From NCBI GenBank assembly GCA_020809705.1, contig CP085831.1:1116001-1180000 (forward strand): a stretch of 64,000 nt of DNA, written 5' to 3'. This document shows positions 1-64,000 of this stretch, piece by piece; the first letter of the stretch is position 1; each line of letters begins with the position of its first letter. The translations under genes and the position numbers were made by a program. This DNA is from Calonectria ilicicola. Its lineage: Eukaryota > Ascomycota > Sordariomycetes > Hypocreales > Nectriaceae. The notes under the pieces were generated by a model. That model worked only from the letters and a program-made list of their open reading frames with translations, was not told the DNA's origin and ran no database searches.

Positions 1-3000
1 AAATAAAAAAAAAAAGTATTTTTAATTACTTAAATAAATATTATTTAATTCTCTTTTTTCTTTAATCTTAATATATTTATTATTTACTTTAATCTTTTAA
101 TTTTTTTTTAATTTTAAAAATTATAAATAAAAATTATTTTATTTAAAATCTTTTATATTTAATTATTATATTAATAATTATAAATATTTATTATAAAATT
201 TATATTTTTTTTTAAATTTTTAAATTTAAATTTATTATATTTTTATATTATTTTTTAAAAATAATTATATTTTTTTTAATAAATTTTTTATTATTTATAT
301 AAAATTTATTTTTATAAAATATTTTAAATTTATATTTAATAAATTTTATTTTTTATAATATTATAAAATTAATAATTTTAATTTTATTATATATATAATA
401 AAAAAATTTATTTTTATTAAGTTTCTTTTAATAATAAATATATTAATTAAATAATAATTATTTATAAAAATTATTATTAATATATTTTTTAATATTTAAA
501 TAATTTAAATTATAATTTTAAAAAATATAATATTTAAATAATATTATATTAAAAATAATAAAAAATATATATTAAAATTTATAATTTTAATAAAAAAAGT
601 TATTTTAAATATAATTATTTAAGTTTTTATAAAAATAATCTTATTATAAAATTAATTATATTTTAATTAAATAAATTATATAATTAAATTTTATTATATT
701 TATTATTATTATAATTTTAAAGCTTTTTTAAAATAAAGCCTATAATTTACTAAAATAATATATTCTTTTTTTTATAATTATAATATATAATATTTATTAA
801 ATCTTTTTAAATAACTTCTAGTTTTATAGATTTTAAGTATATTTTATAAAATATATTATAATATTATATTTTCTTATTTTTAAATAGAAGCTTTTAGTTT
901 TATTTTTTATTAAAATAAAATAAATTATAGTTTCTTTCTTTTTTCTTTTTTTATTATTTAAATTATTATTAGTTGATTTTAATAGTTATTAAGATAAACT
1001 TATAAAGTTTATTTAGTTTATTTACTTTATAAATTTTATTTTTTATTTTATCTTTTAATTTATAATAATAAGTTTTTATAAATATATTATTATTTTAATT
1101 AAATTTTAAGGTTATTTATTAGAATTTTATAAAATAATTAATATATAAATTAATTTACTTTAATTTTTTAAATTTAATTATTATTTTTTTATTTTTATTA
1201 ATAATTTTAAAGTTATTTTTAAGTATTTTTTTAAAGTTTTTTTAATTTTTAAATATATTTTTAATTTTTTATTTTTATTTATTTTTATTATTATTAAAAT
1301 AATCTTTTATAATAAATTTAAAATATTTTATAAAAATAAATTTTATATAAATAATAAAAAATTTATTAAAAAAAAATATAATTATTTTTAAAAAATAATA
1401 TAAAAATATAATAAATTTAAATTTAAAAACTTAAAAAAAATATAAGTTTTATAATAAATATTTATAATTATTAATATAATAATTAAATATAAAAAATTTT
1501 AAATAAAATAATTTAATTTTTAAAATTAAAAAAGAAAATTAAAAGGCTAAAATAAATAATAAATATATTAAGATTAAGGAAAAAAAGAGCTAAATAGTAT
1601 TTATTTAAGTAATTAAAAGTACTTTTTTTTATTTAATATTTAATAATAATATAATTATTAATTAATATTATTTTTTATAATTAAAATTAATCTATTTATA
1701 TATTTATTCTAGATTATAATATATAGAATTATTATAATTTAAATTATTATAATTTAAATTACTATAATTCTTTCTTATATAATCTCTTTAAGGTTAGTTA
1801 GCTTTAATTAGTTTATAATTTCTTTATTATATATAGAATTTAAGGCTTTTTTTATTTTTTAGCTATTAATTTAATATAAATTATAATAATTAATAATAAA
1901 TATAAAAATTAAATAAATAAAATTTGGAAAAAATAAAATTTATTTATAAAAATTAAAAAAAAATATAAAATTAAAAAAAAAATTAAATAATATTTATTTA
2001 AATAATATTATATTAAAAATAATAAAAAACATATATTAAAATTTATAATTTTAATAAATAAAATTATTTTAAATATAATTATTTAAGTTTTTATAAAAAT
2101 AATCTTATTATAAATTAATTATATTTTAATTAAATAAATTATATAATTAAATTTAATTATATTTATTCTTATTATAATTTTAAAGCTTTTTTTAAAATAA
2201 AGTTTATAATTTATTAAAATTATTATTTTTAAATAAAAACTTTATTTTCTTTTATAAAATTTATTATTTTAAAATTTTTTTTATATTTTTAAAAAATAAA
2301 ATAAATTTTAATTTTTAATAATTATATTATTATTAAATATTAAATAAAAAAAAGTACTTTTAATTATTTAAATAAATACTATTTAACTGTCTCTTTTTCT
2401 TAATCTTAGTATTTATATAAGATTTATTTATATATATATAATATTATATCTTTTTTAATTTCTTTTATTTATATTTTTATAAATAAACCTTATTTCTTTT
2501 AAAATTTTAATTATTTAATTCTTATATTTATTACTAATAATATTTATTATAAAACTCTTTTTTATTAAATTTAATATTTTAAATTTAAATTTAAATTTAT
2601 TATATTTTTATATTATTTCTTTTAAAATTTAATATTTTTTTTTAATAAATTTTTAATTATTTATATTAAAATTATTAATATAAATATAAAATATTTAAAA
2701 TTTATATATAATAAATTTTATTTTTTAATAAATTATAAAATTAATTTTAAAATTTATATTTAATTTATTTTTAATAAATTTTAATTAATATTTAATATAT
2801 AATTTAAAAAATAATTATTTATAAAAAGTATTATAAATATATTTTTTAATATTTATATAATTAAAATTATAATTTTAAAGAATATAATATTTAAAAAATA
2901 TTATATTAAAAATAATAAAAAATATATTATAATTTATAATTTTAATAAAAAAAATTATTTTAAATATAATTATTTAAATTTTTATAAAAATAATTTTATT

Positions 3001-3480
3001 ATAAATTAATTATATTTTAATTAAATAAATTATATAATTAAATTTAATTATATTTATTATTATTATAATTTTAAAGCTTTTTTTAAAATAAAATTTATAA
3101 TTTATTAAAATTTTAATTTTATTATTTATATTATTTATTTAATATATTTTTTTATTTTTTTTTAAAATATTTAAAAATATTTTTAATTAATTAAATTAAA
3201 TTTAATTTTATTAATTTAAATTAATTAATTAATATATTTAATTATAAATTTTAATTTTAAAAAATTATTATTAATATAAATAAATATTTTAATTATATAT
3301 ATATGTATTTAAAAATATATATTTAAAACTTTTTTTAATATATATTTAAAAAAGATTTATTTAAATAAAATTTTTTTTTATTATATATAATTTTTAATTA
3401 TTAAGATTTTTTTATTTTATATTATCTTTAAGCTTTAAAATTAATATAAAAATAATTATACTAATTAATATAAAAGTCTA
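1..3480. repeat. RIP-type A+T block of dead repeat copies
   Basis: This stretch is almost wholly A and T, with very few G or C and no usable reading frame. It is built from copies of one sequence. The segment 1-280 recurs inverted at about 1360-1640. The segment 1-760 recurs in direct orientation at about 2313-3110, and 515-760 recurs again at about 1975-2225. The shared stretch around AGCTTTTTTAAAATAAAG is seen at 721, 2185 and 3078. Multicopy DNA stripped of C:G pairs is the usual result of repeat-induced point mutation in Pezizomycotina. The parent element cannot be identified. The left end lies outside the window, and the block stops abruptly near 3480-3500. Confidence 0.85.
1360..1640 (-). 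repeat. Inverted copy of the 1-280 repeat arm
   Basis: Read on the minus strand, this segment follows 1-280 almost base for base, including the run of A before GTACTTTTAATTACTTAAAT and the TTCTTTAATCTTA-like stretch after it. With 1-280 it frames about 1.6 kb as a large inverted repeat. This could be terminal inverted repeats of a dead DNA transposon or two head-to-head copies. The copy near 2313 shares about 30 further bases with its outer edge, so the repeat extends past the arm. Confidence 0.7.
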
Positions 3481-3551
3481 TTATAAGGTATACCTTTAAG
3501 TCCTATGACCTTGTCAATGTCTTTCTTTCCTAAGAGGAAGAAAATAACTAT

Positions 3552-3964
3552 ATGAAAGACATTCTCTCTGTCTTATCCCTTGCTGCTCTTGTCGTTGGCC
3601 AGACTGGCGAATGCGAGAATGGTTCCGCATTTTGCTGCAGGGCCCTCGAATTACCTTCGTCTGTAGCAGCCCAGCCTGTGCTGGCCTTGATCAACGTGCC
3701 CTTGGACGATATTAGCGGCGATGTCGGACTGGATTATAAGTGGCACCCTCCACAACTTTATTGCAAGTCTAACTCTTATTTTTAGGTTCCCCAGTTGCTA
3801 TCACTGGTGGTGGGCAGGGAAGCTGCGACGGAGCACTAGCTTGCTGCTCTGATCTTTCCTCGGTTAGTTTACTCCTCCGCGATTTCATATCTGTTTCGAA
3901 TACTAATCTCGCATGTGTAAAGATTGCCATAGCTGCTCTTGGCTGCAGGCCTGCTGGCGTCTAA
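3552..3964 (+). pseudogene. Class I hydrophobin with mutated splice donor
   Basis: Small secreted surface-active protein of the class I hydrophobin family. Residues 1-19 look like a signal peptide. Joining 3552-3735, 3786-3862 and 3923-3964 gives 100 residues with eight cysteines spaced C-x6-CC, then C, C-x5-CC, C, and a Cys four residues from the end, as expected of the family. Intron 2 (3863-3922) has GT-AG ends and a CTAAT branch. Intron 1 (3736-3785) has a good branch (CTAAC) and AG acceptor, but its donor reads ATAAGT where GTAAGT is expected. Only this junction makes the fourth cysteine (T joined to GT). Without splicing, the frame ends at a TAG at 3783. The change fits G-to-A in a TpG context, which is the RIP signature, and the gene lies about 60 bp from the RIP block, which also replaces its promoter. 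Non-canonical splicing is not excluded. Confidence 0.75.
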
Positions 3965-4721
3965 CCGAAATGGATGCAACCTGGCACGCCTTGAGTGCGA
4001 TTTGGACATATCAGACGTTAAAGAGGACAGGCTATCATGGATTCTAATCTAACATAAATAAATAAAAAGTTGGATCTCAAGTTGCAAGGGTTGATTTCAT
4101 CAGCAAAGAAGTCTAGTGAATAATGAGGCCGTGATATGGTTTGCTAAAGTCTACTCAGTTAGCTCTTTTCAACGAGTGAGAACTTATACGCACTAACCGT
4201 GAATGCACCCACTATTTTTCAGGGCTAAATTTGAGTTCATGATATCCGAGAGTGTTGTGTCTGCTAGCATATTTGTTTGATGATTTTTAAATATTCCAAT
4301 ATTGGTAGCAATAACCCAAGTATGCTCGAGGCCAATTGTGCCACACACTCTTCTCCGGGTTTCCGGACTGTATTGGATTATCATTCTTATCTTGGATATC
4401 TTCAGTGTTTTTCTTTTTTGCGATCTCGCATACGCTCCTGTTCAATGTTCAATGGGAGAGGTAGACGATACCAGAAGAGGAAAGGTGCTGCGATTTCTCT
4501 ACCAGCATCACTTCAATTCACATAATCTCATTCGGAATATTAGCAATTAGATTGGCTAATAAATAGTTCGTTCATGAGATTACATTGAAAAGGTAGTCTA
4601 TAAAATAGGTTTCGTCTACAGGACGCCACATTAGACAATCAATCAGATAACGAAACGGTTTCCCAGGGCACTTCCCTAATACTTGACAGGCGTAGTTGGA
4701 ATGTTATACTTATACGCTCAA
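3965..4721. other. Intergenic, no gene seen
   Basis: Ordinary-composition spacer between the hydrophobin and the 3' end of the ankyrin gene. The short frames here have no recognisable motif and overlap each other. No RNA gene or repeat was recognised. Confidence 0.5.
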
Positions 4722-7700
4722 CTAACTATCTGGAAACCTGGAATCCCTATATTCCCGTAAGAAATCTGCCACGGCTAAATGTCCATTCCGATCCGCAAAC
4801 GACATGGCGTTTTGGAACTGGGTGATGCCTGGACCATCAATCCGAGATCCGGCTGCTAGCAACAGCGCCACTGTATCAAGGCGGCCATTCTCAGCCGCGC
4901 TCTCTAGTGCTGTTCTCCCTCCGAAGATAGGTCGATCTGCATTAACATTGGCTCCAAATTGTAGCAAAAGGTGAAGAATGCCTATCATGCCGTGTGTGGA
5001 CGCTAATTGAAGCGCGGTGGCCCCATTAATTGAAGCGGGAGGTTCATTTACGCTAGCTTTGTGAGCAATAAGTAGTTTGACAGTTTTCATACACCCGCGT
5101 CTGACCGCGGCCTGAAGTGCTGTGATTCCATAACAGACGTAAGGAGGTGTATTAACATCGGCACCTCGCTGGATGAGATAATCGACGATACCGAGATCTC
5201 CAACTTCAACTGCCCTCTGAAGTGGAGTTCGGTCGACGCCCGCAAAGTAAGTCGCGTTGATATTCGCTCCTCTTTCTATCAAAAGGGCAACTACTTTGAG
5301 ACGAGATTTGCCAATTGCAACCAGAAGTGGCGTTTCTGTAAGTGATCTTCCGGGAACCTTTCTCACTATGCCATTGACATCAGCACCATTATTCAACAAT
5401 AGCTGAATCAATTCCAAAGTGTCGCTTTTATCAAACTGAATTGCTGTCGCCAATGGTAATTGTTGATGATAGCAGCAGGGAAAGTCTACATCGGGTTCGT
5501 AGCATTCCCTACAATATCCCCATCCGTGAAACCCAATATTATTTTTCAGTAGACGATTTGCGACTTCCCAGTTATTTTTTCGAATTGCCTCATGCAATAA
5601 TTCTGAACCAACATTCCCTTTACCATTAGGATATCTCTGAGAAAAGCTGCTAAATAACAGTTCTCTGATGTTCTCTGCTTTGTCCAGAACTGCAGAAATT
5701 GCATGATCGTCTCCTGGGTCCACACCAAGACTTAGCAAATAACTGGTCATATAAAAGTCGTTATTGGCCACCGCAGCTGCCAGTGGCGAGGATCCAGAAG
5801 TAGGCCGTCGATGGTGGTTATTGTTATACTTCTCATGATACTGCTGATACATGTCCAGGCCGGCTTCTAGAAGGATTTCTACCAGGTCTCTCCTTCCCAT
5901 TTTAATAGCGAATCCGATGGGACTGATATATGATTCGCTGAAATTTAACTCAGTGTATTTCCCAACCCCTGCAGATAGCACTAATTTGATGATATCCAGG
6001 TCTCCCCATTCTAAGGCATGCAGTAGAGGTCGTATAGAGTCGACTGGAGGCGGAGAGGCTTCCAATATAGCGTGCACGAGAGTCTTATTTCTTGCTTCCA
6101 AGGCTAAAGAGAGAAATTCATACCCTTCGCTCCCTATTGGCAGACCATTTCCAATGTTATGGGTCGCTCCAACCCGGATAAGCTGCAGGGCCATGGCTTC
6201 ATTGTTTAGCATCAGAGCAGCTCCGAGACTTGCATTTAGTAGATCCGAAATATTATATGCATCAGTATAATCATCATCAATGTAATCCAAGTTGGGAATG
6301 CCTAGATTCATCAAATCTTGAAATATGTGCATATTACCGGCCTCGGCAGCAGCGTGTAGAGTAAGGAAATAAAGTCGCGTATGTTTGATACATTCCAAAG
6401 CACCTTTTTCGCGAAATATTTGAATAAGTGTCGGATCTTTAACCCGAATAGCGGCTGGAAAGGATGCTTCAAACTGAAGGTCCACCTCCAAAGAGATAAG
6501 GTAATGAGCAATATCCATGTTTTTCACCTCGATAGCACGTTTCAGTAAAGCGCAGGTAGGGACAATATGGTGTGATTCAATCAGACTTTTGACCAAGAAT
6601 GTGTAACCAACTTCGATCATTGATATCTGAAATTGGATAAAAGGCTCCTCATCCCAGGGTTGTTTTTCTTTGTCTTGCTTTGATTTTGATTCAACATATT
6701 CGAGATGAGCCAGGCCATTCAGTAACGCATTAGTGAACGTTGTAGCTCTAGTTTCGTCAAGGAATGAGAAGGCACCACCCAAAGCATGCATTTCACGCCA
6801 TAGAGGATCTTCGGGAGCAATGTGATCGATAAGTTTCATAAAGGTATCGCTGTGTTTTAGCGCCACCGCTGCTGTCAAGCAATCCATGGTCAGCTTTGCG
6901 CCAGCATCCATCAGCAGTTGTACAAGCGCAAACGCTGGGCCTACAGCATTAAAAGGTACGCTGATCACATTAGCGAGAGCTCCGTGGTACCTTCTGCATT
7001 CTTTGTAGCTGTGACATCTTGACTGTTCAGATTCTGAATCGCCCAATCCGAATTCAGGGCAAAACGTCTTCTCAAGATCAGCATGATGTTTAATAAGGAC
7101 CTTGGCCGTTTTCAAGTCATGTTCAAGACAGCTGTATTCAATAGCCGTATACCTTTCAAAATCTCGCAACCATGAAGAGTGATCATGGTCGATTGATACC
7201 ACAATATTGTTGATGTCGGCTTTGAAGAATGGAAGCTCCAAGAAAATTTCAATGGCATGTGAGTCATGGGCTTTCAATGCACAATCAAATAGCTTCTCTG
7301 TCAGCGCCTGAGTGGTTGGCCCGGCAAAACTAGAAATAAACTGAACAATTTCTTTGTCTGGCCTATTTCTCAAATAAACCCAGACACTGGAATGAGATAG
7401 ACCATCCAAACCAGCAAAATTGTTAGATATTCCATAGATCAGAAGCCTCGCATAAGCCGAGCTCATCACTCCAGTGTCTGAAATGAGGGCCGAGGCGTGC
7501 GCTGTGTCGGCTGAGGTTTCATAGCGCATACTTATTTCTGGAGGAAGAAGTGCTTGTATCAGAGGCTGTATAAGACGGTAATGCAATGCGAGCACTTTTG
7601 TAGCTGGTGATTGTCCAGTGTTTGAAGTATATGCCCAATTCAAGTCGTGTCTCATCTTCTGACAAGCTTGAAAGTTATCACGCAGTGTACCATCAGTAAC

Positions 7701-7781
7701 ATCGGATATGTCATCACTACGACCAACAGAACTAATTGCCGAACGTAAAGTACTGGGCTCGACTGAACGATCAGTATTCAT
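4722..7781 (-). CDS. Large ankyrin-repeat protein
   Basis: Intact single-exon frame of 1019 residues starting at an ATG at 7781; a TAA lies two codons upstream. The C-terminal third (about residues 820-1005) holds six clear ankyrin repeats with the TPL-x2-A and LL-x2-GA(D/N)-(V/I)N signatures, for example LLIERGANINA and LIQRGADVNT. Degenerate repeats continue N-terminally to about residue 170, including LLEAGLDMYQQ and LLSLGVDPG. No catalytic domain or membrane segment is visible. The repeats suggest a protein-binding scaffold. In fungi such proteins often carry an N-terminal Clr5 domain; here a Clr5 gene lies just upstream on the same strand, about 220 bp away, so the two may be halves of a split gene or a functional pair. 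Its role is unknown. Confidence 0.85.
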   Translation of the reverse strand: MNTDRSVEPSTLRSAISSVGRSDDISDVTDGTLRDNFQACQKMRHDLNWAYTSNTGQSPATKVLALHYRLIQPLIQALLPPEISMRYETSADTAHASALISDTGVMSSAYARLLIYGISNNFAGLDGLSHSSVWVYLRNRPDKEIVQFISSFAGPTTQALTEKLFDCALKAHDSHAIEIFLELPFFKADINNIVVSIDHDHSSWLRDFERYTAIEYSCLEHDLKTAKVLIKHHADLEKTFCPEFGLGDSESEQSRCHSYKECRRYHGALANVISVPFNAVGPAFALVQLLMDAGAKLTMDCLTAAVALKHSDTFMKLIDHIAPEDPLWREMHALGGAFSFLDETRATTFTNALLNGLAHLEYVESKSKQDKEKQPWDEEPFIQFQISMIEVGYTFLVKSLIESHHIVPTCALLKRAIEVKNMDIAHYLISLEVDLQFEASFPAAIRVKDPTLIQIFREKGALECIKHTRLYFLTLHAAAEAGNMHIFQDLMNLGIPNLDYIDDDYTDAYNISDLLNASLGAALMLNNEAMALQLIRVGATHNIGNGLPIGSEGYEFLSLALEARNKTLVHAILEASPPPVDSIRPLLHALEWGDLDIIKLVLSAGVGKYTELNFSESYISPIGFAIKMGRRDLVEILLEAGLDMYQQYHEKYNNNHHRRPTSGSSPLAAAVANNDFYMTSYLLSLGVDPGDDHAISAVLDKAENIRELLFSSFSQRYPNGKGNVGSELLHEAIRKNNWEVANRLLKNNIGFHGWGYCRECYEPDVDFPCCYHQQLPLATAIQFDKSDTLELIQLLLNNGADVNGIVRKVPGRSLTETPLLVAIGKSRLKVVALLIERGANINATYFAGVDRTPLQRAVEVGDLGIVDYLIQRGADVNTPPYVCYGITALQAAVRRGCMKTVKLLIAHKASVNEPPASINGATALQLASTHGMIGILHLLLQFGANVNADRPIFGGRTALESAAENGRLDTVALLLAAGSRIDGPGITQFQNAMSFADRNGHLAVADFLREYRDSRFPDS

Positions 7782-7999
7782 TGATTAAACGGGTGGGTAC
7801 CATTGCCGTATGAGGCACTGATCACTTATATACGCACTTGATGACATGTTTCCGAATAAAGCCGTATCGAAATTGATAAATGGCAGGTTGAAAACTGGCA
7901 ATGTTCTGGCCAAATTCAAAATTGACGACTGTGGTGGAGTAGAGATAGAGAACCCAGAAGGCAAAGCAGGCAGCCGCTCTAGTCGGGTCTATGAGCCTT

Positions 8000-8447
8000 T
8001 TAATGCCCTAGAAAACAAAAGCACCAAAGAGATTGCTTGCCTTGTGGAGAGTTTGTAGATAAAGGGGTACGAGTCCGACGGATCAACCGATCCACGCGTT
8101 TTTCTGAAATCATGCGACCAGAGTGGTGGACTATGCTTCTTTTACCTTGAGAAGCTCGCTGAACGATATGCGGGATAATGTTGCGCATATGTTCGTGTTT
8201 GTAGTTTTTCCCGTAGCCCCATTTCTTGAAATACCTTTCGTACTGTGCCTTGCTAACACCCTCCAGCATCAGCACGCGAACAAATTACATGCAAGGGGAA
8301 AATAATTTACCTGCCATAAAACCCGTGACGAACTTGCATAAATCCCATTACCTGCTCGCGACTGCAGTTTTCATGAATGTACAACTGTTCAATTTCCTTT
8401 TTATGGAATTCCCAATCCTGGGCGGTCGCTTCTTGTAAACAATCCAT
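8000..8447 (-). CDS. Clr5-domain protein
   Basis: Two exons (8447-8311 and 8252-8000) around a 58-nt intron (8253-8310, GTAAAT...TTAG) give 129 residues. The first 60 residues match the Clr5 domain: DWEFHKKEIEQLYI, then a VMGFMQVRHGFYG segment, then, across the intron, QYERYFKKWGYGKN. The domain occurs at the N-terminus of many fungal nuclear or regulatory proteins, and its molecular role is not settled. The rest is basic and Arg/Lys rich. The start at MDCLQEATAQDW is preferred; an in-frame ATG at 8531 would add a hydrophobic leader untypical of the family. The last 20 residues are doubtful, because a GTACCC...TTCTAG intron would end the protein earlier. It lies directly upstream of the ankyrin gene on the same strand. 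Confidence 0.7.
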
Positions 8448-8531
8448 AATGAGAGCTGCGGCAATGTTTTGTGAATATAGAATGAAGATTATCTCAAACA
8501 AAGATTGAATGAGGAACAACCATCTCCGCAT

Positions 8532-9532
8532 CTTCTTTCGGTGAACACGTATCTATGCCCACAAAAATATTCTGGCATGACTGCGGTTAGTCGTATCCTT
8601 ATCTGGATTGGTCCGCGCAAAAATCTTGCTTACTCAGGTTAAAACAAGGCGAAAACCAGATTTTGGCATCCAATGGGATGGCGTTGCTTACCGTAACATG
8701 ACATAATTTGTGACTGCATCTTATCATAGCGGTTAGATCCAAAATCATTCTGCATAAGTGTGACACTCGAGTCAACAGGGAGACGCTGAAGTGAGATGGT
8801 GTAAGACCAATGCACATGATTGGGTTCTGGTTCTACTCATATTTCAGGCAGCCACGACTACTAGTTAATGTGCGAAATTTCAGACCTACGAGTTCAGCTG
8901 AAAGAACCTTGATATGCCTGAAGGCCCTGACAAGTTAAAAAGTATTTCAAATGTGCAAAGATAATGTTGTGCCTAAAAGAAAGTATGCAAGTCGATTTTC
9001 ATTTGAATTGCCTTTATCGACAGAATCTGTGTGTGATTGCCATCTTGCTACAAAGGATTCTTGAATTATGAGATTTGAAGCCGTTGAAGACGGATTAACA
9101 TACGATTGTTCACAAATGATATTTAATTTCTTTTTTACATCTCTCGCTGAGTGATATTAAGGTAAGTGCTCAAGCTGGGGGCGGAGTAGGACAGCTTGAA
9201 GCATGTTTGTCCATGCTCGATTGATTGGCTGTGGCCAAAATCTGGTGCCCCACTTTCCCGTCCAAGCGACGTTAGAGAAATCTTTGATACAATTGGATGA
9301 GGCCAAAATCTTGATGTAGGACCTCTGTATTTCAACGACGGATTTTTGTTCTATGGCGGCAATCGAGATTTTGGCCATCTATTATGGATGAAACAACTAT
9401 AAATCCAGGGCTTTCCTACCGCTTAAAGGAGAGGGAAAGCTCATCCCAAGTCATTCGCGCAGTTCGCAATTCAATTGCCATTTTGCATTTACCAAGCTCC
9501 TTTTGATCGCCAATCTTCGCGCATCAGCCACC
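8532..9532. other. Intergenic with scattered GGCCAAAATC repeats
   Basis: No convincing gene. GGCCAAAATC occurs at about 9232 and 9301, and its reverse complement GATTTTGGCC at about 9368, within 150 bp. They could be binding sites or chance; nothing else marks a promoter. Confidence 0.35.
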
Positions 9533-9928
9533 ATGACCAAGGCCGCAAAGGACTCTCCGAACGAGTCTTGCAAGTCAAGGTAGGCTTCTAAATTCCCATT
9601 ATTCACATTGCATCCAAGCCGAACGGCTGCATTCCCGCTTGCTCCACATTGGTTCCTGACATCAACATCATACTTTAGCATGGATCCGTGTTCGTATCAT
9701 GATGAACAGCAGCATCTGTCCGAGGTTCGAACCGATCACTACTGGCATGAGAATGTCTTTTTGGACATCCCATCTGGGACACCGAATCACGAGAATCGCA
9801 TCAATTACCACCGAGGCAGAATGCAAGCATTTCTCGACGAAAATACAGCTTGGTTCAACGAGAATAAATCAGCCACCATAGAGGAGAAGAAAAGGAAGAA
9901 GAACAAGAACAAGAACAAGAAGAATTAA
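9533..9928 (+). CDS. Small protein with lysine-rich C-terminal tail
   Basis: Predicted 98-residue protein from two exons (9533-9579 and 9679-9928) around a 99-nt GTAGGC...TTTAG intron; the phases fit. The start has a strong fungal context, CAGCCACCATGACC. The body (HYWHENVFLDIPSGTPNHENR and onward) is polar, and the C-terminus is a run of Lys and Asn encoded by AAGAAC-type hexamer repeats, a likely nuclear or nucleolar localisation or nucleic-acid-binding tail. There is no signal peptide or membrane segment. I do not recognise the family. A start inside exon 2 (ATGGATCCG at 9681) would also be possible. Confidence 0.5.
9890..9925 (+). repeat. AAGAAC-type microsatellite inside coding sequence
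   Basis: Short imperfect run of AAGAAC/AAGAAG hexamers coding the Lys/Asn tail of the preceding small protein. Repeat-length change would alter tail length without changing frame. Confidence 0.6.
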
Positions 9929-10274
9929 GAAGAGGCATTCCTGTGTCACATTGTTAGCAGCGGTATGAGAGCGAGCACCGCATTAGTGCGTGATGAGGGA
10001 GTAGTTCGATTTTTTCAGGATTAGAAAAGAGACAATTTCAGATTTTTTTCTCATTCAAATTATTACATCTAAGAACTTCCAAAATTTTTAATCGTCTATT
10101 CGTGTTTGAAGTAGATGTTGGTGATAATGGAAAGTGTTGTGCATTTCACTGCAGACCTGCGCTTACTAGAAGCGGTTTAGCGTCGGGTATCCGGCTTGTG
10201 GAAACAAATGATCGTGAGCCATCAAATGTCAGCTTGAGTCTTCTCTGACTCGAAGCCAATCTAATTCCGTCGCA
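9929..10274 (+). promoter_or_regulatory. Upstream region of the zinc-cluster gene
   Basis: About 345 bp between the small-protein stop and the transcription factor start. It presumably holds the promoter of the downstream gene. No TATA box or specific operator could be named. Confidence 0.3.
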
Positions 10275-12606
10275 ATGTCAACTATATCGCCTCCGACAGC
10301 GCAAAGCGGCTCGCAGGCGTTACGCCGCCCGGTGACCGAACGTGTGCTTGCGTGTGCGGCTTGTCAGCAGCGCAAGATCAAGTGCGACCGTACATTCCCT
10401 TGCGCGCACTGCGTCAAGCGAAACATCCAATGTGTGCCGGGTACGCAGCTGCTCCGGCAGAGACGACGTCCTCGCCCGCAGCGAGAGCTCTTGGATCGCC
10501 TTCAAAAGTATGAGCATCTGCTCCGTCAGAACAATGTCAAGTTTGAACCCATTGGACTTGCCCTGAACCCGGCTGGAGAAGACGACTTGTCGGATGGCCA
10601 TGATGAATTCGATGACGGACGATCCCATTCTGGCGCCGTGGATCAGACGGCCGCGTCACCATCTTCTACGCCTCAGACTCCACTCGATACCATGTTTGTT
10701 TTCCCGCTATTTGTAACCAACTGGTTTTGGTCTTTCGCTTTGACCTTGGTACTGACGAAATCCGCCAAGCAATCTGTGGCGTGCTATTACTCGGGAGGTG
10801 CGACGCATGAAAGTAAAACTTCGCTGTCAATAATGTACTGATATACAGTCATTAATTAGTCTCAAGAATCCAGCAACCCTACTGATTCCCCAATCGCAGA
10901 TGGCCTCCGAGATCGTGTCAGAACTGCCATGGAGCAGATATCCGGAGAAGATCAAAACATAATCGGATATCGCAAAACAACTGTTAATCTCTCAACATTT
11001 CACCCCTCACCGGCTGACATCTTCAGGCTCTGGCAGATATATCTCGATAACATTAATCCCCTGTTAAAGGTTACCCATACGCCAACTCTCCAGGTGCGCA
11101 TAATCGAAGCTGCCAGCAATGTCGAAAACATCAACCCTAGTTTTGAGGCCCTCATGTTTAGCATATACAGCTTGTGCATACTAAGTCTAGAGGATGTTGA
11201 ATGTCAAACCATGTTTCATCGACCAAGGGAAGAGCTACTTAGAAAGTATCAGTTTGCCTGTCAAGAAGCATTGATGAACGCCAAATACGCGTTCCGCTTA
11301 GACCGTGATACATTGACCGCTCTACATTTGTATTTGGTATTTCTCTCCGTCTCTGCTTGACTCTCTCCACTCGCTCACCAATCCCCAGCTCTCCATTCGT
11401 ACGGACACAAATCCCGGTGTTCTATCCTCTATGCTTGGAGTCGCGATCCGCATTTCACAGCGAATGGGAATCCACAGAGAGTCTCTCCTTGCCAAAGGCA
11501 ACTCTCCATTCGAAGCTGAGATGCGTCGGAGGCTCTGGTGGTCTCTTATGTTATTTGATGCGCGCACAAGCGAAAGATCAGATCACAAGGACCCACCATT
11601 GGCCCCAACATGGGATTGCGGAATCCCCACCAACATCGATGATTTTTATCTGCGACCACAGATGGAACAGCTCCCGGCGAGCCAAACGACTCCCACCGAG
11701 GCGCTTTTCGTCGTGGTGTGGGCAGAATTGTCGGACTTCATCCGCAACACCTCGTCGTATCTTGACTTCACAAACCCAGCCTTGAAGCCTCTGGCTAGAG
11801 AGCTCCCAGATGGTGGTAGCCTCATATCCTTCGAGAAGAGAATCGAAGAAAAGTACCTGAGTCATTGTGACCCAACGATTCCTGTTCACTACATGACCAT
11901 TTGGGTTGCGCGGGCATACCTCGCCAAGTGCCGACTCTGGGAACACTATGCAAAGTATTATGACCTCAGCATACACCAATCAGATGCTGAGCGCGATAAG
12001 GCTCTGCTACTCGCTTGCAGGGCAATCTATTGCGATACAAAACTTGCATCATCCCCTCTAACCAAAGGTTTTACCTGGTATCTGCATTCATATTTCCCCT
12101 TTCCTGCCTACATGCACATCGTGCAAGAGTTAGGAAGGAGGCCACTGTGTGATCTAGCCCAAAAGGGTTGGGAAACTATGAACAGCAATTTTGATGTTCG
12201 AGTTGCCAGACAGAAACCGAGGTCCCGCCCGATCTTTCATATGTTCAGCAGGCACATCCAACAGGCGTGGGAAGCTCTGCAAGCTGTTTCTGACCCGACA
12301 AAGCCTCCAGATACACCACAGATTATTTTGAGCATCAGAAAAAGGGAGGCAGAAATTGAAAGGTTGAGAAAGGAAGCCGAGATGCAGAATCAGGCAGGAC
12401 AAACTTCAAACACAGAAACCGCCAGTACTCTCATGCCCATGACGATGGGCTTTAACAATCCTAATCACTTGTTTGAGGCAGCACATCAACCAGGATTTGG
12501 AGGGACAGATGATTTCATGTTCCCAGGAATGCTCGGACAGTTACCGCCGACATTTGATTCGGGGCAATTTAACTGGCCCCCGATGGACTGGGGTCTAGGT
12601 AGTTGA
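10275..12606 (+). CDS. Zn(II)2Cys6 transcription factor
   Basis: Nuclear DNA-binding regulator. The zinc cluster is complete (C27, C30, C37, C43, C46, C53, spacing 2-6-5-2-6) and is followed by a basic linker and a coiled-coil-like RELLDRLQKYEHLL. The fungal-specific transcription factor domain follows, marked by RRRLWWSLMLFDARTSE. Four exons keep phase: 10275-10693, a 28-nt microexon 10770-10797, 10860-11336 and 11389-12606, for 713 residues. The microexon restores NLWRAITRE, which resembles the start of the conserved middle region in this family; reading through would put an untypical hydrophobic stretch there. The C-terminus is Gln/Pro/Met rich, as in activation regions. It faces the receptor gene at 12763-13940 tail to tail. 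The target genes are unknown. Confidence 0.85.
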
Positions 12607-12762
12607 TAATACAAGGTCCACACTAAAATGATCGATAAATCCACCCTTTCAACCTACCACCACCAGGAGGTCGAAGAATTACAAAGAAACAAAGAAAAAT
12701 GGGAGTGGAGACGTCATTATCTCCTGTAAAAGCCATAGGTCGTGGGTACCATCAGTAAATAC

Positions 12763-13940
12763 TCAGATTATACTCCTCATCTCTGTCTCCGGGTGTCTTT
12801 CTGCACTGTCTTGTGTATCATTCTGGTGACGTGGTCGCCCTTGTAACCCCATGCCACTCGTAGCTGACTGCATTTCTCGTTCGACGGGTCGTGACCAAAC
12901 GTTGATGTAAAACCTCGATCTCGTGAAAGCCGAGGCTATCCGTACACCCAAAGGTCTAAAAAAGGGAAGACAGGCGCAAGATAGAGCCGAAGTAAGTTCT
13001 GCAAGGGACCAAATAGCTGCTGTCGCATTAGTCCATGTGGTATCCACTTGAATATTCAACCACTGCATCCGCTCAATAGAGATTCCAATGGATCTGTTTG
13101 TGGTCAGCAACATTCAGAGAGTAATTCTTTTGCACCATGGTCTTACAGAAACCCTATCCCAAACACGCCCAGGAGGTATATTTTCTTCGCGAGTGGTATA
13201 TGGAGCTTCCACAGGTCTGGTAGGGGAAGAAGTAATATACCAAAGTCGCTCACAATGTGTATCGCACCAAGCATGCGATACCATAAGACTGGGTTTGGAA
13301 AGCACTGACCCTTCACTGTCTTATCCCAAATCGCGTTCAGAGGAATACACTGGACAAAACCAGACACTACCTGGCTCATTGCGGACAGGATCACAAAGAT
13401 GATAAACCCCATTGTAAGTTTACGCATGCCAGACACACACAAGAGACGATAGTAGTGAAGAAGGAACGTCATCTTCAGAAAGAAAAGAGCTACTAAGTAA
13501 AAAATGATAGAGAACCAAAAGTTCTGTGCCAACAAATTAGCTTGAACCAAACAGCTTAAATGCAAAGGGGTGGCGTACTCTTAGATAAAGCATGATGGTT
13601 CGATCTGATAACGTCGATTCATGCTTTCCCAGACCATAATTGGTCACTGCCGATTATGAGCTTAGGAACGCCACGGTTTATGGAGAGACCTACTCGTGAG
13701 CATACAGGTACCACATCCCACAAGACCAAGCTATAATTACATTAGACCCAGAATATAAAATCGGCAATATTACACAAGACTTACCCATGCCCCTATGGCT
13801 GTGATATCATCTGAAGTGAACTGCTTATTGAGTCGACGGCTTACCAGGCGCAGTCCAATCATCAAGGTCGCGATGACAATCTGACAGGTGACTCCGACAA
13901 TGACGCGATTCGACCTCGATTCATACTCATGGTAAGCCAT
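12763..13940 (-). CDS. Seven-helix rhodopsin-domain (PTH11-like) membrane protein
   Basis: Five exons on the minus strand keep phase and give 322 residues: 13940-13785, 13730-13694, 13646-13579, 13523-13147 and 13093-12763; the introns are 47-55 nt. The product begins MAYHEYESRSNRVIV and has hydrophobic helices through VGVTCQIVIATLMIGLRL, LGLVGCGTCML, WFSIIFYLVALFFLKMTFLL, KLTMGFIIFVILSAM and MLGAIHIVSDFGILLLPLP. It then shows the family's closing motif TTWTNATAAIWSLAELTSAL followed by CACLPFFRPL. These are hallmarks of the fungal rhodopsin/PTH11-type integral membrane family. There is no CFEM domain. A surface-sensing or receptor role is inferred from the family; the ligand is unknown. The cytosolic tail is about 70 residues, polar and Arg-rich. 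Confidence 0.8.
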
Positions 13941-16217
13941 CCCATCTGCGGCGAGCGTGTATGAAATGAAGTCGACGTGACGTAGGTTTGATGCCAGGTG
14001 CAGAATAGCCAAGTGGGGAAGGGGGGATCTGATATTTATTAGTACAGCTGGGAAACTCGGCAGCCTTTTTGCTCGCAGCTCATCCCAATCACCACCGTTT
14101 CGAGCAGTGCTGCCGAGGGCGTGCATTAGCCAGGGCTAAGCGGCAGCACAGCTGAAAAGCGAGACGAGGTGGCGGCCGCTACTATGCCGAATTTAGCTGG
14201 TGGAACCATGCGACGACGTCAGGTAAGACACAATAAGATTTTGAGCAAGCCACGTTAAGGTGTTGAACCGAATCGCTTAGGCATTGTTTCAGCACCCCTG
14301 AGGAAAACCGGAAATACCTCTTCAAAGGGGACGGACGCATGGACTTCACTGTGATCCGTATCCGATTCCCTCATCGTACAGACTATACTAGCTTGCACCT
14401 ATCATCGAGGGTCCAGTAAAAGATGACCAACCTTGTATCGTGTGCAAGTGTGTTTACAGATTCGAAGCAAACCATAATTTTAAGCGTATCCATGTTGCAT
14501 TTGTTTTATCTGTAAAAGCGCCCAGTGTTCAAAGGTGTCAAGAAACACATGGCAGAAGGCTTGCCGCAAGTGAATTGTCACATGGACCCCTGATTGCTGC
14601 AGATCATGCAGATTTTAGTGGCCTGTCAAGAGTCGACGACGTCATTTGTCATCCTTGATGTTGCATTATTTTGCTTTTGCGTACATCGGATAGCACGCAT
14701 CCGTGGGCTTATCGCACTAGGAACGCACTGATCGCGACGTTTGTTGGGCGGATCTTGCAATCGTGCACCTCGAGAAGGCTTCCCATAGGTCCGGTCTGAG
14801 AAATCCGTCACCCGTATCGGGCCCATAGGGCGGATCTGTCAACCAGCATTTGCAGGACGGAAGCACTTTAAATTTTGCCGGTGCCGAAATGAATCTGGGG
14901 TATGGGGGGAACCAGAGTGAGCACCTTTTGACCCCTGAAGTCTGGAATGCTCCACACAAGCAAAGTTCTGAGACATGCCTCGGTCCAAAAACGGAGAGAT
15001 CGGCCAGTCCGTTGCTGCTCAGTGTGATGCAATCTTTATGTGATGGTTCCCGCGTCGAATATCAGCCAGTAAGAATTGGCGATTCCGGGCAGTCATGTCT
15101 GACGTCCGTCATCAGAAACCGGGTCCACCAATAAAAGTAATCAATCGGAATCGAGTGAAAGCGTGGTGGCTGGCCTAACTAAATGCCTTGGCACAGATCA
15201 CTAATGAGGGTGCTGTCTTCTGGAGGCTGACATCATGCCTCACCACGACTAATCAACTCTAATAAAAGTATCGCCGTGGGCTTTTTTAGAAACCAAAAAA
15301 GGTTTTCGAATGTTTCATCCGTTAAAGGTTCTCGAGCTTCTGGCGAGTGCAGGAGCGTGCAATGTACGTACCACAAAGATCGAATAATCACCGAGCTTCA
15401 GCTCTGCTACGTGGTATCTCTTTGCAGTTCAGTTGCTCTTATCATTTGTACTGTTAATATTCACGGAACCATGCCAAAAAAAAAAAAGAAGAAGAAAATG
15501 GTGGCAACATTTCCTAGGCTAGCCAATCGGCAAAAACAGGTTCTCTGCCATGGGAGACTGTTATATACAAAATCCAACACCACTGGCCCGCCATCTTGCC
15601 TCTTCGTCTGTTGTGTTTCGAAGTCACTTTGGATATAATTCATCTATCAATGAATTCGTAGTCTCTGATCTCCGTCTCAGATCCACCTAAATAAGAGGCT
15701 TAAGCTTTTAGTTTCGTACGATTTGGCCTGGAAATTACTCATACCACCCAAAATCATGACTCAAATTCCTCCGTTTATGTACATTTAGAAAGTTGGCGTG
15801 GCTCCAAGTTACTTTGCCGGGCATCTAAGTTTGCTGCTTTTTTCTTTTAGGATTTCAAGGTCAAGTGGCGGCTACCGTGCTATTCTTGGAAGAGCAGTAT
15901 CGCGTTCCCTACAAGAGACAAAATGATAGATGTTTGCAACATTCTCTAGAAAACTTTTGCCAGAACGATTCCGTTCCGCCACGTCCACTAGGGATGATGA
16001 CTAAACATTGGTGTTGGGTTAAGTGAAGTCGCACTAATTTTGTATGGCCGCCCCACCCTGTCCCCCACACTGAGAGACTTTCTGTCCAAGGCTGGCGACG
16101 ATGGAACACCTTGTATATTTCCTAGGGTGGGACCAAGCATAACCAATCGCCATCCTATCTTCCAGGGCTTACTTGAATTATGATCTTGAGATACAGTACC
16201 CAATCAGAAGCGTCAAT
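13941..16217. other. Long intergenic region, no gene recognised
   Basis: About 2.3 kb of normal composition between the divergent receptor and NLR genes. Short open frames occur on both strands, but none has a conserved motif, plausible splice partners or an ATG in good context. A lysine-coding A-rich patch lies near 15474. Promoters of both flanking genes presumably sit here. Confidence 0.4.
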
Positions 16218-16223
16218 ATGGCG

Positions 16224-16286
16224 GGCGATGTATACAACGTCACAGCAAGTGGTACTTCATTCGTCAATGTTGGCGATACTTATGTT
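16224..16286 (+). other. HET-s-type amyloid motif (NLR copy)
   Basis: Codes residues 3-23 of the NLR. Numbered as a 21-residue HET-s repeat, it has V at positions 6, 14 and 16, G at 17, D at 18 and Y at 20. The copies in the two neighbouring genes share this pattern. Confidence 0.7.
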
Positions 16287-18855
16287 TCCGGCTATGATAA
16301 AAAGCGCCAGCTACGCAACCTCCTGTTCCCATACTCAGAGTCTAATAAGACTCTAACGCTGGAATGGGACCACAACCAGGTGAAACAAAAGCATGCTGGC
16401 GAAACCAGCAAGTGGTTACACGCCTCCAAAGAGTTCAGATCTTGGGTGAAAAAGCGGAATAGTCTCTTTTGGATTCACAGAATTGCGGGAAGTGGGAAAA
16501 CTGTATTAAGGTATCAGTAGCAAGGATTATGCCAAGAATTGAAAAACTATAAAGGCTAATGTGTCTAGTTCAACCGTTGTTGACTACCTGCAAAGTTATG
16601 TGGCCGAAAGGGATCAGGTAGCAGCATATTACTTCAACGCCAGGGATGATGAGAAACAGAATGTGTCACGATTGCCCCGGTCTCTTATTCTACAGTTTTT
16701 CCCCGATGAGTGGGAAGCGCCGTCCAAATTTGAGGAGCTATTCAAACAATTCTTTTCACAAACGCCCTCAGATGACGACTTGATGAAGATACTAATAGAG
16801 CTTATCGAAAGCAAAGAACAGGTTTATATTGTTATTGACGCATTGGATGAATGCAGCAACTCATTTCGAAGTGGAGAGGTATCTGAAGTTGAAAAGTTAG
16901 CCAGTTTCATTATCAAAATTGGCGCCATCAAGACATCCAATCTCCATTTTCTAGTTACCAACCGAGACGGAGGCCTATCAGGCAATGTCTCCGAAGCACT
17001 GAACAGTCTGTTTCAGCCAGCTGCATATCATTCCAAAATGAACTTGCGGTCCACGAAAATAAGATCTCAAATTGACATTGATATTGAAACTTTTATTATT
17101 TCCGAGTTGCAGCGCTGGAACAGCCGGAAAGGCCAAAGATCTTGGATTCCATTGAGCCGACTTGAGCAGGGATTGGTCATCGATTCTTTAACAAAAAGAG
17201 CAAATGGAATGTGAGTAAACATACTTCATCTGCCATTATTCCCACGTCAAATCTACCACATACTCATAATACAATGCAGGTTTCGCTTAGCAGCATGTCA
17301 TCTGGACTTGCTCTGAAATAAGGATACTTTCAATGAGGTTAAAAACGCATTGGATGATTTACCTTCAACGTTGGTAGAAATGTACGACCGTATTTTGAAA
17401 GAGATAAAAGATCAAGGACAGATAAAAACAGCCTCGATCCTTCTCCGATGGCTGCTTTACTCCAAGCGTTCACTAAAACTTGGGGAGCTCATGAAACTCA
17501 CCATGGTAAATCTCCAAGGTGATAGTTTTGACCTTGAAGTGGGTGCCAGAGACGCAAGTTACGTATCTGCAACTCTCTCTAGTCTTATTAACATATCCGA
17601 TGACCAGCTGGTCGTGTTTTCGCACCATACTGTCAAGGAATACTTCCAGTTAGAAACGACAGAAAAGGGCTTTTTCGCCCAGCAAGAGGACTCGCAGAAA
17701 TTTCTCGCTAAATGTTGTTTATCATACATGCAATTCTGTGGTCAAAGTGGATCAAAAGGCATGTTGAGACATCTTCAAAGACACGGTTCTCTAGATGAGT
17801 GCATGCTACTGGAGTATGCGTGCAATAACTGGCAGAAACATGTCTCAGAAGCATGAAGAAGCTCCGGGCAGTCAAATATGGCCAATAAATCTAGGCCGTC
17901 ACGTGAAGCTGCAGCATCGCTAGAGGCTCGTAAGGACACAATTATTGGCGATCTATGTCCAGACAATGCACCACAAACGTTTTCAGAACGGACAGGCTCG
18001 GTAAAACTGTGGCTTGACCATGTTCTTGACGGCGACCTTGTGAAAAATCACAAGATTTTGGAGACCCTTTCCTTTCAAGCATACGAGATTTTTGTCAAAT
18101 ACCTTTCAAATATAACGACCTTTGCTTCGCCCAGTATCTTAATAACAGCACTTGAAGGTAGATACGAAGACATGGCCCAGCTCATCATCGAGCATCGCAA
18201 CAATCGCCCCAACTACCTTCAGAAATGTACATTATCGAATTTGGATATCAAACTGCATGCCATCACACATGAATCTCAAATCGACATTTTGCGACTGTTG
18301 TTGGATCATGGGGCGGATGTTAATTTAACGAACTGCTATAGACAGACTTTGCTGCAACTAGCTGTATCTCAAAACAATAAATCAATCGCAAAGCTGTTTA
18401 TAGAACAGGGCGCCGACGTCAATGCGAAAGATTTGGAGGGACGAACAGCCCTGCACATCGCCTCATCACTAGGCCACAGCGCGATTACCCGCCTTTTGCT
18501 ACAAAAAGGAGCCATTGCTAGCACCCAAGACATATGTGGACGGACAGCTCTGGATATTGCGGTGGAAAGGGCAGTAATGCACTTCACATGCCAGATCACT
18601 GAATTTGACCCTCCTAGTGGAATTTTTTATACACCAACCCGGGAAACCCAGACCAACCATGAAGAAACCGCATATATGATCCGAGCGCTATTAGAGAAAG
18701 AAACAGTACACGAGGAAATTGACTATGAAAAAATTTGTTGCCAGGAAAAACTCAGTATTTTGGAAGACCCAAGTCGATTCGAAGGATCCCTCTCAAACCA
18801 AACTCCGAAAATACTTGGAACTTCCAGTTGCCGCAGATTAGTAAGTGTTCGAGAC

Positions 18856-19437
18856 ATTAAGGTGTGTGGAGGAAGACACAACTTCATCGCGCAATTTGTC
18901 GACAATCTAGCTCTGGCCAGGGGATATGTCAAGTTCGGGATGCCATTGCTTGAACAGATATTGGTACATGGTCAGCTTGCCAATTTCACAAACCCAGCTC
19001 CGTCTGGGATATTGAGACTACAAAGATGCCTATTTGACAATAGAGAGACCTTTATCAGGAGAGCAGCGATAACCGATGGGAATGGTCATTTTACAAATTC
19101 GCAGATCAGACAATTGATGATCAGTAATGGCTCTGCTACCTTTCAGTCAAGTGCTCAAATCGGAGATCTGAATCTGATTGAAGGATCCGCTACTTTCATG
19201 GGGGAAGCCAAGATCAATAATCTAAGAGCGAGTGGCGGATCTATCATTTTCATGGCAGCAGCCAGGATTAACAATCTGACAGTGTGTGGTGCATCAGTCA
19301 CTTTTTCAAGATCAGTTGACATAAAAAGCTTACGTATTATTAGAGGATCAGTTCGTTTCTTGTCCTCTGTGCAGACGGAAGAATTATGGGTATCTAGTGG
19401 AATTGTAAATTTCACTCATAACATTCATAAAGAGATA
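18856..19437 (+). repeat. 18-residue beta-solenoid repeats in the NLR
   Basis: Six exact 54-bp coding periods run from 19114 to 19437. Each turn follows L-x4-G-S-x-x-F-x5-I-x-x, for example LRASGGSIIFMAAARINN and LTVCGASVTFSRSVDIKS. About five weaker turns precede them from 18856. Such a pattern predicts a beta-helix with one turn per 18 residues, similar in period to bactofilin-type helices. It sits between ankyrin blocks, where the sensor surface of an NLR would be. Confidence 0.75.
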
Positions 19438-20072
19438 ATGACGCTCCTTCTCAAAGATACGGCGCACGTGGAGGAAGAAGGCTCCAGCAGAATCATTCGA
19501 GAGATAAAGATAGATGATTGGTTATTTGATTTACGAAGGGTTGAACAAATGAGAGATATGGATGAGCGGGGAGGAGTTGTGAAGCTTGATGTCGAGATGA
19601 CAGCCTTGCATTACGCGGTGAGATGCGGACATAGCGCCATGGCGAGCCTTCTTTTAGAAAAAGGAGCCGACCCCAATGTTGCATTACGGTCTAGGAGCAA
19701 AGCTCTTGTCGTGGGGGATCAGATATATGAAGGTCCAGGATGGACACCGCTACATTTGGCGGCTTTTCATAGTCGAGAGTCAATGATCAGATTGCTTCTA
19801 GAGCACAACGCCCGAATGAATATTGAGGACAGAAACGGTCAAACCGCATTGCAAATCGCATTGGCTCAAGCGCAACCGGATATCGTGGCAATTTTGGAAG
19901 ACGAGCTCCATGTTAGAGAGACAATGCTACAGAAAGGCATTCGGAAGGTGAAAGGCACGCTACCTTTTCTTCGGTAATATGGGTACTAGCAGACACTACA
20001 TCAATTATCTAAACCTTTTGCAGCCTTCGCAGCTGCGAGAAACTCCATTCGTAACTCAAGGGGGCTTTTCCC

Positions 20073-20135
20073 ACCATAAGTGTTTCCAACATTAACATGA
20101 GCCTGGTCAGTGACGGAAACCTTCGCGGCTTCATT
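20073..20135 (-). other. HET-s-type amyloid motif r2 of the HET-S-like protein
   Basis: Codes residues 273-293 of the frame, including AHVNVGNTYGG. Hydrophobic residues occupy positions 6, 14 and 16, with Gly17, Asn18 and Tyr20, which fits the beta-solenoid layer pattern of HET-s 262-282. Confidence 0.75.
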
Positions 20136-20177
20136 GCGAGTCTGTTTTACAAATGCGTTCCCACCATCCCATTCACT

Positions 20178-20240
20178 GTGAAAGAAATCACCAATGTTCA
20201 CCGTGCCCTCTTTCATGACTTCGGTGTCCTGGACCGTATT
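20178..20240 (-). other. HET-s-type amyloid motif r1 of the HET-S-like protein
   Basis: Codes residues 238-258, with GTVNIGDFF at its core. It is less hydrophobic at position 6 (Thr) than r2. Two copies in one protein allow a two-layer solenoid per molecule, as in HET-s. Confidence 0.7.
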
Positions 20241-20966
20241 TCTAGCCGTAGATTTGTTCTCAAACATCTTCATGACTTTTTGGGAAATCTGATCAGTAGC
20301 AGAAGCTCTAATCTCGTTCATCTCCTCATCACTCAACTTCAAGTTTTCGATGTTCTGGCGATACTTTTCAAGCTGTTGGTTCTGATTCATGGGAGCAAAG
20401 CCAGTGTTGAGTTGATCCACCAACTTCGTGACAGCATCCGTAGCATCTTCAAGACGAACCCCATCAATACAGTCCCAGACGGTGCGCTTCAAAACACGTG
20501 CGTGCTGATCTTCGTGTTCTCCACGCACCATGTTATGGAGCTTACCTCCAACACTTTTCATCCCGCAGAGTTTGCCCCTCTGGTTGCCTGAGCCAGTGAA
20601 GGGGGGGAGGGAATTTTCCGAAGATGAATCAAGCTCGCATACCCGTTCACTGGTCGTATACGTGGCCAGTTGGACGTTTGCATCCGACAGGTGCTTTCGG
20701 ATAAGCTCCAAAATCGTAAAAGCCTGCTGAGTGGTTTGGTCTATTGGTCGAGTCACAAGGAACTGGTTCAATGAGGCCCCCGACTCATCGATGAGTCCCA
20801 CGGCGGTGGCCCAATTCAATGTCGAATTTTCCAACAATGCGACTTTTATTTGCAAGGTTGTATGGTTGCTGTCGAAATCTCTACCAGTGAGAAAATCGTC
20901 GTAGGACCGGCGCAGATTTTGAAGGCCGCTCGCAAGATCGGTGGTAGTCACAGCTTTTCACGCCAT

Positions 20967-22268
20967 TGTATTTGTGAATCAAACGATGATTGTCTTTGTA
21001 CGTATTGATCTCTGTCGCAGCTACAACTTGTGCTCGAAGTTTGAGTTAAGGTTGCAAAGGATTGCCATTACCATCGTGCAAATTCCCGCAAGTTAAGGAG
21101 GGGGTTCAATGTGCACCGATGTAGACCCGAGCAACCAATTATTTCGACGAAGGAAATCAATGGCGGTAGCTGTGAAACATGATACAATATTGGTTGAATA
21201 ATACAAGTTGGAAATTTGCCCGCGGGGGTTACCCAAATCCAATCGCGAGCGTAAGCTGCAGTGCATTGGTTACACTGATACGAAAATTTTCTTGCGCACT
21301 CATTACCGGAGCACAGTCTCTCATCAGAATAATTCATTGGCCGAATTTACTATTGACTAAGCAAAACCTCCCTTTGGTTTGGTTGGTGTTAATACTCATA
21401 TCACAGGTGGAGAAAGCTCATGCCTTTGTGTATTGCTCATTCAACCATTCTTCATCTTTCGACGATAGACTTATTCTATGTCACTTTCTACGAAGTACAT
21501 AAACGGGAGCCTTGGGTATTTGAATCCGCGTTGTTCGACCGTGACAGGGCCCATGCCGCTGGAGCCCAGGAGCCAAGTTCATGCATTAATACAACTCATT
21601 TTATTTTGGTGTGCAGCTATGATGCATTATTCTTGGGTTCATTGGTGCGGCCTTAGCGGCTTAGTGGCAGAGTCCTCGTGTCAGAAGCTTCGTGTCGTTA
21701 TCTAGCTAACTCAAGCTAACAAGATTAGTAACCAATTTTGCATCTTTGCGTTTTTCACGATATATACCGAAAGCTTGACAAGTTGAACGGCAGACCATTA
21801 TGTATTATTAACTATTGAAGTATTGAAAATTGGCCCTGGCTTGAGCGCGAAGCTGAATCGTTTATATTCAAAGGAAATGGTGCAAGAGTTATTTTGATCA
21901 TAGAACAAAGCAGTCATTTAAACTCAATCGTCCCATTGTTTCGCATTTTCTTTGTACTAGCAAATAAAGATACCAGGGGTCTTTTACCCTTTCTCACACT
22001 ACAGAAAGTACAACAACAAAAAACAAAGGACTATGATTCAGGTGGTTGTTTTCTGCAGTAACATTGTTGAACAGTGACTCAGTCTAGCGACAGCCATAAA
22101 TCTGAGCACGTTCGTACAACTATATAAGAATAGTTGCACCATTTGAAAATTCTTCTTCTTTTAATCCCATCAAGACGAAAAACCTTCCTATTTCTCCACG
22201 GACAAAAGGCTTACAGCAGGATATTCCAAAACTCGGTTACTTTGGATTCTATTTTGACAGCGAGCACC
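20967..22268. other. Shared upstream region of the HET-S-like and DUF4097-like genes
   Basis: About 1.3 kb between divergent genes, so it probably carries promoters for both. A TATATAA box at 22121-22127 lies about 145 bp before the start of the right-hand gene. Other short frames lack support. Confidence 0.4.
22121..22130 (+). promoter_or_regulatory. TATA box of the DUF4097/amyloid-motif gene
   Basis: TATATAAGAA is placed about 145 bp upstream of the ATG at 22269, at a distance usual for fungal promoters with a 5' leader of 100 nt or more. Confidence 0.5.
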
Positions 22269-23573
22269 ATGACTCACCTCCGCACCAAGAAGCATATATT
22301 CCCTATTGGAACCGATCATGAGAAGTTGAAAATCGTCCACAAGTCCATCCCGCAGGCCATTCACGGATCTGAACCAAAGATTTCCCAGCTTAACCGTTTG
22401 ATTCAAGTCAAATTTGCGCAATCATGCGAGGGACAGCCACAGGAACCACAGGTTCAAATTGAATTTATCTCTAGTCTCTCTGGTCTAGGCGTTCATATTA
22501 AGCCATTCATCACCGACGGGCAGACAGGACTAGCCATTATTGACAACGACACGAACTTGGATCACGATTCAGTGGAGAAGCCATCCCTCATGATTAAAAT
22601 CACGATTCAATTGCCAAAAGGAAAGAAAGCAACGTTTTTAGATATTATATCAACGTGTTCGATATATTTCCAATCTTCCTTTTCGGGTGCAATGTTTCAA
22701 AACATCTCATTGCATTCTGACAGAAATATTTTATGCGCCAAGCTCGACGACCCTCAATCTGAGTATGACGCCCCGGAAAACTTCACTGCAAAGACAACTG
22801 GTGGAGGCATCGAAGGGTCGCTCCAAATTCGAGGTCGCTGCCATCTGGAGACTGATCATGGAGCCATTAACGGTGTGTTTAAGAATTTGTATCATGATCT
22901 TCCAACAAAGAGCGAAATTACGGCCAAGACGAACGATGGCGACATCACAGGAGAATTTCATCTTGTACATCAATGTCATCTCGAGACCAATAGTGGATTG
23001 ATCAACTCGGTGATTGTGAGGCCGCGTTGCCACCTGGGCCTTGAAAGCGAGCTGGTAACCGAAAACAATGATGGAGGTACTAATTTGAGAATCCAAGAGC
23101 TCGTCCACTCTGGTTCTGATGGCTCCCTTTGCCGCAACCGCGCTTGCGCCACGATCGAAGATGACGACAAGGTGTCTAACGAAAAGCACTTATCCCACAA
23201 GGGCTTCAAGACACGCCACGAGTCCACCACCGGGTCTATAAATGTTACTTTCCCGGATACATGGAAAGATTCATTTAGAAAAGTGGAAAATTACAACTTC
23301 ATCGCAGGTTCTTGCCAAAAAACAATTCTTTTCGGTGAGAAAATGGTTTCAGAGGAACCAAATCCGAAGAGAAGAAAAAGTTCAGGTTTTGATAGTGATT
23401 ATATGAGTGATAACTCTGGTAATTCCGTTTTCAGGGGCATACAATGTGGAAACAATCATGCTGAGGGTATTTTTGTTTCTGAGAATGCTTTTGTCCATGT
23501 GGGGAATGTCTATGGTGACGAGTCGCCATTTATGCGTCTGTTGAAAAAGCGGCAACGTCAGAATAGGGAGTAA
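22269..23573 (+). CDS. DUF4097-like beta-repeat protein with C-terminal amyloid motif
   Basis: Intact single-exon frame of 434 residues from the first good ATG (ACCATGACT). Residues about 170-270 contain beta-strand repeats resembling fungal DUF4097/adhesin-type proteins: FTAKTTGGGIEGS, CHLETDHGAIN, ITAKTNDGDITGE, CHLETNSGLIN. A further STTGSINVTFPDTW lies near residue 320. A basic patch PKRRKSS could be a nuclear signal. Residues 396-416 form a HET-s-type motif with AFVHVGNVYGDESP, matching both motifs of the HET-S-like protein and the N-terminus of the NLR. The placement suggests recruitment by, or seeding of, the same amyloid. I do not know this architecture from described fungal systems. 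It could be an alternative executor, an adaptor or a decoy; there is no visible signal peptide, transmembrane segment or catalytic motif. Confidence 0.7.
   Translation: MTHLRTKKHIFPIGTDHEKLKIVHKSIPQAIHGSEPKISQLNRLIQVKFAQSCEGQPQEPQVQIEFISSLSGLGVHIKPFITDGQTGLAIIDNDTNLDHDSVEKPSLMIKITIQLPKGKKATFLDIISTCSIYFQSSFSGAMFQNISLHSDRNILCAKLDDPQSEYDAPENFTAKTTGGGIEGSLQIRGRCHLETDHGAINGVFKNLYHDLPTKSEITAKTNDGDITGEFHLVHQCHLETNSGLINSVIVRPRCHLGLESELVTENNDGGTNLRIQELVHSGSDGSLCRNRACATIEDDDKVSNEKHLSHKGFKTRHESTTGSINVTFPDTWKDSFRKVENYNFIAGSCQKTILFGEKMVSEEPNPKRRKSSGFDSDYMSDNSGNSVFRGIQCGNNHAEGIFVSENAFVHVGNVYGDESPFMRLLKKRQRQNRE
23454..23516 (+). other. HET-s-type amyloid motif (third-gene copy)
   Basis: Codes residues 396-416. 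Hydrophobic residues fall at positions 6, 14 and 16, with Gly17, Asn18, Tyr20 and Gly21. It continues into DESPF, paralleling GKSPL after r2 of the HET-S-like protein. Confidence 0.7.
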
Positions 23574-24133
23574 TCTCATCCATTCCAACAGATTAAAACG
23601 GCAGATAGTTTGAATATATATGATTAGGGTATTTCATTCATGCAAACTATGTTTCAGAACATCGCAGGCTTGCAAATGTTAGAATAGAAAGAGCCATTGA
23701 GGTGATCCCCAGCTACTTCAACAGTCCCTCATTTGGAGCACAAGCTAGGCAATAATTCATATTTTCCTAGCCATGAAATTTTCCTAACCGAGAAAACCAT
23801 TATCGTTTTAGGCAGATTAATTGCAGATGCTTACAGAACATTCCGTATTAGGTGTGTGATTGATGAGGATTGCCAACCAAACCTGCACCAGGTGTCAAGA
23901 TCCTAGCTTATCTTATCTTATCTTATCAGCATACATGGTTGTGAGGAAGCCACCCTATACCTCCCACTGCCCTGCCCACTGTGTCTAATAAGATCAAGGA
24001 AAGAGGAAGACTCTATGAATTGAAAAAGTTGCAAGTGGTAATTTTATATTAATATTCGCCCTTTGGAGATTATAGATGCGAGAAAATTAGGATTCAATCA
24101 GAATTTTCCCCAACGAACACGTGTCAGACGCCT
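23574..24133. other. Intergenic with a tandem GATA-site array
   Basis: No gene seen. It contains the CTTAT pentamer array described in the next entry. Confidence 0.4.
23907..23927 (-). promoter_or_regulatory. Four tandem GATA-factor sites
   Basis: CTTATC occurs four times at 5-bp steps, giving four overlapping GATAAG sites on the minus strand. Clustered GATA sites bind AreA-type nitrogen or SreA-type iron regulators in fungi. It may equally be a neutral CTTAT microsatellite. The nearest gene it could serve is uncertain. Confidence 0.4.
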
Positions 24134-24690
24134 TTAAGACTCGTCATCTATGGCGGGAGTCTCCTGCTGGCTGACCTTGAGTGTTTGAGTAAGGCTCAAG
24201 CAGCCAATTGTGAGCATTTCGATCCGAAAGTACCATAATTTCCCTTCGAGCCACTGACTACCCCAGTCCAGCCGGGACAGAAGAGCCGTCGCGCTAGTTC
24301 GGGCCAGCCGGGAGGTTTTGCGATCTTCCTTCTGGGCATGACGTAGGGTGGTACCCACACTGATTTGGTTAATACCAAATACGAAGTGTAGCGTCCTGCA
24401 AAATGAAGCCCTATTTTCTTTGCGTGGTCCAATAAATACCCAGTGGTTGTTTTGTAGAAAAGACTGGAAATATGGCGCGGGAAAATCTGGATACTGAAAT
24501 GCAATAGTAAATCTTGGTTCGCTAATGTGCCATGCCTTGCGTGCAGAAGAATCAGACCACACAATCCTCGGGGAAAATAATTGAGGCCAGTGACAACTCG
24601 GGCTAGTGCAGCTTGGAGGAATGAATCCATGCACACACTCTCCAGGAGAAGGGGGCCATTTCGTTGCCAATAAAAGCCCCAACGTCTTGT
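24134..24690 (-). CDS. Unrecognised possible exon
   Basis: An open frame of about 185 codons without an in-frame ATG near its start, ending DDES-stop. Its second half (LRHAQKEDRKTSRLARTSAT, then LLSRLDWGSQWLEGKLWYF) looks like charged helical coding sequence. A second long frame overlaps it, so this may be chance. No domain is recognised; it would need an upstream exon. Confidence 0.25.
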
Positions 24691-24699
24691 CACCCAACC

Positions 24700-25262
24700 C
24701 TGACTGGGAAATTTAGGTTAACCTTAATATTCTACCCGTGCGCGCAGCTTACGAAAGGTGCTGGCGCGTTGCTGAGAATGACAGGGATCCGCATAATTCT
24801 CCCTACTCGTCCCACTTAATGACCCTCATTGAGAAAGTCTGAACAGGGGGGATTTTCTATCTCTGTACCACACTCTAAAATATCATTATCTCGATGTAAG
24901 ACATAAGCTAGGTAGCTGGTAGACAGATCAACAAGAGCGGCAAGGCCAATGCACTGTTAGCCCGGCTTCTCAATTCTGGATCAAGTGCCGTCAAACTCAT
25001 CGTATTTTATTAATAGCCTCAATTTTTTTTTACATTACCCCCTGAATGGATCCGTGTTCCTGGCCAATGGGGCTGTGCTACGACGTCCATGTGCAGCGAC
25101 AAGTGGCCAGTGGGCCGGCAATCCACCTTTCATGACTCCTTGAAACGGGGTGACGAGGAAGACCCAGACCTAATAATATAATTCGTTAACTGATCCCGCA
25201 AAAAATGTGGCTCGACATGATGGCCACTTTGGACACGGCCAAAACCTCAACCTGCAATCATC
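24700..25262 (+). promoter_or_regulatory. Upstream region of the bestrophin-like gene
   Basis: About 560 bp without a supported gene. A T-rich tract lies near 25022-25035. It presumably includes the promoter of the bestrophin-like gene. Confidence 0.3.
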
Positions 25263-26711
25263 ATGGCCGACTCTTCCAACCACTCCATCAGCTCCGAGCG
25301 TACCGTCATGTCGGACCCAAACACGCACCCCAGGCCGACGACAGGTCTTGAGCATGTCGATTCCATCGATGTCGCCAATTCTCCCGTTGGGAACCGGGAT
25401 ACGAAGCCTGCGACCTCATTCAAGATCGGGGCCAAGCCGCCGCCCATATTCCACGAAACTCCCCACGATCTCGAACATTACTTTACCGGACCTCGTGATA
25501 TTGCCAGACACTCCAAATGGCCGCTTATATTGAGGGTGCACGGAAGCATTCTTCCTCGACTTATTCTGCCAGTCCTTTTTTTCGGTGCTTGGGCTACAGG
25601 CATGATTTTGATCCACAACGAAGTCTACGATATCAGCGTTGACTCTATTCTCCTTACCATTCTGGGTTTTGTCGTCGGTCTCAGTCTCACTTTTCGCTGC
25701 TCTACTGCCTACGAACGATACAACGAGGGCCGCCGCTGCTGGAGTCAGCTCGTTCAAGGATCGCAGTCCCTGGGCCGCGTCATCTGGATCCACGTAAATG
25801 ACGAAGGCTGCGAGGACTCTCAGGAGCTCACCATCAGAAAGCTGAGCGCCATGAACCTTGTCGTTGCCTTCTCCATCGCCCTCAAGCATGCCCTACGATT
25901 CGAACCCTACAGTGGTTACCCCGATCTAAAGCCTCTGATTGGCCATCTTGAAGTCATGGCGCAGGAATCCGTTGAAGACGAGACTAATGGCGCAGCTCCC
26001 AAACGGAAGAACTTTTTCAAGTCCACCGGTGAATATTTAGGTTTCTCCTTCGCCTCCAGCAACCCCCGAAAGGCCCTCAAAAAGGCAGCTAAACCACTTG
26101 GTAATCTTCCACTCGAAATTCTCAACTATCTAGCTCTCAGCATCGACTCGTTCCACCTCAACAACCAGATCCGCGTCTTTAACCATGAGGCTATTGCATA
26201 CAATCAGATCACCCTCATGAACGACATTATGATCAACTGCAAACGTGTTCTCGATACTCCCCTCCCCATCGCCTACAGTATTGCCATTAGTCAAACCGCC
26301 TTTGTTTACGTCTTGCTCCTCCCCTTCCAGCTTATCGATAAGCTTAGCTGGGTTACTATTCCGGCCACTATGGTCGCAGCTTATGTCATTCTTGGCCTTC
26401 TCTATATTGGCCAAGAAATCGAGAATCCGTTTGGTTTTGATGTCAACGACTTGCCGCTTGAGGACTACTGCGAGCAAATTGCCGAGGACATGGACATCAC
26501 TGCTTCGCATGACAAGCGAGAGACTAGATCATTCCACTTGAAAAGCACCAACATGCCCTTGTACCCCGTGAGCAAGGCCCCTGCTAGTGCCTGGACCCAG
26601 CGCGATGGCGCCAAACTGCAGGAGACCATCAGAATGAAGCCCAAGACCATCTTCGAAATGCGCCAGCAAACTGCAAACGGAAACCAAATTGCTACTCCCA
26701 AGCAGTCTTAG
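25263..26711 (+). CDS. Bestrophin-like (UPF0187/RFP-TM) anion channel
   Basis: Intact single-exon protein of 482 residues. It belongs to the bestrophin/UPF0187 membrane family, whose members are proposed chloride or anion channels. After a polar N-terminus of about 95 residues come hydrophobic segments at about 98-118 (ILPRLILPVLFFGAWATGMI) and 126-145, then the family-typical FRCSTAYERYNEGRRCW. A second membrane pair lies at about 335-385 (TAFVYVLLLPFQLIDKLSW, then a segment ending AAYVILGLLYIG), followed by the signature EIENPFGFDVNDLPLEDYC. The ATG at 25263 is the first in frame. A location in plasma or organelle membrane is inferred. It has G/C-rich third positions, unlike the decayed neighbours. 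Confidence 0.88.
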   Translation: MADSSNHSISSERTVMSDPNTHPRPTTGLEHVDSIDVANSPVGNRDTKPATSFKIGAKPPPIFHETPHDLEHYFTGPRDIARHSKWPLILRVHGSILPRLILPVLFFGAWATGMILIHNEVYDISVDSILLTILGFVVGLSLTFRCSTAYERYNEGRRCWSQLVQGSQSLGRVIWIHVNDEGCEDSQELTIRKLSAMNLVVAFSIALKHALRFEPYSGYPDLKPLIGHLEVMAQESVEDETNGAAPKRKNFFKSTGEYLGFSFASSNPRKALKKAAKPLGNLPLEILNYLALSIDSFHLNNQIRVFNHEAIAYNQITLMNDIMINCKRVLDTPLPIAYSIAISQTAFVYVLLLPFQLIDKLSWVTIPATMVAAYVILGLLYIGQEIENPFGFDVNDLPLEDYCEQIAEDMDITASHDKRETRSFHLKSTNMPLYPVSKAPASAWTQRDGAKLQETIRMKPKTIFEMRQQTANGNQIATPKQS

Positions 26712-28614
26712 GGAAACGGTAGCGTGTACAATATTTTACAAGTCCCATGGCGATGCTTTATTGGCGCAATTTGTTTTTCAATCATCAAAATAAGCGAGGT
26801 TACTCCCCGAAAAAGCGGGTGTTGTTAAAATTAGACTGTCTAGGATATATTTAGTTTTTGTTCTTTTGTCCTTTTTTTGGCGCGATTCTTCGGTAGCGAA
26901 TTTATCATAGGAAAATTGCACACGGAAGATGGTCTGCAAAAGGATCATCCAATCAAAAAATTTGAACCAATTGCACTCAAACAAAGTCTCCCCCCTAAAA
27001 AAGAAAAACTTTTCTTGATTTCCCGCTGGATATGTTTGCCAGTCTCTGAAATGCGGCGGAGTGCGCCGCCAATAGAGAAAAGCCTGACCCTCTGCTAGCA
27101 TAATCTTTTGTTATACCACCCATGAATGACCCAGAATTGTGCAGGCCCATTTTTGCTGCAAGGGTCTAAGTTAATTCCTGTAGCCATTTCGGTTTGAATA
27201 TGCAACTCTTATTTTCTTTCAGGGCGCTGTATATCATTTATTTGAAGCCCAACATATTAACTTTCAGTTTCTATTCAATGGCACGATGTTCAAATGTCCG
27301 AGGATCAAATGTGATGGGTACGGTTGAAGAAAGAACTAGCTGTAGTTAACATATGCTTCTAGTAACAGATATAGGTATTTCAATAATTATTGTGGGCATA
27401 AATAAAAATCTTTGTTCTGCCTGAAAAATTCCAACTGGTTACTTCGACTTCATTGATCGTTTTAGTCGTGGTGAGTATTCGAATTGTGAAGAGATTTATA
27501 ATAGATTTGAAAAATTGCATTCTGATCTAGTAACTTGGCTCGAGACCTGATGACTAGCATGAGATGATCTTATGGGAATTACGGGATGCTATTGCCGGGA
27601 CTAGTCGTGAGCAATCGATACATACATTGATTTCGCCGCTGCCGTCGCGGCAAAATACCCTGTATCAGCGGGATGACGGCCTCAGTGCCGGGCACGATCC
27701 TCGTGCTCCAACTTAATAAATGGCCTCAGATGTCGTCAACGGCGTCATTCAAGCCAGCCACTTTGATATGATTGGACTTTAGAGACACGGGGTTGATTTA
27801 GGCCACATCCTCGAGACACGGGAGAATTTTAGCTGCAGCTGGGCGCTCCTCAGCAAAAAATCGGGGACTGGGAGACTTTTTCGTTATCTTGTACACCAGC
27901 ATATCCTGTACAGTTTCAAGTTTTGGGAATTTCACAACTGCAAATTCCGCTTTAAGTTGGTCTTGAACATCGTGTGGCACTCTAATCTAGTACCTTCAGT
28001 GCTGACGGCTGTAATAAATTCCACGTGTTTTATCGAAATATTTGAGTCGAGACTCTTTGACAAAGCCTCCGTCAAAAGTACTTTCTAAACTGGCTAGGCT
28101 CAAAATAACATACACGTCAGCAAATGCTAGCGGCTATCACTGGTCTATTGAAACTCGTGTTCTTGCGTTGCCAACTTTTCCTTTTAGAGATCCCGCAGGT
28201 CGATAAGCCAATGATAGCACAAACACTGCAATGGCTTAACCCGGAAAAGAATACTGTTTCCACCATGCCCATCAAGTCTATCCACAACTGTCCCGCTGTG
28301 GGGTTCGACGGTATCTCTGTCTGCCGCGTGGTTTTAGTAGTTTAGTACGTCATCGGTTTTGTGCCGTGGTGAATAGTTTGAGAGGAACTGAGCAATGACC
28401 TGCAGGTATAAGAGCGAAGCGAAGGCAAGTAAACTTGGAATGCTCTTATGATCAGATCAACCCAAGCGATCTCACCCAAAACAAAACAATTCCTGATCTA
28501 AATATGTGCTTCCCAACAAGAGCTTTGCGCAGCCGCTTCTTTGTTCCTCAGCCGGGCCCTTTGAGGCCATGTGTTCGAATTCAATGGCCTATTAAATCAA
28601 GTTTATCTTGTGCC
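26712..28614. other. Long intergenic region
   Basis: About 1.9 kb with no supported gene. A 60-codon minus-strand frame (27798-27980, containing VYKITKKSPSPRFFAEE) looks like a possible relic but has no ATG and no partner exon. A TATA-like GGTATAAGAG lies at about 28406, roughly 210 bp before the acyltransferase start. Confidence 0.35.
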
Positions 28615-30084
28615 ATGGCTCAGCGCCGATCAATCCAAGTGCCGACACCGGTGTGGTCTTCAACCAGAAACACATTGCAAAGGCCGATGAATTTACTCGA
28701 GATTTGGTTTCGAGACATTTGTTCTGGTGGCCCAGTTTGTGACCGAGACCCTCTCGCCATCATGATCACACTGAAGCTAAAATTTCCCGAATCTATTTCC
28801 GATCCTACCGCATATCTCCGTCATGCTTGGGTACTAGTTCGACAGAAATATCCCCTGTTGGGTGCTGTGTATCCACTTTCAGAAAGGTATGGCCCAGAAA
28901 AGAATCAGGTCACACTTAGTATGGTTGATTCACAAGAGTGGTTGCGGACAACATTCATGGTGAATCAAGGAGATGCAGTCATGTTTAATACGGCAGATGA
29001 TGTTGTCAAACGCAGCCCCCCATTTCCAGTAACGCTTCATTGGTTTCCAGATACCTCGGAGCTCGTTTTACGCAGATCACACCAGGGCAGTGATGGTATG
29101 ACGGTTTTCAAGGTGTTGCATTACTTGATGAAAAATCTCACGTCTACCCTTCAACCAGAACTTAGCACCGATGCCAGTATTTACACCAATTTGAGCACTG
29201 GATTGAGTGATGCATCGAGATTTGACCCTGCCAGCCCCATGCCTTCTTATATATCGAAAGCCGTCGACAAGCTTTTTGAAATCTCCACGAAAAGCAATCA
29301 GCAAATTTCGTTACCTGTGCGCGAGGGCTCAACAATTAACCCTCCGGGCGATGTTAATCAGCTTCGAATTTCTTTTGATGAGAAAACATCAGAGCGAATT
29401 AAAAATGCATGTTCCGACAGGGGTATCAGCATCGCGTCAGTACTGCACGCCTCTATTATTCGTGCGATTTCTTCGTTTCCACAACATTCCGACGCGAAGA
29501 ATGCACCCAGTGTGCTCCTTATGAGTCTCCGAAGATTTTTGCCCAAGTCATATCAAGGAGAAGAGCACGCTGTAGGCTTTTATGTATTTCCATTTCCATT
29601 CTGTATATCGGATGTCGGAGACTATCAGTCCTTGGACGAGTTAGCTCAGAAAATAGGTGCCATTTACTCATCAGGCATAGAGCTCCCCAAAGATGATCAA
29701 GGAAAACCAGTCAACATTATTGACATTCTATTACCTTTCTGCCACAAATATATAAAATTCGCCAAAGAAAACCTTCTCGCTCCCCCTCCGCCACCCTCAA
29801 CTCTTGTTAGCAGTTTGGGGTTATTGGAGAAAATTATTCAGCGGGAGTATGCATGCGGCAATGGAGAAGAGAAGGTCCAAGTTGAGGACTTCTGGCTTGC
29901 ATTAGATGTCACTGTACCTGTACCTGTCTTTCACGTCTGGACTTTCCGAGATAAGATCAACATTCAAATTTGTTTCAACGAAAGTTACTTCGATAATCAA
30001 TTGATGGAAGAAGTCCTTGATAGGACTAAAAATGAGTTGATTGGAGGACTCAGCATTGGAGGAAATAACAAAACTATAATATAA
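28615..30084 (+). CDS. Condensation/acyltransferase-like protein
   Basis: Protein of 489 residues from the ATG in GCCATGGCT; the frame is open further upstream but from a non-ATG codon. It has the HxxxD(G) motif of the CoA-dependent acyltransferase/condensation superfamily (SHQGSDGMTVF, H156 and D160) and a C-terminal half with SVLHASIIRAI and LLMSLRRFLP as in fungal Tri3-like O-acetyltransferases. Such enzymes transfer an acyl group from CoA to an alcohol or amine, often in secondary metabolism, but no biosynthetic core gene lies in this window. No introns, signal peptide or membrane segments. The DFGWG motif of plant-type BAHD enzymes is absent. The substrate is unknown. Confidence 0.7.
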   Translation: MAQRRSIQVPTPVWSSTRNTLQRPMNLLEIWFRDICSGGPVCDRDPLAIMITLKLKFPESISDPTAYLRHAWVLVRQKYPLLGAVYPLSERYGPEKNQVTLSMVDSQEWLRTTFMVNQGDAVMFNTADDVVKRSPPFPVTLHWFPDTSELVLRRSHQGSDGMTVFKVLHYLMKNLTSTLQPELSTDASIYTNLSTGLSDASRFDPASPMPSYISKAVDKLFEISTKSNQQISLPVREGSTINPPGDVNQLRISFDEKTSERIKNACSDRGISIASVLHASIIRAISSFPQHSDAKNAPSVLLMSLRRFLPKSYQGEEHAVGFYVFPFPFCISDVGDYQSLDELAQKIGAIYSSGIELPKDDQGKPVNIIDILLPFCHKYIKFAKENLLAPPPPPSTLVSSLGLLEKIIQREYACGNGEEKVQVEDFWLALDVTVPVPVFHVWTFRDKINIQICFNESYFDNQLMEEVLDRTKNELIGGLSIGGNNKTII

Positions 30085-31216
30085 AGTTGAAAGTTTTGAG
30101 TATAAATAAAAAAAACATGCTTAGGTCTCCAGGTGCAAAATTATCCGCTTTGTTAGGAAAAGAGTCTGGGTGCAAGGATGAGCTGTCAGGACATTGCATC
30201 CTTAGCGACACGACATCACGATCGCATCGACTCTGCAACTCCAACTTTTCAGAATCGTATTAACAAACATAGTCTCCTCAAGGCTTTTCCGATCTTACGA
30301 ACCGCCAAGATGCTATAATAAGATGACGAGCAGCATATTCTTAGGGCTATAGGGTATCCTCTTCTCACGATGATTGATTCAAACAATGTGCATATTGATC
30401 CAATACTCCGCATGTTCCATCCGCATTCCCTCAATTGTTTCAGTATTTAAAGTGTAGGGACGGAGGTGAGCCAATATGATTTCACGCCTAACTGGCACTG
30501 GTATAGCTTGCGAGCTCACTGACATTGAGTTCCTGTCACCCACCGGAATGCTCGACGATCGCCCGATCGTGGCACCAAGGGTCAGATGCTGCTGATCTCA
30601 GATAATAATAGAAGAGGTCGGGGGAAAGGACAATTGCTAGAATGCATCAAGTTAGCCCGGGTAAGCACAGAGTAGACAGTTTGTGATGGCCAGCGCATTA
30701 GGTAGTACTGCTTGCTTATTAGAACTGCGGCACAGTCAAAATTTTGTTTCATGTTTCCGTCTACTGCATCATGCTGCAAGGTGCACGGTGACACGACGTT
30801 GCAGCAACCCAAACAATCAGGCCACGTGAGAGAGGGCAGAAGTAGGGTACAAAACTCTTCATCCGAGCACCCTGTGATCTGTCAAGTTTGGTGGATCTTG
30901 CAGTGACGTGTGGGTATGAAAACCGTTGAAGAGCTTGGCCAAAAGTGGACCACCCCTGCTCTGTCCATGATACGAAGGGCCCATCAAGATGCGAGCGGCC
31001 GGTGCAGTGGCCAATGGACCAGGGTTCAGTTCTGTTGTCACAATCGACAACGGCATCCAAAACGCAGAAAGCCCACAAATGAATGCTCCTTATGAAAATA
31101 AAAATCCCCAACGGGCCGTTCCTGTACATCTGCAATTGAGGCGTCTGTGCGCCTTGGCCATATAAGCACGAACAGCAGGGCCAATCCTGGTGCCAATATG
31201 TGCTCCAGCTATTGCA
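30085..31216. other. Intergenic region
   Basis: No supported gene. Short frames on both strands overlap. The promoter of the CFEM receptor should lie at the right end. Confidence 0.4.
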
Positions 31217-32674
31217 ATGTTTGCCATTTCGAGAAGCGCTGTCTCAATCGGCGTCTTGTTGGCGGCATTGCCAGCATGTTGGGCTGTGCCTCCGCTGGCC
31301 GAGACATTGGCAGCCATCCCAGACTGTGCGGTAAGTGGTGTTGGGTGCGGAAGTAGGATCGTGTCTAATCCATTTTCGGCCAGATCTCTTGCGTCACCAG
31401 CGCGGCGCTGAACTCGACATGCTCCCTCACGAACGCGACATGTTTATGCTTGGACTCACAATTGAAATACAATGCGACCATGTGCGTTATAAGTGTTTGC
31501 ACAAATAAAGAATCTCTTGGTAGGCATTTGACTACCTTCTCAATTCCTACTACGAACTTACCGTGTTTAGTTACAAGGAATGTGACTGAGACAGCATGCG
31601 GCGCTCCGGTTCGTGATATTTCGAGTCGTTACAAAATCACCTCGAACGTTCTCGTCATTGTTGCTGGCCTCATGGTAGTTCAGCGCTTTATCAACAGCAT
31701 TGTCTCTCAAGTTGGCCTTTGGTTGGATGATTTATTCATCGCGGTCACACTGGCATCTAGCATTGGCTGCACTGTCTTGAATGTGAGGGGCCTGGTGCCA
31801 AATGGGCTGGGGCAAGACATTTGGGCTATCCCACATGAGAAAATAAGTCCATTTGGGATTTTCTTTTATTCCTCAGTGATTCTCTATGTTGTTCAATTAA
31901 CCCTGTTGAGGCTTTCGATTCTATTCTTTTACCTCCGCATTTTCAGAGACGGATCGACAAGAGCTCGCCACGTCATCGTGGGTACTGCTGTCTTCGTGGT
32001 GATGCTTGGATTAATATATCTTGGAATCACTATCAGCGTTTGTCGACCGATAAGTCATTTTTGGCTTCGGTGGGATGGTCAGCATCCTGGAACCTGTCTG
32101 AATCTGGATGCTATTTACTTCTCACATTCCATTCTGCATCTAATCCTTGATTTGTGGATGCTGGGCATCCCTCTTGTTCAAGTCAAGAAATTGCAACTGG
32201 ATTGGAAGAAGAAGCTGTCTACAGCAGTCATGTTTTCTTTTGGCCTATTGTAAGTACTGCTTGGGTTTGTGCAATACGGGCTCTCTAACCTTGAGCAGCA
32301 TTACCGTTATAAGCCTTCTCCGATTTCACTCGATCGTCACTTTCTCAAAAGACCAGACAAATCCTACCTGGCGTTATGCGAACGTGTGCAAGTGGTCTGA
32401 AACGGAGATTTGCGTGGGCGTCATTTGCGCTTGCCTGCCATCCTTCCGCAAACTGTTGACTAGCCTGTGCTTTGGACGCCCCGGAACACCAGATCCAACT
32501 TCTAAATCCAATTATGAAAATCGAACTATGACCGAACCCAATGGACAAAGCCAGCGGAGTTTCCAGACTCCAAAGTATCGTGCGAGTGCATATGGCATCA
32601 TAATCTCACGAACCTTTGCAGTCGAGTACGAGACAGATGAAACAGCTTTGGTGGAGATGAAAAACGCACACTGA
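31217..32674 (+). CDS. CFEM-domain PTH11-type seven-helix receptor
   Basis: Four exons (31217-31330, 31384-31519, 31571-32249 and 32299-32674; introns 49-53 nt) keep phase and give 434 residues. A signal peptide (MFAISRSAVSIGVLLAALPA) is followed by a CFEM domain with its cysteine pattern, including IPDCAISCVTSAALNSTCSL and ATCLCLDSQL, and then ACGAPVRDISSRY. Seven hydrophobic helices follow, with GLGQDIW, LLRLSILFFYLRIF and the closing ICACLPSFRKL. The polar cytosolic tail ends in ALVEMKNAH. PTH11 of Magnaporthe is a plasma-membrane receptor for surface cues in this family; CFEM may bind ligands or haem. The start in exon 1 was chosen because it supplies both signal peptide and first CFEM cysteines. 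Confidence 0.87.
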
Positions 32675-34171
32675 TGTAAGGAGGGTTAACTTTTTATGTC
32701 GCTGATTTCACATCTCGAACCTTCGTTACGAGATAGATTCGCGGGACATCCAAAGGAAATGAATTAATTGTATAAGAAAATAAGAGAAGAGGGATTAAAA
32801 ATGTGGCTATATACGTACAGCCTTTGGTGTCGTGTGTCAGATATTTGATCTATACTAGGCGTCATGGTAGTTTATGGTGTACAAAGGCGTATTAAGGTTG
32901 GGCCGCGGGTCGTTTTCTTAGTTGATACCATCTAGATGTCGTAAAAATGGAATTTAAATGCGCTGGCATGTCTTAATTAGCATATCCATACATCTTAGTT
33001 TACCTTGCCGTGGCGCAGACTCATCCACGCATGCCGTCGAAAGCCTTGCTGTAATGAAATGCCCCATGGGGTCACAACTTGCTTGTTGACTTGCGTTATT
33101 GAAGGGTCTTAGTCAACTGTTCCGATGGAATGGTGAGCTGAACGTCCAGGTTGCCTCCCGTCCTGCCCGGTGTACGAGATGGCTCCGGCATGTTCCAAAC
33201 ATCGTTCCATTGTCGATCCTAGTAACCATTGTCCGCCAATTATCTTGAACATTCCACAGGAAGCACCAACTTCAATTGCAATTTTCTCTGACCATTAGAA
33301 ATTGCGAATTGCATCACGTGTATTTAAGTTGTTGCTTTCGTTAGGGAGGGCCGGTTTGAAGTACGAAAAAGTTGACATCATCCCAAAATGACGCCTACAT
33401 CCGTTAGATTACCATGACACCATATGAAGATTGTGGCGCGGATTTTGCGGAATGTGGTAACAGACCCGAAGTACGTTACGGGGAGCTGAAATCTGCAGAG
33501 GCTCAAGAGAGCAAAGATGTGACGGAACTTTTGCTTAAAATAACCTTGTTCCTTCGAAATTACCGCGTTGGGTAATAGTTTATAGCTAAATAAGCCTCCT
33601 GTAAAAGACTAGATATTAGGCATGCAGCGCATTCCAGCTCAAAATCACGTAAATTTAGCACTCATTTTGCGATACTGTGTCATTGGCCTGGTGGTCGAAA
33701 AAAGAAAAAGATATGCCACCTCAGATAGTGATCAATGATCTGCGATGCACAGTTCCTCTAAAACGAGGAAACAAAAGTGGCAAGAAAGGCTGAATATGAT
33801 GTCATCTACTGTTAAACGGCGATCAATTCTGAAATTTGAATCGTTTTTTCCCCATGAGTTCGCAATATTTTAGGTTTGCAGATCCATGTAGATCCTGATC
33901 GCTGATGGAAACCGGTTCGTATCAGCTAAGCCAAATTTCTATGATTCTACCGATTCGTTCCGAATATGATGACCGGAAAAACTGATGGGTGATGGTAAAC
34001 TGTCATCTAGCAGACGGAGTAGAAGTAAGTCATCTGTGCTCATATGTATAAGTATGAGGCCGCAGTCCTTTGAATCAACAAATCTTTCATCCTCAACAAT
34101 ATACACTAGCAATATCCCATGCTTAAATATTTACAGATCTAAATACCACTTATATTTGTCTTTTTCTCATC
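32675..34171. other. Intergenic region
   Basis: About 1.5 kb with no supported gene; only short frames without motifs. The promoter of the lectin-like gene lies at the right end. Confidence 0.4.
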
Positions 34172-35082
34172 ATGAAGGCCTTCACTTTGTTGACACTGCT
34201 TGCAAGTCTGTCCGTGGCAAGCCCAGTTCTTGATACGGATCAAACTGTACCAGTTGATAAAAGAGTCAGTATTCTCAAGTTCAAAAATTACCATTGCTAA
34301 TAATTGATTAATAGCACGTAAGAGTATTCGAAGAAAAGGTCTAGGCGCCAAATTTGCTAATATTGTCTCAAGAATGGGGGTGGGAAAGATGGAGGCTCCC
34401 GAAGTGGCGTAAGCAGAAGCCATTTCACTCACTCAAACATTGACCAAAAAGCCTGAATATATGCTGACCAGCCTTGGGGGGTAGATTAAATCAGGGGAAA
34501 CTTATTTAATTGTTAACGTCGCGGCCCCTAGCATCTTGATTGACCTTAGCGAGGGCAATGCAACTGGACTCGTTGTGGGATAGTACTGTGCCCTTTTCAA
34601 ACATCGCATGGTTCTAGGCTGACAGTTTATTCAAGTACCGACAACGGCGGCGATAACCAGAAGTGGAAAGCAAGACGTCTGGGATACGGAAACCAGTTCG
34701 CCTTCCAAAACGTGGAGACAAACACCTGGTTGACAGCTCCAGGTAAGAAATCAATATCATTAAAATAGCTACATCTGACATGGAATTTTAGATGATGATG
34801 ACGAACAACTATTCGGATCATTGGAGAGTCCATATCTGAGTTCGTCTACAAAGTGGTCATTAGATGGTCAAAGCGATGGAAGCTACATGTGCGTTTCACC
34901 TTCTACTCCTGGGTGATCTCATGCTTACAGCCAGTAGAATCCGAAGCTACACTGACTCAGATAAAGTGATTGATTTATCAGGCGGTTCATCAAGCCTTCT
35001 CACACCGATTCTTCTCTACACAGAAAACGGAGGTAGTAACCAGCACTGGAAATTTACAATTGTGGACTCGAACTCCGACTGA
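34172..35082 (+). CDS. Secreted beta-trefoil (ricin B-type) lectin-like protein
   Basis: Five exons keep phase and give 180 residues: 34172-34264, 34485-34582, 34636-34742, 34792-34888 and 34935-35082. A signal peptide (MKAFTLLTLLASLSVASP) and a short propeptide ending in a Kex2-type KR precede the mature part, which starts IKSGETYLIVNV. The NQKW and NQHW motifs (QxW type) and the sequence ILIDLSEGNATG fit a ricin B-like beta-trefoil, a carbohydrate-binding fold; no catalytic chain is present. Intron 1 is 220 nt, far longer than its neighbours (42-53 nt). Several splice sites had alternatives that gave stops, and only this set is in phase throughout. Likely secreted; the sugar ligand is unknown. 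Confidence 0.7.
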
Positions 35083-35431
35083 AAGTACAGTTCGGCTCAT
35101 AATCAACAAATGGGGGTGTGATCTCATTATTATTGAAAGAAAGCTCTTGGTCGTTGTATGGAGTTCTCTTTTGAGTTTAAGCTCGGCCGACCATCAGCGG
35201 GTTCCTATCGTTACTCTCTTCAGCTTTGCGAAGTGAAGGAAAGGGCCTCAAAGCATGCCCGAACGAAGTCTTTCAAAATAGACACATTAATAAAACTGAT
35301 TTTTTTCTTGAATCTAAATCCACACTATATTAGGTATTCCAACACCGTTACCCGCTCCACTAGGACATCTCCATAATGTATCAAGACTCATAGATTGAGA
35401 GACACCCTTGAATCTTACACCAACAACATGC
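35083..35431. other. Convergent spacer
   Basis: Spacer between the 3' ends of the lectin and Thr-rich genes; no feature seen beyond presumed 3' untranslated regions. Confidence 0.4.
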
Positions 35432-36717
35432 CTATTGTCCGCAGGCAGGAACTAGTTTCAATGCCGTTATTTGGGTACAGCTAGTACCTAGATTGGTGCC
35501 GAGTGACACCCCAGTGATGGGCTCATTTTGCCCCGGAACGGTGAGTGGGCAAGTCTGATATACGAATCTTCCGCTGCCGGGTGCTGTACAGGACAGGGTG
35601 GGCTCACTCTCGGAGAGATCTGCATTGCAAGTCATAGGATACAAGGCAAAATTTCCCGAGTCAACTACTAATGAACCCGGGTCGGTCAGACCGACAGCAT
35701 GTAAAGACGTAGTAGTCTGGCCTGCCGCGAATAATTGACTGTTGCTCAGGTCAAATGATAGAGCATCGCCAGCATTATTTGTCACCCCAAGTATGGTTCC
35801 ATCTCTGCTGCCCGCAAAATAGCTGGTAGAGGTACCTTGCTCCACAAGAACAATATAACCGGAACACGTTGAGGGGGCAACTGTGGTTGTGCTGGTGACC
35901 GAGATGACTGTTAAGTCTGTATATAAGGACGGAATGGTCATTGTAGATGTCTTGATTTTGGTAACAGGCACAATAGTCGTCTTGACCTCAATGATAGGTG
36001 AGGTTGTTGTCATAACCTTAGTTATAGTAACAATAGGGACCTTGGTCACGGTCTTTGTAATAGTGGAAGTCGAAGTAGATTGCTTGGCCGTAATCAGCTT
36101 AGGCGTGGATCCGAGGCCGGAGCAAGCTGAGGAAAACTGTTTTCGATCTGAACAGGCCTTCGCACAAGTGGGTAATGCGGTAGCCGATCCAGTCGTCGGA
36201 TAGCAATTGACAGCACGCTCTTCCACGGGGTTGATAGTAACTGTCGCGGGAACAGTGACTGTTGAAGAAATGACAACCTCTGATGGAACCTCGATCGTTT
36301 CTAGATCCAGAATGGTGGTTACCGATGTAATTGACATAAGGATAGTTTGGGTTGGAGCGACAAGCCGAGTTTGAGAGACACTTGTTGTTTTTGGTTTAGT
36401 GACCGTCGCTGTCTTTGTTTTTAAAACGGTTCTAAGGTTGACATGAACATAAGTAGTGGTCACTTTTAATCAATATTGCATTCTTACTTGGCGCAAGGAG
36501 TAACCGTTTTCTCAAGAAAGGAATCGCATTCCCGGCGAGCCTGCGCGGGATTCAACTTTTATCCGAGTTAGCTTATTATCCACAATCTAACCAGCATGTC
36601 TGATCATACCGAACTCAAACAATTTCCATGGTGACCTCTTGGGAAAATTGAGCCCGGTACCGCAATGGCGGCTGAGGCAAATATCGCTAGATTGCCGAGG
36701 AAGTAAGATGACTTCAT
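35432..36717 (-). CDS. Secreted Thr/Val-rich surface protein
   Basis: Three exons (36717-36610, 36540-36488 and 36431-35432) keep phase and give 386 residues. Exon 1 supplies a signal peptide (MKSSYFLGNLAIFASAAIAV). Exon 2 encodes a cysteine-containing RRECDSFLEKTVTPCAK. Most of exon 3 is Thr/Val/Ser-rich repeats of the kind TITKTVTKVPIVTITKV, likely heavily O-glycosylated and beta-forming, as in fungal adhesin or cell-wall proteins. The C-terminal 140 residues hold six cysteines and look like a separate folded domain. No GPI signal is evident at the end (ALKLVPACGQ). Secreted or wall-bound location is inferred; the family is not firmly recognised. Confidence 0.72.
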
Positions 36718-37614
36718 GGTGAATATGGTGAACTGGTAAAAAGTGCATGGCGATTGAATTGGGGTAGAGAGGGATAGATATACCGATTTCCTTGCACTAG
36801 TTACCTTTCTAACTGTCTTTAGTTACTTACGATTGCCTTAGAGGATTCACTAACCTCATGGTGCATATGATCACTGGGCTTCCAAATCAATTATTTGATC
36901 CAAAAGGTGGCGAGGAGAGCTGCCTAATGAACGCCACGCAAAATTTCCCCTGAGCCGCCGCCGGGCTCGCGATGTTTTCCAAGCTTAGCGCCCCAGGGAT
37001 GATTACGCTAAATTTTCAATAGCTCGCCACTAAATATTGGCTTTGCGCTACTGGAGATTGCCAAGGGCGGGGATCTTTTACATTTCAAAGGAGCTTTTGT
37101 ACATGATATGTGGAATACACAAGAGACATCCAATGGATAATAATAAAATGGTTACCAGAAATCGAAATCTTGCATCACACCAAAAGCTTCTCGCTTCAGA
37201 ATCCCAATTAAATAGATGTTCAGTGTGAGCGTTCGGGAGTGGGGTGACAGTTAACTAGGGGCCGATTTACCCGGCACGACGTCGCGGCAGCACCAATTAG
37301 TCCGGCCACACGAACGAGGAATGATTTTAGGAACAGCTGACTAGCCTTCTTGGGTCACTTAATCGTCAATTTAGGGATAGCAAAGGCGGACTCGACATTC
37401 AAAAAACCACACGAAATTCTTAAGGCAAAACGATATTCCTGTCATGGATCTCTGAATATCTAGTACAACCACAGTGAAAAGTTTAATTAAGCTATTACAA
37501 CTCAGATAACGGCGAAAGTAATGAATCTAATCAAGAAAAAACAATCCGTTGTCATTGTAACATACCAAAAGACAATCAACCATTTTCAGGAAACGATACA
37601 TCCATAGCCTCTTC
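36718..37614. other. Intergenic region
   Basis: About 0.9 kb without a supported gene; it includes the promoter of the minus-strand Thr-rich gene. Confidence 0.4.
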
Positions 37615-38532
37615 CTACTTTGCATACTTCTCCGGCTTCGTCACTTCCACATCAATCTCAGTCGATGCCACAGCCAAATTGTCTGCCCGAGCAACAATGA
37701 TCTTGACTTTAGTCTTTCCTACCTTGGCACCTATGAAGGTGTACTCGCCAGTCAAGCTGCCGTTTTGAACCAGCTTGACCACCGAGGGGTCAACGGGCAC
37801 GGCGGGCTTGACCACGTGTGCATCCTTGGCATTCGCCAACGCAACGACAAATGTCTTGCCGCGTTCGCACTTGTACGAAGTCACCCCGCCTTTGAGATCC
37901 GTATTGGGCTTGCGCTGAGACGTCGGCTGCACAGCTCCCTTGGATAAATGACCATCTAGCGCCGCAGCAAAATCAACAAGCATCTTTGGCGGCTTGGTAG
38001 GCTCTGGGGCTGGGATCGGAAAAGGTTTGGGCTCTTTTGGTGGAATAGTTTTATCTAAAGGAACGACGGTGGTCTGAGAGACCGTTGCAATGGCGTGGAG
38101 TTTGACAAAGACGGTATCTCGCACCCAGAAGATGCTCCCAGCCGTCTGCAATGAGACCTGCCCAAGAAGATTATCCGTCTTGAGAATATCCTGCATGCCG
38201 GTAGTGAACATGTTCAGATAAAGGCTCAAAGCCTTTTGGGCAGACTCTGCATTCTCAAAGATAGATATATCGATTTCAACGACCTGTTCTGGTTTTTGGC
38301 CGGTGCTCAGAGTATATCTGGCCTGAATAAAGTCAACTTGAGGGTTGACGCAGCTGCGAAGAATTTTAGGTTTAGCGTCCAAAATTCCTGTCGCGAGCTT
38401 GATCATGTTTGGCTCATCTAGAGGCGCATCGTTTTTGAGCGCACCAGGAGCTGAAACTGATGAAGTGTATGGGCCTAGTAGGTAGGCCAAGGACGACCCG
38501 ATAAAGGAGAGAGGTGCCAGAGATGGAGCCAT
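37615..38532 (-). CDS. Hypothetical protein with Pro/Lys-rich linker
   Basis: Single-exon frame of 305 residues from an ATG at 38532. The N-terminus (MAPSLAPLSFIGSSLAYLLG) is moderately hydrophobic and might be a weak signal. The middle third is helical and charged (DISIFENAESAQKALSLYL). A linker of Pro and Lys (PPKEPKPFPIPAPEPTKPPK) separates it from a C-terminal region that looks beta-rich (VTSYKCERGKTFVVALANAK, later YTFIGAKVGKTKVKIIVA), perhaps an Ig-like fold. I do not recognise the family, and no catalytic motif is apparent. Confidence 0.7.
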   Translation of the reverse strand: MAPSLAPLSFIGSSLAYLLGPYTSSVSAPGALKNDAPLDEPNMIKLATGILDAKPKILRSCVNPQVDFIQARYTLSTGQKPEQVVEIDISIFENAESAQKALSLYLNMFTTGMQDILKTDNLLGQVSLQTAGSIFWVRDTVFVKLHAIATVSQTTVVPLDKTIPPKEPKPFPIPAPEPTKPPKMLVDFAAALDGHLSKGAVQPTSQRKPNTDLKGGVTSYKCERGKTFVVALANAKDAHVVKPAVPVDPSVVKLVQNGSLTGEYTFIGAKVGKTKVKIIVARADNLAVASTEIDVEVTKPEKYAK

Positions 38533-39229
38533 TGTCTGGACAAGCACATGTGCCTTGAATTAATTAATGTTGAAACGAGCTCAAATTTGTATAAAGGCGC
38601 ACTTTACAGTACAAACACAGGGGTTTGGATCACGGTGATAATTATTGAAACATTTGAGCAGGCAACCTAGATTTATATAACAAGTCCGCTGACGAAACAG
38701 TTATCTTGAACAGAACATGCGTTAACAATCTAAGGACGGTGTAGGAATACCTTTTTTCGGCTCAATTCAAAATAGCCGAATTATCTCTTGGCGTCGTATT
38801 GACGTCAGCACATTGGTCATCAGCAACGCTCAGCTGGCATCGTCAGGTGGGGAGACCTGAATGCACACCGCTTACTCTCTTACTATCTTGGGTTTATAAG
38901 GCTGCGGCGGGTTGCTTTTACGATCTAGATAGGCAGTACCGCAACCGATAAATACACTGAAACCTTCCTGTTTTGGATAGACAAGACCGGAGATTGTTGC
39001 TCACTGTAAGCGGCGAGGAATAATTCAATATTGGAGTCTGATAACATGCGCAACCTGTGCATTGCTATCGAAAATCTTTCGTTCAGCTGAAAACATTAGT
39101 TTTTACCGAGATACGAATACAAGATTTGGTTGTATAAAAATTCAGCATTCCCTGCTGCCGTTTCATCCGCATCACCTCATCTCAATTAATTCACCATTTG
39201 TTATCGCCAAGTTGCAGAAATACATCAAC
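38533..39229. other. Divergent promoter region
   Basis: About 0.7 kb between divergent genes. No gene seen; the start of the right-hand gene at 39230 is preceded by an open non-ATG extension that is probably 5' leader. Confidence 0.4.
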
Positions 39230-40447
39230 ATGCCTCCTAGTTTCTCAATTACTGAGATCAGGCAAGACTTGAGCGATATCGCAAGTTCTCACATCAGGAT
39301 CGGTTATGGTCAGAATTCCACCCTGAGTACCTCCAAGACAGTAATCTGGACGCCTACTCAGCCACTGCCCGGCCCTAACCCTCCTCATGTTGCACATGCC
39401 CCCATCGCATTCACTCTACTTCAAAACGCGCAAAGTGTTCCTCTCGAAGTTGACCTCGAGTGCCAAAACTTCCCTGGAGGTGAAGCCCAATACTACCTGC
39501 AGGGCTCGGGGCCGGGGAATGGAAACCTCAGGATTCGCAGTGAAGCTTTTACCATCACTTCAAATGCAGCGGTACAATATGCGATTGCTGCGAGCTTTGG
39601 ATTTATAAATCTAGGGACTATACAAAGCCCGTTTTGTGTCAAGGGGGACTGGACGTGGAGTATACACCGACAAAGCGATAACGGTCTTGTCGCTTCGTCC
39701 GCGAGAACCACCCGGCTGGAGATATATTGGTTCCTCTCCGACACTACAACCAATGGCGACCACTTACTCGACCTGATTCGAATTGTCGTTCCTGATTTTA
39801 CTTTGGTGACGAACGTGACCTGGGTCCAGCTGCAGCCAACCATTGTTCAAAACATCACTGGCAGTCTATGGGGATTGGGCAGTGTAATGTGTCGCTACGA
39901 TAACCGGATTAATATGGGTGGCAGTTCGTACCACATGAATGGAACAGAGCTCAACTTGCAGACGTTGATGGGCTTTCCAAATCTGCGGTGTCTAGTGAAT
40001 TGCGTGGATCTAGCAGCGCTGGTTGTTGTGGCCTTCCGTGCTCTTGGTCACCGCGCCGGTAGCAATCAAGACTTGCTCCCTGCACAAACCGAGTCCCGTA
40101 CCATTTGGGGCTACGTGCAAGAGGGCCCGCTATTTGGCTGGATTCAACCAGCCTATCTCAACTGCAACTCTCCGTTCTGGACAGACCCGTTTTTCAATGA
40201 CCTAGGAGCATGGAACTATCCTGTCGACTCTCGCGACCACCTGTCTCGCCAGTCTTTCCGGATGCACACTTATGCAGTGTACAAGGACGGTCAAAACAAT
40301 GAACTGGTAGCCGATGTCTGTCAAGCAAAGGTCGATGCTCAAAACGGCGAAGTTATCCCGTCCCGTAATGTGAGTCGCACACAATACTACACAGACAGCA
40401 TTGATATAGTCGAGGGTCGTACGACGATTGGCAATGTTAGGACATAG
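39230..40447 (+). CDS. Transglutaminase-like protein
   Basis: Single-exon protein of 405 residues from the ATG in ATCAACATGCCTCC. The second half has the order and spacing of a transglutaminase/papain-type triad: Cys258 in LVNCVDLAALVVVAF, His346 in FRMHTYAVYKDG and Asp362 in LVADVC. The first half is beta-rich (LEVDLECQNFPGGEAQYYL; WTWSIHRQSD). There is no signal peptide. The reaction would be peptide crosslinking or hydrolysis if active; this is inferred from motifs only. Similar uncharacterised proteins occur in filamentous fungi. Confidence 0.55.
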   Translation: MPPSFSITEIRQDLSDIASSHIRIGYGQNSTLSTSKTVIWTPTQPLPGPNPPHVAHAPIAFTLLQNAQSVPLEVDLECQNFPGGEAQYYLQGSGPGNGNLRIRSEAFTITSNAAVQYAIAASFGFINLGTIQSPFCVKGDWTWSIHRQSDNGLVASSARTTRLEIYWFLSDTTTNGDHLLDLIRIVVPDFTLVTNVTWVQLQPTIVQNITGSLWGLGSVMCRYDNRINMGGSSYHMNGTELNLQTLMGFPNLRCLVNCVDLAALVVVAFRALGHRAGSNQDLLPAQTESRTIWGYVQEGPLFGWIQPAYLNCNSPFWTDPFFNDLGAWNYPVDSRDHLSRQSFRMHTYAVYKDGQNNELVADVCQAKVDAQNGEVIPSRNVSRTQYYTDSIDIVEGRTTIGNVRT

Positions 40448-40784
40448 TGATGTAATTTCACCGTTGTGGGTGGATATTTGGTTACATGATAGTATTTTTG
40501 AATCATTTCTTTCTTTTCCTACGATATTCATATTCAGCTTTTATTGAAGAGTCAAGAAGTCACAGTTGAAAGACCCCTTCATGAGCCTAAGCAAATCGTG
40601 GGCTCGTCGTCATCATAATAATTAGAATGCATTTTTATTTAAGCTCTTGTATCATCTACCTTGACCTTCCATCGGAAATATCTGAATATTAAGGCATTGG
40701 AAATAATTGTCCAGCACTATTTCATAGCCCACTCAAACCGCCCAAACTCCTACCGCGATGGTGAGGATGATTAATTGATGCTGT
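40448..40784. other. Convergent spacer
   Basis: About 340 bp between the 3' ends of the transglutaminase-like and cupredoxin genes. Nothing is seen besides presumed 3' untranslated sequence. Confidence 0.4.
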
Positions 40785-41486
40785 TTAAAGCATGAAGCCA
40801 CCGACAAGGCCAGCCATGGCGGCACCGAAGCTCAAGAGTCCCCATCGAAGCTCGCCGGCCACCTTGGTTCCAGCACTAGATGAGCCACTTGATGGGGTAG
40901 GTGTCGAGGTTGATGATGATGAAGAACCAGCGGTGCTGAATGTACCACCAGTAGTCGAGCTTGGAGCGACATTGGAAGAGACCTTTGCGGCAGCCGCGGC
41001 AAAGTTTTTAAGGGTCTTGGTTCCAGTCGTACTAGCAAAAATATTAGCAATATGCACAAAGTAATCAAGATGCAGGTAGGCTTACGGCGCATTAATCACG
41101 CCAACCATGCCATTTTGGCAGTGCTTGCCGGTCGCGCAGTAGAACCATTTTGGGGTATCGTCTTCGATCGTCAAAGACCAAACAGTGGAGCTGACACCGC
41201 TAGAGACCTTGATTGGGCCACTAAAGAATGCAGTGTCATTCAGAGGCTGACAGGGGTCGGCAAAGCTGGCCTGCGCGACTGAGTGGGCCTCGGGATAGAA
41301 GTGGAATTCCACGGTATGGCCAACAGCGGCAGTGATTTCATTGGGACTGAAAGTGAGGCCGCCATCGCCCACCTTGACAACATGCACACCGCTTGAGGTT
41401 GATGCGGGGGCAGATGCAGTAGAGCTGCTGGACTGGGCAAGGGCGGCGGGGAGGGCGGCGAGAGAGAAGATGGTGGAGCGAAGCAT
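40785..41486 (-). CDS. GPI-type extracellular cupredoxin
   Basis: Two exons (41486-41086 and 41031-40785; intron of 54 nt, GTAAGC...GCTAG) give 215 residues. A signal peptide (MLRSTIFSLAALPAALAQ) leads to a plastocyanin-like domain: LTFSPNEITAAVGHTVEFHF, AHSVAQASF, then WFYCATGKHCQNGMVGVIN, which provides the Cys, His and Met of a type-1 copper site together with the His in AHSV. A Ser/Thr/Pro-rich stretch and a hydrophobic C-terminus (LLSFGAAMAGLVGGFML) suggest a GPI anchor. Such proteins are abundant at fungal cell surfaces; electron-transfer or stress roles are inferred from the family. Confidence 0.88.
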
Positions 41487-43076
41487 CTTGGAGACTGGAA
41501 GTAGAAATAGAAATAAAAATTTAAGTGGTGTGTAAGAAATGATGAGATTGTTTGAGCAAGTTGATTTGAATCAAACTCAAATCAACTCTCTCTGCGCCCA
41601 ATCTTTATACTCAAAAATTCTGCTAAAGAAGGCTGGTCTTTTGGGAGGCCGTCTGAAGTATCACCAAAACAAACCCTGGCGCCAACCGAAACGCAGCCAG
41701 GGGGGTTGATGCAGCAGTGTGTCTTCACTCAACCCCAATCGAGACAGCCACTGTGTCGCGCGTAGCTCCCCTTGGTCGCATCCACGTTTTATCTAATCGA
41801 GGGCGCACTCGAACTTCGGTTAACGGCACCTATTGCAAAGAACCGAGTGACAGCCAAGTTTCAACTGCGCTTCAATCCCCCAGACTAACGAATGCGTTTA
41901 TTTCTCCGACTGGCATGCCAGTTTGTGGGCTATAAACGGGACTCGGCAAGAGGCTTGGCGACACAAAACTCTCAATGTAGAACGCGTCCCAGCCTAAATA
42001 ACCCGTGTCGCGGCAAGGCACTCATTTTGCCGAGTGCCGATTGAAGAAAAAAAAAATCTAGAGATTTAGTATCTATCATTAGAACATCCGGCTAATGCTC
42101 AGAGATGTCCAAGCCACTCAACCAGCCAAGGCCACTACTTTAGTCCACTAGATCAGCATCCCCAATAAAATATTGCCACCGCAAGCCTTCATGCAACAAT
42201 ATGCAAAATGCCGATCATAAAGTATTCACAGTGGAGTTTATGTTTGTGCCAAGAACCAGCTCGCCTCAGGGGGGAAGGGTAGAAAACAATATTCGGAATC
42301 ACGAAAACATGTCGATCAGCCGCGAGCTTACGGATGGTGCGCGCATTGTGACACCAAGCTCACTCAGAGAAAGAGAACCCCTGTAAAATTATTCAAAGCG
42401 AGCAATCTCGCCTTCGTAGATCACCTACCCTATACTTTTTCGCGTCATCTCGCTAGAGAAGTCCCAAATGTTCGGTGTTTTCAGCTTCGAATAAATCCTG
42501 GTCACCTCTCCATTTTCACTCCCTCTTCAAAAGCCTGCAGAAAGAGATAAACATTGGCTCCCCTCAGCTGTCGACCCAGACCCGGATGGGAAAAAAAGCG
42601 ACGATGAACTTGATTCCCGCTGGCCAGCCAACTTTGGGACAAAAGATCCAATGCCCGAATTTAGTATCTGCATACCAATGCGACGGACAGATTTCTAGCT
42701 GCTTATAATTACACTAAAAAGCATATATGCTTCTCCACAGCTATTTTCCATTGACGTGTCACTTATACAGCCTCCCACATTAGTGGGATAATGCGCCCTT
42801 GCCATCTGTGTGGGTAGTGAGATGATGAATCGAGTTTTTTCTCGCATCAACGCAAATGCACTATGAGATCACAGATTTGGTCTCTTTTTAGATAATCTTG
42901 ATGTTTAATTACATCTATTCTAACTGTAGTTAAATTATTGAACTCTTGGATGTACAAAGCCCTAGATTCCGCTTCTGCATTCCAGGTTGTTGCACCATCA
43001 CTAGTAACCTTACTCATATTTTTCACGACCAAAAGGCGCCTTTAGTTCAGCCTAAAAATCATTTCACAAGCTCCAA
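41487..43076. other. Long intergenic region
   Basis: About 1.6 kb without a supported gene between the cupredoxin and the broken acyltransferase. Short frames only. Confidence 0.4.
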
Positions 43077-44628
43077 ATGGATCAACAAGAAATCATAGAG
43101 TTGCGCCCTACCGGGTGGGAGCATGATCCACCCGAGGAACTATTTAGGTTGTCAACAGTTGATTACTGTGTGGTGCAATCATATACCAACTATGCACTCT
43201 TTTTCAAACTTTCAGATGAAATAAAACCCAACGTCATTCATATTCTTCAACGGGGACTCGAGATCACACTTAGCCAGTGTCAGCAGCTGTGTGGCATCGT
43301 TGACGAGCACCCAGAAGGTGGGCTCTGTTTTCGCAAGAAGAAGGACAGCACAGTTCAATTTCATGTTCAGTGGCTTGACAGACCTGAGCATGAGGGAAAA
43401 TACCCTTCTTTTGATGAATTAGAAAAGCACCATTTTATTTCCGAAGCACTAGGAAATATGGAAACTTGGTGTGTACCACCGATGACATATGGCGAGAAAC
43501 CTGAGGCCCAGCCTGCACATCGCCCGAAGGTGGCTGCATTCAAAGCAACATTTATTAAGGGCGGACTCGTGTTCGTCATGCATCATCTTCATTATGCAAA
43601 TGATGTGATGGGATGGGCAGGCGAACTCCATCAACTAGCAGAAAATTGCGCTGCCATTTGGAAGTCGGAAGACAGCCCAGCATTCCCATCTTGGGATCCA
43701 GCTTGTTTGGATCTCTCGAGGCTGACCAAACCGGAACTTTCCGAAGACCAACAAATTGATGGGCCTCCTCCATCCATGCCTCATCCAGATCATAAGCCAT
43801 GCCAATGGTTCCTTTTCCATCTGCCTAAAAGCAAGATGATGGATTTGAAGAACACGATGGCTCCCAAAGACAACAGCTACTGGGTTTCTAGCTATGATAC
43901 ATTCATGGCATAGATATGGCGACATTCATCTAAATATCGAGCGAAAATTTATAAGCCAGATCTCCATCAACATGCTATCTGGGGAGAAGCTATTGATATG
44001 CGGAGACGATTTCACAGCCCTCGAGTCCCGGAGCGTATCCAAGGCAATGTTCTATATTTAGCATCAAGCGAACAGAGTCCAGTGCCCAAGCTTACGATCG
44101 AAGATGTCTTATCAAAGGCACCTCTATCAAAGTTAGCATGGTATGTATAATGCTTTGAATAGTTGTACTATCCTCATGGGATCTATTTTATTCTCATACA
44201 ATCTCGATTGCTTCCCGTACCAGCTAACCCTACTTTAGGTACATTCGTCAACTCACCAACGGTGTCACTCAGGAATCTTTGGATGTTGCACTTTCTAGCA
44301 TTGTCGCTATCCGTGACAAGACAACTTTGTCCATTGTTCCTGATAGATTTCCACCCATGATTACTTTCACAACAGACTGGCGGGACACCCGGCCTGGCGA
44401 AGCTGACTTTGGGTTTGGAAAACCCGTTGCCTTTCGTCAGCCCTACGACACTATCATTGCTGGTCTGACGGTGGTTTACCCGATGCGAGTGAATAGGCCC
44501 CCCCCCCCGCGGGTGACGATGAAGGCTATGAATTTTTGATTGCATTTGAGAAAGAGATTGCGAATGATTTGATTTCAGACCCGGAATGGAACAAATATTT
44601 TGAATTCAGAGGCGCAGAGGGAAAGTAG
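43077..44628 (+). pseudogene. Broken BAHD-type acyltransferase
   Basis: Fungal transferase-family (BAHD-like) O-acyltransferase. The first 278 codons include the HxxxD motif (HLHYANDVMGW, H172 and D176). An in-frame TAG at 43911-43913 follows SSYDTFMA, but homology continues in the same frame (IWR, later KIYKPDLHQHAIWGEA and LSKAPLSKLAW). It crosses a GTATGT...TTTAG intron (44141-44238) into IRQLTNGVTQESL and TTDWRDTRPGEADFGFGKP, which includes the family's DFGFG motif. A run of eleven C at 44498-44508 then shifts frame, and the expected end (DDEGYEFLIAFEKEIAND to EGK) continues in another frame to a TAG at 44626. Two independent lesions make a pseudogene likely. The C run alone could be a sequencing error. 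Confidence 0.8.
44498..44508 (+). repeat. C11 homopolymer causing a frameshift
   Basis: Eleven consecutive C; the flanking coding frames match only if the run length were a multiple of three. A slippage hot spot or a base-calling artefact. Confidence 0.7.
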
Positions 44629-45156
44629 ACGGCACAATGTAAAAACTGACGTGTTTTTCTTTCTTCCAATTTCAACTGACTTCCAGTTGCTTGCTATTAA
44701 CCCAAGCCCGATGCTACCACTTGCTTGTATTCATTTTCATCGGCTGACATTTCTTAGTCAACTTCATAAATGAAAATTCCCTCTCAAGCGTAGCCAATTG
44801 TCGATATTCATATTAAAATAATATGTCGATATTCAGATGGCTAATCGCCACGTGATTTCCATCCCTGTCAGCACGCCTGAGGCCAATACTAACTCGTGAG
44901 AGATTACGTGTGTGGCGTTTGATATGACACGGAATGCGACAATACATTAGCTTAAGGTTTGCTAACCGCTTTCCCCTCACTTGGCTTTGGCGTCTACTTT
45001 GTAATTATCAACGAGGTATTTACTGTTGTTTGACCGAATGAACCAAGCTGGCCCAAATAACAAACTATTGTCTCAGCGACTCTCGAAACAGTCAGTCAGT
45101 CTCTGGCTACAATTTCTGCCATCTTAGTGTTTATAATTTTCCAGTTTTTATAAAAG
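44629..45156 (+). promoter_or_regulatory. Upstream region of the TPR-CHAT gene
   Basis: About 530 bp with no gene. GTCGATATTCA occurs twice near 44800 and 44825. The start codon of the next gene follows a TTTTTATAAAAG stretch. Confidence 0.3.
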
Positions 45157-48100
45157 ATGAGCGCCGAAAATGCTTCTGGGCTAGTTGTTTATTCCATGGG
45201 TATTGAACTGGATCTTATCCCTCACTGCATCCCAGACACTGATAGTCCTTTAGAAGATAGCCACAATCCTGAATCAGCGCCCAATATTCTCGATCATGCT
45301 ATCAAAAATTATGAAAAGTTCTTCAAATCCTTACCAATCGACGACCCAAATCGACCACAAATATGCTATGAGTATCTGATGAGACTTGGAGAACGATATC
45401 AAATATCAGACTCCATGGAGCATCTTAGGGAAGCAATTTCGCAATATGAAAAGGCACTACCGATAATACCTCTCGATTTTAAGCATCGCTACTTGCTATA
45501 TTACACGCACGCTCTTCTTCTTTCGTATAGAATAAATGCCATAAATGCCCCAGGTGATCATGATGCAGCGGTCTCAGCCGCAACCGAGGCGGTCCGCTGC
45601 ATGCCTGCGGAATGTCTGGTGGGAGGTGCTATGTTCAATAAGCTTGCATCATGTCTTGGCCAAAGATACATGGCTAATGGTAACATGGCCGATCTAAACA
45701 GCGCAATCAAAAATTCTGAACAAGCCATAACCTTCACAAACAGTCCAAATCTCCCAATATTTGCGAATAATCTTGGTCTGAACTTGGGATATAAGTACAA
45801 CAGAACTGGAGATATAAGCCTACTACAAAGCGGCATTCAACGGATTGAAGAGGCAATCAAATTAGTCGGGCCAGATTCAGTAACTGACCCCAATTTGTCC
45901 CTGTTTCAAAATAACTTGGGGCTCCTTCTTCAGGACCGATATGTCAGGACTGGGGCGGTCAATGACCTTGAAGAAGCCATCAGTGCACTTGAAAGTTCTG
46001 TCAGTACCACGCCATCCAATGACACAGTTGGCCTAGCGATTCGATCAAACAATCTTAGTACATGCCTCTCCAAGAAATTTTCAAGGAACCAAGATCTGTC
46101 TTTACTCGAAAAGGCTATTCTTACCGAGAAGACTGCCATAAATAATCTCCGTAAAGAGCACCCAGATCACCAACTCTACTTAAATAATCTTGGCAACTTA
46201 TTTGGGGACAAATATACAACTACGAAACAGCAACTTGATCTGGATGAATCAATCAGATGCTATCAAGATGCAATTAGATTCACCAATTTATATCAGCCCG
46301 AGCACCCGAATCTTCCGAAATTCTTGAACAATCTTGCAGGAGGCCTGAAGGATAGATTCACTCTGAAGAGGGAGAGTGCTGATTTGGATGGTGCTATTAG
46401 CAATCTTCATGAGGCCGTAGCAAAAACTCCAGAAAATCATTCAGATCGGGCAGAGAGGCTGTGCAACCTTGGTTTGCTGCTTTTCGAAAGATCTGCCAAT
46501 CCAATCAACTCAATCAATCTTGAACAAGCTGTATCTATTCTACAGGAAGCGCTAAAATGTCAGAATACATCCCCAATAACTCGCATTAAATCTGGGAAAG
46601 TCCTCCACGCCTGTTTTGTTCTACTGTCACAATGGGAGGATGCCTATCAAGCTCTCGACGCGACCATACGGCTAATCCCCAACTTAGCCCCCAAGTCGCT
46701 GATACACACTGACAAGCAACATGTTCTGAAACAAGTGGTTGGACTGGCGTCCACCGCAACAGCCGCCGCTTTGACGGCTGGCAAAGACGCGTATACCGCT
46801 CTGGCGCTTCTGGAAATTGGGAGAAGTGTGATAGCCACGTCACTACAGGACATGCGCGCCGATGTGCAAGATCTCAAAAATCAGCATATCGATCTAGCTG
46901 AGCGCTTCATCCAGCTACGAGATAAGCTTGATACACCAGCGTGGCGCCGTGAAGACGCGAGTGCACACTCTTGGCAAGATGAGGCAAGTCGGCGCTATGA
47001 CGCGCAAACCGAGTTCGATAGTCTCCTTGAAGAAATTCGCCGCCACCCAGGCTTTGAAGACTTTTTAGCTTCTCCGACGGAAAAATTAATGAAGCAAGCG
47101 GCACATCTTGGCCCTATTGTTGTGATTAACGTGAGTGATTTGACTTGCGACGCAATTATCATACAACAACACGGCATTTCTTCGCTAGCCCTACCTAAAT
47201 TGAATCGAGCGGCAATCCGAGATAAGAGCAAAGGCATATCTAGAAATATCAAAAGTATCCTGGAATGGCTTTGGGACAGTTCTGTATACCCTGTTTTGGA
47301 CTTTTTAGGCATGACTCAAGTGCCTATCGACGGTATCTTGCCTCGAATTTGGTGGATCCCCACTGGAGCCTTAAGTAAATTTCCCCTTCATGCGGCCGGG
47401 CGCTACGGGAGAAACCAATGTAATAATGCACTGAGCCTCGTCAGGTCATCTTATAGCACTTCTATCAGGGCTATCATTTATGGCAGACGACAAGTTCTGC
47501 ACAAAGATGCACCCCCAGCATCAGGGAAAGTGATGCTTGTCAACATGGAGAAAACACCTGCTCACCCTAACCTCCCTTACGCGTCAAAAGAGGTCTCAGA
47601 ACTACGCAGCCTCTTTGACCTAATGAAAATTAAAATCGAAGAGACTCCGCCGTTCAAAAAGAACGTGTTAGAAGGCCTACCACTTTCTACTATCTTTCAT
47701 TTCGCTGGCCATGGCCACACCCACCAATCTGACCCTTCACAGAGCTACCTCTTGCTACAGGACTGGAAAACTGACAAGCTTGCTATTGCAGATCTTCTGG
47801 AAATAAATATTCGCGAGCGATCTCCCTTTCTTGCTTATTTGTCTGCTTGTGAGACAGGCAGCATCAAGGACAATGCACTGGACGATGAAGGCTTGCATCT
47901 GATTGGGGCCTTTCAATTGGCAGGATTTCGGCACATGATTAGAACTTTGTGGGAGGTCTCCGATAGATCATGCTTCGAGATGTCAAAAGTGACATATGAG
48001 ACCATTGTCAAGGAAGACATGACTGATGAGTCCGTCTGTGAAGGTCTACATAGAGCTGCTATGGCTCTATGCAACAATCCGCTCGGAATAAAAAGATCTA

Positions 48101-48219
48101 GTCGGAGCAAACCGGTCGTTCCCCGCAATCTCTTCATTTGTGATGAGGATGACGAGGAAAATGAAGAGCAGGGTTATACAAATTTTACCTGGGTTCCATA
48201 TGCTCATTATGGAGTATAA
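45157..48219 (+). CDS. TPR-CHAT caspase-like protease
   Basis: Intact single-exon protein of 1020 residues. Residues about 40-470 are tetratricopeptide repeats with NNLG and EEAI-type helices (NNLGLLLQDRYVRTG; LNNLGNLFGDKY). A linker helix region carries TALALLEIGRSVIATSLQDM, common in fungal TPR-CHAT proteins. The C-terminal CHAT domain is a clan CD cysteine protease with the dyad His852 (FHFAGHGH) and Cys898 (AYLSACETG), followed by the usual GLHLIGAFQLAGFRHMIRTL. In bacteria TPR-CHAT proteases cleave gasdermins after activation through the TPRs; fungal gasdermins can also lie beside CHAT genes. No gasdermin-like gene is visible within this window. Cytosolic; the trigger and substrate are unknown. 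Confidence 0.88.
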   Translation: MSAENASGLVVYSMGIELDLIPHCIPDTDSPLEDSHNPESAPNILDHAIKNYEKFFKSLPIDDPNRPQICYEYLMRLGERYQISDSMEHLREAISQYEKALPIIPLDFKHRYLLYYTHALLLSYRINAINAPGDHDAAVSAATEAVRCMPAECLVGGAMFNKLASCLGQRYMANGNMADLNSAIKNSEQAITFTNSPNLPIFANNLGLNLGYKYNRTGDISLLQSGIQRIEEAIKLVGPDSVTDPNLSLFQNNLGLLLQDRYVRTGAVNDLEEAISALESSVSTTPSNDTVGLAIRSNNLSTCLSKKFSRNQDLSLLEKAILTEKTAINNLRKEHPDHQLYLNNLGNLFGDKYTTTKQQLDLDESIRCYQDAIRFTNLYQPEHPNLPKFLNNLAGGLKDRFTLKRESADLDGAISNLHEAVAKTPENHSDRAERLCNLGLLLFERSANPINSINLEQAVSILQEALKCQNTSPITRIKSGKVLHACFVLLSQWEDAYQALDATIRLIPNLAPKSLIHTDKQHVLKQVVGLASTATAAALTAGKDAYTALALLEIGRSVIATSLQDMRADVQDLKNQHIDLAERFIQLRDKLDTPAWRREDASAHSWQDEASRRYDAQTEFDSLLEEIRRHPGFEDFLASPTEKLMKQAAHLGPIVVINVSDLTCDAIIIQQHGISSLALPKLNRAAIRDKSKGISRNIKSILEWLWDSSVYPVLDFLGMTQVPIDGILPRIWWIPTGALSKFPLHAAGRYGRNQCNNALSLVRSSYSTSIRAIIYGRRQVLHKDAPPASGKVMLVNMEKTPAHPNLPYASKEVSELRSLFDLMKIKIEETPPFKKNVLEGLPLSTIFHFAGHGHTHQSDPSQSYLLLQDWKTDKLAIADLLEINIRERSPFLAYLSACETGSIKDNALDDEGLHLIGAFQLAGFRHMIRTLWEVSDRSCFEMSKVTYETIVKEDMTDESVCEGLHRAAMALCNNPLGIKRSSRSKPVVPRNLFICDEDDEENEEQGYTNFTWVPYAHYGV

Positions 48220-48452
48220 AGAATATCACAGAAATATCAAGATGTATCGCAAAATGAGAAGGTGAGATCGAATTGCATGAACGGGTGATGCGATAGTAGA
48301 GAGTCTGCTGTCGGACGCTCGAGGGCATTTCTCTATTCTCAACCAGCAAACTATCAGGTTTATTACAAAGCTAATCAAGAATTTTTACATCTGGAAGCAA
48401 TCGATCATGAGTGCTACACTGAAGGGCCCTAAGTTTAATTTATTTCCAATGC

Positions 48453-48960
48453 CTATAGATAGTGAGATTTCATAACGCTTAAGTTTGTGAAAAACAGACG
48501 CCGCAATGTCTCGAGCATAACATCAGGTGCCAACCAAAATACGGTGTCATCAATTCCGTTTGTGGGATTGATGTTCCTCCAATCACTGTCATTTATGCTA
48601 TCAGTCCTTTTGGCAAAGCCAGATCTAATGATCTTGCAGGTGCCGTCTAAATCAATAAGTATATTTTCTGACTGCAAATTATCATGCATGATGTCTCCCC
48701 GATGTAGATAAGCAGGTCCGTGGTAATTTGACGAGCGAAGGATATTGCAACCGATTCTTCAAATTTTCAATGTTAGGCTAGTTTCTGTCTGATGCTTCCT
48801 CAACTCACGTACTTAGCGAAAATATAAATCTCTGTTTCTTTGATCTCGCATCCAATATATTGCAAAATGTTGACATGGTCTAGATATTACAATACGTCAA
48901 GTTCAACCTCGATTCGCGTCTTCTTATAATAGGGTATCATTTTATCAGACAGTTCCCTCA
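48453..48960 (-). pseudogene. Decayed protein kinase domain
   Basis: Minus-strand remains of a Ser/Thr kinase of MAPKKK-like type. Fragments in order: LDHVNILQYIGCEIKETEIY (beta4-beta5 region), a preserved GTGAGT...GAAG intron (about 48760-48810), VAISFARQIT, then DNLQSENILIDLDGTCKI (catalytic loop) and DTVFWLAPDVM (activation and APE region). The catalytic HRD reads MHD, DFG reads RSG, an in-frame TAA precedes the first fragment, and the frame shifts just before the catalytic loop. It cannot encode an active kinase. Confidence 0.7.
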
Positions 48961-49149
48961 ATGTGGTATTATTCTTTGAAAGAAACCTATCAGCTTTTTA
49001 GAGTATTGTCTAGAAATATAATGAACTTTCCATTACCTGTATTCAGAAAACCAAAATCAGCTACGTATTAACTCTTCATGACTCGTTTTTTAGCTTTTAC
49101 TAACCACCCAATTCACAAAAACCAGGGATTGGAAACAGTATATCATATT

Positions 49150-49657
49150 AAAGCCAATTTTAATTTTTAAATTTTATCATGGCATCTATTTCACCAAATT
49201 CCAACCAGCCATAGTCTTATCAAAATAGGTATAGTAGTTCAGATGGTCCATTATCCGTGTTGACTGGAAGGTCTTATCGATACAGACGTTCGAGCTCCCT
49301 TATTCTTTTCCGTATCCATGCATGTTTTTCCTAGATCATGACATAATCAACTGCCAGACAGCTAATCACCAGCTTACTCCCCTCCGGGAGTAGTTCATCG
49401 GGCAACTCGGCTACAGAACCCAATGAATCCCAACGGTTGGTCAAGAGCCAAGGGTGTACAGCCGTTACAAAGTCGTGGATTGTAGTGGATGGTTTGTCCG
49501 AGGCTTTAACAGCTAAAGGCGATAGATCTGTAGGCTTGTCTTCTCCAAAACATCTGACCACCCGCTCTCCTTCCCACACAGTCCGGGTCATCTGGGTGTG
49601 AATGTTTCCGGTGATAAAACGCCCAGCCCGATCCCCAGCAATCCAACGAAGATGCAT
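49150..49657 (-). pseudogene. Relic frame upstream of the kinase remains
   Basis: A 108-codon frame starting at an ATG at 49657 (VWEGERVVRCFGEDKPTDLS; HDFVTAVHPWLLTNRWDS; LPEGSKLVISCLAVD) continues in the same frame through TAG and TAA codons as EKHAWIRKRIRELERLYR and later DYGWLEFGEID. Its orientation and order relative to the kinase remains suggest that it was the N-terminal part of the same gene. The domain is not recognised. Confidence 0.5.
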
Positions 49658-49759
49658 TAGTAGCTATAGAAGACACTGTCGGCTGGTTCAATGGCTCTTG
49701 TGAGATAGAATGGGCGGCTGTGCTACCCGGCCGTCCGCTGGAATTCTTCAAAGGAAGGA

Positions 49760-51272
49760 AGGAAGGGGTTCAGACATGATGGTTTTTTAAGGAGAAATTG
49801 AGGATTAAAATTGAGAGATGAGCTAACGCATGAGTCGAGTCGGGGTAAGGGCAGCGGGATCAAGGCGCCTACCTAACAGAACGCTCACGGATTATTCTGA
49901 GATGCGGATCGTTGTCACATCTACTAACGACAGTTAATTATGGACCGCTTTTGTCCACAAGTTGTGTGGTCCAAAACTGCATGAACTACCATGATCTATT
50001 GAATAGCATCTTGCCTACAAATTGCATTTGTATGCAGACTGAGAGCCTTCGGTCAACATAATACAAACAGTATTATGAAATCATGATGAAGGCATAATCT
50101 GTCACATTGCCGGCTACCGTTTGACATAATCTATACCGTAGGCGAGTTACTGTGCCAACCACCTTCGAACCTTGTGGCGAACGCCTCAAACACGAGATGA
50201 TATCATGATGTGCAAGCAACAGCAGTATCGGAGTGAACCAAATCACATGGCTGGTTGTATTTGATAGCAACAACCATCATCGTTTATTACTCTCGCTTAT
50301 GTCTCAATGAGTTCAGCTGGATCTTAACAACTACTTTTTGGGTTTTACCGCAATAAAAGCATTTCTAATTACTATTAGGCCTTTTTTTCCAATTTAAGTC
50401 GTATTTTATTCGGGCTATTAGCAAAAGAATTCCTAATATCTATCATAGTAAAATTTGCACGGGGATCGTGTCGAGAAAGAGACATCCGATCTCCTCTGAC
50501 AGCGAGATGCCTATATGAGTATGAAATAACTCTAGAAATGGAGGTTATTTTAACAATTTGATTGCCAATATTTTGTTTACAATTTTGATTAATCTAATCT
50601 AATAGTCTGCGGCCTCCAAAACCAATGATTCGCTGCTCCCCGCTTTGCATCGCCTCCGATGACGTGGGCTCCGGAACCCGGCTTCAGCTTCTCCAAGATT
50701 TTGCACCCTTGTCCTTGTTTCCGCCAGCCTTAGCGCTTCCGATTTATCCACTTTACAGCCTCTAACCTACACACACAGCTATTATTGCAAGGTCAACAGC
50801 TGCAAGATCTAAGTCACAACTTCTAGGGTATTATTGCGTTAAATACTAATAGGCATGTCGTGCTGGTATTTATTTATGAGGTTTGCAGATAGCCTAGTTT
50901 AGATCTTTGACTGTCTGCCTCAATACGAGACCTTTTGATCATTGGTGTGTGCTTCTCATGAAAAGTAGATATGCACAAGCGCGCGATAACTCTTCTCCGC
51001 AATTGCAGTGCATTGACTGCGCCCGAACCTAACTCTGTGCCAAATTCTAGACACGGCACTGACGGCACTGGATTTTTCGCTAAATGAGGCAAACCTTTAA
51101 CCCGTTATTGCCGCGTCTTGGCTATTCTTGGTATGACGTTATCATAGTGTGCCGGTTATCCGGCAGAGCTTAAATGAATATGTGACAAGCGCCGACACAA
51201 AAGCCCCTATACTGAACCTCTTTTGATGTCGGAATCATCAATATCACATCAAACAGCAAAAAGCGATAAAAT
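49760..51272. other. Long intergenic region
   Basis: About 1.5 kb with no supported gene; several T/A-rich stretches near 50340-50600. The promoter of the phospholipase D-like gene lies at the right end. Confidence 0.4.
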
Positions 51273-53162
51273 ATGGTTTCCGAACTCGTTTATAAGTTGT
51301 GCTGCGAAACTGAGACTGTAAGCTCAGCCTTGGCAAAAGATCCTACGCTAGCGCCAGGTTATGTTGCCAAAGAACTTTACGGACATCTTCCACAGGAGTT
51401 GCACTACAGTCCCGACGTGCGCTGGGATGTATCGCCAGAGTCACTGGAAATAGCTTTCAAATGCGGAAGATGGGGCGCTGGAATAAGGCCAAGTCCTCTC
51501 TTCCTACGGGCATTTGCTAACACGTTAAACTGCTTGGAGGCGGACCCCATGTCGGGTGTTGTCTCACCCCCGCTAATGGGCTTCCATGGGACAATACCAT
51601 TGACAGTCATTGCACCATTGGCGGATGTTATTCGGCATTGTTCAAATTTGATTGCTCGCGCCGAAAAGGAAATATTTTTGGTGACCTGCTCGTGGTCACC
51701 ATCAGTAGCCCAGCGCCTAATTAAAAATGCCTTGATAGAGCTGTCGCGCCGTGCCGGAAAGAGGGGACAAAGAGTGGTCGCCAAGATTGTGTTTGACAGG
51801 GCAGGCCTTTCAAACATTGTCGGTTCCCATCAATACATGAAGCCGTCAACCTACACCGCCAAATCGATCCAGCTACCCACACCAGATGAGATTCCCTACA
51901 TCGATCTTGAGGTTCTCAGTCTGCACAAGCTTCCTTTGGGCACTCAACATGCCAAGTTCTGTGTGGTAGATCGAAAGATCGCCTGCATCATGAGCAACAA
52001 CATGGAAGACAATGACAACCTGGAGATGATGACCCATCTCGAAGGGCCTATTGTTGATAGCATATACGATACGGCGCTCATAACGTGGAACAATGTGCTC
52101 AACCCGCCTCTTCCATCACATCAGACTCCGGCGGCTGAAGGAGGTTTACCCACGTCTATCCATGAGCCACTCTATATGGACCGTGATCCTGGGCGCGATC
52201 CTGCAGAAATTGCTGCAAATGGTAGTGCCAATGCAGGATTACCAGAACACACGCCAGAAGATCCACATTATGATGATGATTTAAGCAGCGAGATTACGAG
52301 AATGCAATCCTGCTACTCAAGTAAACCCAACGAAACACGGTTGCAGGCCGCCAACCGCCAGCTCAACCGATCCGTCAAGAAGCCCATTGATCCGACGGGC
52401 CCTGAGATCCCAACTGGGCAAGAAATGACACCATATCTCTCGACCATGACAAGCCAGCCAGTTCCAATGGTGCTCGTGAATCGGCCACCATACGCTTGTG
52501 TCGATTCGAAAAACGTCTTTGTACCACAAAATGAGGCCTGGCTTTCCCTTATCCGCAACGCGCAGCGTGACATATTCATCCAAACTCCAGACCTCAATGC
52601 TGCACCTTTGGTTCCTGCCATTACTGAGGCACTGAGGCGCGGGGTCGAAGTGACGTACTACGTTTGCTTCGGGTACAACGACCTTGGCGAGATGATTCCA
52701 GGACAAGGCGGCACAAACGACCAAGCGGCTCAAGCCCTCTTGGCCTCATTGCCACCCGATGGACCAGAACGCATCCTGCTACACATCTACAGCTACGTAG
52801 GCAAAGATCAGGACAAGCCAATTCATCACTCATTCAAGTCGCGTTCCTGCCACATTAAACTCTTAATCGTCGATGGTTGCGTCGGTATTCAAGGAAGTGG
52901 GAACCAAGACACGCAATCATGGTTCCATAGCCAAGAGGTCAATGTTATGGTAGACAGCCAAGAAATTTGCGAGAAGTGGAGAGAAGGGATCGACAGGAAT
53001 CAGAATACAAAGATGTTCGGACGGGTAGCTAAGGATGGCATCTGGAGAGACAAAGAAGGGAACCCAGGCGAGGGATACATGGGCAATCCTGGAAAGGTCG
53101 AGGGGCTGTTTAAGGGCGTAATCGGTATGGCCATGAAAATGGAGGGCATGGGAGGATTTTAG
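51273..53162 (+). CDS. Phospholipase D-like protein
   Basis: Intact single-exon protein of 629 residues with two HxKx4D motifs, the mark of the phospholipase D superfamily: H226/K228/D233 in QHAKFCVVDRKIACIMSNN and H527/K529/D534 in CHIKLLIVDGCVGIQGSGNQ. Each is followed by the expected small and polar residues. The two halves would fold into one active site that hydrolyses or transfers phosphodiesters. The region between (about 275-400) is polar and probably a linker. No signal peptide, PX, PH or C2 domain is visible, so this is the short fungal PLD-like type rather than Spo14. The substrate (phospholipid or other) is not shown by sequence. Confidence 0.85.
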   Translation: MVSELVYKLCCETETVSSALAKDPTLAPGYVAKELYGHLPQELHYSPDVRWDVSPESLEIAFKCGRWGAGIRPSPLFLRAFANTLNCLEADPMSGVVSPPLMGFHGTIPLTVIAPLADVIRHCSNLIARAEKEIFLVTCSWSPSVAQRLIKNALIELSRRAGKRGQRVVAKIVFDRAGLSNIVGSHQYMKPSTYTAKSIQLPTPDEIPYIDLEVLSLHKLPLGTQHAKFCVVDRKIACIMSNNMEDNDNLEMMTHLEGPIVDSIYDTALITWNNVLNPPLPSHQTPAAEGGLPTSIHEPLYMDRDPGRDPAEIAANGSANAGLPEHTPEDPHYDDDLSSEITRMQSCYSSKPNETRLQAANRQLNRSVKKPIDPTGPEIPTGQEMTPYLSTMTSQPVPMVLVNRPPYACVDSKNVFVPQNEAWLSLIRNAQRDIFIQTPDLNAAPLVPAITEALRRGVEVTYYVCFGYNDLGEMIPGQGGTNDQAAQALLASLPPDGPERILLHIYSYVGKDQDKPIHHSFKSRSCHIKLLIVDGCVGIQGSGNQDTQSWFHSQEVNVMVDSQEICEKWREGIDRNQNTKMFGRVAKDGIWRDKEGNPGEGYMGNPGKVEGLFKGVIGMAMKMEGMGGF

Positions 53163-53826
53163 ATGCATTACCACAATTGATTCGTTTAGTATCTATTTGT
53201 TGGGAACAACTATATGAGTATCAACTCTTAAATAAACACATAAAATGATCCAAAACGAGCAAAGATCAAGCTGTCCTTTCTTGAGCCATTTTTTATCCAC
53301 AGCAAACCGTGGGAATTCATACGTCAATTCATTTTCTACACATGGCTTCAGTAGGGGCAGGCACCGGATTAGAATTAGAGCTCGGGCTTCCTCCTAGGTA
53401 ACTTTTTCCTACCTCCAGAGACTCTGACTTTTATTGTCAAAATGGCAGCTCGGCAGGTTACACTCTTGCTAGATAAAACTTTGGGGTGAAGGTTTTCAGT
53501 GACCTTGACGGAGCTTGCAAACAACCGTGGTTATTGCTCCCATCTTATGGGGATGCAGGCCTAGATAATACTCAAAGAAGGAAACCATTGTGTCATCAAG
53601 TCAAGATCCTAAAAACGCAAATGATTGTTTTCTATTGGATGCAGAATGCAGGAGGTTGAATTATTAAAGAATAGTACCTATAATCATGCATCTTTTACTC
53701 GTGTCGTTTAAACGTCAAGCTTTCGCCCATCATTGTTCTTGCTTAATGGTTTGACTTTACATATTCTGAAGGCGCAACTTTCCATCTCATCTCGTCCCCC
53801 TCCTGCTTCGAAAATCCCGACAGTTC
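53163..53826. other. Convergent spacer
   Basis: About 660 bp between the 3' ends of the PLD-like and cutinase genes. No gene seen. Confidence 0.4.
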
Positions 53827-56104
<2,278 letters not shown>

Positions 56105-57054
56105 TTAAGAAGCATTTGAAGATTTAAACCCTTCTGCCAATGCCTTTTGGCCAACTTTTGTGAGGTCATCATTCAATAAAGTGTCCTTCTCAGACCCACT
56201 GATGGCCAGATGCAATAACGAAGCTGCCACATCCCGCACCCCAACTACTGGAACACCAACAATATTCTGAACAAGGGTGCGTCGGACAAACTGCAAAGCA
56301 TCCATCACCATGCCTTGGCTCTCGACGCCACCTATCAGGCCTGGCTTAATCACGTATGGCTCCACGCGGCCCTTGGAATTTTTCCCATACTCGAGGACTT
56401 TGTTCTCGACATCACCCTTTAGGGCGTTAGTTTTAGCTTCGAATTGTTGCATGCAGCGCAGATGCAACCAGGGGATGGGAGAATTCTTACCCGCATTACA
56501 GAATAGTCGCCCATGATATAAGGCTTCTTGCTAGGATCTCTTTCTGCGTTTGAGCCGCTGGTGTAGATGAAGCGGAGTGGGGTCGTCTTGGAGGCTCTCA
56601 GCTCTGGCAGCGTTTCCAGTCCTGTGACTGTGTAATCCCTACAAATTTTGCACACATCGGCCCAGGAAAAAGTCCTCGATTTCGCGGGTGTTATAGCGAT
56701 AAGCCTGCCATGAAAATTAATTGTTAGTTGATTTTGGCCCATTTGATGAATGCGTCGTCATTTCGGCGTCGATCCAATTGTCCCGTGCGGGGCAAGACAT
56801 CAGGGATATGATACGCACCAAATGACGGCGTCGGCATCAGCGAGATCTGCTTTAACGCTGTCCGGATAATTGCTAAAGTCATTGCAGGTGACAGATTTAT
56901 ATTTCGAGAGATCAACATCGGCTGCCACTTTTTCAGGAATTGGTGTATCACGACGTGCCAAGGCGACTAGTGACGTGATGGACTTGATCGACAAGGCCTG
57001 GCGAATCACTTCCGTAGCGACGAAGCCGGTCGCGCCAGCCACAATGACCTTCAT
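56105..57054 (-). CDS. NAD(P)-binding Rossmann (NmrA/SDR-like) protein
   Basis: Three exons (57054-56819, 56704-56491 and about 56416-56105) give about 253 residues. The N-terminus MKVIVAGATGFVATEVIRQA has the GxxGxxx dinucleotide-binding loop, followed by ALARR, SVTCNDFSNYPDSV and, across intron 1, ADAVIWCLIAITPAK-like Rossmann strands. LRFIYTSGSNAERDP supplies the SDR strand-5 Ser, and VEPYVIKPGLIGG the Pro-Gly turn. Atypical NAD(P)-binding SDR or NmrA-like proteins act as oxidoreductases or redox sensors. Intron 2 boundaries are uncertain; the acceptor at 56417 keeps phase, but one at 56437 would retain more conserved-looking sequence. Location is probably cytosolic. Confidence 0.75.
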
Positions 57055-60000
57055 AATAAGAATTGGAAGTTTTTCCTGATGGAATGTCGGATAGAATCTC
57101 GATAGTGAGAATGGTTTATCGCTGAAGGAAGATGCTTCATGGTTCTCGGGGATGACACGATATTTATTGAGTCTCAAACGCCACAGCGGGGCTACGTCAT
57201 AGCTAAGCTCGTTTTAGACGACAAAACAGTGGTCTCGCACAAGTACTGCATCCATTCGGGCCAACCATATCAGAACGAAGTCAACACTAAAATTATATCC
57301 AATCATAAGACGAAAATATGCCAGTGGTTTTGACACGGATAAAGCAGCACTTTCTCGTAGCCTTGATTTCACCAGCGCTCCAAGTGTCCTTTACTACGTC
57401 TGTATGGCTGTTGGGATCTGGTCCCGAGCTAATGCTTTGGCCCACACCTGAAAAACTAAGACAAGCCAGGTCCAGATCCGGCTGTCAGGTTGTCTTAATT
57501 CCTAAATCCGAACGTGCCCATTCTTGACCTCAAGAAACAATAGAATCTTTTTTTCCTCAAAGCTATTAGTCATCGGAATATGAGCAATATTGGGAATAGG
57601 AATGAATGGCTTAGCCCAGGTGACAGATAAATCTAGAGAGTAATACATGGGCCATGCAACTGTCAAACATGAGGTGTGCGGACGATTGGTTCGTGGTTTG
57701 TGCATGCAGATAGATCGATGGGGGCCCACGCATCGCTATATTGTGTCTTGACGTCTGGTGATGCTCCCATCTTATGAATAGCATCAGCAGGTGACTCTTA
57801 AAATGTATTGGCAAGAAAATCCCGCTAATGTGGGAATTAACGGTGTGCCTCGTAAATTTAAGTTATGCGACATGTGTTAGATACTTACTTTACCCAAAAA
57901 AGCTCCAGGCGGCGCTTGCTTGCTCCGAGGCCCTTGCTTTCTTGACCCTCAACTATCACAATAGAGCATGTTAAAAAAAAAAAGGTGTCGGATTTACTCT
58001 CTCGCCGAACTGGAACATATGTCCCCAGACTTAAAACATGGCTTGATGCGGACCAAGACTGGATTCACCTCTTCTCCGCTTAAATCAAACGCCCCTTGTC
58101 ATGTAGACCCAAAAACTTTGCAGGAGTCGAGCCTTATTTAAACCAGCGAAAATAATTTTGAATAATTTTGCCTCTTAAAGATGCACCTGCGGCCAAGCTT
58201 TATGATAATACAATATATTGTCATTTGGCCCAGCCCTAATATTGCAGAATGGGCCAACAACGACACCAGAAAAGTTTGAACTCATGCCTCCTTTTTTTCC
58301 CCGAATCATTTGGGAGTGGCTCACAATTTTTCAATTCACCCTTGTAACTGGGATTCCGTTGTTGTTACTCATTCTCATTGTTTAATAAAGCCTGGACCTA
58401 AAAAAACAAGGAGTAGAGTAGAACGAGTTACTCCGTTTGGATGTTCAGGTGCTTTTGTTTGTAGTTAATATTGACGTCCTGGATTTTTTCCGGCTCATAT
58501 TTCTCAAAGAATGTATAATTTTAGGATTATCGAACTTGTAAAAGGGACAGGCCAGATCGTCCAGGCTGTATGCCGTCATTTTCTTGTGTTCGTCGCCGCT
58601 TTCTAGCAGTTTATTTTCCTGCAGTACTTATTCTTTTTTTATGTAAGCATCGCCTATCTAAGGGCTGGCCCTATTGTGAGCGCACTGTTAGGTTTGGGCT
58701 TGTTAAGACAATGAAAGTTACTAGGGGTTATATAATTCAATTTGTGAGTTCAACTAAGACTCGGCTATGCGACCATAGCGGGACAAGCAGAAGTTTTTTT
58801 TTTTTTTTGGCTGTTTCAGGCTTCCAGTTTCTCAATAGAAGAAGGTAGGTGGATGTCAGGTGATCACAGGTAGATGCAACGTATAGTGGACGATGGGCTT
58901 CTGCAAGTGTGCATGTTCTAGCAACCGCAAAACATATGCGCTTGTCAGTCACGTGAGAAGGTGGCATAAACGTATATCAATTTGGATCATACCATGGAAC
59001 GGGGATATCTATGTAGTCTCACCATTTACTGTAGTGCTGAGAAATGCGTGGATATTGATGAAAGAAATGGAGGGCTAAAGCGGTGAAGGATCGAATGTGA
59101 GTCTGGATGAAGCCCACAGAAAATGTGATGGAATCAGCCTAGTTGGTCACAATTGTGATAGGCGGCAGATTTTTAATTTGGTGGCGCAAAACTCATATCT
59201 GCATTTATCAGTCTGGGATTCAAATCAAGCACAAGAGAAAAAGCTCCCACAGGCTCCTGGGCGCAGGCCGATGTCGATCCCAAACAAGTATGGACTAGAA
59301 AGAATAATAGCTCATCAGGAACATGAAGGCCAGAGTCGGTAATATTATTTTGCCATTCAGTTGGGGTTTATGGTTTCGGTAGTCCGCGGGCATGCTAGCG
59401 GCGCTTTGTTCGCCTTGGGCTCCGATCATGACGCCTCGTCTGGGGTGCCGTGTCGCACAACCGCACAACATAATTGATAAAACATGGTGGCCAACCCGCT
59501 GTGTAAAAGATATTGTAGCAACCTATTTGATGCAAGATAAACATAGATGACCTTCCAACATAAAGATAATATCTACCGTTTTAGATAATTACTAATAATG
59601 GTAAACAAATTAGGACATGCTGTAGCCCATTGAGGTGGGTCTGATATGTCTGCCTGCTTATTAGGTTGCTGCACGCTGAAATTAGGACATCATTCGGTTA
59701 GACGATCAAAGCCTCGACCACACAATTCATCAATATTTCATCAGATTTATCAACATTGAATGGCTATGAGCCTCAGTTGATCGGCCAAAACCAACGACCT
59801 TGTCCATAATATTCCAGGCGACCAATAACGGCTGAAGCCACATATAGCACAAAAAACCGATCTGTTTGGGTGGGCTAGAAGGAAAAATGTATTCAGATGT
59901 TTAATTCAATAGGGCTTGACCTTTCCTTTCACCGACAAATCGAAGACGAAACGTGGCAAAATCTGGTGCGAGTACCCAGTCTCGGCTGCATGAGGGCAAT

Positions 60001-60425
60001 GGGAAAACCTCGGGTTTGAGAATGGTGTGCAGGACTAAGTAACGCTTATTGAGCGAGTTTATCTGAGACAGAAGATTGAAATAGCTTCACATTGTGTTTT
60101 TTACCATTCGTTAAATAAGCTTCTAAACATTTTAACAAATGATGCTGCGTCGCGGTACATACGATGATCTCTTGTCGACACTATACTCAAGCTTTTTGCA
60201 ACCCTGACCTGTGGGCGGTGGCTGATGCGCGCCAGGGGGGGAGCTCACTAAGGTAGACTAAAGCACCCCCAGCCAAATATCTCTTGAAGCCTTCCCGCTT
60301 TTCTCAAAAAAAATGTACGCTGGCCATTTTTGATCTTTTAATTTACAGTTTCCAAAGTTCCTTTTTTCTGGAGACGGCAGTATCCTATCCCGAACAACAT
60401 CAGGTTCGACAAATCAGGCTCGAGC
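57055..60425. other. Long gene-poor region
   Basis: About 3.4 kb with no supported gene. It includes homopolymer runs (A near 57970, T near 58795) and many overlapping short frames without motifs. It may hold old transposon debris, but no ends or coding remains could be recognised. The promoter of the second NLR lies at the right end. Confidence 0.4.
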
Positions 60426-63400
60426 ATGCCTCCTATCTGTGAAGATGAAGGTACCGACAGTCACATATCTACAGAATGGCAACTGTCTGAGGCAGAAACG
60501 GCCGCATCATCTGCTGCAGGGCTTTCAGGCACATCCGTGATGAGCACTGAACACATTCAGACTCTTGCTAAGCCAATTACGTCCGCTAGTGATACGGACT
60601 TAACACTCAGCTTGGCCAAATTGGCTCTTGGGGAGTCATCAGCGTCTCACCGACGTGAAAGACTATTGAACACCCTTCCATTTGCCTCGATGGGTAAATG
60701 TTTGACGGCGATCAGGTCTGCTCGCCCTACATGCAAGTGGTTCCTTCAACTCCCCGGGTATCTAAAATGGCTTCACCCCCAAAGCCACTCAGAGCATCAT
60801 GGCATTTTGTGGGTTAGAGGCAAACCAGGCAGCGGCAAATCAACCTACATGAAGTTTTTATATGAGCAAATGCAAGAAACACAGCATCTTCCGAATAACT
60901 TCAGTGTCTACTTCTTCTTCAACGCCGGAGGAAAAGAGCTTGAGAAATCTGCTTGGGGAATGTACCGATCCCTACTTTCTCAATTGCTTGTGGGCTACAC
61001 TGATCTTCAACAAGTTCTCAATGCATTTGAGGCAATGTCAGGAAGTCCTCTTGAATGCCCCAATGTAAAGGCATTGCAAGCCTTTTTTACAATGCAGTCT
61101 CTGGCCTTGGTCATCGTTCTCTCACGTGTTTTATTGATGCTCTTGACGCTTGCGAAACCCAAGCAGCTATAAAAATAGTCAAGGAATTAGAAGACTTGGC
61201 GGATCACTGCTCAATCAAAGGCTTGAACCTCCGAATTTGCTTTTCTACTCGCCATTATCCCCATTTTAATACGAAACGCGGTCTGCAAATTACCTTAGAA
61301 GATCAACAAGATCACTTCAATGCCATGAACAATTACATTCAGACTCACCTCTTGGTCAGCGGCACACCATCTAGTATGGAATTGGGGTCTCAAATTCGTG
61401 CGAGAGCTTCTGGGATGTTTCTATGGGTTGTATTGGCTATGGACACACTAAAAAGATCGGGTGGAAATGATGGATTAGACAAGCTATCCAAAAAGCTTAA
61501 GGACTTTATCGCTGATATCTTTAGACGAGATGATGAAAATATGGAGTAATTCTTTCATTCTGTCCTCTGGGTCCTGTGTGCAAGACGGAAGTTCAGACCG
61601 GATGAATACTTTCATGCCGTTTGGTCTGGGCTGTTATTGAAGATTCCACAACCTAAAATTCCGGATCTCACAACGCCAAACGCTAGTGAACGCATCAGCA
61701 CCTTTGTTACCAAGACATCGAAGGGGATCGTCGAAATCTCAACAGAAGATCGACCAATTATACAATTTATACATAGGAGTGTCGCAGACTATCTCGATAG
61801 AGAGAAAGGCCTTTGCACCCAGTGGCCCGAATTCGGACCTTATTGGCGCGACTTTGGAAACGAGATACTCAAGCAAATATGCCACAAATATCTCAACCAC
61901 CCTTCAATTACCGCGACAATAACCGATCTATCATCAAGTACGAGACCCTCACGTCTGAGCGATGTTGTCAAACGATACCCCTTTTTGAAGTATGCCAGCC
62001 AGAACATACTATATCATGCCAATGCCGCAGCGAATTCAATACCCCAGGATGAGTTTTTAAGAGAATTCTCTCTCTCAAGCTGGGTCACCCTCGTGAATCT
62101 ATTCGAAAAATCCGCAGATCATCGATATCCCCAAAACGCAAGTCTATCATATATTCTTGCGCACCGAGGTCATGCTGCCCTGGTTCATACAAGACTAAGA
62201 TCGGGGGATGATCTTTCGGTCACTTCAAAAGAGGTATTCAGAGATCCGCTGCTTGACTCATTGGCCAATAGACAGAAAGGCGGTGCTGTCGCTCTCCCGA
62301 GGCTACCATTGAATCTGCATGGCACATACAAAGCTTCTGAAAGCTCGAGCCACCAGAAAAGTCGAATGTATAAAAAGCGAATTGCGATATCTTGGGCTGC
62401 AGAAAACAACCAAAAAGAAATGCTCAGTTTATTGATGGAGAGAGGAATTTATGTTGATGAAGTTGATGGAGAGGGCAGAACAGCACTGTCAAGAGCCTTG
62501 GAACACGGGCATCATGCAATAACCAAACTCCTCATTGACGGAGGTGCCAATATTGATTTCTGTGATAAAATCGGCCGAACATCCCTCTTTTGGGCCGCTA
62601 AGGGTGGTGATGAAGCAATTGTAGAATTTCTTCTTCGCTGCGGTGCCAAAGCCAGTTGTGTTGATAGGAGCGGGAAAACACCTCTGTTTTGCGCAGCTGT
62701 TCATGGCTCTGAAGCCATAGGGAAACTCCTCATTGATAGAGGTGTTGATGTTAACCTTAGAGAAAAGATGGGACGAACACCCATTTTCTGGGCTGCAAAG
62801 CATGGCCATAAAGAATTCATCAAACTCCTACTTCGCTACGGTGCCGAAGTCAATTGCTTTGAAAATAATGGACAATCACCTCTCTTTTGGGCGGCGAAGA
62901 ATGGCCACACAGCAGTGGCAAAGCTCCTTATTAATAAGGGCATCGATCCGAATTTTAGTGATCACACTGGACGGACACCTCTCTTCTGGGCCGCGAAGTA
63001 TGGGCAAGAAGACTTTGTCAAAATTCTCCTTCGTCATGGTGCCGATGTCAAATATATTGATAGTAGTGGACGAACGCCTCTTTTTTGGGCCGCCAGGCAT
63101 GGCTACAAAGATATAGTGAGGATATTTATTAACAACGGTGCCAAGGTTAATTGCATCGATTACGATGGACAATCACCCCTTTTTTGGGCTGCAAGGCACG
63201 GACATGAACACACAGCGCGGCTCCTCCTTCAATGCGGCGCGGATGTCAACTGTGTTGATTACAGTGGCCAAATTCCTCTGTCTTGGGCAACAAAACATGG
63301 CCATAACGCTACCATCAGACTTCTAATTAGCAGGGGCTCCAATCTCAATTGGGTAGATAGAAATGGATTAACGTCTCTCCATTGGGTATCTGCGAATCTC

Positions 63401-64000
63401 CAGAAAGCGACAGAAGGGCATCATCATGAACACAAGAAAATACAGCCAATGAACACTAATCCTGGCAAAGATTCCGAAGATGCCTTCACATACTCCGCCA
63501 CTACTATAACTAGTAATCAGACTATTTCCAAAGAGGAAGACATCTCTCAGCCCACACAAGGGCTAATGGAGGAAGATTTTGACGATGCACAGACTGAGTA
63601 TTTAACGGAGTCGAGCGACACACACACAAGACCACAAACCTTTATTGCAGAGTTAGCTATGTGTCTATTCAACGAAATACGCTCATTAGAAACAGATACA
63701 GAGACTCAAATACGAGTTGCGGAAATTTTACCTGAGCTGCTTAGAGCTTTTTCACTGCGAGTTGGATATTCCTCTGCCAAAACTACCCCTTCCCAAAAGC
63801 ACCGAGAGCTTATGGTTTTAGTACATAAGCACAGAAAGTGAGTAGACGACCCCTTTGATCACAATTCCTTCTCTGCAGCCAATTATAATTTCAAGATATT
63901 TGTCTAATACTATGAAAATATAGTGAAATCGCTAGAACCTTTGCTAGTACAATACTCAATCAAGAACAAAGCAAGAAGACCATTGGACCTGACCCTGAGC
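60426..64000 (+). pseudogene. Second NACHT-ankyrin NLR, frameshifted, continues past the edge
   Basis: STAND-type protein. Residues about 75-110 hold the pre-NACHT block (RRERLLNTLPFASM; TCKWFLQLPGYLKWL), Walker A is RGKPGSGKST, and Walker B is LTCFIDALDACE. The frame shifts in a T6 run at 61083-61088: upstream reads NVKALQAFF, and YNAVSGLGHRSLTCF continues in the minus-one frame. A TAA at 61547-61549 interrupts DDENME/FFHSVLWVLCARR; the frame is otherwise open on both sides. Exon 61637-63837 then carries ten 33-residue ankyrin repeats (62366-63390). A GTGAGT...TATAG intron (63838-63923) leads to an exon running off the window. The N-terminal 70 residues are Ser/Thr/Ala rich and lack the amyloid motif of the first NLR. 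Probably a pseudogene unless the T run is a sequence error and the stop is read through. Confidence 0.78.
62366..63390 (+). repeat. Ten near-identical 33-residue ankyrin repeats
   Basis: Tandem 99-bp units with the core G(R/Q)(T/S)PLFWAA(K/R)HGH. They alternate strictly between a type with LLI-x2-G and a type with LLLRxGA, so the true duplication unit appears to be 198 bp. High internal identity is typical of recently amplified NLR sensor repeats. Confidence 0.8.

Follow-up and report, generated by a model that had tools for sequence, protein, structure and literature searches.

Three neighbouring genes in a 64-kb window raise the question of whether they encode a HET-s-related amyloid signalling circuit, and whether the third of them extends this circuit beyond a receptor and its executor. 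The window, meaning the whole stretch of DNA that was analysed, corresponds to positions 1116001-1180000 of contig 7 of the assembly (G000; 69.9 Mb, 12 contigs). It has the character of filamentous-fungus DNA, with NACHT/ankyrin and HeLo genes, GT..AG introns, a fungal transcription factor domain and fungal rhodopsin domains, and it includes a second NLR (60342-63838) that also looks broken. No tRNA or Rfam matches were found within the 64 kb, and an NCBIfam search returned matches far below the cut-offs only. The three genes carrying HET-s-type 21-residue motifs encode a NACHT/ankyrin NLR, a HeLo (HET-S-like) protein and a 434-residue third protein, and are arranged as follows:

16218..19977, forward strand: NLR gene, with exons 16218-16510, 16569-17210 and 17280-19977, the introns being placed by GT..AG borders and frame
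20001..20966, reverse strand: HET-S-like gene, with its ATG at 20964-20966 and its final TGA at 20001-20003
20967..22268, no strand: intergenic stretch of 1302 bp between the starts of the HET-S-like and third genes
22269..23573, forward strand: third gene, an uninterrupted frame of 434 codons

The NLR and HET-S-like genes are positioned tail to tail with 23 bp between them. The HET-S-like and third genes lie head to head with divergent starts, and the 1302-bp stretch between them is possibly a promoter shared by both. The NLR carries one motif N-terminally, the HET-S-like protein two C-terminally and the third protein one, likewise C-terminally:

16218..16280, forward strand: r0 motif, NLR residues 1-21, recovered by the motif pattern and the matrix described below
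20184..20246, reverse strand: R1 motif of the HET-S-like protein, which lines up in register with repeat 1 of the HET-s prion-domain structure but scores weakly in the matrix from other loci
20079..20141, reverse strand: R2 motif of the HET-S-like protein, 14 residues after R1
23448..23510, forward strand: motif of R2-like type at residues 394-414 of the third protein, recovered by PF11558, motif comparison and the matrix

An earlier note on this DNA had claimed four such motifs in three adjacent genes, with the one-plus-two arrangement of the NWD2/HET-S pair in the first two of them; both claims hold, the NLR bearing its single motif N-terminally and the HET-S-like protein its two C-terminally. 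A loose pattern based on the HRAM rules gave exactly four matches in the six-frame translation of the window, namely r0, R1, R2 and the third motif, while the same pattern on residue shuffles gave a mean of 0.005 matches and a maximum of one (200 shuffles). This pattern was loosened to admit the four motifs, and a matrix built from other loci provides the stronger, independent test. The matrix was derived from 22 motifs elsewhere in the genome, themselves chosen by PF11558, and includes none from the window. By this measure the four motifs rank 1-4 of 44,408 window peptides, with scores of 34.5 (R2), 27.9 (third motif), 19.3 (r0) and 4.2 (R1), the last being only marginal since the next peptide scores 3.6. 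When each motif was left out in turn, r0, R2 and the third motif each ranked directly after the three training motifs, while R1 came eighth, with four other peptides between it and the training set.

A profile of the four motifs, compared against 177,635 PDB sequences, retrieved HET-s in first and second place (E 0.014 and 0.028) with its two repeats aligned in register; the following hit had E 0.15. A profile restricted to r0 and the third motif retrieved no HET-s in the PDB at E 10. Furthermore, the NLR N-terminus and the third-protein C-terminus both have HET-s families as their best Pfam matches, and 0/10 shuffled versions of these termini hit such a family. The HET-S-like protein exceeds the cut-off of PF11558 (HET-s_218-289), albeit only just (32.4 bits versus 32.2). 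Similarity to HET-s by HMM, whose absence had been set beforehand as grounds for refutation, is thus found, both in this match and in the first place of HET-s in the PDB. The presence of four HET-s-type motifs in three adjacent genes is confirmed.

The published HRAM rules, namely Gly at position 19 and hydrophobic residues at positions 5, 8, 10, 16 and 18, with T sometimes at 10 (PMC4518210), describe these motifs well. Gly19 is present in 4/4, V or I occupies positions 16 and 18 in 4/4 and position 5 is V or A, the exceptions being T at position 8 in R1 and A at position 10 in r0. Asn3, the mark of the HRAM1 subclass, occurs in three of the four motifs, and we label them HRAM1-like on this basis; r0 has Gly at this position. 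The loop between R1 and R2 measures 14 residues, within the published range of 6 to 18 (PMC4518210). The charges at positions 7 and 12 are opposite between R1 and R2, and the third motif has the R2-type acidic residue at position 12. Charge anti-correlation, or pairing, between motifs at such positions has been published (PMC4518210), and the match to it suggests that the third motif could stand in for an R2. A recent duplication of a motif within the cluster at the DNA level is not supported, the third motif and R2 being identical at 40/72 bases.

The domains of the first two genes are those of a receptor and a HeLo protein. The N-terminal part of the NLR matches NPHP3_N (E 1.6e-34) and NACHT (E 6.7e-8) and its C-terminal part ankyrin repeats (E 6.9e-39) in Pfam. 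Its 44-residue N-terminus matches PF17108 (E 0.031) and PF11558 (E 0.068; 13.6 bits against a cut-off of 32.2), both below cut-off, a single motif covering about one third of the PF11558 model. Among the matches listed (63 of 901 candidates scored), no other genome match of the NLR exon that holds the 18-residue repeats given next extends past residue 252. Two further domain features can be placed in these genes:

19075..19424, forward strand: approximately six 18-residue repeats in the ankyrin region of the NLR (score 150 for self-alignment at an offset of 18; 100 shuffles reached at most 44)
20322..20906, reverse strand: HeLo domain of the HET-S-like protein (PF14479; 47 bits; E 3.4e-12; cut-off 23.2; PDB 2wvo, E 3.8e-4)

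Judged by periodicity alone, the 18-residue repeats may be solenoid-like. A PDB search with the HET-S-like protein retrieved small s/S HeLo structures with E values from 3.8e-4 to 1.1e-3, and also gave a weak match to the prion domain (E 0.21). Its last 94 residues align with both prion-domain repeats in register (E 0.039 and 0.041), although an unrelated Ig-like protein follows closely (0.061). The best 15-residue hydropathy near the N-terminus of the HET-S-like protein is 0.1, as compared to 1.75, 2.25 and 0.44 in three other HeLo proteins of the genome, and the hydrophobic N-terminal helix of HET-S-type pore formers is missing. Pore formation is therefore uncertain for the HET-S-like protein, which lacks a stretch that two other HeLo proteins possess; a cytotoxic-dead HET-s variant is known (PMC12881547).

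Both genes are, furthermore, interrupted, which the earlier note did not see and which leaves its circuit unsupported in the form described. The NLR frame reaches its terminal TAA at codon 1211 only through two internal TGA codons, and the HET-S-like frame contains a third:

17314..17316, forward strand: in-frame TGA at NLR codon 324, numbered with introns removed
17854..17856, forward strand: in-frame TGA at NLR codon 504, where two genome relatives match up to the preceding residue (query residue 179)
20958..20960, reverse strand: in-frame TGA at codon 3 of the HET-S-like frame

The ATG of the HET-S-like gene agrees with the HeLo model, residue 18 after the stop corresponding to model position 19, and by eye with the start of another HeLo protein (L008), which places the codon-3 stop inside the expected protein. 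The open reading frames of the NWD2/HET-S pair are thus broken here in both counterparts. All three stops being TGA, an altered genetic code was considered and rejected. One NLR exon has 43 other matches in the genome, none with a stop inside, which indicates that TGA is read as a stop. Of the 26 HeLo places in the genome, three have internal stops that in each case include TGA, a count in which introns and broken genes are not told apart. Alternative starts or introns skirting the stops were rejected by eye, as no in-frame splice sites are available. The NLR and HET-S-like genes are as such probably null alleles in the sequenced individual, their recent origin being the simplest reading, and the circuit is most likely inactive there, with the third gene alone intact.

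A more severe interpretation is that the locus as a whole has decayed, so that the NLR and HET-S-like genes are ordinary pseudogenes, the cluster is functionless in the species and the third motif is a relic. Three in-frame TGA codons across two genes agree with this, as does the broken appearance of the other NLR in the window (60342-63838). However, save for those three codons both frames remain open over approximately 1,530 codons with their family matches kept, and the frame of the third gene has no interruption. In their dinucleotide ratios the genes resemble the rest of the window, leaving no signature of repeat-induced point mutation, which was rejected as the cause of the stops. Moreover, NWD2 itself is inactivated in all het-s isolates analysed in Podospora anserina and kept in het-S strains (PMC3321046). 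We therefore regard wholesale decay as unlikely.

The third gene carries the question of a second output. Its product can be divided into a C-terminal motif and a body:

22275..23417, forward strand: body of the third protein, residues 3-383, with two tandem relatives in the genome and 45-residue repeats

The two relatives are tandem frames on the same contig (G000:C7:2738406-2739983 and 2741041-2742249), which share 125/364 and 123/331 identical residues with the third protein (34-37%). Homology to them stops at residues 383 and 365, while the motif starts at residue 394. The HET-s motif is absent from both relatives, the best matrix scores in the two 10-kb stretches that contain them being 0.6 and 3.0, against 27.9 for the third motif. 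This points to an addition of the motif to the third protein or to its loss in both relatives, and gives the motif the look of a tag attached to a domain not described so far. By eye, the 20 kb around the relatives showed neither an NLR nor a HeLo frame. An NLR-type frame with a P-loop and ankyrin repeats, and by eye without a HET-s motif, is located about 10 kb beyond them (C7:2752373-2754943), which may be chance since NLRs are frequent in this genome.

The body has no Pfam match at E 10. The only Pfam match of the full protein places its residues 395-416 on positions 44-65 of HET-s_218-289 with 15.6 bits and E 0.016, short of the 32.2-bit cut-off, and its last 61 residues on their own also stay below that cut-off (19.2 bits; E 0.0012). 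One relative touches DUF7330 below cut-off (E 0.071). A profile of the three family members retrieved nothing from the PDB at E 1, and AlphaFold2 without an alignment gave two models with mean pLDDT of 34.4 and 35.5, the first of which had no Foldseek match in the PDB at E 0.001 (best 0.081). The body does contain repeats of 45 residues (score 102, against at most 42 in 100 shuffles) and these, together with the regular strands at residues 171-258 of the poor model, hint at a beta-solenoid.

Among 25 motifs compared, those nearest to the third motif are the R2 of the neighbouring HET-S-like protein (10/24 identical) and the R2 of a ubiquitin-like protein encoded elsewhere (10/24; 14/30 with the tail). 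The likeness to the neighbour's R2 runs beyond the motif (G-N-x-Y-G-x-x-S-P; 12/30 residues). A search of the 69.9 Mb with the last 61 residues found only the protein itself and the ubiquitin-like protein (E 0.05). The sensitivity of this search is low, since no more than two candidates went beyond its first stage and these did not include R2 of the neighbour. A single motif with R2-type nearest neighbours, on a gene head to head with that of the HET-S-like protein, would suit a regulator whose motif stacks on R1, caps or buffers the fibril, or a protein guarded by the NLR. However, single C-terminal motifs of an HRAM-like class are described on PNP_UDP effectors, so that one motif does not exclude an effector (PMC9815663), and we consider the regulatory role, which is compatible with an amyloid signalling cluster, a minor possibility.

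It is quite improbable that the third motif resembles the others by chance or convergence and that its gene is an unrelated neighbour. The single-motif statistics are weak (E 0.197 for the third motif in the whole-genome PF11558 search) and the two relatives lack the motif, yet it ranks second of 44,408 peptides by a matrix without window motifs, its likeness to both R2 and the ubiquitin-like protein extends past its borders, and it is C-terminal in a gene that adjoins the HET-S-like gene. That the circuit is live in the sequenced individual through readthrough or A-to-I mRNA editing is very improbable. The frames are open beyond the stops and premature stop correction is known in fungi, but the described correction targets UAG codons, in which the edited base is preceded by U (PMC11156358), where all stops here are UGA, and stop-avoiding splicing would, by eye, break the frame or cut conserved sequence.

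The distribution of HET-s motifs across the genome bears on whether the three genes form a closed unit. A PF11558 search at E 10 recovered 23 places, the third motif included, and 20/23 were characterised. Both repeats are spanned in five of the 23, namely in four HeLo proteins (that of the window, L007, L008 and L010) and in the ubiquitin-like protein (L011; ubiquitin E 0.0033; Ubiquitin_2 E 0.0035; HET-s_218-289 E 1.7e-6, 28.3 bits; all below cut-offs). A further ten places, all of those scanned, are N-termini of NACHT NLRs that exceed the Pfam cut-offs. Two more (L018 and L019) show no more than traces of an NLR in their first frame (NPHP3_N E 0.018 and 0.015), with an NLR-exon match within about 1 kb downstream of L018, and two (L023 and L013) had no NLR match in a Pfam scan. 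No NLR frame was seen by eye in the 9-kb stretches surrounding the HeLo genes L007, L008 and L010 and the gene of the ubiquitin-like protein, and ten larger neighbouring frames scanned at these four loci gave no NLR family match. A 940-residue frame with NLR-exon and ankyrin matches is found about 14 kb from the HeLo gene L007 (C2:1.867-1.868 Mb), and an ankyrin frame about 16 kb from the gene L011. Among the five genes with two motifs, the HET-S-like gene of the window alone has an NLR within about 4 kb.

Proximity is not matched by motif similarity. The r0 motif is nearer to the r0 of two other NLRs in the genome (12/24 and 10/24 identical) than to R2 (7/24), and among the 25 motifs compared the neighbour's R2 is only seventh by score, the nearest being r0 motifs of other NLRs. 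In a pair of the NWD2/HET-S kind the NLR motif would be expected to resemble those of its partner most, a relationship that does not hold at this locus, and this counts against a private circuit. R2 of the HET-S-like protein likewise resembles R2 of L008, another HeLo protein, more than it does the third motif, so that a private circuit of the three genes is not supported.

We consider it reasonably probable that the locus is a HET-s-related amyloid signalling cluster of HRAM1-like type, with a possible new second output and with null receptor and executor alleles in this individual. In a working allele, binding of a ligand would cause the NLR to oligomerise, and the r0 motifs of the oligomer would adopt a triangular beta-solenoid fold. 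By analogy to NWD2/HET-S, this r0 solenoid would template R1-R2 of the HET-S-like protein. The R2-like motif of the third protein would be templated as well, either independently or via R1-R2, and its repeat-built domain would thereby be recruited as a second output. More tentatively, the genome may hold a hub rather than a death pair, in which one family of receptor motifs feeds a HeLo protein, the third-protein domain and the two-motif ubiquitin-like protein, with outputs other than killing and with the motif captured by C-terminal addition. Should the same fold also recruit the third protein, this would represent a HET-s-type output beyond membrane lysis or nucleoside phosphorylase. The occurrence of the same body with and without a motif in one genome offers a natural comparison for the capture of a prion tag, and it becomes testable whether the many NLRs with HET-s motifs in one genome converge on few effectors.

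The closest known system is the NWD2/HET-S pair of Podospora anserina (HRAM1), with which the locus shares an adjacent NLR with one N-terminal motif, a HeLo protein with two C-terminal motifs, the motif register and the Asn3 of R1 and R2. It differs in that ankyrin repeats take the place of WD repeats, the genes converge rather than diverge, r0 has Gly3, the HeLo N-terminus is not hydrophobic, and a third motif protein and in-frame stops are present. As in the PP cluster PNT1/HELLP/SBP of Chaetomium (PMC5485727) and the sigma cluster HET-eN/SesA/SesB of Nectria (PMC3321046), three genes combine an NLR with two motif-bearing partners, although the motif families of those clusters are different and their second partner is of lipase type, whereas here it is a domain without a Pfam match. 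The HRAM-like motif NLR12 on PNP_UDP effectors (PMC9815663) likewise places a single C-terminal HET-s-related motif on a non-HeLo protein; it differs in domain and motif class, and the accessible text mentions no HeLo neighbour. Within the genome itself, the tandem relatives at C7:2.74 Mb share the body of the third protein and differ in lacking the motif.

In the accessible parts of the literature, the partners of HET-s motifs are HeLo-type and PNP_UDP proteins (PMC4518210, PMC3321046, PMC9815663, PMC5485727, PMC12261475, PMC12258605, PMC7889193, PMC12881547), and titles and abstracts, which mostly exclude subscription papers, gave no HET-s-linked third-gene, ubiquitin-like or DUF7330/DUF4097 partner. 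One review states in general terms that clusters may combine an NLR with one or several execution genes (PMC7889193), and a HET-s-motif trio may therefore already be in print. The extended circuit of the earlier note stands in that the third gene carries a related motif, but not as a new kind of arrangement, since three-gene amyloid clusters are already known for PP and sigma (PMC5485727, PMC3321046); as far as these sources go, what this locus adds to them is only the HET-s motif on the domain of the third protein.

A ubiquitin-like protein encoded elsewhere in the genome (L011) carries two HET-s-type motifs at its C-terminus; if the comparison includes the tail, its second motif and tail are nearest to the motif at the C-terminus of the cluster's third protein. 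No NLR frame was seen in the 9 kb surrounding its gene, and the protein possibly represents another undescribed motif carrier. A short frame without an NLR match carries a further HET-s-type motif (L013) close to its N-terminus; a hydrophobic, membrane-like stretch is also present in this frame.

G000 (whole assembly):C7:1860710-1860892 (L011; 3616-4113 of the surrounding stretch L028), ubiquitin-like protein
G000:C4:977904-977969, HET-s-type motif L013
Window 19075-19424, approximately six 18-residue repeats
Window 45154-48216, TPR-CHAT protein (CHAT E-value: 6.8e-27)
Window 60342-63838, second NACHT/ankyrin NLR

The TPR-CHAT gene encodes a caspase-like domain. An extreme AT-rich block occupies positions 1-3400 of the window (G+C: 3.9%; zero CpG), and may be the kind of DNA left by repeat-induced mutation.

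The 18-residue repeats form an insertion within the ankyrin region of the cluster NLR and could constitute an integrated sensor part; the listed genome matches include no relative of this stretch. The second NLR is apparently broken by a shift of frame close to 61100 and by a TAA codon (61547-61549). G000 encodes at least ten more NACHT NLRs that bear a HET-s motif at the N-terminus, as opposed to four HeLo proteins that each have two motifs, the majority of these HeLo proteins without an adjacent NLR; receptors outnumber executors in this genome.
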